From: Clostridia bacterium
GTDB taxonomy: Bacteria; Bacillota; Clostridia; Christensenellales; CAG-138
Length of the DNA: 44,471 nt
Assembly: GCA_030533005.1 (NCBI GenBank)
Contig: JAUNJX010000014.1
Span: 1 to 44,471, forward strand
Direction of reading: 5' to 3'
Within the stretch, counting starts at the first letter, position 1. Each line of letters starts with the position of its first letter. Shown here one piece after another: positions 1-44,471 of the stretch. The notes below the pieces were generated by a model, which ran no database searches, was not told the origin of the DNA, and saw nothing but the letters and a program-made list of their open reading frames with translations. The position numbers and the translations under genes are program-made.

Positions 1-377
1 GGAAGGGGAACGCTTACAAGAAGCTTGAAGGGTGCGCCGTCTTGCGGGCAGTCGCCGCTTTTCACGCTTTGCTCCGCGACCAAGCCGGCCGGGATATCCG
101 CTGTAGCTATATATTCCACGGTCACGTCGTTTATGCCGAGGTTGGTAAGCGCCTTGCGGGCGTAGGCTTCGGTTTCCAGACGCAGATCGGGGACGTTGCA
201 GGCCGCCGCCGGCGTGGCGGCAACGGGCGACGGGGTGTGCGAAACGAGCACGTCAACGATCTCGGACGTGTCAGGCGCGGTGGGTGCGGCCGCACAGGCG
301 GCCGTTATGCAAAGCACCAGCGACAACGCAGTGCACAAAGCAGCGCGACGCAGGGCAACAGGACGCATGCACGGCAT
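1..377 (-). CDS. PASTA-domain lipoprotein or secreted protein (3' end cut off)
   Basis: The reading frame runs off the left edge, so only the first 125 or so residues are seen. The start at 377 has a GGAGGT ribosome site 7 nt upstream. Residues 1-30 are a basic start, a hydrophobic stretch and a lipobox-like TAAC, suggesting a lipoprotein or a cleaved signal peptide. After a Pro/Ala/Thr-rich linker, residues from about 62 (VPDLRLETEAYARKAL) onward match a PASTA domain, with the usual VPD start, the E-A-x-x-L helix and an IPAGLVAEQSVKSG strand. PASTA domains bind cell-wall muropeptides or act as spacers. Without the C-terminus it is not possible to say whether more PASTA repeats or a catalytic domain follow. 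Confidence 0.72.
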   Translation of the reverse strand, partial: MPCMRPVALRRAALCTALSLVLCITAACAAAPTAPDTSEIVDVLVSHTPSPVAATPAAACNVPDLRLETEAYARKALTNLGINDVTVEYIATADIPAGLVAEQSVKSGDCPQDGAPFKLLVSVPL

Positions 378-455
378 GGCATTTACCTCCGGATAAAGTG
401 GGGTTCCCAATAACCCATACTATCTTGCGCGATTTCACGGGATTCGTCAAGGTAA

Positions 456-1361
456 TTACAGGAAATGACATACATTATTCAAATACCGCTGGAAAAGCTC
501 GCCGGCGGGGGATAAAGGCTGCGTTCTGCTGCACACGCAGTAAAGGGAGCGCTTAAGGAACCGGCTTTCATCCTGAAACAGAAGAAGCTTTCCGAGCTGC
601 TCAAGATCCACCGCCGCCATCTGGGAAAGTATGGAGATGCCCGCGCCGCAGGCTACAGCCTGCTTGATGCTTTCCGTGCTTTCCAGCAGCGCCGTGACAT
701 GCAGCTCGGATGGCGAGATGCCAAGGGAAAGCAGATAGTTTTCCGCCTCCCGCCGCGTGCCGCTGCCAGGCTGGCGCAGGATGAAGGGGGCTGATTTGAG
801 CAAGGATCGCGGGAAAGCGTTGCGCGGCAGCTCGCTGTAGGGCTTTGCATTGGGGGCGATGATGACGAGGCGATCCTCCATGACCGCCTTGCACAGCAAC
901 GCGTCGTCCGCCGGCTCCGTGCCGCACATGCCAAGCTCGGCTTCGCCCGCCTTCACGCAGCGCGCCACCTGATCGCTGTTCATCTGCTGTACGGAAAGCA
1001 CGATATGGGGATAATCGGCGTGAAAATCGCCCGCCACGCGCGGCAGCACATAGGCGGCCGGTATGGTGGAGGCGGCCAGGCGCAGCGTATAGGGCTCCGT
1101 CACGGCGGAATGCTGCACGGCATAGCGCGCCTTGCTGCAAAGATCCAGGATTTCCTGCGCGTAATCATAGAGCGCGATGCCCGCGGCGGAGGGGTAAATG
1201 TTTTTGGTGGAGCGTACCAAAAGCGCTGCGCCCAGCTCCTCCTCCAGCGCGCTTACATGCGCGCTTACGGTGGGCTGGGTGAGGAAAAGCACCTGCGCAG
1301 CCTTGGAAAAGCTGCGCGTTTTGACGACGGCCGTAAAAGCCTCAAGCTGCTTGAAATTCAT
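456..1361 (-). CDS. LysR-family transcriptional regulator
   Basis: A 301-aa protein of normal LysR length. Residues 1-60 hold the winged helix-turn-helix (MNFKQLEAFTAVVKTRSFSK, then LTQPTVSAHVSALEEELG); residues 90-300 form the LysR substrate-binding domain. The frame is open further upstream to 1421, but the Met at 1361 gives the canonical LysR start. The N-terminus closely resembles the LysR regulators that sit with selenium-metabolism genes in Clostridia. This is a recollection of the family pattern, and the tRNA-Sec gene about 700 bp away makes it more credible. It is divergent from the small MGMT-like gene, so it may regulate across the shared intergenic space. The ligand is unknown. Confidence 0.88.
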   Translation of the reverse strand: MNFKQLEAFTAVVKTRSFSKAAQVLFLTQPTVSAHVSALEEELGAALLVRSTKNIYPSAAGIALYDYAQEILDLCSKARYAVQHSAVTEPYTLRLAASTIPAAYVLPRVAGDFHADYPHIVLSVQQMNSDQVARCVKAGEAELGMCGTEPADDALLCKAVMEDRLVIIAPNAKPYSELPRNAFPRSLLKSAPFILRQPGSGTRREAENYLLSLGISPSELHVTALLESTESIKQAVACGAGISILSQMAAVDLEQLGKLLLFQDESRFLKRSLYCVCSRTQPLSPAGELFQRYLNNVCHFL

Positions 1362-1479
1362 ACTTCTATCATAGGCCACGCGCGCAAAAAAAACAACACC
1401 GTATGCTTCATGGCAAAGCACTTTAGCCGGCAGGCGTATGCAACCGGCTTGTCCCGATGCGCGTATCGCTGCTTCCCGA

Positions 1480-1508
1480 TTGACAGCGCGTGATTCGCAT
1501 GCGATACT
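1480..1508 (+). promoter_or_regulatory. Sigma-A-type promoter for the MGMT-like gene
   Basis: TTGACA (1480-1485), a 17-bp spacer and GATACT (1503-1508) match the housekeeping consensus well. Transcription would start near 1515. This excludes the Met codon at 1438 as the start of the downstream gene and favours the TTG at 1558. Confidence 0.65.
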
Positions 1509-1557
1509 GTATCATCTTCCTTGCACAAACCAACCAAAGGGAAAGGCGTCTAATATT

Positions 1558-1866
1558 TTGCAACCCGCTTTTCAGCACATTTACGAGATCGTAAAACAGA
1601 TACCGCAGGGTCGCACGGCAAGCTACGGGCAGATCGCCCTGCTTGCGGGCAATCCCCGCTGGGCGCGCGTAACGGGCTATGCCATGCGCGCGTGCGGCGA
1701 CAATGCCGTACCCTGTCACCGGGTCGTGCACAAGGACGGCAGACTTTCCCCTTCCTTCGGCGTGGGGGGCGCGGCGGAACAACGTGCGCGGCTTTTGGCC
1801 GAAGGCGTTGCCTTTCTTCCCGATGGACGCGTGGATATGGCGCGCTGCGCTTGGCGCGGCATGTGA
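1558..1866 (+). CDS. MGMT-type alkyltransferase-like protein
   Basis: With the TTG start the protein is 102 aa, the size of the single-domain alkyltransferase-like proteins. A purine-rich ribosome site (AAAGGGAAAGG) lies about 12 nt upstream, and the promoter at 1480-1508 rules out the longer frame. It carries the DNA-binding domain of O6-alkylguanine-DNA alkyltransferase: IPQGRTASYGQIALLAG (residues 13-29), the arginine-finger region NPRWARVTGYAMRAC, and PCHRVV with Cys53. Classical ATL proteins replace this Cys with Trp. This one keeps it, so it may still be a suicide methyltransferase despite lacking the N-terminal domain of Ada/Ogt. Role: repair or flagging of O6-alkylguanine. Confidence 0.85.
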   Translation: MQPAFQHIYEIVKQIPQGRTASYGQIALLAGNPRWARVTGYAMRACGDNAVPCHRVVHKDGRLSPSFGVGGAAEQRARLLAEGVAFLPDGRVDMARCAWRGM

Positions 1867-2007
1867 TTTTGCGGCTAACCTTCTTGCTTTTATCCCCCTG
1901 ACCTTCAACCGTCCGAAGCGGCGTATACGGTGAGGGCGGAAAGCAGGGTGCAGCCAATGCTTTCAATATGATTTGCAACGGCCGTGCGCGATAGCGAACA
2001 GTTAAGC

Positions 2008-2037
2008 ATCGGCAAAGGGCGAGCGGCCTTTGCCGAT
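2008..2037. repeat. Perfect 11-bp inverted repeat
   Basis: Arms ATCGGCAAAGG (2008-2018) and CCTTTGCCGAT (2027-2037) enclose an 8-nt loop. No T-tract follows on either strand, so it is not a plain intrinsic terminator. It lies between the MGMT-like gene and the tRNA-Sec terminator; no gene is visible in 1867-2042. Confidence 0.6.
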
Positions 2038-2042
2038 AAGTG

Positions 2043-2069
2043 AAAGAGCGCCCCAAGCGGGCGCTCTTT
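2043..2069 (-). terminator. Terminator behind tRNA-Sec
   Basis: An 11-bp GC-rich stem (2043-2053 with 2059-2069) and a CAAGC loop begin directly after the tRNA CCA. On the minus strand the stem ends in TTT; on the plus strand it ends in TTTT, so it can serve both directions, including the MGMT-like gene. Confidence 0.75.
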
Positions 2070-2166
2070 TGGCGGGAGCATGTGGGAATCGAACCCACCA
2101 AAGCGGGTACTAGCCGCTTACGTCGGTTTTGAAGACCGGGAGGCACACCAGAACCTATCTGCTCCC
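2070..2166 (-). tRNA. selC: tRNA-Sec (anticodon TCA)
   Basis: A 97-nt gene with encoded CCA. Acceptor arm GGGAGCA pairs with TGCTCCC, discriminator G as in other bacterial tRNA-Sec. The anticodon loop reads CTTCAAA, giving UCA. The long variable arm pairs AAGCGG with CCGCTT, and the T arm is GTGGG-TTCGATT-CCCAC. The long extra arm with a UCA anticodon is diagnostic for the selenocysteine tRNA. The organism therefore very likely reads in-frame UGA as selenocysteine; selA, selB and selD are not in the window. The eighth acceptor pair would be G-A, a small oddity. Confidence 0.95.
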
Positions 2167-2177
2167 ACAGTTTCTTC

Positions 2178-2206
2178 ATTATACAGACTATTTCCTCACT
2201 GGACAA
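2178..2206 (-). promoter_or_regulatory. Promoter of tRNA-Sec
   Basis: On the minus strand TTGTCC (2206-2201), 17 bp, then a perfect TATAAT (2183-2178). The predicted start falls just a few bases before the tRNA 5' end. Confidence 0.7.
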
Positions 2207-2272
2207 GTCCTTTGTGCAAATTTCATTTCGGGTACGGCGTACATACAGATACATCGGGAAAGCATTGTTGAT

Positions 2273-2301
2273 TTGAAGCGCATGGAAAAATGTGCTATGA
2301 T
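2273..2301 (+). promoter_or_regulatory. Promoter of the 797-aa secreted protein
   Basis: TTGAAG (2273-2278), 17-bp spacer, TATGAT (2296-2301). It sits about 80 bp before the chosen start codon and supports that start over in-frame codons further upstream, which would overlap tRNA-Sec. Confidence 0.6.
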
Positions 2302-2383
2302 AAAAGCAGCCCAATTATGCAAACCGCGCTTCCTTGGCGCTGCCATTTCCACAATAACCGATACAGAAGGGAACCGTTTCATT

Positions 2384-4777
2384 ATGTATAATCACCCGTC
2401 CAGAAGCATGCTTTCCTTTTTCCTTGCGTTGCTGCTGCTCTTTTGCGCGCTGCTTGCGCCCGCGACGACGCTTGCCGCGCCTAGCAATGCGGCGAGCTGC
2501 TGGGACTTTATCAACACCACGACCTGCGACCAATTTCAGGTGGGCGTGGATTCCAATTCCTTTCCCCATTCCCGCAGCGCGTTCCCGCCCAGCTATGCGC
2601 TGGACAGAGCGTATCAAAGCGCGCTTTTCAAGATGGCGACAAAGAAGGAATACCAGCGCATCGTGGAATACATGCAGAAGGAATGGGGCGGCTCCTGCTA
2701 TGGCATATCCACCACGATGATACTCAATCGTCTTACGCGCATGAAAATGATTTCTCCGGGGCTGCCTGCTTCCACCATGCACAGTGGCGCGAAGAATTAT
2801 TTTTCTATACCCAATCCCAAAACCAGCCGCTCGGCGCTCAACTATATCAACTATTTCATGCTTTCGCAGTTTGTCTCTAAAAGCCGCGCCGGTATTGAGA
2901 CGAAGGCCATAACGACGCGCAAAGACGGGAAGATATTTTACGACCGCGCAAGCCTTGAGGCCGTGGTGAAGAAGGTCGTAGACTTCGTGGATACGGGCAG
3001 ACCCTTTCAGGTTGGCTATGGTTATGGCGACGGCGGCCATGCCATCGTGGGCTGCGATTACTATTTCTATAACGATAACGACCCGGCAAAAAACCGCGAC
3101 ATCATCGTCTTGAAATTCTATGATGAAAATGACAGGGGGATGGCTGCGCGGTATGGCACGCCGCATTTTTGCTATGTCAAGCTGGCCCTTAAAAACGGCG
3201 TGATAGAGCCGCTTGCGGAGCACAAGGACAGCAATGGCAACGAACGCGTCTATCTGTACTATTACAATTACGCAAAAAAGAAATTCTTTGGCACCAAGGT
3301 GTTGACATATCTTGCTGTGCGGGATACCGCCAAGCTGTATCAGAATCTCAGAACCGGCGGCGCGATGAACTTCCTGGCCAGCAGCGCGTCCTCTGCCGCG
3401 CCCCCGCAGGCGGTGCTGACGCTGGACGACATAGACGGTTATGACGCGGACTTTCGCATTAAGCCCTTCGCTTACGGCGCGGGCGGCGATGTGAATCATG
3501 TCGATTATGCCGACGGCTGCGGCAGGCTCTTTAGGATACAGGGCGGCAGCGTTGATCCCGGCGCCCTGATCGATGACGAAGATTCGATCGATACGGAGAC
3601 TGCGGCCTATGCCTATCCCGCCATCCCCGTGGACGCAAAGGATACCGATCTCGATTTTGCCAACATGGTCGTTACCTCCGTTTCGCCTGGCTATCGTCAT
3701 GAGGGCTACGATGAGGGAGAAGGGCTCTACATGGAGATCGATCTCATGGATGCGGGCAAGGTGGACAGAACGGTGAAAACCTTTGACGGCTACGATATCG
3801 TGACCTCCGACGCGTTCCTGCCGGGCGTGAGCCTTGCAAAAGGCGACCATTACGCATGGGTGGGCGGAAGCGGCATCGATTACATCCGTTTTTCCTCCGA
3901 TGGGCGGCTGCGCGATGTGATCGCGGGGGATGGCGCGCCGGGCGGCTCGGCGGAGCTGTACTTTGGCACCGACGGCGACGAGCTTGGCCTTGACATGTTC
4001 CGTCTTGCCGTGCAGAATTTCTCCATCCTGCAGGTTTTCGACGAGGAGGACGGCGCGGCGTTTGCGGACGGCGTATGGCTCAGGACGGACGGGCTTGCGG
4101 ATGGCTTTGACTTCACCTTCTATCAGGACGAGCTGGAAAGCGATGATTATGAGGGCGATATCGCCTATGAGGATACGGACGACGTGTGGATCAAGATCGC
4201 GCCAAAGCGTATGCCGGACGGCACGCTGGGCGTTGAGGTTTGGGCGCAGCCGTGGTATGAGGGCGAGGATCCGCATGCGTTTACCGATGAGGACGTCGTG
4301 TTTAGAAGCGAATTCCACGCGCGCACGTTCCCTTCGGAATATGGCGCGTCCGCCACTGCGTATTCGCAGACGGACAGCCGCAACGAATACCCCATGAAGG
4401 GCGGCGAAAACGGTGTGCCGCAGCCTGACGGCGGCCTCCGCTTCACCATCGACGCGCCTCATGAAAAACAGACCGGCGCGGCCGTGGACGGAAAGCCCCT
4501 GCAAAAGGACGTGGATTATGAAAGCGAACCGGGCAGCACCATCATCACGTTAAAGCCCGCTTTCCTTTCCACACTTGCGGACGGCACGCACAGGCTGGAG
4601 GTCTACTTTACCGACGGGCACGCGCAAACGACCTTCACCACGCCTGTTGGGGCGCCTCTTTCCACGGCGGCGGTCACGAGCGTCCCCGCCACGGGCGGCG
4701 CGCCGATCGGCACGGTTCTTCTGCTTGCGGGTGTGCTTGGCGTATGCTTATGGAGCAAAAAACGCAGGGACGCTTGA
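2384..4777 (+). CDS. Secreted, wall-anchored protein with possible Cys/His peptidase domain
   Basis: A 797-aa protein. Residues 8-33 form a strong signal peptide, so ATG 2384 is preferred although the frame is open to 2129. The N-terminal half contains a WGGSCYGIS motif (Cys105) and a GDGGHAIVGCDYY motif (His219). A Cys in a G-G-x-C-x-G context and a later His before hydrophobic residues is the arrangement of papain-like (C1/C39-type) folds, but this assignment is an inference. The acidic middle and C-terminal part has no domain I recognise. The tail reads VPATGG, a hydrophobic segment and KKRRDA, a sortase-signal variant of LPxTG or a membrane anchor. It is transcribed alone, with a terminator 40 bp downstream. 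Confidence 0.75.
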   Translation: MYNHPSRSMLSFFLALLLLFCALLAPATTLAAPSNAASCWDFINTTTCDQFQVGVDSNSFPHSRSAFPPSYALDRAYQSALFKMATKKEYQRIVEYMQKEWGGSCYGISTTMILNRLTRMKMISPGLPASTMHSGAKNYFSIPNPKTSRSALNYINYFMLSQFVSKSRAGIETKAITTRKDGKIFYDRASLEAVVKKVVDFVDTGRPFQVGYGYGDGGHAIVGCDYYFYNDNDPAKNRDIIVLKFYDENDRGMAARYGTPHFCYVKLALKNGVIEPLAEHKDSNGNERVYLYYYNYAKKKFFGTKVLTYLAVRDTAKLYQNLRTGGAMNFLASSASSAAPPQAVLTLDDIDGYDADFRIKPFAYGAGGDVNHVDYADGCGRLFRIQGGSVDPGALIDDEDSIDTETAAYAYPAIPVDAKDTDLDFANMVVTSVSPGYRHEGYDEGEGLYMEIDLMDAGKVDRTVKTFDGYDIVTSDAFLPGVSLAKGDHYAWVGGSGIDYIRFSSDGRLRDVIAGDGAPGGSAELYFGTDGDELGLDMFRLAVQNFSILQVFDEEDGAAFADGVWLRTDGLADGFDFTFYQDELESDDYEGDIAYEDTDDVWIKIAPKRMPDGTLGVEVWAQPWYEGEDPHAFTDEDVVFRSEFHARTFPSEYGASATAYSQTDSRNEYPMKGGENGVPQPDGGLRFTIDAPHEKQTGAAVDGKPLQKDVDYESEPGSTIITLKPAFLSTLADGTHRLEVYFTDGHAQTTFTTPVGAPLSTAAVTSVPATGGAPIGTVLLLAGVLGVCLWSKKRRDA

Positions 4778-4816
4778 TAGGGGTCGGGATGCATGGCCGG
4801 CCATAGCGCGATAAGG

Positions 4817-4849
4817 AAGGAGCCGCCCCGCTTGGGGACGGCTCCTTTT
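4817..4849 (+). terminator. Strong intrinsic terminator between convergent genes
   Basis: Stem arms 4817-4829 and 4834-4847 (13 pairs with one bulged A), loop GCTT, then TT on the plus strand. It probably also closes the minus-strand operon that ends at 4869. Confidence 0.8.
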
Positions 4850-4868
4850 GTATGTGTTGACAGAACGC

Positions 4869-5897
4869 TTATTTTTCAGGTATTTCGCCGGAAACCAAGA
4901 TACGGGAGCCCATATCCTCCTCCGTAGCACCCGTCTGATAGCTCTGGTCGGCGATATAGAGCTTGTTGCCGATCAGGAAGGCCTGCGAATAATGGTCATG
5001 ATTGGCGACGTCGCCGCCTACGGTGGCGACAAGGCTGTAATCCGAGAGCTTATAGATATTGACCACGGAGTTTTCCGCCTGATAGGTGGAAACGATCAGG
5101 TAATCGCCGGAAATGGAGATGCCGTAAGCCTCCTCGCAGTCGATGACCTTCTCAAACTTGCTGCCGTCGTTGCTGAATTTGGCAACGGCGTCCGCTTTCG
5201 CGCCTTGCGCAAGCTTCATCGTGAGATAAAGACTACCGTCGGGGCCGACCGCGATGTAGTTTGCGTCGGCTTCCGCAACGCCTGTCTTAAGGGGCAGGTT
5301 CACGATGCCGTCCACGCCGAAAGCGGGGTTGATCGCGGGGGACGCGGGGTCGGTTACGTCATAGCAATAGATGCGGTTGGCGCCATAGTTGGTGATGAAA
5401 TAGGCGTAGTATTTGTCGCCGTCCTTGTAGACCGCAACGCCGTTTGCGCCGCAGTCCATAAGGCCGAGATCCACGATGGTCTCGGAGATCATTTCGCCGG
5501 TGCTGTCATCGATGACGAAAAGGGAAATGAAGGACGCCTTATTGTAGGTGACGACGGCGTAGACATAGCCGCGGTCGTCCGCGGCGAGACCCTTGGCGTA
5601 TTCCGGCCAATCCCCTACGCTGCCGTCATGGAATATCCACTGTTCTTCGCCGGAGGCGACGTCGATCTTGCGGACGCCGTTGGCGGTAAGGAGGATGTGA
5701 CCCGTGTAGAGGCTCTTTCCGTCCAGTGAGGCCGCCATGCCGCGAAGGGACTTGACGGGCGCGTCGAACACCTTATAATCTGTGAAGGTGAGGCCGTCAA
5801 AGTTCAGCGCCTTGGCGCTTTCGGCCTTCTGCCCGCAGCCCGTGAGGCAAAGCAGCAGCGCCAGAGACAACAACAGTGCTGGAATTGTTTTCTTCAT
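4869..5897 (-). CDS. Beta-propeller-like lipoprotein
   Basis: 342 aa with a classic lipoprotein signal (MKKTIPALLLSLALLLCLTGC, lipobox LTGC, Cys at residue 21). The rest consists of repeated blade-like units such as GMAASLDGKSLYTGHILLT, GLAADDRGYVYAVV and IAVGPDGSLYLTMK, typical of NHL/WD-like or PQQ-like propellers that scaffold or bind ligands outside the membrane. It starts 9 bp after the solute-binding protein gene and is the third gene of the riboswitch-controlled operon. A receptor or accessory role with the kinase and the binding protein is likely. No enzymatic residues can be assigned. Confidence 0.8.
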   Translation of the reverse strand: MKKTIPALLLSLALLLCLTGCGQKAESAKALNFDGLTFTDYKVFDAPVKSLRGMAASLDGKSLYTGHILLTANGVRKIDVASGEEQWIFHDGSVGDWPEYAKGLAADDRGYVYAVVTYNKASFISLFVIDDSTGEMISETIVDLGLMDCGANGVAVYKDGDKYYAYFITNYGANRIYCYDVTDPASPAINPAFGVDGIVNLPLKTGVAEADANYIAVGPDGSLYLTMKLAQGAKADAVAKFSNDGSKFEKVIDCEEAYGISISGDYLIVSTYQAENSVVNIYKLSDYSLVATVGGDVANHDHYSQAFLIGNKLYIADQSYQTGATEEDMGSRILVSGEIPEK

Positions 5898-5906
5898 GAT
5901 TTTCTC

Positions 5907-7772
5907 CTATTGTATGTATTTGGGTTCAGGCAGATCAAAGGGGGAGATCGAAGCCTGTGAAGCGCAGTAGGACGCGAGCGTCTGCATCAAGCTTTGTCCG
6001 TAGGGTTCCGCGCGGACGCAGCCGCTCTCCGGGATGCTGATGTTGCTTGGCACGCACACGCGGTATTCGCGCGATAGATCAAGGCGTTCGCCATCGGCCA
6101 AATACGCGCCGGTGGTGAGATAGAGATCCTTTTCCTTGTTAAAGGTAAGCTCCGGCGTCATGCCAAGGCAGATGTTGTTCGTTTTATTGATGTCCACGAG
6201 GGAGAGAAGCTGCGCGCCGGTCATGGTATACACTTGCACGTCTAAAAAGTGAAATAACGTCGATTCGAGTATGGGGACGGTCACGTCGCCTTCATAGAGT
6301 TTGGTGCTTGCAACCTGCGTATCATGGAAATGCCCGTAATAGTCAGGGCGCGTCGAAGGGGGCGCAACGGCGACGTCGCTGCCCGTCTGCGTACGCATGG
6401 CTTGCATAATCAGGTTGAGAACCTGCTGGAGCGAGAAGGTCTCCGTCGCCTGCGTGAGCACCTCCTTCATGCGGCTGTCCTCTAAAAGCTGTAGCGCCCG
6501 CGCGTCATTGAGGGAGGAAAGCAGCTCGTTTTCGGCTTCCTCCGTCGCGTCGCCGGACAAAAAAGCGAGCACCGCTGCGCCAAAGGAGCTGTCTACCGCA
6601 AACGGCGCGACCTCCTCCACAAGATTACCGCCCTCCAAGACGCGCTTGAATGCCGCAAGGGAGGGGGAGGATAGCTCGTCCATCAGGCCATAGCAGGGCG
6701 ATACCAGTCCCCGGCAGGATTCAAGCAGGCGAAGCTGTCCCTTTTCGCTGTAGATATAGTCCGCGATCCTGCTAAGCGCCGCCGCCATCTCGGGGTCATT
6801 CATGGATTTTGCGCTCATGCCAAGATAGAGCGTGTTGTGTTCGATGATGACGCCGTCGGGAAAGGCTTGGGAATACAGCGGCATCATGGCAAACTTGTCG
6901 TGCGTGCCGCTGTTATAGACCTGTGAGAGCGATTCGCCGTTGGCGATGCACATGGCGACCTGCCGCTCCTTCATCAAATGCGCGATCCCCTCCGTGAAGC
7001 TTTCCAGATCATCCGCGATATGGCCGACTGTGCCGAGCATCCGCAGGTAGGGGAGGGTGCCTGTGAAGGTTTCCCGCTCCGCCTTGGGATTGGCTGTGGA
7101 AAAGGCTTTTTGCCATTTGTAGCCGCTGAGCGTTGCGCCGTCGTTGATCAGATAGGCGGTGGAGAAAAGTCCCGTCCCGAGATCCGCCATGGTGCGCACC
7201 GAAATGGGCGGCATGCCCGCATCGTATATGGTGGTGAGCAGCTTGGTGAATTCCGCGTAGTTTTGCGGAACCTCCCAGCCGTTCTCCTCAAACATGGTCT
7301 GGTTGTAGATGATACCCTTGAGCCCCACGAAGAAGGGCAGATAGTAGAGCTTGCCGTCGATGGCGATATTGTTGAGGTAGGAGGTTTGGAAGCGCGAGGT
7401 GTACCCTTCGCCCGACACCTCCGCGAATGCGTTGGTAAGATTGGGAAGATCGGCGCTCAACGCGTCCGCGATGATGATATCCGGCACATCCTCATGGATG
7501 GCCATCTGCGAGAGGATGACTCCCGCTTTTTGCGAGCCTTCCGTGCCATCGACATGACCCCGGCGCACCATGGATTGAAAATCAAATTCATATTCGGGGA
7601 ATACGTCCCGCAGCTCGATGACGTAATTGAAAATAGAGGAGCTGTCATCAAATTCGATCCTTATGCGCAGCTTTTTGTTATCCTGCGCGACGGGGGCGCA
7701 GCATGTAACGCAAAAGAGGAAGGCCAAGATAAGCAGCATGGACACGGCGCGCAAGAGCTTGTTTTTCATCAT
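5907..7772 (-). CDS. Solute-binding lipoprotein with 5'-nucleotidase-like C-terminal domain
   Basis: 621 aa. Residues 1-27 are a signal sequence ending in a Cys-rich lipobox (VTCCAP). About 35-420 is a family 1 extracellular solute-binding fold (LYYLPFFVGLKGIIYNQTMF, then NGWEVPQNYAEFTKLL), the type that binds sugars. About 440-600 resembles the C-terminal domain of 5'-nucleotidases: LYEGDVTVPI, then VYTMTGAQLLSLVD and LDLSREYRVCVPSN line up with GDITYGDMN, LEVTGAQILAALE and LDESKTYTLATND of the true 5'-nucleotidase at 31888-33594. The metallophosphatase domain is absent, so it should bind rather than cleave. The start overlaps the kinase stop by 4 nt (ATGA), implying translational coupling. 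It is probably the extracellular sensor partner of the kinase. Confidence 0.82.
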   Translation of the reverse strand: MMKNKLLRAVSMLLILAFLFCVTCCAPVAQDNKKLRIRIEFDDSSSIFNYVIELRDVFPEYEFDFQSMVRRGHVDGTEGSQKAGVILSQMAIHEDVPDIIIADALSADLPNLTNAFAEVSGEGYTSRFQTSYLNNIAIDGKLYYLPFFVGLKGIIYNQTMFEENGWEVPQNYAEFTKLLTTIYDAGMPPISVRTMADLGTGLFSTAYLINDGATLSGYKWQKAFSTANPKAERETFTGTLPYLRMLGTVGHIADDLESFTEGIAHLMKERQVAMCIANGESLSQVYNSGTHDKFAMMPLYSQAFPDGVIIEHNTLYLGMSAKSMNDPEMAAALSRIADYIYSEKGQLRLLESCRGLVSPCYGLMDELSSPSLAAFKRVLEGGNLVEEVAPFAVDSSFGAAVLAFLSGDATEEAENELLSSLNDARALQLLEDSRMKEVLTQATETFSLQQVLNLIMQAMRTQTGSDVAVAPPSTRPDYYGHFHDTQVASTKLYEGDVTVPILESTLFHFLDVQVYTMTGAQLLSLVDINKTNNICLGMTPELTFNKEKDLYLTTGAYLADGERLDLSREYRVCVPSNISIPESGCVRAEPYGQSLMQTLASYCASQASISPFDLPEPKYIQ

Positions 7773-9910
7773 TTGTCACCGCCTCCCAAGTATTTTAGCA
7801 GCGTCGCCTTGAATTCGTCCATCTCGATCGGCTTTTTCAGGTGCGCGTTCATGCCGTGCTGCAAGGACTTTCGCATATCGTCGTCAAAGGCGTTGGCGCT
7901 CATGGCGAGTATGGGGATGGTCTTTGCGTCGGGCCGGTCAAGCGCGCGCACGGCGTCCGCAAACTCATAGCCGTTCATCTCCGGCATCTGGATATCCGTG
8001 ACGATGGCGTCGTAGTAGCCGGGAGCGGTTTCGGTGTATTTCATAAGCGCCGCCATGCCGTTTGTCGCGGTTTCCACAAGCGGGCCGAAACGGGCGATGA
8101 TCTTTGCCGCGATGAGCAGGTTGATGTCGTTATCCTCTACGAGCAGCACACGCTTGTTCACAAACGCGCTTTCATCGGGCGGCGTGGCGGATTGAACGGT
8201 TACGGACGCCGGGGCTTCGGCGCGTGCAAGCTCGAGCACCACCTCAAAGGTGGAGCCTTCGCCCTTCTTGCTTTTTGCGCTGATCGTGCCGCCCATCATA
8301 TCCACGAAGGATTTGACGATGGATAAGCCCAGGCCGCTGCCGCCGCCGACGCCCGACGCGTCCTGCGTGAAGGGGGTGAACAGTTTTTCCATGAACGCGT
8401 CGTTCATCCCGATGCCGGTATCGGCAACGACGAGGCGTATCCTGTCCCTGCTTTCGAGGCGCTCCAACAGCGCGAAGCTTACATCGATGCTGCCGCCGCT
8501 GTCCGTGAACTTGATGGCGTTGTTGATCAGGTTCATCAAGATCTGCGACAGGCGCTGCTTATCGCCGACATAGTAGCGAGACATTGCGCTGTCCGTGTGG
8601 ATATCGAGGCGCACATCCTTCTCCGTGGCTTGCTTGCGGGAAACCGCCGTGATGGTGTTGATGATCTCGTGCCCGTCAAAGACGTCGCAGCGCAGCTCCA
8701 CCTTGCCGCTTTCGATCTTGCTCATGTCCAGAATATCGTTGAGGATGCCCAAGAGATATTTGGCGGAAATATCGATCTGCTTGAGGTTGTCCATGACGGG
8801 CGCATCCTCCTCCACCTGCGTTGTGGCGATATAGTTCATGCCGATGATGGCGTTGAGCGGTGTGCGAATATCATGCGACATCTTGGCAAGAAAGTTGTTT
8901 TTGGTGGAGGCAACGCGGTTTTTGAGCTCCAGCTCATACATCTGCCGGTCGCGCTCCTTGGAAGCCTGCGCGTTGACGATGATGATGGACAGCACCAAAA
9001 ACGCAAGGCCAAGGACTACGCCGGCGATGGCAAGCAGCGTGTTTTGCAGCGCGGCTGTGGTTTCTTGAGAGGTGGAGGCGATGGGCGCTATCACGACGGC
9101 CATTTCGTCTGAATCCGCAAGCGGCTGGTATTGCACCGCCCAATCCGTGCCGTCGAAGCTGGCGAACAGGCTGCCTCCGTTTTTTTGCCGGATGTCCCGT
9201 TCGATCTTCTCCGCCAAGGGGGCGTCGATCCCCGCCTTTTTTAAGCTGGTGATAAGGTTATAACCAATGAAGGGCACGTCGATCCTGGGGCCAAGCTGGA
9301 TGCCGCCGTTCAGATCCACGAGGTAGGTATATCCGTCGTCGCCAAAAAGCCCAAGATACAAATCATCATGGAATTGCACCACATCGTATATCTCGTATAG
9401 GGCGACGATGGTCACGCCATCCACGAGCCGGGGCGTGAGCGCTGAGGAAAAGACCCAGTAATCCACCCCGTCGGCGGATTTATCGAAATGATATTGTGCG
9501 CCTTCGCTTGCAAGCGTGGCGGTGAGTATGTCGAAATTGCGGATCTGCGCCGTTTTTCCGTCCAGCGTGTAGGTCGAACCGGCGTCGTCCGCAAGCAGCA
9601 CGGTGTAGTTTTCATTCTCTTTATAGGCAAATAGCTTGTGCGCCTCCGCGAAGGAGGCGACGCTGGATTGTTCAAAGGCGGACGCGCTGGAGCCGATGCG
9701 CGAGGAGAGCCATTCGCGCTTGGCGGTGATGGAACGCGTAAGCTGCTCCGTGAGCTCGTTGACATAGACCGCGCGCTCATCCCGCAGGCTTTCGTTCAGC
9801 GCCCTATAACATCTGAAAAACCCAAAGAGACAAGCCACGATCACGAGGCAAATGCCTACGCTTAACGATGCTTGCCATAACTCCTTTTTTGTGGGCTTTC
9901 GGTTCTTCAT
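7769..9910 (-). CDS. Hybrid sensor histidine kinase with receiver domain
   Basis: 713 aa. TM1 spans about 13-33 and TM2 about 290-312, with a roughly 250-residue extracytoplasmic Cache-like sensor between them. HisKA carries the phospho-acceptor His346 (MSHDIRTPLNAIIGM). HATPase_c follows with N (LMNLINNAIKFTDSGG), G1 (VVADTGIGM) and G2 (GGGSGLGLSIVK) boxes. A C-terminal receiver domain begins LLVEDNDINL and has Asp639 (IVTDIQMPEMNG). There is no HPt or DNA-binding output domain, and no partner response regulator gene in the operon. The ribosome site AGGTGA lies about 6 nt before the start. It is the first gene of the operon, directly controlled by the cyclic-di-GMP riboswitch. Confidence 0.95.
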   Translation of the reverse strand: MKNRKPTKKELWQASLSVGICLVIVACLFGFFRCYRALNESLRDERAVYVNELTEQLTRSITAKREWLSSRIGSSASAFEQSSVASFAEAHKLFAYKENENYTVLLADDAGSTYTLDGKTAQIRNFDILTATLASEGAQYHFDKSADGVDYWVFSSALTPRLVDGVTIVALYEIYDVVQFHDDLYLGLFGDDGYTYLVDLNGGIQLGPRIDVPFIGYNLITSLKKAGIDAPLAEKIERDIRQKNGGSLFASFDGTDWAVQYQPLADSDEMAVVIAPIASTSQETTAALQNTLLAIAGVVLGLAFLVLSIIIVNAQASKERDRQMYELELKNRVASTKNNFLAKMSHDIRTPLNAIIGMNYIATTQVEEDAPVMDNLKQIDISAKYLLGILNDILDMSKIESGKVELRCDVFDGHEIINTITAVSRKQATEKDVRLDIHTDSAMSRYYVGDKQRLSQILMNLINNAIKFTDSGGSIDVSFALLERLESRDRIRLVVADTGIGMNDAFMEKLFTPFTQDASGVGGGSGLGLSIVKSFVDMMGGTISAKSKKGEGSTFEVVLELARAEAPASVTVQSATPPDESAFVNKRVLLVEDNDINLLIAAKIIARFGPLVETATNGMAALMKYTETAPGYYDAIVTDIQMPEMNGYEFADAVRALDRPDAKTIPILAMSANAFDDDMRKSLQHGMNAHLKKPIEMDEFKATLLKYLGGGDK

Positions 9911-9967
9911 CTATATCACCTGTTCCGGCAAGGCCGGGTCATTGCATCCAAATGTCCATTGCGGCAT

Positions 9968-10001
9968 AAAAATGCGCAATGCCGCATCAGCAGCATTGCG
10001 C
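9968..10001 (-). terminator. Riboswitch-linked intrinsic terminator
   Basis: On the minus strand GCGCAATGC (10001-9993) pairs with GCATTGCGC (9982-9974), followed by ATTTTT. A competing hairpin uses TGCGGCAT (9960-9967) and ATGCCGCA (9979-9986), which overlaps the terminator arm. The two folds exclude each other, as expected for a transcriptional expression platform. Confidence 0.85.
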
Positions 10002-10007
10002 GTAACA

Positions 10008-10082
10008 TTGCAACCGGCTGTCATGCTTTATGTTTAGACCCTTGGCTTTGCGCGAACAGCCTTTCGGCTGCCTTGCCTTTAC
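10008..10082 (-). promoter_or_regulatory. Cyclic-di-GMP-I (GEMM) riboswitch
   Basis: Read on the minus strand the element has every GEMM-I landmark in order: AAAGGCAA, a hairpin capped by a GAAA loop (CAGCC-GAAA-GGCTG), CGCAAAGCC, GGGTCTAA, then ATGACAGCCGGTTGC closing P1 with GCAA/TTGC. Spacing and sequence agree with the known class that binds cyclic di-GMP. It lies about 100 bp upstream of the hybrid kinase gene, between the promoter at 10151-10179 and a terminator at 9968-10001. It should therefore control the kinase, binding-protein and propeller operon in response to cyclic di-GMP. Whether it turns the operon on or off cannot be told by eye. Confidence 0.93.
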
Positions 10083-10150
10083 ATCTTTCGCTTTTCAATG
10101 GGCATATGCCTCTCACGCAAACGCCACCCCGTCGCCCAAAGCGACATATT

Positions 10151-10179
10151 ATTATACCATGTCTGGAAGCATTCGCCAA
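10151..10179 (-). promoter_or_regulatory. Promoter of the riboswitch operon
   Basis: TTGGCG (10179-10174), 17-bp spacer, TATAAT (10156-10151) preceded by TGG (extended -10). The predicted start near 10144 gives a leader of about 235 nt that contains the whole riboswitch and terminator. Confidence 0.85.
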
Positions 10180-10334
10180 CGCCTTGCGTAACAATTATCG
10201 GATAAATGTGTTTAACTTTGCTAAGGGCTGTGCCCATATTGACATCCGCACGAAAAAGAAGGATGATAATACTATAAAAACGGAACGGGCAAGCCGGAGC
10301 AGCTTGCCGTTCACGGTGATAGGTGGGTGATAGG

Positions 10335-10904
10335 ATGCAGGAGATTGCGAAGGATATTTGGAAGAAGGTTCAAACGCTGCAGCGCGATCATCAGCGTTTG
10401 CTGATCGCGGTCGACGGAAGGTGCGCGGCGGGCAAAACGACCCTTGCGGCGCGGCTGATGGAAGAAAACGACTGCGCGGTGCTGCATATGGATCACTTTT
10501 TTCTGCGCCCGGAGCAGCGCACCCCGCAGCGTCTGGATGAACCGGGCGGCAATGTGGATCATGAGCGTTTCTTGCGCGAGGTGCTGCTGCCGCTCAGGGA
10601 GGGCGCGGCGTTCTCTTACCGCCCCTATGATTGCCGCAGGCAGGCGCTGTCTGATCCCGTGCGCGTGGAGCCGTGCGCCGTCAACATCATCGAAGGGTCG
10701 TATAGCTGCCACCCCGCACTGCGGGAATACTATGACCTGCGCATATTCCTCACCGTAGAGCCGGAGGAGCAGATGCGGCGCATACGCGTGCGCAACGGCG
10801 AGAGCTGCGCGGAACGCTTCCGGCAGAAATGGATCCCGCTGGAGGAGCGCTATTTTGCCGCCTGCCGCGTGGCCGGGCAATGCGACCTTTGCTATGAGAC
10901 GTGA
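10335..10904 (+). CDS. Uridine kinase-like P-loop NTPase
   Basis: 189 aa. The ATG at 10335 has AGGTGGG 7 nt upstream; an in-frame GTG at 10323 is less likely. Residues 20-35 form the Walker A loop (VDGRCAAGKTTLA). HMDHFFLRP (about 51-59) is the Asp/His segment that follows the first helix in uridine kinases and phosphoribulokinases, and NIIEGSYSCHP is the Walker B-like strand. The family phosphorylates nucleosides or small metabolites with ATP in the cytoplasm. The true substrate is not evident. It is a single-gene unit, divergent from the riboswitch operon. Confidence 0.83.
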   Translation: MQEIAKDIWKKVQTLQRDHQRLLIAVDGRCAAGKTTLAARLMEENDCAVLHMDHFFLRPEQRTPQRLDEPGGNVDHERFLREVLLPLREGAAFSYRPYDCRRQALSDPVRVEPCAVNIIEGSYSCHPALREYYDLRIFLTVEPEEQMRRIRVRNGESCAERFRQKWIPLEERYFAACRVAGQCDLCYET

Positions 10905-10953
10905 CGGTGGACACGGCTATTTTCGCTTATTACCGACCTGAAGTTCTACAACA

Positions 10954-10985
10954 GTTTCAATCCAAGCACCCGCGAGGGGTGCGAC
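10954..10985. CRISPR. Solitary type I-C-like CRISPR repeat (no array)
   Basis: This 32-nt stretch, read on the minus strand, starts GTCGCACCCC and ends TTGGATTGAAAC, with an inverted GCACCCnnCGnGGGTGC core. That is the signature of type I-C repeats, whose 3' end gives the crRNA handle ATTGAAAC. No second full repeat lies one spacer length away on either side, and no cas gene is in the window. It is read here as a relic of a lost locus or a one-repeat mini-unit. Confidence 0.7.
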
Positions 10986-11042
10986 CTATAAGATGCTCAT
11001 CGTTCTCCTTTGTACCACATAGCGACTGGGCTTTAGATGAAA

Positions 11043-11773
11043 TCAATTCTTCGCAACGTACCTTTGATTTTTGCTGTTAGGCTTGTCCGGGATCGTCATG
11101 CTTAGCTTTCCTGATTCAAGCAAGGGCTTCAACTGTCGCGCCGCAAAGCTGCGCAAATCCTTGTAGCCGCAGAAATCCGCTATTTCCTTCCGCGTTTTCG
11201 GCATGACACAGAAGGATAGAATCTTATCTTGTAGGCTATCTTGTTGGTGGTCTTGTTGGTTTTGATAGCGGAACGTCACCCGGACAAAATGATCGGAAAT
11301 CTCAAATATGCTCCGGTCATAGGCGTTGAGTATCCGGCTCATGCCCGACCCAAGCTGCTCCACAAGGCCAACGTCGCGGAATACGCGCATCAATTCCCGG
11401 CTGCGGGGCATGGAGCTGAAGCTGAAAAAGTCGCCGATGCTTTGGCCTTGGATCAGCCCGCCATAGGACGTCAGCGTCATGCGGTCGGAGAATATTTCAA
11501 ATACGGGCGGAATCTCACTGGTATAGTCGTTATGCACGATAGCGTTTACGATCGCCTCGCGCAGGGCAATGGGCTGCGCCAGCCGCTTATCCTTCCGTGC
11601 GCCACTGGTTATCGTGGTTTGGGTTGTGTTCTCGATGTTGAACCGTTCCAGAACATTGTGGGTGGCCTTGATCAAAGAGCGCCGCCGTCCGCATTCAGAA
11701 AGGCAACGATTTCTTTTTCCAGTTTATCGTTAAGCTCACGCTTTAACTCTATTCGATGCGATTCCTGCAGCAT
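11043..11773 (-). pseudogene. AlbA_2 / ATP-binding transcriptional regulator with internal deletion
   Basis: The gene starts at 11773 (GGAG ribosome site) with MLQESHRIELKRELNDKLEK and continues to AFLNADGGAL, the exact opening of AlbA_2-domain regulators. It then hits a stop after 34 codons. A different frame immediately resumes the family deep in the protein: IKATHNVLERFNIENTTQTT, LREAIVNAIVHNDY (the GHKL-like ATP-binding motif), GLVEQLGSGMSRI, and a C-terminal winged helix ending at 11043. Intact relatives have roughly 450-550 residues, so some 200 residues were lost in frame-breaking fashion. The C-terminal 210 codons remain open. These proteins are often linked to mobile or defence islands. 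Confidence 0.82.
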
Positions 11774-11938
11774 AGTTATCTCCTCAGCTTTTGATGCTCA
11801 TAGTATACCATAATATCTGCTGCAAAATCATCAGGATAATAGCACGGTCGTTGGCGTATCATGCCTTGTTGCATAGCAGTGTTATCGTGCCGTTTCCTCA
11901 TGTAGATCGCCTGTCAGATAGATGATATTCGCATTATA

Positions 11939-12232
11939 TCACACCAGCGCCATGAGCTCGCTATCCTCATCGCTGAGCGCGGCGAGTGCCACCCGCATCC
12001 CTAACCGAAACCCATCTACGAAGCCTTCTCTGCCCGTGATGGCATTCAACTCGGACTGCGCGTCCACGAAGGCAGCAAAGGCATCTTTGTCCTTTCCTTC
12101 CAGCGTAGTATTGAGATAGGTCTCGTTTTTCTCTATGGTCGCCAGCGCCTTGGCGAAGGGCGTGCCTCTCACAAACACTTTCTCGTTGGGCACGATGTTG
12201 CCCAAATATAGATCCTCCAATACTTTTCTCAT
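11939..12232 (-). CDS. Small DUF6809-like protein
   Basis: 97 aa, start at 12232 with GGAGGG 7 nt upstream. It begins MRKVLEDLYLGNIVPNEK and ends with the pattern GREGFVDGFRLGMRVALAAL. This matches the small DUF6809-type proteins common in gut Firmicutes accessory regions, often next to XRE regulators as here. No catalytic motif and no membrane segment are seen. The function is unknown. It is divergent from the XRE gene at 12340 and shares the operator region with it. Confidence 0.7.
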   Translation of the reverse strand: MRKVLEDLYLGNIVPNEKVFVRGTPFAKALATIEKNETYLNTTLEGKDKDAFAAFVDAQSELNAITGREGFVDGFRLGMRVALAALSDEDSELMALV

Positions 12233-12250
12233 GATATTGCCCTCCCTGTG

Positions 12251-12263
12251 GTTTCAATCCAAG
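12251..12263. repeat. 13-nt fragment identical to one end of the solitary CRISPR repeat
   Basis: GTTTCAATCCAAG here equals the first 13 nt (plus strand) of the repeat at 10954. It lies in the leader of the DUF6809-like gene. A chance match of this length within about 1.3 kb is very unlikely. Confidence 0.6.
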
Positions 12264-12281
12264 ACCATTTTAACCTGATAC

Positions 12282-12312
12282 AGATTAAAAGTCTATAATC
12301 TAATTCAGATTA
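12282..12312 (+). promoter_or_regulatory. Promoter and triple half-site operator of the XRE gene
   Basis: TATAAT at 12294-12299 is the likely -10. Around it are AGATTA (12282-12287), TAATCT (12296-12301) and AGATTA (12307-12312), alternately inverted. They form one inverted repeat with an 8-nt gap and another with a 5-nt gap. This is typical of autorepression by a small XRE protein. Confidence 0.65.
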
Positions 12313-12339
12313 TCGTACAATATTTTATGAGGTGGTACG

Positions 12340-12567
12340 ATGTATAAACGAATTAGAAACCTGCGGGAGGACAAGGATTTGAATCAAACACAGGTTGCAA
12401 AGATGCTCGGCATGTCACAGACGGGTTATTCTAAATATGAAACGGGCGAAAATGATATTCCAAGCCGCATTTTGATTCAGCTTGCTGATTTTTACAATAC
12501 TTCTATTGATTATTTGTTAGAACGCACGGATGATAAAAGACCTCCCGCTAAACGGTTATGCGATTAA
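12340..12567 (+). CDS. Small XRE-family transcriptional regulator
   Basis: 75 aa, nearly all helix-turn-helix: IRNLREDKDLNQTQVAKMLG, then MSQTGYSKYETGENDIPSRI, and FYNTSIDYLLERTD, the standard five-helix XRE/Cro fold. GAGGTGG lies a few nt before the ATG. It probably binds the AGATTA operator in its own promoter. The divergent DUF6809-like gene is a candidate second target. Confidence 0.9.
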   Translation: MYKRIRNLREDKDLNQTQVAKMLGMSQTGYSKYETGENDIPSRILIQLADFYNTSIDYLLERTDDKRPPAKRLCD

Positions 12568-12617
12568 GCTGCGCTTGGCTGCGCCCATGCCATGAAGGTG
12601 CTGCGCGCCACCACCCC

Positions 12618-12782
12618 CCCGACACGATTCGCTTTTCGGCATCGGGATGACGCGGCGCTTGTCCCTTCGGACAGCGCGCAGCGTCCCTGCCTCAGAGCGG
12701 GGCGGGAAAGCGCCGCACAGCGGCTCTTTCTGATCCGCCCTTCAAATCGTTTGGAAAAACAGGCCAATAACAGTGCCCACCC
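12618..12782 (-). repeat. tRNA-associated structured repeat, copy A (outer)
   Basis: One 165-nt unit. It opens (plus strand) with CCCGACACGATTCG (12618-12631), identical to part of the tRNA-Arg(CCG) 3' end at 12975-12988. Its core (12626-12747) is 122 nt and matches copy B except for a few substitutions and one inserted C. The core contains two hairpins. The unit ends in a sequence like one arm of the tRNA-end hairpin (CCAATAACAGTGCCCACC). No plausible gene is present; short open frames here are by-products of the repeat. Confidence 0.85.
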
Positions 12783-12950
12783 CCCGACACGATTCGCTTT
12801 TCGGCGTCGGGATGACGCGGCGCTTGTCCTTCGGACAGCGCGCAGCGTCCCTGCCTCAAAGCGGGGCGGGAAAGCGCCGCACAGCGGCCCTTTCTGATCC
12901 GCCCTTCAAATCGTTTGGAAAAACAGGCCAATAACAATGCCCACCCCGCA
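12783..12950 (-). repeat. tRNA-associated structured repeat, copy B (inner)
   Basis: The second tandem unit, in direct orientation with copy A. The tRNA-end copy is at 12783-12796 and the core at 12791-12911 is exactly 121 nt, the same length as the core at 43678-43798 beside tRNA-Arg(TCT). It runs into the 21-bp hairpin that borders tRNA-Arg(CCG). Confidence 0.85.
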
Positions 12951-12971
12951 GGGGTGGGCATTGTTATTGGC
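12927..12971 (-). repeat. Perfect 21-bp hairpin fused to the tRNA-Arg(CCG) 3' end
   Basis: Arms 12927-12947 and 12951-12971 are perfectly complementary with a GCA loop. The arm next to the tRNA includes its CCA end. No T-tract follows, so termination would have to be atypical. Confidence 0.85.
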
Positions 12972-13044
12972 GCGCCCGACACGATTCGAACGTGCGGCCT
13001 ACAGAGTCGGAGTCTGTCGCTCTATCCAGCTGGGCTACGGGCGC
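12968..13044 (-). tRNA. tRNA-Arg (anticodon CCG)
   Basis: 77 nt with encoded CCA. GCGCCCG pairs with CGGGCGC, the anticodon stem ACAGA/TCTGT frames the loop CTCCGAC (anticodon CCG, codon CGG), and the T loop is TTCGAAT. It is a single-gene unit with its own promoter at 13066-13094. Confidence 0.96.
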
Positions 13045-13065
13045 ATGGGGTTTTTGACCTTGTTG

Positions 13066-13094
13066 ATTATAGCATAACCGCCGCGGCTTTGCAA
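13066..13094 (-). promoter_or_regulatory. Promoter of tRNA-Arg(CCG)
   Basis: TTGCAA (13094-13089), 17-bp spacer, TATAAT (13071-13066) on the minus strand, about 20 bp before the tRNA. It overlaps the hairpin downstream of potD. Confidence 0.85.
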
Positions 13095-13120
13095 CGGGAA
13101 GGATGGCAAGCCGCGGCGGT
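13077..13120 (-). terminator. Probable terminator hairpin of the pot operon
   Basis: 13-bp perfect arms (13077-13089, 13108-13120) with an 18-nt loop lie 35 bp after potD. No T-run follows, and the tRNA-Arg promoter is embedded in one arm. It may equally insulate or regulate that promoter. Confidence 0.5.
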
Positions 13121-13155
13121 AAACGGTGACGGATCATGTCGGGCGTTAGACCCGG

Positions 13156-14211
13156 TTAGTCAACGTGGGATTTGATATTGATCCACGCGTCGTTGTAAAC
13201 GTTGATGAAGTCGCCCAGATCGTGAAACACCTCGCAGCGATCCAGCACTTCTTGGGGCGGATTGTAGGTCTCGTTTTCGAGATATTCGGGATCGAGCAGC
13301 GCCATGGCGGCCTTGTTGGGGGTGGAATAGCCGATGTATTCCGTGTTGGCCTTGGCCACCTCCGCGTCGCACAGGAAGTTGATGAAGGCCTCCGCCTCGG
13401 CGGTGTGCTGGCTGGTCTTGGGCACGATGACGTTATCGAACCAGACGTTGCTGCCCTCGTCCGGCACACAGTAGCGAAGATCGGGGTTGCCCTCCTCCTC
13501 GTCCATGCACCACATGGCGTCGCCGGAATAGACCACGGCCACAGCGCCGTTGCCGCCGATCATGCGCTCCTTGATGGAATCGCCAAGATAGGCGTATACA
13601 AGGTGCTTCTGCTCGATCAGCGCCTGTTCGGCTTCCTTGACGGCGTTCTCGTCGCGGGTGTTGAGGGAATAGCCCAGCTTGATAAGCGTGATGCCGATGG
13701 TGTCGCGGATGGAATCGTACATGAGGATCTGATCCGCGTACTTTTCATTCCAAAATACGTTCCAGGTGTGCACATCCGCCTCATCCACCATGGTGCTGTT
13801 GTAGAGGATGCCCACCGTGCCCCACATGTAGGGGATGGAGTAGACGTTGCCCGGATCGAAGGAAAGATCCATGAACCTTTCGTCAATGTTGACGAGGTTG
13901 GGGATGTTGGTCTTGTCAAGCGGGTGAAGCATATCGTCGGCGATCAGCTTCTCGATGATGTATTCCGAGGGGAAGCATACATCGTAGATGCAGTCGGGCG
14001 AAGCGAGCTTTACAAGCATCTCCTCATTGTTGGCCATGGTGGTGTAGTTCACCTTGATGCCGGTCTCCTCCTCGAACTGATCCAAGAGGTCGGGGTCGAT
14101 GTAATCGCCCCAGTTGAGCACCTGCAGGGTGACGGCTTTTTTGCCGCCGCATCCGGCGCACAGCGCGCAGACAAGGAGTAAAATGGCAAGCAGGAAGGCG
14201 GTTTTTTTCAT
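13156..14211 (-). CDS. potD: Spermidine/putrescine ABC transporter, substrate-binding lipoprotein
   Basis: 351 aa. ATG 14211 is chosen because it begins the lipoprotein signal (MKKTAFLLAILLLVCALCAGC, lipobox CAGC); the frame is open further upstream but encodes no sensible protein. After the signal the protein reads LQVLNWGDYIDPDLLDQFEE, the start typical of PotD/PotF. The motifs YCVPDEGSNVWFDNVIVPKT and EAEAFINFLCDAEVAKANTEYIGY also match the family. It captures polyamines outside the membrane and delivers them to PotB/PotC. It is the last gene of the operon, 61 bp after potC. Confidence 0.93.
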   Translation of the reverse strand: MKKTAFLLAILLLVCALCAGCGGKKAVTLQVLNWGDYIDPDLLDQFEEETGIKVNYTTMANNEEMLVKLASPDCIYDVCFPSEYIIEKLIADDMLHPLDKTNIPNLVNIDERFMDLSFDPGNVYSIPYMWGTVGILYNSTMVDEADVHTWNVFWNEKYADQILMYDSIRDTIGITLIKLGYSLNTRDENAVKEAEQALIEQKHLVYAYLGDSIKERMIGGNGAVAVVYSGDAMWCMDEEEGNPDLRYCVPDEGSNVWFDNVIVPKTSQHTAEAEAFINFLCDAEVAKANTEYIGYSTPNKAAMALLDPEYLENETYNPPQEVLDRCEVFHDLGDFINVYNDAWINIKSHVD

Positions 14212-14272
14212 AGTATCGGGTTCCTTTCGCATACTGGATTTTGCAATTTGCAGCTTGAAATTTGCAGAAGGC

Positions 14273-15097
14273 TTAGGGGCGGGCAGCGGCGCGCAGGCGC
14301 TTTTGCTGCGCGGCGAGCTCACGCTCCTCCTTCATGCTCTTGAGGTTGATGATGAGCAGCAGCGTGACCACCGCTACGAACATCAGTGTGGAGAGGGCGT
14401 TGATCATGGGGCTGATGCCGCGGCGCGCGGCTGCATAGATGTATACGCTCAGGTTTTCCACGCCGTTGGAGGAGAACCATGTTACCACGAAGTCGTCCAA
14501 GCTCAGCGTAAAGGCGAGCATGCAGCCCGAAACGATGCCGGGCATGATGTCGGGTATCACCACCTGCCGCAGCGCCTGCATGGGGGTGCACCCCAGATCC
14601 AGCGCCGCTTCATACAGGCTGTCCGAGCTTTGCCGAAGCTTTGGCAGCACCGAGAAGATCACATAGGGGATATTGAAGGTGATATGCGCGATCAACATAC
14701 GCATATACCCGCTTTTGAAGCCTAAAAACGCGAACAGCATCATCATGCTGATGCCCGTAACCAAATCGGGATTGACCATGGGAAGCTGCGAGATATTCTC
14801 CACGACCGCCCGGGGGCGCTTGCGCATGGAATGGATGCCGATGGCGGCAAAGGTGCCTATGATGGTAGCGCTAAGCGCCGAGAGAACCGCAACGCTCAGC
14901 GTCACAGAAAGCGCCTTGGTGATGGTGGAATCCTCAAAGAGCTTCGCGTACCACTTGAAGGAAAAGCCCGTCCAGTTGCCCATGACGCGGGATTCGTTGA
15001 AGGAGAAGATGATCAGCACGATGATGGGGGCGTAGAGAAACAGCAGCATCAGCCCCAAATAGGTGCCCTTGAAGAAGGAACGAAGCCTGCTTACCAT
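14273..15097 (-). CDS. potC: Spermidine/putrescine ABC transporter permease
   Basis: 274 aa with about six transmembrane helices. The EAA loop EAALDLGCTPMQALRQVVIPDIMPG couples to the ATPase. The N-terminal LFLYAPIIVLIIFSFNES is characteristic of PotC. The start overlaps the end of potB by 7 nt, indicating coupled translation. It forms the membrane channel together with PotB. Confidence 0.93.
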   Translation of the reverse strand: MVSRLRSFFKGTYLGLMLLFLYAPIIVLIIFSFNESRVMGNWTGFSFKWYAKLFEDSTITKALSVTLSVAVLSALSATIIGTFAAIGIHSMRKRPRAVVENISQLPMVNPDLVTGISMMMLFAFLGFKSGYMRMLIAHITFNIPYVIFSVLPKLRQSSDSLYEAALDLGCTPMQALRQVVIPDIMPGIVSGCMLAFTLSLDDFVVTWFSSNGVENLSVYIYAAARRGISPMINALSTLMFVAVVTLLLIINLKSMKEERELAAQQKRLRAAARP

Positions 15098-15912
15098 AAC
15101 CTGCCTCCTTCCTGCCCGGACTCATGCTCCGCCCGGCGCATCACGAACATGGAAATGATGACGAGTATCAGCAGGATAAAGCTCAACGCGCTGCCCGTGC
15201 TCATGTTTTGCAGCGTGATAAACTGGTTCTCGATCAATTCGCCGAACATCATGAATTTGCCGCCGCCTAAGAGGCCGGAAATGGCAAACGTGGTGATGGC
15301 GGGGATGAACACCATGGTGATGCCCGAAATGATGCCGGGGAGAGACTGCGGCAGCGTCACCTTGACGAAGGTGACAAGGCCGTTGGCTCCAAGATCGGCA
15401 GCCGCTTCCAACAGGCTTTTATCAAGCTTGACCAGCACCGAATAGACGGGCAAAATCATAAAGGGCAGGAAATTGTACACCGTGCCCAGCATGACCGCCG
15501 ATTCCGTAAAAAGAAGGTGCTGCGCGGGCAGACCTACGGCCGCGAGCAGGGCGTTCAACACGCCGCGCCCGTCGAGGAGCACCTGCCACGCGTAGGTGCG
15601 CAGCAAGAAGTTCATCCACATGGGCACGATAAAGAGCACATAGAGGATGGCTGCGGTGGATTTTTTGAGCTGGGACAGGATATAGGCGATGGGATAGCCC
15701 GTGGCGAGGCAAATCAGCGTCGCCTTGACGGCCACCCATACGGAGCGAAAGAATACCTTCATATAGGAGGGCGAGGAAAGAGCGTCGATGATATTGGCGA
15801 AGGTGAACCCGCCGTCCGACGTGAACGCGTAGTACACGATCAGCAGCATGGGTGCCAAGATGAAGATCAGCATCCACACGATATACGGATAGGAGAACAT
15901 GGTGCGTTTCAT
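15091..15912 (-). CDS. potB: Spermidine/putrescine ABC transporter permease
   Basis: 273 aa with about six helices. The start YPYIVWMLIFILAPMLLIVYYAF and the EAA motif LEAAADLGANGLVTFVKVTLPQSLPG are typical of PotB. It lies 18 bp after potA and overlaps potC. Partner of PotC in the polyamine import channel. Confidence 0.93.
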   Translation of the reverse strand: MKRTMFSYPYIVWMLIFILAPMLLIVYYAFTSDGGFTFANIIDALSSPSYMKVFFRSVWVAVKATLICLATGYPIAYILSQLKKSTAAILYVLFIVPMWMNFLLRTYAWQVLLDGRGVLNALLAAVGLPAQHLLFTESAVMLGTVYNFLPFMILPVYSVLVKLDKSLLEAAADLGANGLVTFVKVTLPQSLPGIISGITMVFIPAITTFAISGLLGGGKFMMFGELIENQFITLQNMSTGSALSFILLILVIISMFVMRRAEHESGQEGGRLW

Positions 15913-15930
15913 ACCGGTGCCGATCCTTTC

Positions 15931-17040
15931 TTATACTTCGTCCGCTTCGACGGCTTCGTCCATCAGTTCGTCCTCGGTGGGCGCTTCCAGCGCGTCGTGG
16001 GTGAGGCTTTTATGCATGACGTGGATAGCATCGGGCAGGATGGTGAGGCTCACCTCGCTGCCGATGTCGGCATAATCCGTGGAGTGCACCGTCCAAACAA
16101 AATCGCCCGTATCCACCTGAAACGCGTAGTGCACGCCCATGAAGATGGCGCTTTTGATCACACCCTTCAATGGCGCCTGATCCGGCTCGTACAGGTCGAT
16201 ATCCTCGGGGCGCACCACCACGTCCACGCGCTCGCGCTTGGCAAAGCCCTTGTCCACGCATTCGTAATCGATGTTGTGGAAGCGTACCTTGTAATCCTCC
16301 AGCATCACGCCGGGGAGTATGTTGCTTTCGCCTATGAACTTGGCGACGAACACGTTTTTGGGCTCGTTGTAGATGTCGGTGGGGGTGCCGATCTGCTGGA
16401 TGATGCCCTCGTTCATCACCACGATGGTGTCGCTCATGGTGAGCGCCTCCTCCTGATCGTGGGTGACATAAATAAAGGTTATGCCCAACAGCTGCTGCAT
16501 GCGCTTGAGCTCAATCTGCATCTCCTTGCGAAGCTTGAGGTCGAGCGCGCCCAGCGGTTCGTCTAAAAGCAACACCTGCGGGCGGTTGACAAGCGCCCGC
16601 GCGATGGCGACACGCTGCTGCTGGCCGCCGGAAAGCTGCTCGATCCAACGCTTTTCATAGCCCTTGAGGTTGACGAGGGTGAGCATTTCGTGTACGCGGG
16701 ATTCGATCTCCGCCTTGGGGAGCTTTTGGATCTTCAGCCCGAAGGCGATGTTGTCGTAAACGTTCAGGTGCGGAAACAGGGCGTACTTTTGGAACACCGT
16801 GTTGACCTTGCGCTTGTAGGGCGGCACGCTTACCACGTCCTGCCCGTCGATGAGCACCTGTCCCTGATCCGGCATGACGAAGCCCGCGATGATGCGCAGC
16901 GTCGTCGTTTTGCCGCAGCCCGAAGGCCCCAGGAGCGTAATGAACTCCCCGTCGCGTATGTAGAGGTCGATGTCCTTGAGCACGGCTTCGCCGTCGTATT
17001 CCTTGGTTATGCCCACCAGATCGATCAAATGCTTGCTCAT
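15931..17040 (-). CDS. potA: Spermidine/putrescine ABC transporter ATP-binding protein
   Basis: 369 aa. Walker A is GPSGCGKTT (38-46), the Q loop Gln is near 84, the ABC signature is LSGGQQQR (136-143), Walker B is VLLLDE (156-161), and the switch His lies in YVTHDQEEA. The C-terminal 130 residues form the TOBE-like regulatory domain seen in PotA. It energises polyamine uptake. It follows the cupin regulator gene by 33 bp and is first of the transporter genes. Confidence 0.95.
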
Positions 17041-17073
17041 AGTTTATGCTCCGCTGAAGATAGAATTTTTAGC

Positions 17074-17613
17074 TTAAAAGGACGGCGGCGTGGAGACCCA
17101 AAGGATCAGCGCCTGTTTTTTTCCATTATTTTTGAGGTAGTGCTCCTGCGCGCTTTTGAAGCTGAAGCTTTCACCCTTGCGCACCCGGAATTTTCTCTCG
17201 CCAAGGTGCAGCATCACCGTGCCCGCGAGCACATAGCCGAATTCCTCCCCCTCGTGGGGATCGTCCCGCTCCGTTTCGCACCCGCTTTCGAGTGTGACAA
17301 GGATAGGCTCAAGCGCGTTTTTCTGTGCGTTGGTGACCAGCCACGCGATGCTGTAGCCCGCCTCGTTTTCCTTGACGAACACGTCCTCGCTGGTAAAGAC
17401 CACCTTGCTTTCGGATTCGGACGCAAAAAAGTCCGCAAGATCCGTGCCCAGCGCCTCCAGGATATCCATGAGCGTAGCGATGGAGGGGGAATTGAGATTG
17501 CGCTCGAGCTGGGAAATGAAGCCTTTGGAAAGCTCCGTGCGCGCGGCCAGCTCCTCTTGGGTAAGCCCCAAGCGGATGCGCCGCCGCTTGATCCGATCGC
17601 CTATATCCACCAT
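17074..17613 (-). CDS. XRE-cupin transcriptional regulator of the pot operon
   Basis: 179 aa. Residues 5-60 are an XRE helix-turn-helix (IKRRRIRLGLTQEELAARTE, then LSKGFISQLERNLNSPSIAT). Residues 105-175 form a cupin barrel (HEGEEFGYVLAGTVMLHLGE, then KGESFSFKSAQEHYLKNNG), the PuuR/HipB-cupin layout whose cupin senses a small ligand, here plausibly a polyamine. It is the first gene of the pot operon. Three TAAAC/GTTTA palindromes upstream are its likely binding sites, giving autoregulation. Confidence 0.92.
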   Translation of the reverse strand: MVDIGDRIKRRRIRLGLTQEELAARTELSKGFISQLERNLNSPSIATLMDILEALGTDLADFFASESESKVVFTSEDVFVKENEAGYSIAWLVTNAQKNALEPILVTLESGCETERDDPHEGEEFGYVLAGTVMLHLGERKFRVRKGESFSFKSAQEHYLKNNGKKQALILWVSTPPSF

Positions 17614-17643
17614 GCGCCGCCCCTTTCTGTATCGTGCTGATAC

Positions 17644-17708
17644 TAAACTCTTGGTTTACTATGCTAGAACCATTGCGATAATAAACTTTAAGTTTACAAA
17701 TCGTAAAC
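17644..17708 (-). promoter_or_regulatory. Palindrome cluster, candidate operator of the pot operon
   Basis: Three inverted repeats share one half-site: TAAAC-5-GTTTA (17644-17658), a near-continuous TAAACTT-T-AAGTTTA (17682-17696), and GTTTAC-5-GTAAAC (17692-17708). They lie 30-95 bp before the regulator start, where an autoregulator would bind. I could not fix a single best -35/-10 pair inside it. Confidence 0.7.
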
Positions 17709-17751
17709 TACCATGGACGATTAAACCATGATTCTACAAAAATGTCAACAT

Positions 17752-17776
17752 AAAAATAGCCCGCTGACGAGCGGGC
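17752..17776 (-). terminator. Intrinsic terminator after the LysE-type exporter gene
   Basis: On the minus strand GCCCGCT pairs with AGCGGGC (17776-17759) with a 4-nt loop, followed by TATTTTTA. It closes the fbp-LysE transcription unit. Confidence 0.85.
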
Positions 17777-17802
17777 GGGCAAAGATAGCGAGACGGCAAA
17801 AA

Positions 17803-18408
17803 CTATAAAATTGCCGTGATCGCGCAGTAGATGAGCGACAGGCACATCACCGCGTCGCAGGGGATGCGGTATTTGGCGTAGAGATTTTTGATGACCGTGC
17901 CGAATAGCACCCACAAAAGGGAGCTGCAGCACAGCGTCAGCGTCGCTATTGCGCTCCAAAGGAGGATGGAGGAAAAATGCGCGCTGTAGGGCACAACATA
18001 GATGGAGAAGATGGAAAGGGCGTAGATCCAGCTTTTGATGTTGAGTATTTGCAAAAGAATGCCGTCCTTGTAGGAGGAAGCCTTTTCGGCGGGAATGTCG
18101 TCGCCCTCGGCGGGGGGATTTTTGCTTTCGCGGATACCCGAAAGCAGGATGTGGAGGCCAAGGTAGGCCATATACGCAGCGCCCAGCCATTTCATGTAGG
18201 GCACAAGGCCGGGGATGAGGCTTGCAAGCGCGAGATTAAGAAGCCCGCAAAGCAGCATTTTAACGAACACGCTGCCCATGCTGCCGATCAAAAAGCGGCG
18301 TGCGCCCTTAAGGCCGTGCCGCGCGCCCAGATACAGGCACATGAAGTTGTTGGGGCCGGGGGTGATGGCGCCCACCAGCATGTAGATGAAAAGTCCCGCA
18401 AGATCCAT
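17803..18408 (-). CDS. LysE/RhtB-family amino-acid exporter
   Basis: 201 aa with five to six transmembrane helices. The N-terminus LFIYMLVGAITPGPNNFMCL carries the family's hallmark TPGPNN motif, followed by GSMGSVFVKMLLCGL and the LGAAYMAYLGLHILLSG segment. Members export amino acids such as lysine, arginine, threonine or homoserine, or other metabolites; the substrate here is not evident. It starts 2 bp after the fbp stop, so the two genes are co-transcribed and probably coupled. Confidence 0.9.
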   Translation of the reverse strand: MDLAGLFIYMLVGAITPGPNNFMCLYLGARHGLKGARRFLIGSMGSVFVKMLLCGLLNLALASLIPGLVPYMKWLGAAYMAYLGLHILLSGIRESKNPPAEGDDIPAEKASSYKDGILLQILNIKSWIYALSIFSIYVVPYSAHFSSILLWSAIATLTLCCSSLLWVLFGTVIKNLYAKYRIPCDAVMCLSLIYCAITAIL

Positions 18409-18410
18409 AG

Positions 18411-20375
18411 TTAAACCTCCGCCTCCGCTGTTTTGATGATGCCGCGCTCATAGGCGGCGAGAAGATCGCCAAGGTCTGTAAGCCTGCCCTTGATCTCATC
18501 GCCCTTGTCCGTGTCGCTCACGAGCAGCCTTCGATCCATCTTTTCCACGATGAAGCTGTGGGAGGTGATGTCGTCCTCCTCGCGGATGGCCTGTTCGCGG
18601 CTGGTAAAGGGCTCGTGGGCGGCGATGTGGATATCGTGGGATCCAAAGAACATGGTGTAGCCCGCGATGCCCGTCTTTTTTTGATAGGCACGGCAAAAGC
18701 CGCCATCGATCACCACCAGCCGTCCGCCCGCCTTGCGGGGATCCTCGCCGTCCTTGGCCTTGACGGGCACATGGCCGTTGATGATGCGGCTCCAAGGCTT
18801 GTTAAGGCCGAATTCCTCGAGTATGCGCCGGCAGTATGCCTCGGTGTTGTAATAGGAATAATACGGGTTTTTCGGCTCGTTCCATGTGCTCTCCTCCAAG
18901 AGCAGCGTGCGCTCAAACGTCTTGATCTCGCGCCGCCCGAAGATGGGGGAATTGCGTCCGCACCAGAGGAACCACAGAAAATCGCCGCCTTCCTCCCGCT
19001 GCTGCGTGCCCACGGGGGAGAAATACGCTTGCCTTGCAACGCGGTCGGCATAGTTGAGGAACACGCGTCCCGCCATGCTGCGCCCGCCCATGTCGAATTT
19101 GGTAAAGGAACCGTCCTCGTTGGTGGGGATGCAGCCGTGGTAGAGCAGGTTGCCGTTGCAGCGGCGGTAGATGCTGCCGTTATCATAAAGGAAGCGGGCG
19201 TGGGCTTGCAGCTTGTCGCTTTTCATAAAGGAAGCGGTCAGCTGCTCCATAAGCGCCTGTTCCTCGGGGGAGAGGCGGTTGGGATCGGCAGGGTCTACGG
19301 TGGGGAAATCCGTATCCCGCAGCTTGTAGCTAACGCCGTCCACGTCGATGGTGTAGTCGTTCCAGTTGACGCGGGAGAGCATGTCCCTGTCCGCCATATC
19401 GTATTCGCTTCTGCGGCGCACGAGCTGCCCCTCCAGCTTGAACATGATGACGCTGATGGCCTTGTGCATGCGGGCGTAAAGATGCATGTCGCGGGGCTTG
19501 TAGCGTTCCTCGGGCAGCTTTCGCGGCTCGAACACGGGGGCTTCAGAATAGGTTTCGTTTGCGAAAAGCGCGAGCGGCAAAAGGTTGACGCCATAGGCGT
19601 TTTCCAGCATGTCAAGGCTGTCGTACTGCACGCAGTTCTTGACCGCCACCGCAACGCAGACGGGGCTGCCCGCCGCGGCGCCCAGCCACAGCACGTCGTG
19701 GTTGCCCCACTCGATATCCGCGTTGTGGTAGGAGATCAAATGGTCGAGTATCACGTCCGCGTGCGGGCCGCGATCGAAGATGTCGCCCACGATATGGAGC
19801 CTGTCCACCACGATGCGCTTGATGAATTCCGCGAATTCCGTGATGAGCGTTTCCGCGCTGCCCGTATCCACGATGGCGGCGATGATGTTTTCAAAATAGG
19901 ATTCCTTTTCCCGCACGCCGTCGGTGTTGATCAGCTCCTCCATGATGTAGGCGGAGTCGCGGGGCAGGGTGTTATAAACATAGGAGCGGGAATACTTGGT
20001 CGCCACGTTCACGGCGACCTTGACAAGCCGGTGCAGCGTCACCCTGTACCAGTCGTTCAGATCCTTTTCCCGGCGGCGGGCTTCATAGAGCTTTTCCTCG
20101 GGGTAGTAGGTGAGGGAGGCGAGAGAGCGGCGCTCGGAGAGGGTCAGGGAATCGCCGAAGGTCTCGTCGATCTTGACGTAAACGGCGCCGGAGCCGTTGT
20201 TGAGGATGTGCAAAAACGCCTCGTGCTCGCCGTGGATATCGCTCATGAAATGCTCGGTGCCCTTGGGAAGATTCAATATCGCCCGCAGGTTGATCATCTC
20301 GGCGCGCACGGCTTGCACGCTGGGGTATTTTTTCGCAAGCAGCGCTAAAAAACGCGTGTCGCGGTTGGGTTCCAT
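18411..20375 (-). CDS. fbp: Fructose-1,6-bisphosphatase, class 3
   Basis: 654 aa, the usual length of the Firmicutes class 3 enzyme. It belongs to the metallophosphoesterase fold: SDIHGEHEAF (Asp46, His48), VGDIFDRGPHAD, and YHNADIEWGNHDVLWLGAA provide the metal ligands. The C-terminal NGHVPVKAKDGEDPRKAGG supplies further His ligands. It hydrolyses fructose 1,6-bisphosphate to fructose 6-phosphate for gluconeogenesis. An AGGAGGTGA ribosome site precedes the start, and a near-consensus promoter is at 20407-20435. Co-transcribed with the downstream exporter. Confidence 0.96.
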   Translation of the reverse strand: MEPNRDTRFLALLAKKYPSVQAVRAEMINLRAILNLPKGTEHFMSDIHGEHEAFLHILNNGSGAVYVKIDETFGDSLTLSERRSLASLTYYPEEKLYEARRREKDLNDWYRVTLHRLVKVAVNVATKYSRSYVYNTLPRDSAYIMEELINTDGVREKESYFENIIAAIVDTGSAETLITEFAEFIKRIVVDRLHIVGDIFDRGPHADVILDHLISYHNADIEWGNHDVLWLGAAAGSPVCVAVAVKNCVQYDSLDMLENAYGVNLLPLALFANETYSEAPVFEPRKLPEERYKPRDMHLYARMHKAISVIMFKLEGQLVRRRSEYDMADRDMLSRVNWNDYTIDVDGVSYKLRDTDFPTVDPADPNRLSPEEQALMEQLTASFMKSDKLQAHARFLYDNGSIYRRCNGNLLYHGCIPTNEDGSFTKFDMGGRSMAGRVFLNYADRVARQAYFSPVGTQQREEGGDFLWFLWCGRNSPIFGRREIKTFERTLLLEESTWNEPKNPYYSYYNTEAYCRRILEEFGLNKPWSRIINGHVPVKAKDGEDPRKAGGRLVVIDGGFCRAYQKKTGIAGYTMFFGSHDIHIAAHEPFTSREQAIREEDDITSHSFIVEKMDRRLLVSDTDKGDEIKGRLTDLGDLLAAYERGIIKTAEAEV

Positions 20376-20406
20376 ACGCTCACCTCCTGTGGTTGCTTAA
20401 CAAATC

Positions 20407-20435
20407 ATTATACCATTTATAGGCATGTCGTGCAA
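20407..20435 (-). promoter_or_regulatory. Promoter of fbp
   Basis: TTGCAC (20435-20430), 17-bp spacer, extended TGG-TATAAT (20412-20407), about 30 bp before the start codon. Confidence 0.85.
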
Positions 20436-20484
20436 ATCTGCAGGTCGGTTTCGCAAGATATGCTTAGGAGGAACGGACAAGCCG

Positions 20485-21669
20485 TCAGCCCTTGTTCCGG
20501 AGGGTTCGCCTGCAAAGCAGCAGCCCCAGCACCAGCAGCGCGGGGAAGATCGCGGCGGAAAGCAGGCCGGCGCGAAGCTCGTTGCCCTGTGCAGCCGAAA
20601 CGAGCCCCACCATGGCGGGGCCAAGCGTGCAGCCCATATCGCCCGCAAGCGCGAGAAGCGCAAACATGCGTGTGCCGCCCCGGCGAAGGGTCGTGGAGGC
20701 AAGGCTGAGCGTGCCCGGCCAAAAAGCGCCCACGGACAGGCCGCAAAGGGCGCAGCCCGCCAATGCGAGGACGGGATTTTTAGAGAGCGCCGCCATTAGA
20801 TAGCTGCAAACGCAAAGACAGCCGCTTGCCGCCATCACACCCGTGAGGGGGAAGCGTTCGCCGTATTTCGCGTGCAGCGTGCGGGATATCCCCATCAGCA
20901 GCGCAAAAGCGCAGGGGCCGGCAAGGTCGCCCAAGGTCTTGGACACCCCCAAGCCCGCCTCCGTAAAGGCGGAGGCCCATTGGCTCATGGACTGCTCCGC
21001 CGCGCCCCCGCAGAGCATGACGAGCACCAGCACATAAAAAGCGCCGGAGCGGAAAAGGGAAGCGCCGTCCATGGCGGGCGCTTCCTCCTCCAACGTGCGG
21101 ATGGGCACCCTGGTAAAATAGAACGCGTTTACAAGCGGCAGCAGCGCCCATATACAGGCGAGAACGCGCCAGCGCGCAACGCCAAACGCCATAAAGAACA
21201 GCGTGGAGCCAAGGATCACCAGCACGCAGCCCCAGCAATAGAAGGCGTGCAGAAAGCTCATGGTGGACGCCTTGTTGGGAAGCGGCGCGGCCTCCACCAT
21301 GGGGCTGATGACGACCTCTATCAAGCCGCCGCCCATGGCGTAAAGAGCGACGCAGAGCAATATGCCCGCATAGGGATCGGGAAGCCTGTCCGGCAGGAAG
21401 GACAGACCCGCAAGCCCCGCCGCGCAGAACAGATGCGCCCATACGGCGGCACGGCGGTAGCCAATGCGCGCGATGAACTGCGCCGCGAGAAAATCCACGG
21501 ATAATTGCATAAAGAAATTGATGCTGACCAGCAGCGCGATGCGCTCCAAAGAGATGCCATAGGTGCTTTGTAAGGTGAGAAAAAGAAGCGGTATAAAATT
21601 GTTGACGATCGCCTGGGCGATATGCCCGCCGCAGCAGGCGTAAAGCGTATGCTTGAAATCGTTGCGCAT
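20485..21669 (-). CDS. MFS transporter
   Basis: 394 aa from the Met at 21669. The frame is open to 21795, but that part would overlap the upstream glycosyltransferase gene. About 12 transmembrane helices. The opening HTLYACCGGHIAQAIVNNFIPLLFLTLQSTYGISLERIAL and the second-half GMSVGAFWPGTLSLASTTL-like segment (GLSVGAFWPGTLSLASTTLR) resemble FucP/sugar-type MFS carriers of Clostridia. The substrate cannot be assigned. A plausible promoter (TATAGT near 21707-21712) lies just upstream. Confidence 0.85.
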   Translation of the reverse strand: MRNDFKHTLYACCGGHIAQAIVNNFIPLLFLTLQSTYGISLERIALLVSINFFMQLSVDFLAAQFIARIGYRRAAVWAHLFCAAGLAGLSFLPDRLPDPYAGILLCVALYAMGGGLIEVVISPMVEAAPLPNKASTMSFLHAFYCWGCVLVILGSTLFFMAFGVARWRVLACIWALLPLVNAFYFTRVPIRTLEEEAPAMDGASLFRSGAFYVLVLVMLCGGAAEQSMSQWASAFTEAGLGVSKTLGDLAGPCAFALLMGISRTLHAKYGERFPLTGVMAASGCLCVCSYLMAALSKNPVLALAGCALCGLSVGAFWPGTLSLASTTLRRGGTRMFALLALAGDMGCTLGPAMVGLVSAAQGNELRAGLLSAAIFPALLVLGLLLCRRTLRNKG

Positions 21670-21746
21670 GGGTATGCGTATCTCCCCTTCCTCAAATCTG
21701 CTGCATACTATAGCATATTTGGGGAAATTTTGCCATACGCGAAAGC

Positions 21747-23234
21747 CTAGCCGCCCCTGCTGTCCCACACCTCCATCCAGCGGGGGCTCAGACATGGATC
21801 GCGCTGCGAGAGCGGGCGCAGCACGTCCTCTAAACGCTCCCGCTCCTTTTCGGAGGGGGAAGCGTCAGTGCCCGTGACCGTTGCGGTGACAGCGGGGGTG
21901 TAAATGTTGCTTTGCCCCCGGCGCATGAGGCGTATGCACATCTCCGCCACGGCGCCGCCTGCGGAGAAAAAGGTTTCGTCAAAGCAGCCCGCGTGAAAAA
22001 AGAGATCGCTTGTAAGCATCGCGCATGCGCCGTGCAGCAGGGACGCTGCGCGCACGCTTTGCCCCAGCCACGGCACGTTTTCACAAAGGACGGCGGGCGC
22101 TGTGCCCGCGGCGAGCAGCGCGCCGTCGCCGCTTGCCATGGCGCAGCCCACAACGCCTGCTTCCGCCCGGTGCGTCTGATCCATAAGCGGCACGAGGAAG
22201 CCCGGCGTGTCCATCACCGTATCCGGACGAAGAAACAGCAGCAAGGCGCCCTTGGCGCTGCGTGCGCCGAAGTTCCAAAGCGCCGCCGTGCTCTCGCTTG
22301 GCATGGTGAGCACGTCCGCCGCGCGGTTGGCGCGCAGCAGCTCGTAGTAGCGCAGCGTATCGAGGTTTTCCGACCCCGCGTCCACGATGCGGATGCGATA
22401 GTAGGGGTACAGGGCGTTTTGCTCGATGCTCTCAAGCAGGCGGCGCAAGCGGCGCACGTTGTTTTTGTTGGGGATGATGATGCTCACCTGCTCCTTGGCG
22501 CGAAGCGAGGTGCGCAGCCGGAAGGTGTTTTTGCAAAGCCCGCCTACCGCATAGCCGTCCCAGCCGCGCGCTTGCAGGTACGCGTCGATGCAGGCGCGCC
22601 CCTGCGTATCCGAAAGCGCGGGGAGGGCGGCGCGGCTTAGGAGCACCTCGTCGATGTGCGCGGTGCGGGCGGCGCGCAGCGCGCAGCGCAGGGTATAGGC
22701 ATACGCCGCTTCCTCCGAGAACGCGGTCATGGGCTTTGCCGCGTCGTGCAGGCTTCGGCGCACGAGCAGGGGACGGCCTATACAATTGTAGGAAAGCAGA
22801 TCGACGTTGTTGAGCGCGCACTTGAAATGCGGGTGCAGCCGCGCGCCCGCGCGATGCACATCCTCGTCGGCAAATAAGAGGTCGGGGCGGGGGGAGGCGT
22901 TGAGCGCTGCGACAAAATGGCGCAGCGCGTCGGGGTGCAGGACGTCTCCCTTGAAAAGGTACATGAGATATTCGCCCTCGCCCGGCGCGTCGCGCAGCAG
23001 CGTGCAGCGGCGGTAGGTCTGGCTTTTCAGCGCGTCGTCCGGCACGCCCTTTTCCCCGATCACGTCGATATGCGGCGTGTATTCGCCCATAACGGCGGCG
23101 CTGGGCTGGTACGTCCTGCGCCACGCGGCATAACGGCGGTTAAACGCCTCCGATACAACAGGAAAAGCGCCCGCGGGAGGCTGTCCCGCGCGCGCGAAAA
23201 GGGTTTCCAAAGAATCCAGCAGACCGTTTCGCAT
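21747..23234 (-). CDS. GT2-family glycosyltransferase
   Basis: 495 aa. Two parts resemble the large rhamnan/O-antigen type glycosyltransferases. Residues 60-180 carry a decayed GT-A module with DLLFADEDVHRAGARLHPHFK, the acidic segment typical of these enzymes. From about 255 onward is a second GT-A start, VSIIIPNKNNVRRLRRLLES, with a later SAKGALLLFLRPDTVMDTPGF replacing the usual DxD region. The family transfers sugars to surface polysaccharides from nucleotide sugars. The altered DxD motif makes catalysis by the second module uncertain. It stands apart from any polysaccharide cluster. Confidence 0.78.
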   Translation of the reverse strand: MRNGLLDSLETLFARAGQPPAGAFPVVSEAFNRRYAAWRRTYQPSAAVMGEYTPHIDVIGEKGVPDDALKSQTYRRCTLLRDAPGEGEYLMYLFKGDVLHPDALRHFVAALNASPRPDLLFADEDVHRAGARLHPHFKCALNNVDLLSYNCIGRPLLVRRSLHDAAKPMTAFSEEAAYAYTLRCALRAARTAHIDEVLLSRAALPALSDTQGRACIDAYLQARGWDGYAVGGLCKNTFRLRTSLRAKEQVSIIIPNKNNVRRLRRLLESIEQNALYPYYRIRIVDAGSENLDTLRYYELLRANRAADVLTMPSESTAALWNFGARSAKGALLLFLRPDTVMDTPGFLVPLMDQTHRAEAGVVGCAMASGDGALLAAGTAPAVLCENVPWLGQSVRAASLLHGACAMLTSDLFFHAGCFDETFFSAGGAVAEMCIRLMRRGQSNIYTPAVTATVTGTDASPSEKERERLEDVLRPLSQRDPCLSPRWMEVWDSRGG

Positions 23235-23272
23235 GCGCTTAGTGTGCGGTGCTTCGGCCTGCGTTATGCGCT

Positions 23273-23779
23273 CTATTTTGCGAGCGTTTCGGGCGCGGTG
23301 AAATCCTCGTCCGTGACCGTCACCTTTTTGATGACCACGGGCTCCCGGGGACGATCCGAATAGTCGGTGGGGAGGGCGCAGATAGCGTCCACCACATCCA
23401 TGCCGTCGATCACGCGGCCAAAGGCGGCGTACTGCCCGTCAAGATGCGGTGAATCCGCATGCATGATAAAAAACTGGCTGCCCGCCGAATCCGGCATCAT
23501 GGATCGCGCCATGGAGATCACGCCGCGCTTGTGCTTGAGCGGGTTGTCCACGCCGTTTTTCTTGAATTCGCCCTTGATGGCGTAGCCCGGGCCGCCCGTG
23601 CCCGTGCCCTCCGGGCAGCCGCCCTGCACCATAAAGCCGGGGATGACGCGGTGGAAGGTCAGGCCGTCGTAATAGCCCTTGCTGCAAAGCGTGAGAAAAT
23701 TGTTGACGGTGTTGGGGGCGGCAGATCTGTCCATTTCCAGCGTTATGACGCCGCCGTTTTCCATTTCGATCGTTACCAT
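23273..23779 (-). CDS. Cyclophilin-type peptidyl-prolyl isomerase
   Basis: 168 aa, a single cyclophilin domain without signal peptide, so cytoplasmic. Motifs FHRVIPGFMVQGGCPEGTGTG, ISMARSMMPDSAGSQFFIMH and YAAFGRVIDGMDVVDAI carry the catalytic Arg, the Gln and the substrate-pocket Phe. It accelerates cis-trans isomerisation at proline. AAAGGAGC precedes the start at 23779. Close to the glycosyltransferase (38 bp), with which it may be co-transcribed. Confidence 0.95.
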   Translation of the reverse strand: MVTIEMENGGVITLEMDRSAAPNTVNNFLTLCSKGYYDGLTFHRVIPGFMVQGGCPEGTGTGGPGYAIKGEFKKNGVDNPLKHKRGVISMARSMMPDSAGSQFFIMHADSPHLDGQYAAFGRVIDGMDVVDAICALPTDYSDRPREPVVIKKVTVTDEDFTAPETLAK

Positions 23780-23815
23780 AGTTGAAGCTCCTTTATTTTA
23801 TATTGATAGATTCGC

Positions 23816-25048
23816 TTAAGTAAAAAGGTCGATGGCGATTACGCCGTATGCGTTGAACATGACGCCCAGCGCCATCACGACATATTCATAGCGTTTGGGC
23901 TTCCATGCGCCAAGGCTCAGGATATAGGCAAGCGCAAGCGGCAGCATATCCACCGTGTAGCGCGCGCCGAACTGCCAGCCGCCCAGCGTCTTGTGCAGGC
24001 ACAGGCAGACGAGTATGGCGCTTATAGAAAACAGCAGCGCCGCGCGCGTGTAGACATAGGGTCGTTTGGCGTTTTCGGGAAGCGGGGGCAGGGTGGGCTT
24101 CAAGAACGCTTGGCGCACAAGCATTGCAAACAGCAGCAGAAACAGCGGGTTTGCCACATAGAACATGAAGCCGTCGAAGTAGGGGAAGCGCAAGCGTCCG
24201 TTTTCCAACGTGACGGGCAGGAAAAACAGCTTTTTAAGGTTGATCCAAAGATACACGGCGGAAAACTGCCCGTGCTCGGAATTGGTGAATTCCGGCAGGT
24301 AGTTGTGGCCAAATTCCAGCACATTCCCAAAGCGCGCGTAGTTGTACGCCATATATGCGCCGCCGATGAGCGCGGGGAGGATGAGGGCGGCAAGCTGGCT
24401 TTTGACGCTTTGCGGGAGCGTCCGACCCCGCGAGGCGTCCTTTTCGCAGAAGAAGCAAAGTAGCGGGAGAAAGGCGAAAAAGGAAAACGGGCGGCAGCCC
24501 ACGGCAAGCGCCACGCAGGCGTAGGCAAGGACGCGCCTGTCATACAGCGCGCAAAGCAGCGCGAGTGTTAAAAACAGCAGGCTGTAGCCCTGCGCCTGAA
24601 ACCAGACGCCGCCGCTGGTGCTCATCCAAAGCATGTTGCTGCCCCAGAGGTAGAAAAACGCGGTGACGGCGGCGGATGCGGAACGCATGCCTGTCTTGCG
24701 CATGGCAAAATAGGCTGCGGCGCTTGTGGCCATGGCCATGAGCACCATCAGAAAATTGTTGGGCGTGTCGTAATCAAAAAGAAGGGTGAGCGGCAGCATG
24801 AACACGGAGGGAACGGGCGGGAAGGAGACATAGTATTTCCCGTTGTATACGGCAAGCTCCAGCCAAGGATAGTTTTGCCCCAGATCCATCCGCCCCTCCC
24901 GCCAGGAGAGGGCTTGGAGCGTATAGCTGTCCCAGTCGGAATGGATCATGAGCGTGCCGCCCAAAAGATCATGCAGCAGAACATAGCCGCAAAGCATGAT
25001 GAGCAGCATGCAGAAAAGATCAAGGAGGTTTTTGCGCGAGTGCTTCAT
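23816..25048 (-). CDS. Polytopic membrane protein, GT-C-like
   Basis: 410 aa with around ten transmembrane helices. The first extracytoplasmic loop, MIHSDWDSYTLQALSWREGR, then VYNGKYYVSFPPVPSVFMLP, has the acidic motif and layout of lipid-linked-sugar glycosyltransferases of the GT-C fold (PMT/GT39/ArnT type). This is a structural resemblance only, and no exact family is claimed. Such enzymes glycosylate lipids or proteins outside the membrane. The start at 25048 is not preceded by a strong ribosome site that I can see. It lies 37 bp before the cyclophilin gene. Confidence 0.65.
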   Translation of the reverse strand: MKHSRKNLLDLFCMLLIMLCGYVLLHDLLGGTLMIHSDWDSYTLQALSWREGRMDLGQNYPWLELAVYNGKYYVSFPPVPSVFMLPLTLLFDYDTPNNFLMVLMAMATSAAAYFAMRKTGMRSASAAVTAFFYLWGSNMLWMSTSGGVWFQAQGYSLLFLTLALLCALYDRRVLAYACVALAVGCRPFSFFAFLPLLCFFCEKDASRGRTLPQSVKSQLAALILPALIGGAYMAYNYARFGNVLEFGHNYLPEFTNSEHGQFSAVYLWINLKKLFFLPVTLENGRLRFPYFDGFMFYVANPLFLLLFAMLVRQAFLKPTLPPLPENAKRPYVYTRAALLFSISAILVCLCLHKTLGGWQFGARYTVDMLPLALAYILSLGAWKPKRYEYVVMALGVMFNAYGVIAIDLFT

Positions 25049-25214
25049 GCGTCTATCATACCCCGCTGCGATTTGTTTGAAAAGAGCGATTTCGCTGCGC
25101 CCTCCGCGCGAAAAGGAAAAATGAGGATAAATGGAGAAAAAAGGAATTTAACTATATACGAACGCCAAGAAAGCGCATAATACAGGCAGAACAAACACCG
25201 GGAGACAATTTCAT

Positions 25215-25583
25215 ATGGAGAAAACGAGAATGGCCGCCGAGACCCTGCGCAGCGTGGGCTTATCGCCAAAGTACAAGGGCTATGTATACGCGCTGCACAT
25301 GCTTTGCCTGTCCTTGGAGGATTTTACATGCGTGCACAACATGGCGGCGCGGCTCTACAGCGCCACCTGCGAAAAATACGGGGTGACCCCGCGCGCCGTA
25401 GAGCGTAACATACGCTTCGCCATACGGCGCGCATGGGAATCGGATCGCACGGGGTTGATGCACCGCCTGTTCCAAAGCTACGGGGTCTACTACACACCTA
25501 CCAACCGCGAGTTTATCGCGGTGCTGTCGGATTATATGCGCCTTGGCGAAGGGCCGAAGGCCGTGCAGCTTCGCATGTGGTAG
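25215..25583 (+). CDS. Stand-alone Spo0A C-terminal DNA-binding domain protein
   Basis: 122 aa, with a GGGAG ribosome site. The whole length resembles the sigma-A-contacting, DNA-binding domain of Spo0A: LSPKYKGYVYALHMLCLSLE, ARLYSATCEKYGVTPRAVER, then NIRFAIRRAWESDRTGLMH, the recognition-helix region. The phospho-acceptor receiver domain of true Spo0A is missing. It may therefore bind 0A-like boxes without phosphorylation control, or be regulated by its level. Separated from the membrane gene upstream by a 166-bp A/T-rich gap in which I see no clear promoter. Confidence 0.82.
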   Translation: MEKTRMAAETLRSVGLSPKYKGYVYALHMLCLSLEDFTCVHNMAARLYSATCEKYGVTPRAVERNIRFAIRRAWESDRTGLMHRLFQSYGVYYTPTNREFIAVLSDYMRLGEGPKAVQLRMW

Positions 25584-25592
25584 GACGCGCTG

Positions 25593-26048
25593 CTATTTGA
25601 TGCCGAACACCTTTGCCATCTTGGTGGATACGTCGTTGAGGTTGCCGATGCTCTCATTCATGCCCTCTATATCCAGCGAGGAGACGGTCTTGAGCGCGTC
25701 GTTGACGCCCACCATGGCGTCCTCCACATCGCCCATGGCGGTTTCAATGCCCGCCGTGCCCACGTCGATGAGGGTGTTGACGTTCTCGGTAAGGCCGACG
25801 AGATCCATCTCTGTAATGGTGGTATTGACGTTGGTAAGGGTGGTGCTGAGCTGATCGAGCAGCGGGAACACCTTCATGCCCAGCGCCAGCAGCGCTACGA
25901 CCAGTATGATCACGCACAAAAAGGAGCTGTAGAGCTGTAAGCGCGCCCAGCGGGTCTGCTTGGCGACGTTCTTTTCGATCTTTTCCATCAAGGCCTGCAT
26001 CGTCAGGGATTCTTCGGCCGCGGCATTGGTCTTTACGTTGGTTTCCAT
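25593..26048 (-). CDS. Small membrane-anchored coiled-coil protein
   Basis: 151 aa. A 35-residue charged N-terminus precedes one transmembrane helix (YSSFLCVIILVVALLALGM, about 41-60). The rest is a long amphipathic helix with regular Val/Leu/Ile spacing and many Thr/Asn/Asp residues (LSTTLTNVNTTITEMDLVGL and similar). The layout is like DUF948-type envelope proteins. I know no function. It converges on the Spo0A-C gene with 9 bp between the stops. AGGAGG precedes the start. Confidence 0.75.
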   Translation of the reverse strand: METNVKTNAAAEESLTMQALMEKIEKNVAKQTRWARLQLYSSFLCVIILVVALLALGMKVFPLLDQLSTTLTNVNTTITEMDLVGLTENVNTLIDVGTAGIETAMGDVEDAMVGVNDALKTVSSLDIEGMNESIGNLNDVSTKMAKVFGIK

Positions 26049-26121
26049 GCTGGAATACCTCCTAATATTTATAGTGACGGAACTATAAGATTATGTAATA
26101 TACTATCATTTTCCGGCGCTC

Positions 26122-26150
26122 TTGGCAACGGCGGGAGTTTGTGTTATATT
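26122..26150 (+). promoter_or_regulatory. Promoter of alr
   Basis: TTGGCA (26122-26127), 17-bp spacer, TATATT (26145-26150). Start of transcription near 26157, which excludes the longer open frame from 26122 and supports ATG 26230. Confidence 0.75.
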
Positions 26151-26229
26151 GATATACACAAAAGATATTTGGAAAATCCTATCTGCTGTCACGATGCAAT
26201 CAAAATCAGATCAGGAGGCGCATAGTTAC

Positions 26230-27375
26230 ATGGAATCCTTACCGCTTGACGCCCGCACATGGGCGGAAATTGACCTCGGCGCGCTGCTGCATAATTTTCA
26301 GCTCGCGCAGAAAACCGGGAAAAAGGTGATGTGTGTCGTAAAGGCCAACGCGTACGGTCACGGCGCCTTGCGCTGCGCGCTTTTTTTGGAAAAGCACGGC
26401 GCGGACGCCTTTGCTGTCGCCTGCCTTAGCGAGGCGCTGGAGCTTCGCGCGGGCGGTGTGGCCAAACCCATCCTCATATTGGGCTATACGGCACCGGCGC
26501 ACGCCGCGGTGCTGATCGGCCACGATATCATCCAGACCTGTGTGGACGAAGCGCACGCGGCGGCCTTGAGCGAGGCGGCGCAGAAAGCCGGCGGAAAGCT
26601 CAAGGTGCATATCAAGATCGATACGGGCATGTCCCGCACGGGGCTTTTGGCGCAGGGCGAGGAGAATGCGCTGGAGGCGGCGAAGGCGGCGGCGCGTATT
26701 TGCAAGCTGCCCGGGCTTGCGGTAAAGGGCATGTTCACGCACTTTTCCGTGGCGGATACGCCTGCTGAGGACGAATATACCGCATGGCAGCTTTCCAATT
26801 ATAATACGGTGCTGCAATACCTTACCGAAAAGGGTCTGCGGCCGGAAACCTGCCACACCAGCAACAGCGCGTGCATCATGGATCACCCCGAAACGCAGAT
26901 CGACATGGTGCGCGAGGGCATCATACTCTACGGCCTCTATCCCGACAGCGCGCCCAATCCAAACGGGCCGTTAAAGCCCGTGCTCACACTCAAATCCCGC
27001 GTGGCGCAGGTGCGCAGGCTTCCCGCCGGCACCAGCGTAAGCTACGGCCGCACCTATAAAAATGAAGAACCCTTCTCCACCGCCGTGGTGCTGGCGGGCT
27101 ACGCCGACGGGCATCCGCGCAGGCTCTCTAACGCCGCCTTTGACGTGATCGGCGGCAGACGCTATCCGCAGGTCGGGCGCATCTGCATGGATATGCACAT
27201 GCTCAACATCACCGGCCACGAGGAGGAGGTGCACCCGGGCGACGAGGTGACGCTTTGGGGCGCGTCCGGCATGTGCACGGAGGAGGCGGCGCAGATCGTG
27301 GGCACCATCAACTATGAGCTGACCTGCCTGATTACCCCGCGCGTACCCCGCGTATATATCAACGAGCCCGCATAA
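26230..27375 (+). CDS. alr: Alanine racemase
   Basis: 381 aa from ATG 26230; AGGAGG is 11 nt upstream, a little long. The PLP-binding Lys38 lies in VVKANAYGHG. Tyr272 in VSYGRTY is the second catalytic base, and the CMDMHMLNIT segment follows as in fold type III racemases. It interconverts L- and D-alanine, supplying D-Ala for peptidoglycan. The next genes are a sodium symporter and D-serine ammonia-lyase, so a role in D-amino-acid handling, possibly including serine, is plausible, but the specificity cannot be read from sequence. A terminator follows 22 bp after the stop. Confidence 0.95.
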   Translation: MESLPLDARTWAEIDLGALLHNFQLAQKTGKKVMCVVKANAYGHGALRCALFLEKHGADAFAVACLSEALELRAGGVAKPILILGYTAPAHAAVLIGHDIIQTCVDEAHAAALSEAAQKAGGKLKVHIKIDTGMSRTGLLAQGEENALEAAKAAARICKLPGLAVKGMFTHFSVADTPAEDEYTAWQLSNYNTVLQYLTEKGLRPETCHTSNSACIMDHPETQIDMVREGIILYGLYPDSAPNPNGPLKPVLTLKSRVAQVRRLPAGTSVSYGRTYKNEEPFSTAVVLAGYADGHPRRLSNAAFDVIGGRRYPQVGRICMDMHMLNITGHEEEVHPGDEVTLWGASGMCTEEAAQIVGTINYELTCLITPRVPRVYINEPA

Positions 27376-27397
27376 AGCAACGGTCAAATTCATCCAG

Positions 27398-27452
27398 GCG
27401 TATCCGTTACGGTATCGTTCTTTACGAAATCATAACGGATACGCTATTTTTA
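27398..27452 (+). terminator. Terminator after alr
   Basis: GCGTATCCGTTA (27398-27409) pairs perfectly with TAACGGATACGC (27433-27444), followed by TATTTTTA. The 23-nt loop holds a small nested hairpin. The rest of 27376-27642 holds the next promoter and no gene. Confidence 0.85.
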
Positions 27453-27522
27453 TATATAGCGCAGAAAACGACGGAAACGCCTGAAATACTTCGTGAATTG
27501 TGACAGAAAAGAAAAACTGTCG

Positions 27523-27550
27523 TTGACGAATTGTAACAAGCTGTGATAAT
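27523..27550 (+). promoter_or_regulatory. Promoter of the sodium-dependent transporter gene
   Basis: TTGACG (27523-27528), 16-bp spacer, GATAAT (27545-27550). GAATTGTGACA and GAATTGTAACA flank the -35 as an imperfect direct repeat. Confidence 0.65.
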
Positions 27551-27642
27551 ATACCTATATTATGTGGCTGGTATATGATATCCGTAAAAAGTTATCGACT
27601 GGCCACGCGCGTGCAATATATTTTAAGGAGGTTTTCTGTGTT

Positions 27643-29085
27643 ATGGAAAACAAGAGAGGGCAATGGGGTTCCAGCTTTGGATTCCTGATGGCAGCCGTTG
27701 GTTCCGCGGTGGGTCTTGGCAACATCTGGGGCTTCCCGTACAAGATGGGCGCCAATGGCGGCGGCGCGTTCCTGCTGATCTACCTGATCCTGGTTGTCGT
27801 GGTTGGTTTTGCCACGATGCTGGGCGAGCTTGCTTTGGGTCGTAAATATGGTCGCGGCGCGGTCGGCACCTACGCGGCGATCGGCAAAAAGTGGACCTGG
27901 GTCGGCTACATGGGCGTTGCGTCCGGCTTCTTTATTCTTGCATTCTACAGCGTATTGGGCGGCATGGTTCTGCGTTACATGGTTGGCTTCATTGCCGAAA
28001 TGTTCGGCATGACCGGCTTTGGCGGCTTGGGCTCCGGCGAATTCTTCGGCGGCTTCACCACCAATGCGGGCTCTATGCTGATCTACTACGCCATTTTCAT
28101 GGTGCTTAACATCATCATCGTATCCGGCGGCATCGAGGGCGGCATCGAGAAATTCTCCAAGATCGCCATGCCCGCACTTGCCGCGATCCTCGTGGTCATC
28201 ATCGTCTACGTCGCGGTACAGCCCGGCGCAGGCGCTGGCTATGCCTTCATGTTTGTCCCCAAGTTTGAGGCGTTTGCCACCAACGGCTTCTTCAACATCC
28301 TGCGTACGGCGGCCGGTCAGATGTTCTTCTCCCTGTCCTTGGGCATGGGCTGCATGATCACCTACGGCTCCTACCTTGGCAAAGAACAGAATCTGGACAC
28401 CAACATGGTCATCATCCCCGTTGCGGATACCTGCATCGCCATCATGGCCGGCATGGCTGTCATGCCTGCCTGCGCTGCATTCGGCATGGACTATGGCCGT
28501 GGCCCCGGCTTGCTGTTCGTCACCCTGCATGAGGTGTTCAGCACCGGCATGGGCGGCTTCATTGGTTCTCTGATGGGCTTCCTGTTCTACTTCCTCGTTC
28601 TCATCGCGGCCGTCACCTCCTCGATCTCCTTGCTGGAGGTTTGCACCGCGTACCTGATCGACAAGAAGATCGAAAAGGGCGAAGAACCCGACCGCAAAAA
28701 GCTCACGCTTATCATTGCGTCCATCATCTTCGTTGTCGGTATCCCCGTTGCGCTGGATGGCCTTGGCGCGGGTCGCGCGGGCGGCGCCGCTCTGGATATC
28801 CCGGCTACCTTCCTGGGTATCACCGAGAATATCCCCATGGCGGTGGACTGCTGGCTTGACCTGTATGACTGCCTTGCCGAAGGTATCATGATGCCTCTGG
28901 GCGCGTTGATGATGTCCATCCTGATCGGCTGGGTGCTGGGCACCAAGGTCATCAAGGACGAGGTCGAGGAGACCGCGGGCGTCAAGCTCACCATGTACAA
29001 GTTCATGGAGATCTGCTTCAAGTTCATCGTTCCCGTGATCATGGCTATCGTTCTGATCTCTCAGATCATGGACTTCTTCGGTTAA
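27643..29085 (+). CDS. Sodium-dependent neurotransmitter:symporter-family transporter
   Basis: 480 aa from ATG 27643 (AAGGAGG 11 nt upstream); the open frame from 27562 would start outside the family's known N-terminus. The start QWGSSFGFLMAAVGSAVGLGNIWGFPY is the hallmark first helix of SNF/NSS transporters, whose unwound part binds sodium and substrate. About 12 transmembrane helices. It imports amino acids with sodium. Between alr and dsdA, an alanine/serine substrate is a reasonable guess. Codon choice (CGT, GGT, TTC, ATC, ACC) is more biased than in neighbours, as in highly expressed genes. Confidence 0.95.
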   Translation: MENKRGQWGSSFGFLMAAVGSAVGLGNIWGFPYKMGANGGGAFLLIYLILVVVVGFATMLGELALGRKYGRGAVGTYAAIGKKWTWVGYMGVASGFFILAFYSVLGGMVLRYMVGFIAEMFGMTGFGGLGSGEFFGGFTTNAGSMLIYYAIFMVLNIIIVSGGIEGGIEKFSKIAMPALAAILVVIIVYVAVQPGAGAGYAFMFVPKFEAFATNGFFNILRTAAGQMFFSLSLGMGCMITYGSYLGKEQNLDTNMVIIPVADTCIAIMAGMAVMPACAAFGMDYGRGPGLLFVTLHEVFSTGMGGFIGSLMGFLFYFLVLIAAVTSSISLLEVCTAYLIDKKIEKGEEPDRKKLTLIIASIIFVVGIPVALDGLGAGRAGGAALDIPATFLGITENIPMAVDCWLDLYDCLAEGIMMPLGALMMSILIGWVLGTKVIKDEVEETAGVKLTMYKFMEICFKFIVPVIMAIVLISQIMDFFG

Positions 29086-29111
29086 GCCGAAACAGCATGA
29101 ATCAAACGTAT

Positions 29112-29142
29112 GGAGGAACCGCTTCGGCGGCTCCTCTTTTTC
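29112..29142 (+). terminator. Terminator after the symporter gene
   Basis: GAGGA-A-CCGC pairs with GCGG-C-TCCTC over a short TTCG-type loop, followed by TTTTTC. Confidence 0.88.
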
Positions 29143-29175
29143 TATGCCCGATTGCTATCCGGCGGGCGCATATGC

Positions 29176-29207
29176 TATAATAAACATGCTATAATGCATG
29201 CTACAAT
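29176..29207 (+). promoter_or_regulatory. Three tandem -10 boxes before dsdA
   Basis: TATAAT (29176-29181), TATAAT (29190-29195) and TACAAT (29202-29207) each follow an ATGC tetramer. The first has a candidate -35 TTGCTA 18 bp upstream. Confidence 0.6.
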
Positions 29208-29236
29208 AGGCAAAGATTTGAAGCGGGAGGATCGCT

Positions 29237-30589
29237 ATGAAGCTGGACGACGCAGTACTGCAAACCCCCATCGTGCGAGCGATCGCGGCAGCCGAGGAAT
29301 GTTGCTGGATCAACCCGGGGCTTAAAAGCGGCGCGGGCGCTTTTTCGGGCACGACGCTTACCATGCGGGACGTGGACGACGCGGAGGCGCGGCTTTTGCG
29401 CTTTGCGCCCTTTATCATGCGCTGCTTCCCCGAAACGGTTCCAGCCGGCGGGCTGATCGAATCGCCCTTGACCCCCATCGAGGAGATGAAGGCGCAGCTT
29501 AACGCAAACTATGACGCGGGCATTGCAGGCCGCCTTCTTTTGAAGCGGGACAGCGACCTGCCCATTGCGGGCTCCGTCAAGGCGCGCGGCGGCATTTATG
29601 AAATACTTAAGCATACGGAAGACCTTGCCATGCAAAACGGCCTGCTCGCGCCCACGGACGATTACGCGAAGCTTGCGGATGAAGCATGCAGGAGCTTTTT
29701 CCGGCAATATAAGGTGCAGGTGGGCTCCACGGGGAATCTGGGTCTCTCCATCGGCATCATGAGCGCGGCGGTGGGGTATGACGTCACCGTGCATATGAGC
29801 GCGGACGCGCGGCAGTGGAAAAAAGACCTGCTTCGCAGCAAGGGCGTGACCGTGATCGAATACGCTTCGGATTATTCCGAAGCCGTGCGGCAGGGCCGCG
29901 CGCTTTCCGACGCGGATCCCATGAGCTATTTTGTGGATGATGAAAATTCCGTCGCCCTGTTCTTAGGCTATGCGGTGGCGGCCAAGCGCCTCAAAACGCA
30001 GCTTGACGATATGGGCGTCGGCGTCGACGAAAAGCATCCGCTGTTTGTCTATATCCCGTGTGGCGTGGGCGGCGCGCCCGGCGGCATCGCGTTTGGCCTG
30101 AAAAAGCTCTTTGGCGACGCCGTGCATGTGTTCTTTACGGAGCCCGTGCAGGCGCCCTGCATGCTGCTGGGGCTTGCCACGGGTCTTAACAGCGGGATTT
30201 CTGTGCAGGATGTGGGGCTTACGGGTCTTACGCACGCGGACGGTTTGGCGGTGGGGCGTCCCTCCGGCTTTGTGGGCGGCGTGATGGCGCCGATGTTGAG
30301 CGGCGAATTCACCTTGGAGGATTACAGGCTTTACGACCATATGCGGGAGCTTATGGTAACGGAGAAGCTCTTTATCGAGCCCTCTGCCTGCGCGGCGTTT
30401 GCAGGCCCCGTCGGCATGCGCCGTTACGACGCGGCGAGGGCGTATATTGAGGCGCACGGGCTTACCGATCTTATGCCGCAGGCCACGCATATCGCGTGGG
30501 CGACGGGCGGGCGGCTGGTGCCGGAGAAAATACGCGGCGAATATGTGGAAACTTATTTGAGAGGAGCATATGACACATGGCAAAGCTGA
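29237..30589 (+). CDS. dsdA: D-serine ammonia-lyase
   Basis: 450 aa, family length. GGGAGG precedes ATG 29237. PLP is bound through Lys115 in IAGSVKARGGIYEIL, matching the Lys of known DsdA. The glycine loop for the phosphate is VGSTGNLGLSIGIMSAA. It converts D-serine to pyruvate and ammonia. The C-terminal 13 nt overlap the next gene, so the HD-domain protein is co-translated. The neighbouring racemase and symporter suggest use or detoxification of D-amino acids. Confidence 0.95.
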   Translation: MKLDDAVLQTPIVRAIAAAEECCWINPGLKSGAGAFSGTTLTMRDVDDAEARLLRFAPFIMRCFPETVPAGGLIESPLTPIEEMKAQLNANYDAGIAGRLLLKRDSDLPIAGSVKARGGIYEILKHTEDLAMQNGLLAPTDDYAKLADEACRSFFRQYKVQVGSTGNLGLSIGIMSAAVGYDVTVHMSADARQWKKDLLRSKGVTVIEYASDYSEAVRQGRALSDADPMSYFVDDENSVALFLGYAVAAKRLKTQLDDMGVGVDEKHPLFVYIPCGVGGAPGGIAFGLKKLFGDAVHVFFTEPVQAPCMLLGLATGLNSGISVQDVGLTGLTHADGLAVGRPSGFVGGVMAPMLSGEFTLEDYRLYDHMRELMVTEKLFIEPSACAAFAGPVGMRRYDAARAYIEAHGLTDLMPQATHIAWATGGRLVPEKIRGEYVETYLRGAYDTWQS

Positions 30590-31149
30590 CCAAGGAAAAA
30601 GCGAAGGAAATTCTCAAGAAGCACGTTACCGAGGGGCATCTTTTTACGCATGCCGAGGCTGTAAGCGCGGCGATGGGCGCGATGGCGGATCACTTCGGCG
30701 AGGACAAGGCGCACTGGGAGGCGATAGGGTATCTGCATGATGTGGATTTTGAGAAATACCCTGAGGAGCACTGCAAGCATGTGCGGGAGCTGTTAGAGCC
30801 AGAGGGCGTGGACGAGGACGACATACTCGCCATCATCTCCCACGGCTACGGCCTTTGCACCGAGGAGCGCGCGCCCCAGACCAACATGGAAAAGAGCCTC
30901 TTTACCGTGGACGAGCTGACCGGCATCGTCATGACCACGGCGCTGATGCGGCCTACGGGCATTGCGGATATGGAGCTAAAGAGCCTTAAAAAGAAGTTCA
31001 AGGACAAGGGCTTTGCCGCCAAGTGCAACCGCGACGTCATCAAGCAGGGCTTTGAGATGCTGGGCGTGGAGCCGGACGTGGTGATGCAGTGCTGCATCGA
31101 CGGCATGCGCGATCATATGGACGTGCTGGGCATAGGCCCCAAGGAATAG
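30577..31149 (+). CDS. HD-domain hydrolase-like protein
   Basis: 190 aa. It starts inside the end of dsdA (13-nt overlap, with a GAGGAGC ribosome site). The HD signature is spread as HLFTHAEAVSAAMGAMADHF and GYLHDVDFEKYPEEHCKHV, then IISHGYG, giving the His, HD and Asp metal ligands. The family comprises metal-dependent phosphohydrolases for nucleotides and related compounds. The substrate is unknown. A Cys-rich C-terminal part (AAKCNRDVIKQGFEMLGVEP, then MQCCIDGM) is shared by similar clostridial proteins as far as I recall. Confidence 0.85.
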   Translation: MAKLTKEKAKEILKKHVTEGHLFTHAEAVSAAMGAMADHFGEDKAHWEAIGYLHDVDFEKYPEEHCKHVRELLEPEGVDEDDILAIISHGYGLCTEERAPQTNMEKSLFTVDELTGIVMTTALMRPTGIADMELKSLKKKFKDKGFAAKCNRDVIKQGFEMLGVEPDVVMQCCIDGMRDHMDVLGIGPKE

Positions 31150-31194
31150 ACAAAAGAATAAACGCAAAAGAATAAGCGAAAGGCGAATGCGCAC

Positions 31195-31779
31195 ATGAAA
31201 ACGAAGGATATGGTGCTTCACGCGCTCTTTATAGCGCTCACGCTGCTCTTGGGCATGACGCCGCTGGGGCTGATCCCGCTGGGCTTTATCAACGTGACGA
31301 TACTCTGTATCCCCGTGATCGTGGGGACGCTGCTCTTTGGCCTTAGAAGCGGGCTGCTCTTTGGCGCGTGCATGGCCATATCAAGTATTTTGAGCATGAC
31401 GGGGCTTTCGCCGCTCGTGCCGCCCTCGGCGCTCGCGTCTGCCCTGTTTGCGGTGAGCCCGTTTCTCGCTATCGTCATGTGCCTTGTCCCCCGGCTGATG
31501 ATCCCCGTGTCCACGCACCTTGTGTATAGGCTGTGCGCGCGCAAAAAGCCGGAGACCAAGGCGGGCATCGTGCCCGCTGCCGTCGCGGGGTCGCTGACCA
31601 ACACCGTGCTGTATCTGGGGCTGATGCTGTGCTTCTATGTGCTCGCCGGCCTTGACGCGAAGCCCATTCTGGGGCTGATCGGCGGCGTGGGGCTGATCGC
31701 GGGGTCGCTGGAGGCGGTGGCTGCGGCACTCATCGCCACGCCCGTCACCATCGCGCTTAGAAAGATCAAAAGGGGATAG
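31195..31779 (+). CDS. ECF transporter S component
   Basis: 194 aa with about six hydrophobic helices and little else. The first segment, MVLHALFIALTLLLGMTPLG, then GFINVTILCIPVIVGTLLFG, fits the substrate-binding S subunit of energy-coupling-factor transporters. S components pair with a shared EcfA-EcfT module encoded elsewhere, and import vitamins or their precursors. Which vitamin is not evident; no riboswitch is visible in the 45-bp gap upstream. It is the last gene before a strong terminator. Confidence 0.8.
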   Translation: MKTKDMVLHALFIALTLLLGMTPLGLIPLGFINVTILCIPVIVGTLLFGLRSGLLFGACMAISSILSMTGLSPLVPPSALASALFAVSPFLAIVMCLVPRLMIPVSTHLVYRLCARKKPETKAGIVPAAVAGSLTNTVLYLGLMLCFYVLAGLDAKPILGLIGGVGLIAGSLEAVAAALIATPVTIALRKIKRG

Positions 31780-31797
31780 AAAACAGCGATCATATGA

Positions 31798-31826
31798 GAG
31801 CGCCGCACTTTTGCGGCGTTCTTTTT
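31798..31826 (+). terminator. Terminator after the ECF S-component gene
   Basis: GAGCGCCGC pairs with GCGGCGTTC (one G-T pair) around a short ACTTTT loop, followed by TTTTT. Confidence 0.85.
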
Positions 31827-31887
31827 GGTTGCAACCTATCTGTAAGATGATATAATGAAGCTATCATTTCTCTTGGAGGTACACCCG

Positions 31888-33594
31888 ATGAAACAATGGA
31901 AACGGCTGTTTGCCAGTATGCTGGCCGTCGCAATGCTGTTTGCGATTGCCCTGCCCGCGTTCGCGGAGGAAGACCTTTCAGGAAAAACCGTGATCCTTCA
32001 TACCAACGACATGCATTCCCGCGTGGACGCCAATCTGGGCTACGCGACCGTCAAAGCGTACAAGGACGCTTTGGAGGCGCAGGGCGCTACGGTGCTCGTG
32101 CTGGACGCGGGCGACACCTTCCACGGCCTGCCCATCGCCAACCTCAGCCAAGGGCAGGATATCGTGGACATCATGAACGCTGTGGGCTATACGGCCATGA
32201 CGCCCGGCAACCATGATTTCAATTATGGCGTGGAGCGCTTGATTGACCTGTCAAACGGCGCTGATTTCGACGTGTTGACCTGCAACCTGACGGATAAGGA
32301 CGGCAAGCCCGTGTTCGCCGCCGGCAAGGTGTACGGCGATGTGGGCGTTGTGGGCATTTCCACCCCGGAGACCGCGACCAAGACCAATCCCCTCAACGTG
32401 GAGGGCTATGTATTCAATCCCGATACCATGGCGGAGCTTTTGCAAGCGGCCATCGACGAGGTGAAGGCGCAGGGCGCTAAGACCGTCGTCGTGCTGGGGC
32501 ATTTGGGCATCGATCCCGAAAGCGATCCGTGGCGATCCACGGATATCATCCCGCAGGTGAGCGGCGTGAACGTTTTTGTGGATGGCCACAGCCATTCCGT
32601 GCTTGGCGTTGAGGGCGAAAAGGACGCCGACGGCAACGTGATTTCCTATTCCTCCGCCGGCGAAACGGTCAAGGATAAGGATGGCAACGACGTGCTGCTC
32701 GTACAGACCGGCTGCTATGGCGCGACCATCGGCAAGGTGACGATAGACGGCGACAAATACACCGCCGAGCTGCTTGCCGCCGATGATAAGAACGCCGACG
32801 TTACCAAGCTCATTGAGGACAAGATGGCGGAGATCCAGCCCATGCTCGATACCGTCGTTGCAAAGACCGACGTGGCGTTAAACGGCGAGCGTGAGACCGT
32901 GCGCGCGGCGGAGAGCAACCTTGGCAATCTTGCGGCGGACGCGCTTAGATACGTTGCGGACGCGGACGCGGCGCTTACAAACGGCGGCGGCATCCGCATC
33001 TCCTTGGAGCCGGGCGATATCACCTATGGCGATATGAACGCCGTGTTCCCCTTTGGCAACACCGTCAACAAGCTGGAGGTCACCGGCGCGCAGATCCTTG
33101 CGGCGCTCGAGCATGGCACCTCCAAGTGCCCCGAGCTTTCCGGCGCTTTCCCGCAGGTCAGCGGCATCACCTATAAGCTGGACGCGACCAAGACCGAAAA
33201 CCGCGTGAGCGATGTGACGGTAGGCGGCGCACCCTTGGACGAGAGCAAGACCTATACGCTGGCCACCAACGACTTTACCGCCATCGGCGGCGACGGCTAC
33301 GATATGTTCAAGGAAGCGAAGCTGCTTGGCATTTTCGGCGCGCTGGACGAGGCGCTTGTGACCTATGTGGAATCCGCCCTCAAGGGCACGGTGGATGCGA
33401 CCTATGCAGAGGCGCGCGGCGACGTGGCGATCACGCTGCCCGCACCCGCCGCTGAGGAAGCAGCAGCGCAGACCGCTGCAACGGAAAAGCCCGCGCCCTC
33501 CGGCGTGGATACCGGCGATGCGGCATATCTGTGGATCGTGCTGATGGCGGCTTGCGCCGCATGCCTTATCGCGCGCAGGCGCAGGGAAGCATAA
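31888..33594 (+). CDS. Surface-anchored 5'-nucleotidase / metallophosphatase
   Basis: 568 aa. ATG 31888 follows GGAGG and opens a signal peptide ending AFAEE (about residue 27); the frame is open from 31855. The metallophosphatase domain has ILHTNDMHSR (Asp41, His43), DAGDTFHG, GNHDFNYG, VVLGHLG and DGHSH. The C-terminal domain has ALTNGGGIR, the substrate-stacking loop, and GGDGYDMF. It hydrolyses extracellular nucleotides (UshA/YfkN type). The tail PSGVDTGDAAY, one hydrophobic helix and RRRREA looks like a variant cell-wall sorting signal. The methyltransferase gene follows after 3 bp. Confidence 0.93.
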   Translation: MKQWKRLFASMLAVAMLFAIALPAFAEEDLSGKTVILHTNDMHSRVDANLGYATVKAYKDALEAQGATVLVLDAGDTFHGLPIANLSQGQDIVDIMNAVGYTAMTPGNHDFNYGVERLIDLSNGADFDVLTCNLTDKDGKPVFAAGKVYGDVGVVGISTPETATKTNPLNVEGYVFNPDTMAELLQAAIDEVKAQGAKTVVVLGHLGIDPESDPWRSTDIIPQVSGVNVFVDGHSHSVLGVEGEKDADGNVISYSSAGETVKDKDGNDVLLVQTGCYGATIGKVTIDGDKYTAELLAADDKNADVTKLIEDKMAEIQPMLDTVVAKTDVALNGERETVRAAESNLGNLAADALRYVADADAALTNGGGIRISLEPGDITYGDMNAVFPFGNTVNKLEVTGAQILAALEHGTSKCPELSGAFPQVSGITYKLDATKTENRVSDVTVGGAPLDESKTYTLATNDFTAIGGDGYDMFKEAKLLGIFGALDEALVTYVESALKGTVDATYAEARGDVAITLPAPAAEEAAAQTAATEKPAPSGVDTGDAAYLWIVLMAACAACLIARRRREA

Positions 33595-33597
33595 GGC

Positions 33598-34887
33598 ATG
33601 CTGCCCGCGGCATTTACAAAACGAATGGCGACCATATTAGGCGGGGAATACCCCGCCTTTTTGGATTGCTATGGTCGGCCGCCCGTGCGGGGTCTGCGCG
33701 TGAATACCCTGCGTATAGCACCCGCGGATTTTGAAAAAATGCATCCGTGGCGGCTTGCGCCAAGCGGCGTTCTGCCCGAAGGGTATGTGCTTTTAGAGGA
33801 AGCGGCGGGCATAGGCCGGCATCCCTACCATATGGCGGGCGTGATCTATATGCAGGAGCCCTCCGCCATGGCGCCCGTGGCGGCGCTGCCTGTCCGCTCC
33901 GGCATGCGCATACTGGATGTTTGCGCCTCCCCCGGCGGCAAAAGCACGGCGATGGCTGCGCGCATGGGCGGCGATGGCCTGCTCGTCTCCAACGAGATCG
34001 TACCCAACCGCGCCAAGGTGCTATCCCAGAACATCCAGCGCATGGGCATACGCAACGCCGTGGTGACCAACGCCAAGCCGGAGGCGCTTTGCGAGGCGCT
34101 TTCGGCGGCGTTTGATATCGTGCTTGTGGACGCGCCCTGCTCCGGCGAGGGGATGTTCAGGAAGGACGAGGCGGCGGTGCAGGCGTGGTCGGAGGCGCAT
34201 GTGCTTGCGTGCGCGGCAAGGCAAAGGGCGATACTGCAAAGCGCGCAAAAGGCGGTGAAGCCCGGCGGCGTGCTGTTGTATGCGACCTGCACCTTCTCCA
34301 CGGAGGAAAACGAGGATGTGGTCGCGGACTTTTTGCAGGAACACACCGATTTTGCGCTGTTGGAGCAGAAAAGGCTGTACCCCCACCGCATGCCGGGCGA
34401 GGGGCAGTTTTACGCGAAGCTCCTTCGCACAGGCGAGGCGGAAAGCTTTACGGAAACGCCGCGCACGCAGGGAAGCGGGGCGCAAAGAAAGCTCGCGGCG
34501 GACGCGCTCCTTGCGCTCTTTCCAACGCTCTGTACGGATACGTTGAGCGTGCTGCCCGACGGGCGCGTTTTTCTGCTGCCATCCGATATGCCAGCCGGCC
34601 TGTACGCCCAGCGCATGCTGCTGGGCGGCTTGGAGGCGGGCGAGATCAAAAAGGATCGCTTTGAGCCTGCGCACGCGCTGTTTCAGGCGCTGGGGGCGTT
34701 CTGCACGCAGCGCGTCGCGCTTGATTCTGCCGACGTGCGCACGGACGCCTTTTTGCGGGGTGAGACGCTCTCAGTATCAGGCGTGTCCGGCTTTGCGGCG
34801 GTGTGCGTGGACGGCTTCCCGCTGGGCTTTGGCAAGGCTGTGGACGGCGTGCTGAAGAACCGTCTGCCCAAGGGGCTGCGGCGGTAA
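33598..34887 (+). CDS. rRNA cytosine-C5 methyltransferase (RsmF/NSUN family)
   Basis: 429 aa. SAM-binding motifs ILDVCASPGGKSTAMAARM and the two catalytic cysteines in VDAPCSGEGMF (Cys181) and YATCTFSTEENE (Cys231) define the NOL1/NOP2/Sun m5C methyltransferases. A C-terminal extension (about 290-429) with SGFAAVCVDGFPLGFGKAVDGVLKN is typical of RsmF-type enzymes. It methylates cytosine in rRNA (or tRNA). It starts 3 bp after the nucleotidase stop, so it is probably read through, although the functions are unrelated. Confidence 0.93.
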   Translation: MLPAAFTKRMATILGGEYPAFLDCYGRPPVRGLRVNTLRIAPADFEKMHPWRLAPSGVLPEGYVLLEEAAGIGRHPYHMAGVIYMQEPSAMAPVAALPVRSGMRILDVCASPGGKSTAMAARMGGDGLLVSNEIVPNRAKVLSQNIQRMGIRNAVVTNAKPEALCEALSAAFDIVLVDAPCSGEGMFRKDEAAVQAWSEAHVLACAARQRAILQSAQKAVKPGGVLLYATCTFSTEENEDVVADFLQEHTDFALLEQKRLYPHRMPGEGQFYAKLLRTGEAESFTETPRTQGSGAQRKLAADALLALFPTLCTDTLSVLPDGRVFLLPSDMPAGLYAQRMLLGGLEAGEIKKDRFEPAHALFQALGAFCTQRVALDSADVRTDAFLRGETLSVSGVSGFAAVCVDGFPLGFGKAVDGVLKNRLPKGLRR

Positions 34888-34917
34888 AAAAAGGTGGTAA
34901 AGCGGCGCTTTATGCGC

Positions 34918-34923
34918 TATAAT
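34918..34923 (+). promoter_or_regulatory. -10 box for the zinc-ribbon gene
   Basis: A perfect TATAAT 30 bp before the start codon. No convincing -35 is seen; the interval upstream contains an AAAGCG-rich imperfect inverted repeat. Confidence 0.5.
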
Positions 34924-34952
34924 GACAATAGAAAATTTTGGAGGTTATGAAT

Positions 34953-35507
34953 ATGGCAAATTGCAGTGCATGTGGCGCAGTGATTCCTGATAATACGCGT
35001 TTCTGCCCGGTATGCGGCGCGGCGGTCGCGGCGGCCGCGGGCGGCTATGAGCAGCCCCAGTATCAGCAGCAGGCTTATCAGCAGCCCTATCAGCAGCAGG
35101 ATCAGCCGGGTTACGATCCCAACGCCTACCAGCAGCAGTATCAGCAGGCGCCGCAAAAGGTCAAGCCCGATGCGCCCAGCCCGGAGGCTGCGCAGTATCG
35201 TATCCTTACGGCGCTTTCCTATCTCTCGCCCTTCTTTTTGATCATCATGCTGGTGCTGGGCGGGGAATATAACTATGTGCGCAAGCATGGGCAGCAGGCG
35301 TTGGCGCTGATGATGTGGTATTTCCTGTGCTCGCTATGCATGATCGTGCCCTTCCTGGGCTGGCTTGCGGGCGGCATCGGCATGGTGGTGGGCTTCGTGT
35401 TCATGATCATCTGCATCGTGCGCGCGCTCAAGTATGACATCTATGAGATCCCCATCACGGGCAAATGGAATATCATCCCGCAGAAGGAAGAAACGCCCGC
35501 TGCTTGA
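34953..35507 (+). CDS. Zinc-ribbon, Gln-rich, membrane protein (DUF4870-like)
   Basis: 184 aa. Of two nearby Met codons, 34953 is 8 nt from GGAGG and is preferred. Residues 3-24 form a zinc ribbon (CSACGAVIPDNTRFCPVCG). Residues 33-70 are a Gln/Tyr-rich low-complexity stretch of YQQQ-type repeats. The C-terminal half has two or three membrane helices with the conserved VRKHGQQALALMMWYF motif of DUF4870/Tic20-like proteins. The function is unknown. The valS promoter overlaps its stop codon. Confidence 0.82.
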   Translation: MANCSACGAVIPDNTRFCPVCGAAVAAAAGGYEQPQYQQQAYQQPYQQQDQPGYDPNAYQQQYQQAPQKVKPDAPSPEAAQYRILTALSYLSPFFLIIMLVLGGEYNYVRKHGQQALALMMWYFLCSLCMIVPFLGWLAGGIGMVVGFVFMIICIVRALKYDIYEIPITGKWNIIPQKEETPAA

Positions 35508-35532
35508 CAAATCAAGCCGAGGCGGCTATACT
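35504..35532 (+). promoter_or_regulatory. Promoter of the valS T-box leader
   Basis: TTGACA (35504-35509) includes the stop codon of the previous gene; 17-bp spacer; TATACT (35527-35532). Close to consensus. Confidence 0.9.
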
Positions 35533-35549
35533 AACCGAAAATAGGCTGT

Positions 35550-35791
35550 GAACAAGAGGAGTACCCGCGCACACCGCACCAGAGAGATCGCTTCACCGGC
35601 TGCAAGGGCGATCGGCAAGGCGCAAGGGGAATGTCGCTTGGGAGCCGCAGGGGGAACGCGCAGATCGCGCCCAACCCTGCCGCGCGCGCCGCGTTATGGC
35701 GCATGGAGTTGGCATGCTTGTTGAAACGGCGTGCAACAAAGGTGGTACCGCGAGTCCGCTCGTCCTTTGAGGATGGGCGGACTCTTTTTAT
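35550..35791 (+). promoter_or_regulatory. T-box riboswitch of valS
   Basis: The leader begins AACAAGAGGAGTA and carries an AGAGAG stretch in stem I. It ends in the diagnostic T-box GGTGGTACCGCG (35741-35752), directly followed by a GAGTCCGC/GCGGACTC terminator (35752-35784) with a TTTTT tail. A GAATGTCG segment near 35629-35636 offers GTC (valine) as the specifier triplet, which fits the downstream gene. It is read by eye, without folding. Uncharged tRNA-Val would favour the antiterminator and switch valS on. Confidence 0.93.
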
Positions 35792-35819
35792 TTCCAACAA
35801 ACACAAGGAGGACGACACT

Positions 35820-38444
35820 ATGCCCGATATGCCTAAAAGCTACGATCACAGCACCGTGGAGGAAAAGCTCTACGAGCGCTGGGAGCAAAACAACTACTTC
35901 CACGCGGAACCCAATCCCGATAAAGAACCCTACTGCATCGTGATACCGCCACCCAACATCACGGGCAGGCTGCACATGGGGCACGCGCTGGACGAGACCC
36001 TGCAGGACGTGCTCATTCGCTATAAGCGTATGAGCGGTTTCGAGACGCTCTGGCTGCCCGGCACGGATCACGCCTCTATCGCAACGGAGGTCAAGATCGT
36101 GGAGGCGATGGCCAAGGAGGGTATCGACAAACGCGACATCGGCCGCGAGAAGTTTTTGGAGCGCGCGTGGGAATGGCGCGAGGAATACGGCCGCACCATC
36201 GTGAATCAGCTCAAGAAGCTGGGTTCCTCCTGTGACTGGGAGCGGGAGCGCTTCACCATGGACGAGGGCTGCAACAGAGCCGTGACCAAGGTGTTCTGCG
36301 AGCTTTACGACAAGGGCTTGATTTATCGGGGCGACCGCATCATCAACTGGTGCCCCTGCTGCAAAACCGCGCTTTCCGACGCGGAGGTGGAATACGAGGA
36401 GCAGGCGAGCCACCTTTGGCATGTGCGCTATGACGCGCCGGATAAGAGCTATTCCATCATCTGCGCCACGACCCGCCCCGAGACCATCCCCGGCGACACG
36501 GCCATCGCCGTCAATCCCGAGGATGAGCGCTATACGCATCTCATCGGCAAAACCGTGCTCGTTCCCGTCATCGGGCGCGAGATCCCCATCGTGGCGGATG
36601 AATATGTGGAAAAGGATTTTGGCAGCGGCGCTGTGAAGATCACGCCCGCGCACGACCCCAACGATTTTGAGGTGGGCGTGCGCCATGACCTGCCCATCCT
36701 GCGCGTGTTTACGGACGACGGCTATATCAACGAGGACGGCGGCAAGTATGTTGGCCTTGCGCTGATGGAATGCCGCGAAGCGATCGTAAAGGATATGCAG
36801 GAAAGCGGCAACCTCGTCAAGATCGAAAACTATGCCCATAACGTGGGCACCTGCTACCGGTGCCATTCCACGGTGGAGCCGCTGGTTTCCAAGCAGTGGT
36901 TCGTGGATATGAAGCCGCTGGCCGAAAAGGCGATCGAGGTGGTGAAATCCGGCGACGTGAAATTCGTGCCCGAACGCTTTGACAAGACCTATTTCAACTG
37001 GATGTACAACATCCGCGACTGGTGCATTTCCCGCCAGCTTTGGTGGGGTCACCGCATCCCCGCGTGGTACTGCGACGCCTGCGGCGAAACCGTGGTGCAG
37101 CCCACCGCCCCCGATAAGTGCCCCAAGTGCGGGGCGCAGCTTCGGCAGGATGAGGATGTGCTGGATACATGGTTCTCCTCCGGCATGTGGCCGTTCTCCA
37201 CGCTGGGGTATCCCGACAAAACGCCGGAGCTCGACTATTTCTATCCCACGAGCACGCTTGTTACGGGCTACGACATCATCTTCTTCTGGGTCGCCCGCAT
37301 GATCGTGTTCGGTATGGACGTGATGCAGCAAAAGCCCTTTGACACGGTCTATGTCCACGGCATCGTGCGCGACGAGCTGGGGCGTAAAATGTCAAAATCC
37401 TTGGGCAACGGCATCGATCCCTTGGAGATCATACGGGATTACGGCGCGGATCCGCTGCGCTTCAGCCTCGTTACGGGCAACAGCGCGGGCAACGACATGC
37501 GCTTTTCCATCAAGAAGGTGGAGGCCGCCCGCAATTTCTGCAACAAGGTGTATAACGCCACGCGCTTCCTTATGATGAACCTTGGGGACGCGCCCATCGG
37601 CGAGATCGACATGTCTATGCTCGATATGGCGGATAAGTGGATACTGCACCGCCTCAACGAGAACATCAGCGAGGTGACGCGCAACCTCGACCTGTTCGAG
37701 CTTAACATCGCGGCGCAGAAGATATACGATTTCGTGTGGAGCGAGTTTTGCGACTGGTACATCGAAATGGCAAAGCCCCGCCTCAACGGCACGGATGAAG
37801 CGCAAAAGGCCAACGTGCGCGCGATCCTCGTGCGGGTGCTGACGGACAGCATGAAGCTTTTACATCCCTTCATGCCCTTCATCACGGAGGAGCTGTATCA
37901 AAACCTGCCTAACCATGAAACGACCATCATGCGCGCTGCCTGGCCCACGGTCAAGCCGGCGTACGCGTTTGAAAAGGAAGCGGCGGCCATGGAGGGCGTG
38001 ATGGATCTGATCCGCGTTATCCGTAACCTGCGCGCCGAGATGAACGTGCCGCCCGCCAAGCGCCCCGCTATGACCGTGGTGAGCCATGAGAACGCGGCGG
38101 CTCTGCGGGAGGCGAGCATGTATATCAAGAGCTTGGCCGGCAGCAGCGACGTGACGGTGCAGACGGATAAATCCGGCATCGCGCCGGACGCGGTCAGCGC
38201 CGTAAGCGCCTTTGCCGAAGCCTATATGCCCATGGATCAGCTTGTGGATATGGAAAAGGAGCGCGCCCGCATGCAAAAGGAGATCGAGCGCGTCAAGGGC
38301 GAGATCGCGCGCGCGAGCGGCAAGCTCAACAATCAGGGCTTTGTCGCCAAGGCGCCCGAAAAGGTGATCGAGGAGGAGCGCACGAAGCTTGCGACCGCGC
38401 AGGATATGCTTGGAAAGCTGGAGGCGCGTTTGGCGCAGATGTAA
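35820..38444 (+). CDS. valS: Valyl-tRNA synthetase
   Basis: 874 aa, normal length. ATG 35820 with AAGGAGG upstream; the open frame extends into the T-box but cannot be translated from there. HIGH-type motif at PPPNITGRLHMGHAL (HMGH 52-55) and KMSKS at 523-527 mark the class I catalytic core. The CP1 editing domain lies between them, with WCPCCKTALSDAEVEYEE. A zinc-binding CDACGE...CPKCGAQ stretch precedes KMSKS. A C-terminal coiled-coil arm (ERARMQKEIERVKGEIAR) contacts the tRNA. It charges tRNA-Val. Expression follows tRNA-Val charging via the T-box. Confidence 0.98.
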   Translation: MPDMPKSYDHSTVEEKLYERWEQNNYFHAEPNPDKEPYCIVIPPPNITGRLHMGHALDETLQDVLIRYKRMSGFETLWLPGTDHASIATEVKIVEAMAKEGIDKRDIGREKFLERAWEWREEYGRTIVNQLKKLGSSCDWERERFTMDEGCNRAVTKVFCELYDKGLIYRGDRIINWCPCCKTALSDAEVEYEEQASHLWHVRYDAPDKSYSIICATTRPETIPGDTAIAVNPEDERYTHLIGKTVLVPVIGREIPIVADEYVEKDFGSGAVKITPAHDPNDFEVGVRHDLPILRVFTDDGYINEDGGKYVGLALMECREAIVKDMQESGNLVKIENYAHNVGTCYRCHSTVEPLVSKQWFVDMKPLAEKAIEVVKSGDVKFVPERFDKTYFNWMYNIRDWCISRQLWWGHRIPAWYCDACGETVVQPTAPDKCPKCGAQLRQDEDVLDTWFSSGMWPFSTLGYPDKTPELDYFYPTSTLVTGYDIIFFWVARMIVFGMDVMQQKPFDTVYVHGIVRDELGRKMSKSLGNGIDPLEIIRDYGADPLRFSLVTGNSAGNDMRFSIKKVEAARNFCNKVYNATRFLMMNLGDAPIGEIDMSMLDMADKWILHRLNENISEVTRNLDLFELNIAAQKIYDFVWSEFCDWYIEMAKPRLNGTDEAQKANVRAILVRVLTDSMKLLHPFMPFITEELYQNLPNHETTIMRAAWPTVKPAYAFEKEAAAMEGVMDLIRVIRNLRAEMNVPPAKRPAMTVVSHENAAALREASMYIKSLAGSSDVTVQTDKSGIAPDAVSAVSAFAEAYMPMDQLVDMEKERARMQKEIERVKGEIARASGKLNNQGFVAKAPEKVIEEERTKLATAQDMLGKLEARLAQM

Positions 38445-38454
38445 AAATCCCCCT

Positions 38455-38486
38455 ATGCGCGCGCCGGGCTCGGCGCGCGCATTTTT
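38455..38486 (+). terminator. Terminator of valS
   Basis: A 12-bp stem, 38455-38466 with 38471-38482, GGCT loop, then a T-run. It is very GC-rich. Confidence 0.92.
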
Positions 38487-38612
38487 GCCTGAAATTGGGC
38501 GATTCAACCACCGGTTGAGTGGAAAATCCGCCTTTTCGCCAACGCGGTTATAGCGCAACCGGGTCATCGTATGCGATACTGCGGCCATCAAAAACAAAGC
38601 GAGGACAACGAA

Positions 38613-39620
38613 ATGGAAAACAGTGCACAGGAAAAAAAGAGCATGGGCAAGCGCATCATGTCGCTGCGCAAGGCCGCGGGCATGACGCAGGAGCAGCTTT
38701 CTTCCTTATTGGGCGTGACGCCGCAGGCGGTGAGCAAATGGGAAAACGACGTTTCCTGCCCCGACGTTACCATGCTGCCCCACATCGCGGAGGTGTTTGG
38801 CGTGTCTACGGACAGCCTGCTGGGGCGCGAGGATATCGATACCGAAGCCGTGCGCGCCGCTTATGCCAAGGAAAGCAGCCAGAAAGCGCAGATCAGCAAA
38901 AGCGGCATGTGGTTTGGGGCGCTGGTGGTCGTGGCGGGGCTCGCGCTGCTGTGCGGGCAGTTTATGGACGTGGCCATCAAGCCGTGGGGCGTCATTTGGG
39001 CGTCCATATTGCTGGTGCTGGGCACCATTTGGATGCTGCGCAGATTCTCCTTTTTAAACCTTGGCGTGGTGCTTTTGGGGCTTTACCTCCTCATGTCGAA
39101 TCTGGGCGTGGCGGTGCCCTTTGTGCTCACATGGGCTACGGGCGTGCCGATATTTCTGGTGCTCTTGGGGCTTACCATCCTTTGGGATCACCTTTTCCCC
39201 CGGCCTTATAAGGAGGAGGATTGGGAGCACTGGAACCGCAACAGCGAATTCATGCGCCGCCATGCCGAGAGCAAGTTCAGCGACGAGGACGGGCATGTGA
39301 GCATGAAAAGCTCGTTTGCCGAAAACAACTATGTTACCAACATGCCCCGCTTCAACGGCGGCGAGATGGAGGTGCACTTCGGCCATGGCGTGCTCGACAT
39401 GCGCGGCTTGCAAGGTGTCGGCGAAAACGCCGTGCTGCATGTGGAGATCTCCTTTGGCTGCGGCGAGGTGTGGCTGCCCCGCACGCTTCGCGCCGATTTG
39501 CAGCAGGTGAGCAAGTCCGCCGCCGATTATGAGGAGCATGGCGCGTATTATGCCGACGCCAAGCCCGTCCGCATCATGGGCAGCGTCAGCTTCGGGTCGC
39601 TCGAAATACATTACATGTAA
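38613..39620 (+). CDS. Membrane-bound XRE regulator with LiaF-like C-terminus
   Basis: 335 aa from ATG 38613 (GAGGA upstream). Residues 10-67 form an XRE helix-turn-helix (LRKAAGMTQEQLSSLLG, then VTPQAVSKWENDVSCPDVTM). Four short transmembrane helices lie at about 95-195. The C-terminal 100 residues (FNGGEMEVHFGHGVLDMRG, then LHVEISFGCGEVWLPRTLRA) resemble the beta-helix domain of LiaF/DUF5668-type envelope-stress proteins. A DNA-binding head joined to a membrane sensor suggests response to cell-envelope stress, by inference. It is a single-gene unit. Confidence 0.85.
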   Translation: MENSAQEKKSMGKRIMSLRKAAGMTQEQLSSLLGVTPQAVSKWENDVSCPDVTMLPHIAEVFGVSTDSLLGREDIDTEAVRAAYAKESSQKAQISKSGMWFGALVVVAGLALLCGQFMDVAIKPWGVIWASILLVLGTIWMLRRFSFLNLGVVLLGLYLLMSNLGVAVPFVLTWATGVPIFLVLLGLTILWDHLFPRPYKEEDWEHWNRNSEFMRRHAESKFSDEDGHVSMKSSFAENNYVTNMPRFNGGEMEVHFGHGVLDMRGLQGVGENAVLHVEISFGCGEVWLPRTLRADLQQVSKSAADYEEHGAYYADAKPVRIMGSVSFGSLEIHYM

Positions 39621-39623
39621 GAA

Positions 39624-39642
39624 TGTCCGTAAAATACGGACA
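39624..39642. repeat. Perfect 8-bp hairpin after the XRE membrane gene
   Basis: TGTCCGTA (39624-39631), AAA loop, TACGGACA (39635-39642). No T-tract, so a weak terminator or processing signal. The rest of 39621-39838 contains the tdh promoter and no gene. Confidence 0.6.
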
Positions 39643-39709
39643 GGTTGCGCCCTGAAAGGAAAATGGAGAAAAACGCATATAAAATCTAAGAAAATCGTCA
39701 ATTTTGACC

Positions 39710-39748
39710 ATGCCCGCTCTTGCAAAGAAACAGGAGCGGGCATATAAT
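39710..39748 (+). promoter_or_regulatory. Promoter and palindromic operator of tdh-kbl
   Basis: TTGCAA (39720-39725), 17-bp spacer, TATAAT (39743-39748). A perfect 10-bp inverted repeat, ATGCCCGCTC (39710-39719) and GAGCGGGCAT (39734-39743), brackets the -35 and most of the spacer. A regulator bound there would block RNA polymerase. Confidence 0.82.
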
Positions 39749-39838
39749 ATGTCTGTAGTTCAAGGACACTTCCGACACTGTAACAACCCTATGTAAGAAG
39801 CGGAACACATAACCTTATAGCCTGAAAGGAGCAAAACC

Positions 39839-40879
39839 ATGCAAGCGATGATGGATGCTTTGGTCAAAAAAGAGGCCGGTAAAGGACTGGTGCTGCAACG
39901 CATGCCCGTGCCCGAGCCGGGGATGGGCGAGGTGCGCATCAAGATACACAAAACCGCCATTTGCGGCACGGACGTGCACATCTATAACTGGGACCCGTGG
40001 AGTCAGGAGCATATTCACCCGCCCATGATCGTGGGTCACGAGTATGTGGGCGAGATCGAAAAGCTGGGCGAGGGCGTGACGGCCTATCATGTGGGGCAGA
40101 TCGTATCCGGCGAAGGCCACATCGTTTGCGGCCACTGCCGCAACTGCCGCGCGGGCAACGGCCAATGGTGCAAGTTCACCAAGGGCGTGGGCGTGGATCG
40201 GGACGGCGCGTTTGCCGAATACATCGTCATCCCCGCGCATAACGTCATTCCCATACCTGACGGCATCGACGAGGACGTTGTTTCCTTCTTTGACGCGTTC
40301 GGCAACGCCACGCATACGGCGCTGATGTTCGACATGATCGGCGAGGATGTGCTCATCACGGGCGCGGGACCCATCGGCATGATGGCGACGGCGATCTGCA
40401 AGAAGAACGGCGCGCGTTCAGTGGTCGTAACGGATATCAACGATTACAGGCTGGAGCTTTGCAAAAAGATGGGCGCCACCCAGACCGTCAATGTGGCGCA
40501 TGACAAGGTGGAGGATATCTTTGGCGAGCGCCGCATCGTGGAGGGCTTTGACGTAGGCTTGGAGATGAGCGGCAGCGGAAGCGCCCTCAACACCATGATC
40601 GAGAACATGCGAAACGGCGGCAAGATAGCGCTCTTGGGCATCCAGCAGCCCGGCACGCAGATCAACTGGAACCATGTGATCTGGAAGGGGCTGACGCTGC
40701 AGGGCATCTATGGCCGCAAGATGTTTGAGACGTGGTACAAGATGATCACCATGGTGGAGGGCGGGCTTGATTTAACGCCCATCATCACGCACAGGTTCGA
40801 TTATACCGATTTTGACAAGGGCTTTGAGGCGATGAACAGCGGCAAGTCTGGCAAGGTCGTACTGAATTGGATGAAATAG
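39839..40879 (+). CDS. tdh: L-threonine 3-dehydrogenase
   Basis: 346 aa. Zinc-dependent medium-chain dehydrogenase: catalytic Cys42 in [12 protein letters not shown], His67-Glu68 in VGHEYVG, structural zinc [15 protein letters not shown], and NAD-binding [24 protein letters not shown] is specific to Tdh. It oxidises L-threonine to 2-amino-3-ketobutyrate, which the next gene product splits. GAAAGGAGC lies ahead of ATG 39839. kbl follows after 15 bp. Confidence 0.97.
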
Positions 40880-40894
40880 GGAAGGAGTAAACGC

Positions 40895-42082
40895 ATGAAA
40901 ACCGCATTGAAGTTTTATCAGGAACAGCTTGCCGCCATCCGCGAGGCGGGCACCTATAAGGACGAGCGCATCATCACCACCCCGCAGAAGGCGCGTATCG
41001 ACACCACCAAGGCAAAGGGCGTTCTCAACATGTGCGCCAACAACTATTTAGGCTTATCGGATAGCCCGGAGCTGATTAAGGCTGCCAAAGAAAGCTATGA
41101 TAAATGGGGCTACGGCATGTCCTCCGTGCGCTTTATCTGCGGCACGCAGGGGCAGCACAAGGAGCTTGAAAAGAAGCTTTCGGACTTTTTGGGCACGGAC
41201 GACTGCATCCTGTATTCCTCCTGCTTTGACGCCAACGGCGGCTTGTTTGAGACGCTCTTGGGGCCGGAGGACGCGGTGATCTCGGATGAGCTCAACCATG
41301 CCTCCATCATCGACGGCGTGCGCCTTTGCAAGGCGAAGCGCTACCGCTATAAGAACAACAACATGGACGACCTTCGCGCGCAGCTTGAGGACGCCAAACA
41401 GAGCGGCTGCAAGATCAAGCTCATCGCCACCGACGGCGTGTTTTCCATGGACGGCTACATTGCGAACCTCAAGGGCATCTGCGATCTGGCGGACGAATAT
41501 GACGCGCTGGTCATGGTGGATGATTCTCATGCCGTGGGCTTCATGGGCGAGCACGGCAAGGGCACGCCGGAATACTGCGGCGTGATGGGGCGCGTGGATA
41601 TCATCACAGGCACGCTCGGCAAGGCGCTGGGCGGCGCGTCCGGCGGCTATACGGCGGCGCGGCAGGAGATCGTCGATCTGTTAAGGCAGCGCTCCCGCCC
41701 GTATCTGTTCTCCAACACCCTGGCGCCCGCCATCTGCGCCGCGGGCATCAAGACCATCGATATGCTCAACGCCTCTACGGCGCTGCGCGATAAGGTGCAT
41801 GAAAACGCCCGCTATTTCCGGCAGGAAATGGAAAAGTGCGGCTTTGACCTGCTGCCCGGCGAACATCCCATCGTGCCCGTCATGCTCTACGATCCCAAGA
41901 TCGCCAACGAGTTTGCGCGCAGGATGCTGGACAAGGGCGTGTATGTGGTGGGCTTCTGCTATCCCGTGGTGCCCAAGGGGCGGGATCGCATCCGCACGCA
42001 GATCAGCGCGGGTCATACCAAGGAGGATCTTGATTTTGCCGTCAAGTGCTTCAAGGAAGTCAAGGAGGAAATGGGACTGTAA
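40895..42082 (+). CDS. kbl: 2-amino-3-ketobutyrate CoA ligase (glycine C-acetyltransferase)
   Basis: 395 aa. Alpha-oxoamine synthase fold: PLP Lys243 in [14 protein letters not shown], substrate loop [18 protein letters not shown], and [16 protein letters not shown]. It converts 2-amino-3-ketobutyrate and CoA into glycine and acetyl-CoA. With tdh it forms the threonine-to-glycine route, shared promoter at 39720-39748. Starts with GGAAGGAG upstream. Confidence 0.97.
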
Positions 42083-42095
42083 GGCTGCGCCTTTC

Positions 42096-42227
42096 GCGCG
42101 AAGTCTACTGGACTTCGCGCAAGGTTCTCACAGGACGCCTGCGCCTGCGGCGCGGCCGTCGTCCTGTGCAAGGCACGAAATCCTTCGGATTTACGCACGC
42201 CCGCACCGGCAAAGCCGGTGCGGGCGT
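42096..42227. repeat. Hairpin-dense intergenic stretch after kbl
   Basis: Four hairpins in a row: GCGCGAAGTC/GACTTCGCGC (42096-42120), CACAGGAC/GTCCTGTG (42129-42168, with an inner GC stem), AAATCC/GGATTT near 42178-42192, and a 14-bp perfect stem (42197-42210 with 42214-42227, loop AAA). No T-tract and no gene. The last stem probably terminates tdh-kbl and the convergent DUF4363-like gene. Confidence 0.65.
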
Positions 42228-42280
42228 ATAAAGTCTCCGGGGACTGCGGTTCCCGAAACCCCAGGAAACGGAACGGCATG

Positions 42281-42685
42281 TTAAAACAGGTTCACCAAGC
42301 TGAACGTCTCGATATTTTTGAGATAGTCCAGCTTGTTTTTTGCTTCCTCCAGATCGACGATGATCTGCTCGTCCTCCACCTCTGCTAGATGCAAACAGGA
42401 AAGCAGGCGCATGCGCAGCGTATCCACGTCCTCGTGGTCAAGATAGAGACGCAGCGACGTATCATAGGGAAGATACAGCTGATACATGATGCTGGTTTCC
42501 CGGCGTGCGCCCGCCCAGTCGCCCAGCACCACGCGATCCGTGGCGCTTTGCGCGTAGGGGAGGATCGCGTCCGCCAGCGCGTGCACCTGCAGCGAGGGCA
42601 GAACGAATAAAAGCAGCAGAAAGAGTATGGCGACGATCGTGGCGATGCGGCTTGCGCGCATATGGGGCATGGGGTCATTGTTCAT
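42281..42685 (-). CDS. DUF4363-like small membrane protein
   Basis: 134 aa from 42685 (GGAGG 8 nt upstream); the frame is open further but overlaps the upstream gene. One N-terminal transmembrane helix (IATIVAILFLLLLFVLPSL, about 13-31), then an extracytoplasmic helical domain with acidic stretches (YLDHEDVDTLRMRLLSCLHL, AEVEDEQIIVDLEEAKNKLD). Similar DUF4363 genes are usually found directly behind DUF421 genes, as here (ATGA 4-nt overlap). The function is unknown; a membrane-protein pair is implied. Confidence 0.75.
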   Translation of the reverse strand: MNNDPMPHMRASRIATIVAILFLLLLFVLPSLQVHALADAILPYAQSATDRVVLGDWAGARRETSIMYQLYLPYDTSLRLYLDHEDVDTLRMRLLSCLHLAEVEDEQIIVDLEEAKNKLDYLKNIETFSLVNLF

Positions 42686-43393
42686 GCGGATTTTCCTCCG
42701 ATCTTGCATTGCTTGATGCAGGCGTTTTTGCCGCGCGTCTGGGCATAGACCGTGTCGCCGGAGAGCATGGTATAGAGATAGTCCTGCGCGTTGCTGTTTC
42801 CAAGCTCCGAAAGCCGCTTTTCCAGCCAATTGCCGTCAAAGCCTGCCTGCCGCAGCGTCGCGTGCTGTATCTGCCCTTCCAGCACGAGGATATAAGGCGG
42901 CGTTTGGGAAGGGAGAGGGAGGGTGAGAAGCCCGCAGGTAGGCGGCTGCTTGTCGCCCTTGAGCAGCACGGAGAGGGAGCCGTTGGTCTCGAGAATTGCA
43001 TACGCCACGTCGCTGATCTCGAAAATATCCTTGGTGCGAAGCTGTTCCAACAGGTCGTAGAGGGTGTAGCGCGCACCAAAGAGGGCGCGCGTCTGCACGA
43101 TGCCGTCCTTGACGAGTATGAGCGGCGAGCCGCAGATGAGTGCGCAGCCGCAGGCTCCGAAGCGCCAGAAAAGCGATGAGCCGCTGCATCAAAAACAGCG
43201 CGAGGATGGGCACCACGCCGTAAAGCAGCGGTATGCTCATATCCGACGCGGGCTCGCTTGCAAGGTCGGCGATCAGCAGCGTCATGATGAGGTCGAAGGG
43301 TTGAAGATCGCTGATCTGCCGCTTGCCCGTGAAGCGGATGATGAGAAAAACCAGAAGATAGAGTATGATGACCCGAACAAAGAGAACCAGCAT
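42682..43393 (-). pseudogene. DUF421 (YetF-type) membrane protein gene with frameshift
   Basis: The N-terminal 85 or so codons from 43393 (MLVLFVRVIILYLLVFLIIR, then FTGKRQISDLQPFDLIMTLL) match DUF421: three helices and the GKRQ motif. After LIAFLALRSLRL the frame becomes nonsense. The other frame carries the rest: CGSPLILVKDGIVQTRALFG, then YTLYDLLEQLRTKDIFEISD. A single inserted base (or two deleted) near 43145-43160 explains it; the whole span (712 nt) is one base off a multiple of three and the total length is right. Either a true pseudogene, phase variation, or an assembly error. The partner DUF4363 gene is intact, which argues for recency or error. Confidence 0.85.
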
Positions 43394-43452
43394 GCGCCCT
43401 CCCTTGAAGCTTGTTACTTTACGGATAGTGTGTGCAGGCACGCAAAGAAATA

Positions 43453-43481
43453 TTGACATGCCGTATCGTATCTGTTACAAT
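43453..43481 (+). promoter_or_regulatory. Promoter of the tRNA cluster
   Basis: TTGACA (43453-43458), 17-bp spacer, TACAAT (43476-43481), about 64 bp ahead of tRNA-Arg(TCT). Close to consensus, as expected for stable RNA. Confidence 0.85.
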
Positions 43482-43544
43482 ACTCAAGCGCGGGTTTCGG
43501 GCGATGTTTTGCGCCGCCCGCGATGGTTCGCAAAGACCGGCCGG

Positions 43545-43621
43545 GCGCCTGTAGCTCAGCAGGATAGAGCAACGGCCTTCTAAGCCGTAGGTCCAGGGTT
43601 CGAATCCCTGCGGGCGTGCCA
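43545..43621 (+). tRNA. tRNA-Arg (anticodon TCT)
   Basis: 77 nt with CCA. GCGCCTG pairs with CGGGCGT (two G-T pairs), the anticodon stem ACGGC/GCCGT frames CTTCTAA (anticodon TCT, codon AGA), and the T loop is TTCGAAT. First of six tRNA genes on the plus strand. It is separated from the next one by 271 bp of repeats. Confidence 0.96.
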
Positions 43622-43662
43622 TCTGTAAAATTACCCCTTTAGCGGGTAATTTTACAGATGGC
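43618..43662 (+). repeat. Perfect 19-bp hairpin fused to the tRNA-Arg(TCT) 3' end
   Basis: Left arm 43618-43636 contains the tRNA's own GCCA end; the right arm is 43644-43662; loop CTTTAGC. No T-tract. Same arrangement as at tRNA-Arg(CCG), with an unrelated stem sequence. Confidence 0.85.
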
Positions 43663-43668
43663 CATGAA

Positions 43669-43813
43669 TTCGAGGGGATTTGAAGCACGGAAAAGAAAAT
43701 CGTCCGGTGGACGATTTTCCCGAGCCGCCTTGAGGCAGGGACGCTGTGCGCCGCGCGAAGCGCAAGCAAAGCGTCATACCGATGCCGAAAGGAGAATCCC
43801 TGCGGGCGAGGGT
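43669..43813 (+). repeat. tRNA-associated structured repeat, copy 1 beside tRNA-Arg(TCT)
   Basis: A 145-nt unit. The core 43678-43798 is 121 nt and aligns without gaps to the core 12791-12911 (minus strand). Hairpin 1 is GAAAATCGTCC/GGACGATTTTC. The conserved block TTGAGGCAGGGACGCTG follows, then hairpin 2 (GCGC-GAA-GCGC). The unit then carries GAATCCCTGCGGGCG (43794-43808), a copy of the tRNA-Arg(TCT) 3' end (43602-43616). Confidence 0.85.
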
Positions 43814-43865
43814 TTCGAGGGGATTTGAAGCACGGAAAAGAAAATCGTCCGGTGGACGATTTTCC
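43814..43865 (+). repeat. Truncated second copy of the tRNA-associated repeat
   Basis: 52 nt identical to 43669-43720, including the first hairpin, then it stops. It lies 27 bp before tRNA-His. Confidence 0.85.
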
Positions 43866-43892
43866 GGAAGCAATGCGTACCGCAAATGATAT

Positions 43893-43971
43893 GGTGGGTA
43901 TAGTTCAGTTTGGTTAGAGCGCCAGATTGTGGCTCTGGAGGTCGTGGGTTCGAATCCCACTACCCACCCCA
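43893..43971 (+). tRNA. tRNA-His (anticodon GTG)
   Basis: Includes the extra G at position -1, pairing with the C discriminator, typical of tRNA-His. GTGGGTA pairs with TACCCAC; anticodon loop TTGTGGC; CCA encoded. A 10-bp GC-rich hairpin (43983-44006, GAGA loop) separates it from tRNA-Gln. Confidence 0.96.
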
Positions 43972-44030
43972 AAGCAAAGAGGGGGCCCGGGCGAGAGCCT
44001 GGGCCCGCACCTCAACCAAGTGAAAACCGT

Positions 44031-44106
44031 TGGGGTGTAGCCAAGCGGTTAAGGCACGGGACTTTGACTCCCGCATGCGCAGGTTCAAATCCTGCCACCC
44101 CAGCCA
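44031..44106 (+). tRNA. tRNA-Gln (anticodon TTG)
   Basis: 76 nt. TGGGGTG pairs with CACCCCA; anticodon stem CGGGA/TCCCG with loop CTTTGAC (TTG, codon CAA); T loop TTCAAAT; CCA encoded. Only 3 nt before tRNA-Lys, so both come from one precursor. Confidence 0.96.
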
Positions 44107-44109
44107 TGT

Positions 44110-44185
44110 GACCCGTTAGCTCAGTCGGTAGAGCACCTGACTTTTAATCAGGGTGTCCGGAGTTCGAGTCTCCGACGGGTCACCA
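44110..44185 (+). tRNA. tRNA-Lys (anticodon TTT)
   Basis: 76 nt. GACCCGT pairs with ACGGGTC; anticodon loop CTTTTAA (TTT, codon AAA); T loop TTCGAGT; CCA encoded. Confidence 0.96.
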
Positions 44186-44198
44186 TTCTTATTTTTGT

Positions 44199-44283
<85 letters not shown>

Positions 44284-44301
44284 CAATGAAACGAGCTGCA
44301 G

Positions 44302-44375
44302 GCGGGTATAGTGTAATGGTAACACATTAGCCTTCCAAGCTGAGATAGAGGGTTCGAGTCCCTTTACCCGCTCCA
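44302..44375 (+). tRNA. tRNA-Gly (anticodon TCC)
   Basis: 74 nt. GCGGGTA pairs with TACCCGC; anticodon stem TTAGC/GCTGA with loop CTTCCAA (TCC, codon GGA); T loop TTCGAGT; CCA encoded. Last tRNA before the window edge. Confidence 0.96.
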
Positions 44376-44412
44376 TAAAAATAGCCCCCTATGGGGGTTA
44401 TTTTTATGGAGC
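44370..44412 (+). repeat. 20-bp hairpin fused to the tRNA-Gly 3' end
   Basis: Left arm 44370-44389 includes the last six bases of tRNA-Gly (GCTCCA); right arm 44393-44412; loop TAT; one G-T pair only. The third instance of a hairpin built on a tRNA's own CCA. Confidence 0.85.
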
Positions 44413-44471
44413 GGTTTTAATGGAGGGACTCGAAGGGAACGTCCGAGCGGAGCGAGGAAAAAACAATCCAG
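44413..44471 (+). repeat. Start of another tRNA-associated repeat, cut by the window edge
   Basis: GGAGGGACTCGAAG matches the GAGGGGATTTGAAG entry of the family. It is followed by GGAAAAAACAATCCAG, the first arm of a hairpin where the other copies have GGAAAAGAAAATCGTCC. The complementary arm would lie beyond the window. Confidence 0.55.

Follow-up and report, generated by a model that had tools for sequence, protein, structure and literature searches.

A class-I c-di-GMP riboswitch predicted to attenuate transcription of a hybrid histidine kinase operon in a Clostridia bacterium

By sequence and structure, the leader of a three-gene operon on the minus strand of the DNA analysed here (44,471 nt, hereafter the window) contains a genuine class-I c-di-GMP riboswitch with a predicted ligand response. 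This element probably acts by transcription attenuation as an OFF switch, and it precedes the genes of a probable extracytoplasmic sensor module that comprises a hybrid histidine kinase, a solute-binding protein and a propeller-like lipoprotein. The riboswitch itself is of a known kind, but its targets are unusual and apparently specific to the lineage. Since the output of the switch is itself a sensor, c-di-GMP would determine which signals the cell is able to detect. The features on which the argument rests are, in the order of transcription:

10151..10179, minus strand: promoter TTGGCG-17 nt-TATAAT with a TG extended -10 element (consensus scan, 10 of 12 positions)
10006..10087, minus strand: c-di-GMP-I (GEMM-I) aptamer (RF01051, 50.4 bits)
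9984..10026, minus strand: candidate anti-terminator hairpin, in which J1/3 and the P3 3′ strand pair with the terminator 5′ arm and loop (-14.5 kcal/mol)
9968..10001, minus strand: intrinsic terminator with a 12-bp GC-rich stem, a UGAU loop and an AUUUUU tail (folding, z -6.4)
9915..9921, minus strand: Shine-Dalgarno sequence AGGUGAU, 4 nt 5′ of the kinase start codon
7769..9910, minus strand: hybrid histidine kinase, 713 aa (Pfam; PDB relatives of the core)
5907..7772, minus strand: extracellular solute-binding protein, 621 aa (Pfam)
4869..5897, minus strand: propeller-like lipoprotein, 342 aa, with an LTGC lipobox (weak sequence match and low-confidence model)

Leader and operon

A preliminary description of the region 4869-10179, which extends from the last stop codon to the first base of the -35 element, had proposed a near-consensus promoter followed by three tightly packed genes. 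Both are found: the promoter has a TG before the -10 element and matches the consensus at 10 of 12 positions, the genes for the kinase and the binding protein overlap by ATGA, and a gap of 9 nt separates the latter from the propeller gene. Transcription would start near 10145. The terminator begins 4 nt 3′ of the aptamer, between the aptamer and the kinase gene, and folds with -22.2 kcal/mol compared with -9.1 ± 2.1 kcal/mol for shuffled sequences, of which 0 of 200 were as good.

The kinase consists of a transmembrane segment, an extracytoplasmic region of ~240 aa, a second transmembrane segment, HisKA (residues 337-402), HATPase (449-562) and a REC domain (588-703); the Pfam matches to HisKA (E 9e-15), HATPase_c (7e-28) and the receiver (2e-19) all lie in one chain, which defines a hybrid kinase. 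The extracytoplasmic sensor region has no Pfam match, and no fold is claimed for it, its predicted structure reaching only a pLDDT of 47 and a pTM of 0.23. In the binding protein, SBP_bac_8 (94-351) is followed by a weak Pfam match to a 5′-nucleotidase-C-like domain (441-576), and the relatives found in the family and the named species searched are distant, mostly with 21-44% identity over partial alignments. The lipoprotein lacks a Pfam match. It is tentatively described as propeller-like on account of a marginal sequence match to the YVTN propeller 1l0q (E 0.005) and a weak structure model, mostly beta and of low confidence (pLDDT 52), for which most of the top Foldseek matches are propellers, YncE and 1l0q among them.

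Taken together, the three proteins probably form an extracytoplasmic sensor in which the kinase receives a signal from the binding protein and the surface propeller. The partnership of binding protein and kinase is suggested by gene order, and two further loci of this genome (L231:2615-7125 and L232:766-5216) carry such a pair in identical order, again overlapping by ATGA; no riboswitch was found in the stretches examined there. Three-component systems likewise have a gene for an extracellular binding protein that overlaps the kinase gene, the likeness in the window being one of gene order alone. A gene for a selenocysteine tRNA (RF01852, 70.6 bits) also lies near the operon, at 2074-2166 on the minus strand of the window.

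Aptamer and predicted ligand

The identification of the leader as a GEMM-I aptamer, made in the preliminary description together with a proposal to search Rfam, is upheld by that search. The c-di-GMP-I model (RF01051) matches end to end at 10087-10006 on the minus strand with 50.4 bits (E 4.8e-7 over the window), above its gathering score of 35 bits. The Rfam search revealed no other riboswitch in the 44-kb window, and a search for c-di-GMP-II elements gave no match here and likewise none in control genomes. P2 contains CCGAAAGG and has a GNRA loop (GAAA), the tetraloop of a putative tetraloop-receptor contact. A position map and an alignment of 126 aptamers place G, A and C at the pocket positions that correspond to G20, A47 and C92 of Vc2, consistent with binding of c-di-GMP. 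The genome encodes ~30 GGDEF and 16 EAL matches, so that c-di-GMP is presumably made and broken down in this bacterium.

The cGAMP-type (GEMM-Ib) riboswitches, such as the 3′,3′-cGAMP riboswitches of Geobacter, have the same fold and belong to the same Rfam family, and A occupies the specificity position in 21 of the 126 aptamers of the order. In the Geobacter riboswitch, A14, A41 and C75 are placed at the junction (PMC6274999); because A14 lies immediately 5′ and A41 immediately 3′ of P2, the junction layout suggests that Gs A14, A41 and C75 correspond to Vc2 G20, A47 and C92. An A at the G20 position, as in Geobacter, marks GEMM-Ib, whereas the window aptamer has G there, as do six of six aptamers linked to kinases (see below). 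The predicted ligand is therefore c-di-GMP; cGAMP was rejected as ligand on the basis of this G, and it is highly improbable that the element is of the cGAMP type. The A-bearing aptamers of the order (MAFFT alignment; e.g. L018, L141, L175 and L179) may be cGAMP-binding or promiscuous variants.

Terminator, candidate anti-terminator and direction of switching

The candidate anti-terminator (10026-9984) shares strands with both the aptamer and the terminator and excludes both. The transcript was folded at successive 3′ ends with the aptamer helices enforced or not. In this series the anti-terminator dominates the calculated ensemble only for RNA 3′ ends 9984-9982, with a mean pair probability of 0.72-0.85 when the aptamer is unenforced and of 0 when it is enforced. 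Once the terminator 3′ arm has been transcribed, the terminator wins at equilibrium in either case, and switching must therefore be kinetic; the calculations are consistent with kinetic anti-termination. A further point against the attenuation model is that the unliganded fold including the 5′ leader is favoured over the enforced aptamer by ~9 kcal/mol, in a calculation that leaves tertiary contacts and ligand energy aside.

The preliminary description had posited mutually exclusive terminator and anti-terminator hairpins. The terminator stands on its folding energy, and an overlapping anti-terminator hairpin does exist, but its pairing at this locus is at chance level: it is no better than in dinucleotide shuffles (z 0.15; p 0.34 in a second test), nor does pooling the six kinase loci separate the pairing from shuffles (p 0.24). 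Over 51 related loci with a detectable terminator, aptamer and terminator show a weak excess of complementarity (mean z -0.42, Fisher p 0.006), although aptamers pair no better with their own terminator than with a swapped one (p 0.22). An anti-terminator at the window locus is plausible on these models. Two other pairings were considered and dropped. Pairing of the 5′ leader with the aptamer's CGCAAAGCC is no better as a competitor than that of shuffled leaders (p 0.26) and is not claimed as part of the switch, and a downstream hairpin, GCGGCAU/AUGCCGC (9985-9961), cannot prevent termination because one of its strands is transcribed only after the U-tract.

A terminator placed directly 3′ of the aptamer, together with a competing hairpin built from the aptamer 3′ strand, is the geometry of an OFF switch, and this direction, with the kinase module made at low c-di-GMP, is the most likely one. 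At high c-di-GMP, the nascent leader would fold as the aptamer and keep the 3′ strand of P3 from the terminator 5′ arm, allowing the strong terminator to form and shutting the operon. At low c-di-GMP, the 3′ strand of P3 would pair with the terminator 5′ arm until RNA polymerase clears the U-tract, and read-through would lead to synthesis of the hybrid kinase, the binding protein and the propeller lipoprotein. The level of c-di-GMP would in this way set the amount of sensor module present. In C. difficile, nearly all functional class-I switches are OFF switches that act by premature termination (PMC3649979, PMC6200980), and the class-I element Cdi-1-1 shows ON behaviour at the transcript level (PMC6200980).

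The opposite direction, in which the ligand destabilises the terminator and high c-di-GMP turns the kinase module on, appears unlikely. In its favour, one class-I element of C. difficile, located before CD630_19900, is induced (PMC6200980), highly similar cyclic-dinucleotide aptamers can be ON or OFF switches (PMC9262584), and the folding series removes the terminator in neither state. Nevertheless, the terminator of the riboswitch lies directly 3′ of the aptamer and shares no base with the aptamer helices, and the only competing hairpin found uses the aptamer 3′ strand, which argues against an ON switch. The same leader could also be a relic whose aptamer folds and perhaps binds, with a constitutive terminator and an operon outside c-di-GMP control. 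Its 50.4 bits are low beside the 60-80 bits of most relatives in the family, the chance-level anti-terminator would fit such a relic, and the other copy in the genome (39.4 bits) lacks part of the conserved P3 motif. We regard this as quite unlikely, as the binding-pocket residues are retained, no element is missing from the series of promoter, aptamer, terminator and ribosome-binding site, and the layout is kept at three comparable loci of the sister genus. An OFF switch that attenuates transcription thus remains the preferred reading.

Kinase-linked class-I aptamers in related genomes

A survey covered the genomes of the family (103) and of the order (396), and the DNA downstream of 126 class-I aptamers was read. 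A histidine-kinase core follows six of these aptamers, which is a lower bound because at many loci the reading extended no further than 1.5-2.5 kb. The six are the complete sets of the window's genome (two) and of a sister-genus genome (G002, three) plus the only aptamer of a genome from another family (G134), and terminator-like hairpins with U-runs lie 31-46 nt 3′ of the aptamer in every case. First genes at the other loci (112 scanned) include prepilin peptidases, Listeria-Bacteroides-repeat and other surface proteins, Tad/Flp pilus genes and EAL proteins. The window's genome contains 26 HisKA matches and G002 29, in ~2.2 Mb each, which puts kinases near 1.2-1.3% of genes if ~1 gene per kb is assumed; the presence of kinases at five of five aptamers in the two genera is therefore far from chance, with the reservation that paralogy makes the events non-independent.

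The survey bears out the view in the preliminary description that a hybrid kinase is a noteworthy first target, and the class-II system cmrRST provides a precedent. Control of a histidine-kinase operon by a c-di-GMP riboswitch is not without parallel (PMC12548384, PMC6200980): cmrRST of C. difficile is a two-component operon under a c-di-GMP riboswitch that acts positively, and there the riboswitch determines how much of a histidine-kinase system is made (PMC12548384), as is predicted for the window. CD630_32670 is counted among class-II targets (PMC6200980). The cmrRST switch differs in being class II and ON and in serving a separate kinase and two response regulators, whereas the window combines a class-I element with a hybrid kinase. 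Cdi-1-3 of the C. difficile flgB operon is similar to the window element in aptamer family, binding residues, promoter-aptamer-terminator-gene layout and predicted OFF direction (PMC3649979, PMC6200980), but the genes that follow in the window encode a hybrid kinase together with its neighbouring binding protein and propeller-like lipoprotein instead of flagella, adhesins or turnover enzymes. Another regulator, norR, has a class-I element in Oleidesulfovibrio (PMC11124144). In the largely open-access literature searched, no report of a class-I c-di-GMP riboswitch before a hybrid kinase was found.

The five kinases of the two genera differ in their inputs: the window's kinase is presumably coupled to a binding protein, that at the second locus of the same genome is a short protein with two transmembrane segments, and those of G002 carry PAS, GAF or SBP_bac_3 inputs. 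That all five aptamers sit at hybrid kinases with such different inputs looks like a regulon. In a tree of 61 kinase cores, the six riboswitch-linked kinases are scattered, with 6 label changes, at least 4 of them forced by well-supported branches. The tree rules out a single clade, and riboswitch and kinase have not simply co-descended from one gene; multiple gains and one gain with many losses would produce trees that look alike. Each of the two aptamers in the window's genome has the other as its closest relative (74% identity).

Judged from these sequences, the pattern suggests that c-di-GMP has been rewired onto two-component signalling specifically in this lineage. A more tentative proposal, possible but short of probable, is that class-I switches in this and the sister genus have moved from genes for pili, adhesins and EAL proteins onto a set of only distantly related hybrid kinases, that the messenger would simultaneously control, through RNA, which phosphorelay sensors are present in the cell, and that at one further locus the aptamer and terminator may lie in the kinase frame. 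At the second locus of the window's genome, the aptamer (G000:C41:9999-10080, equal to L060:5000-5081; 39.4 bits, altered CUAA motif) and a strong terminator-like hairpin are inside the open frame of the short hybrid kinase (L060:5007-6458). The first ATG of this frame falls in the ligand junction J1/2 of the aptamer, and its first 43 codons have an atypical codon-position profile (GC3 0.58 compared with 0.72 for the rest).

Several observations concern the surroundings of these elements. A serine-recombinase-like gene (L060:4175-4780) lies directly upstream of the second aptamer locus. The three G002 loci, at which a terminator-like hairpin and a hybrid kinase accompany the aptamer, span L058:2617-6056, L059:545-2883 and L059:13089-16292; the aptamers themselves occupy G002:C39:28616-28696, G002:C49:545-626 and G002:C49:13089-13167. 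An identical 14-mer, ATGCCCATTGAAAA, occurs just 5′ of the window aptamer (10110-10090) and at ~475-500 of L059, where it lies at the -35 region of the promoter for the aptamer at L059:545-626.
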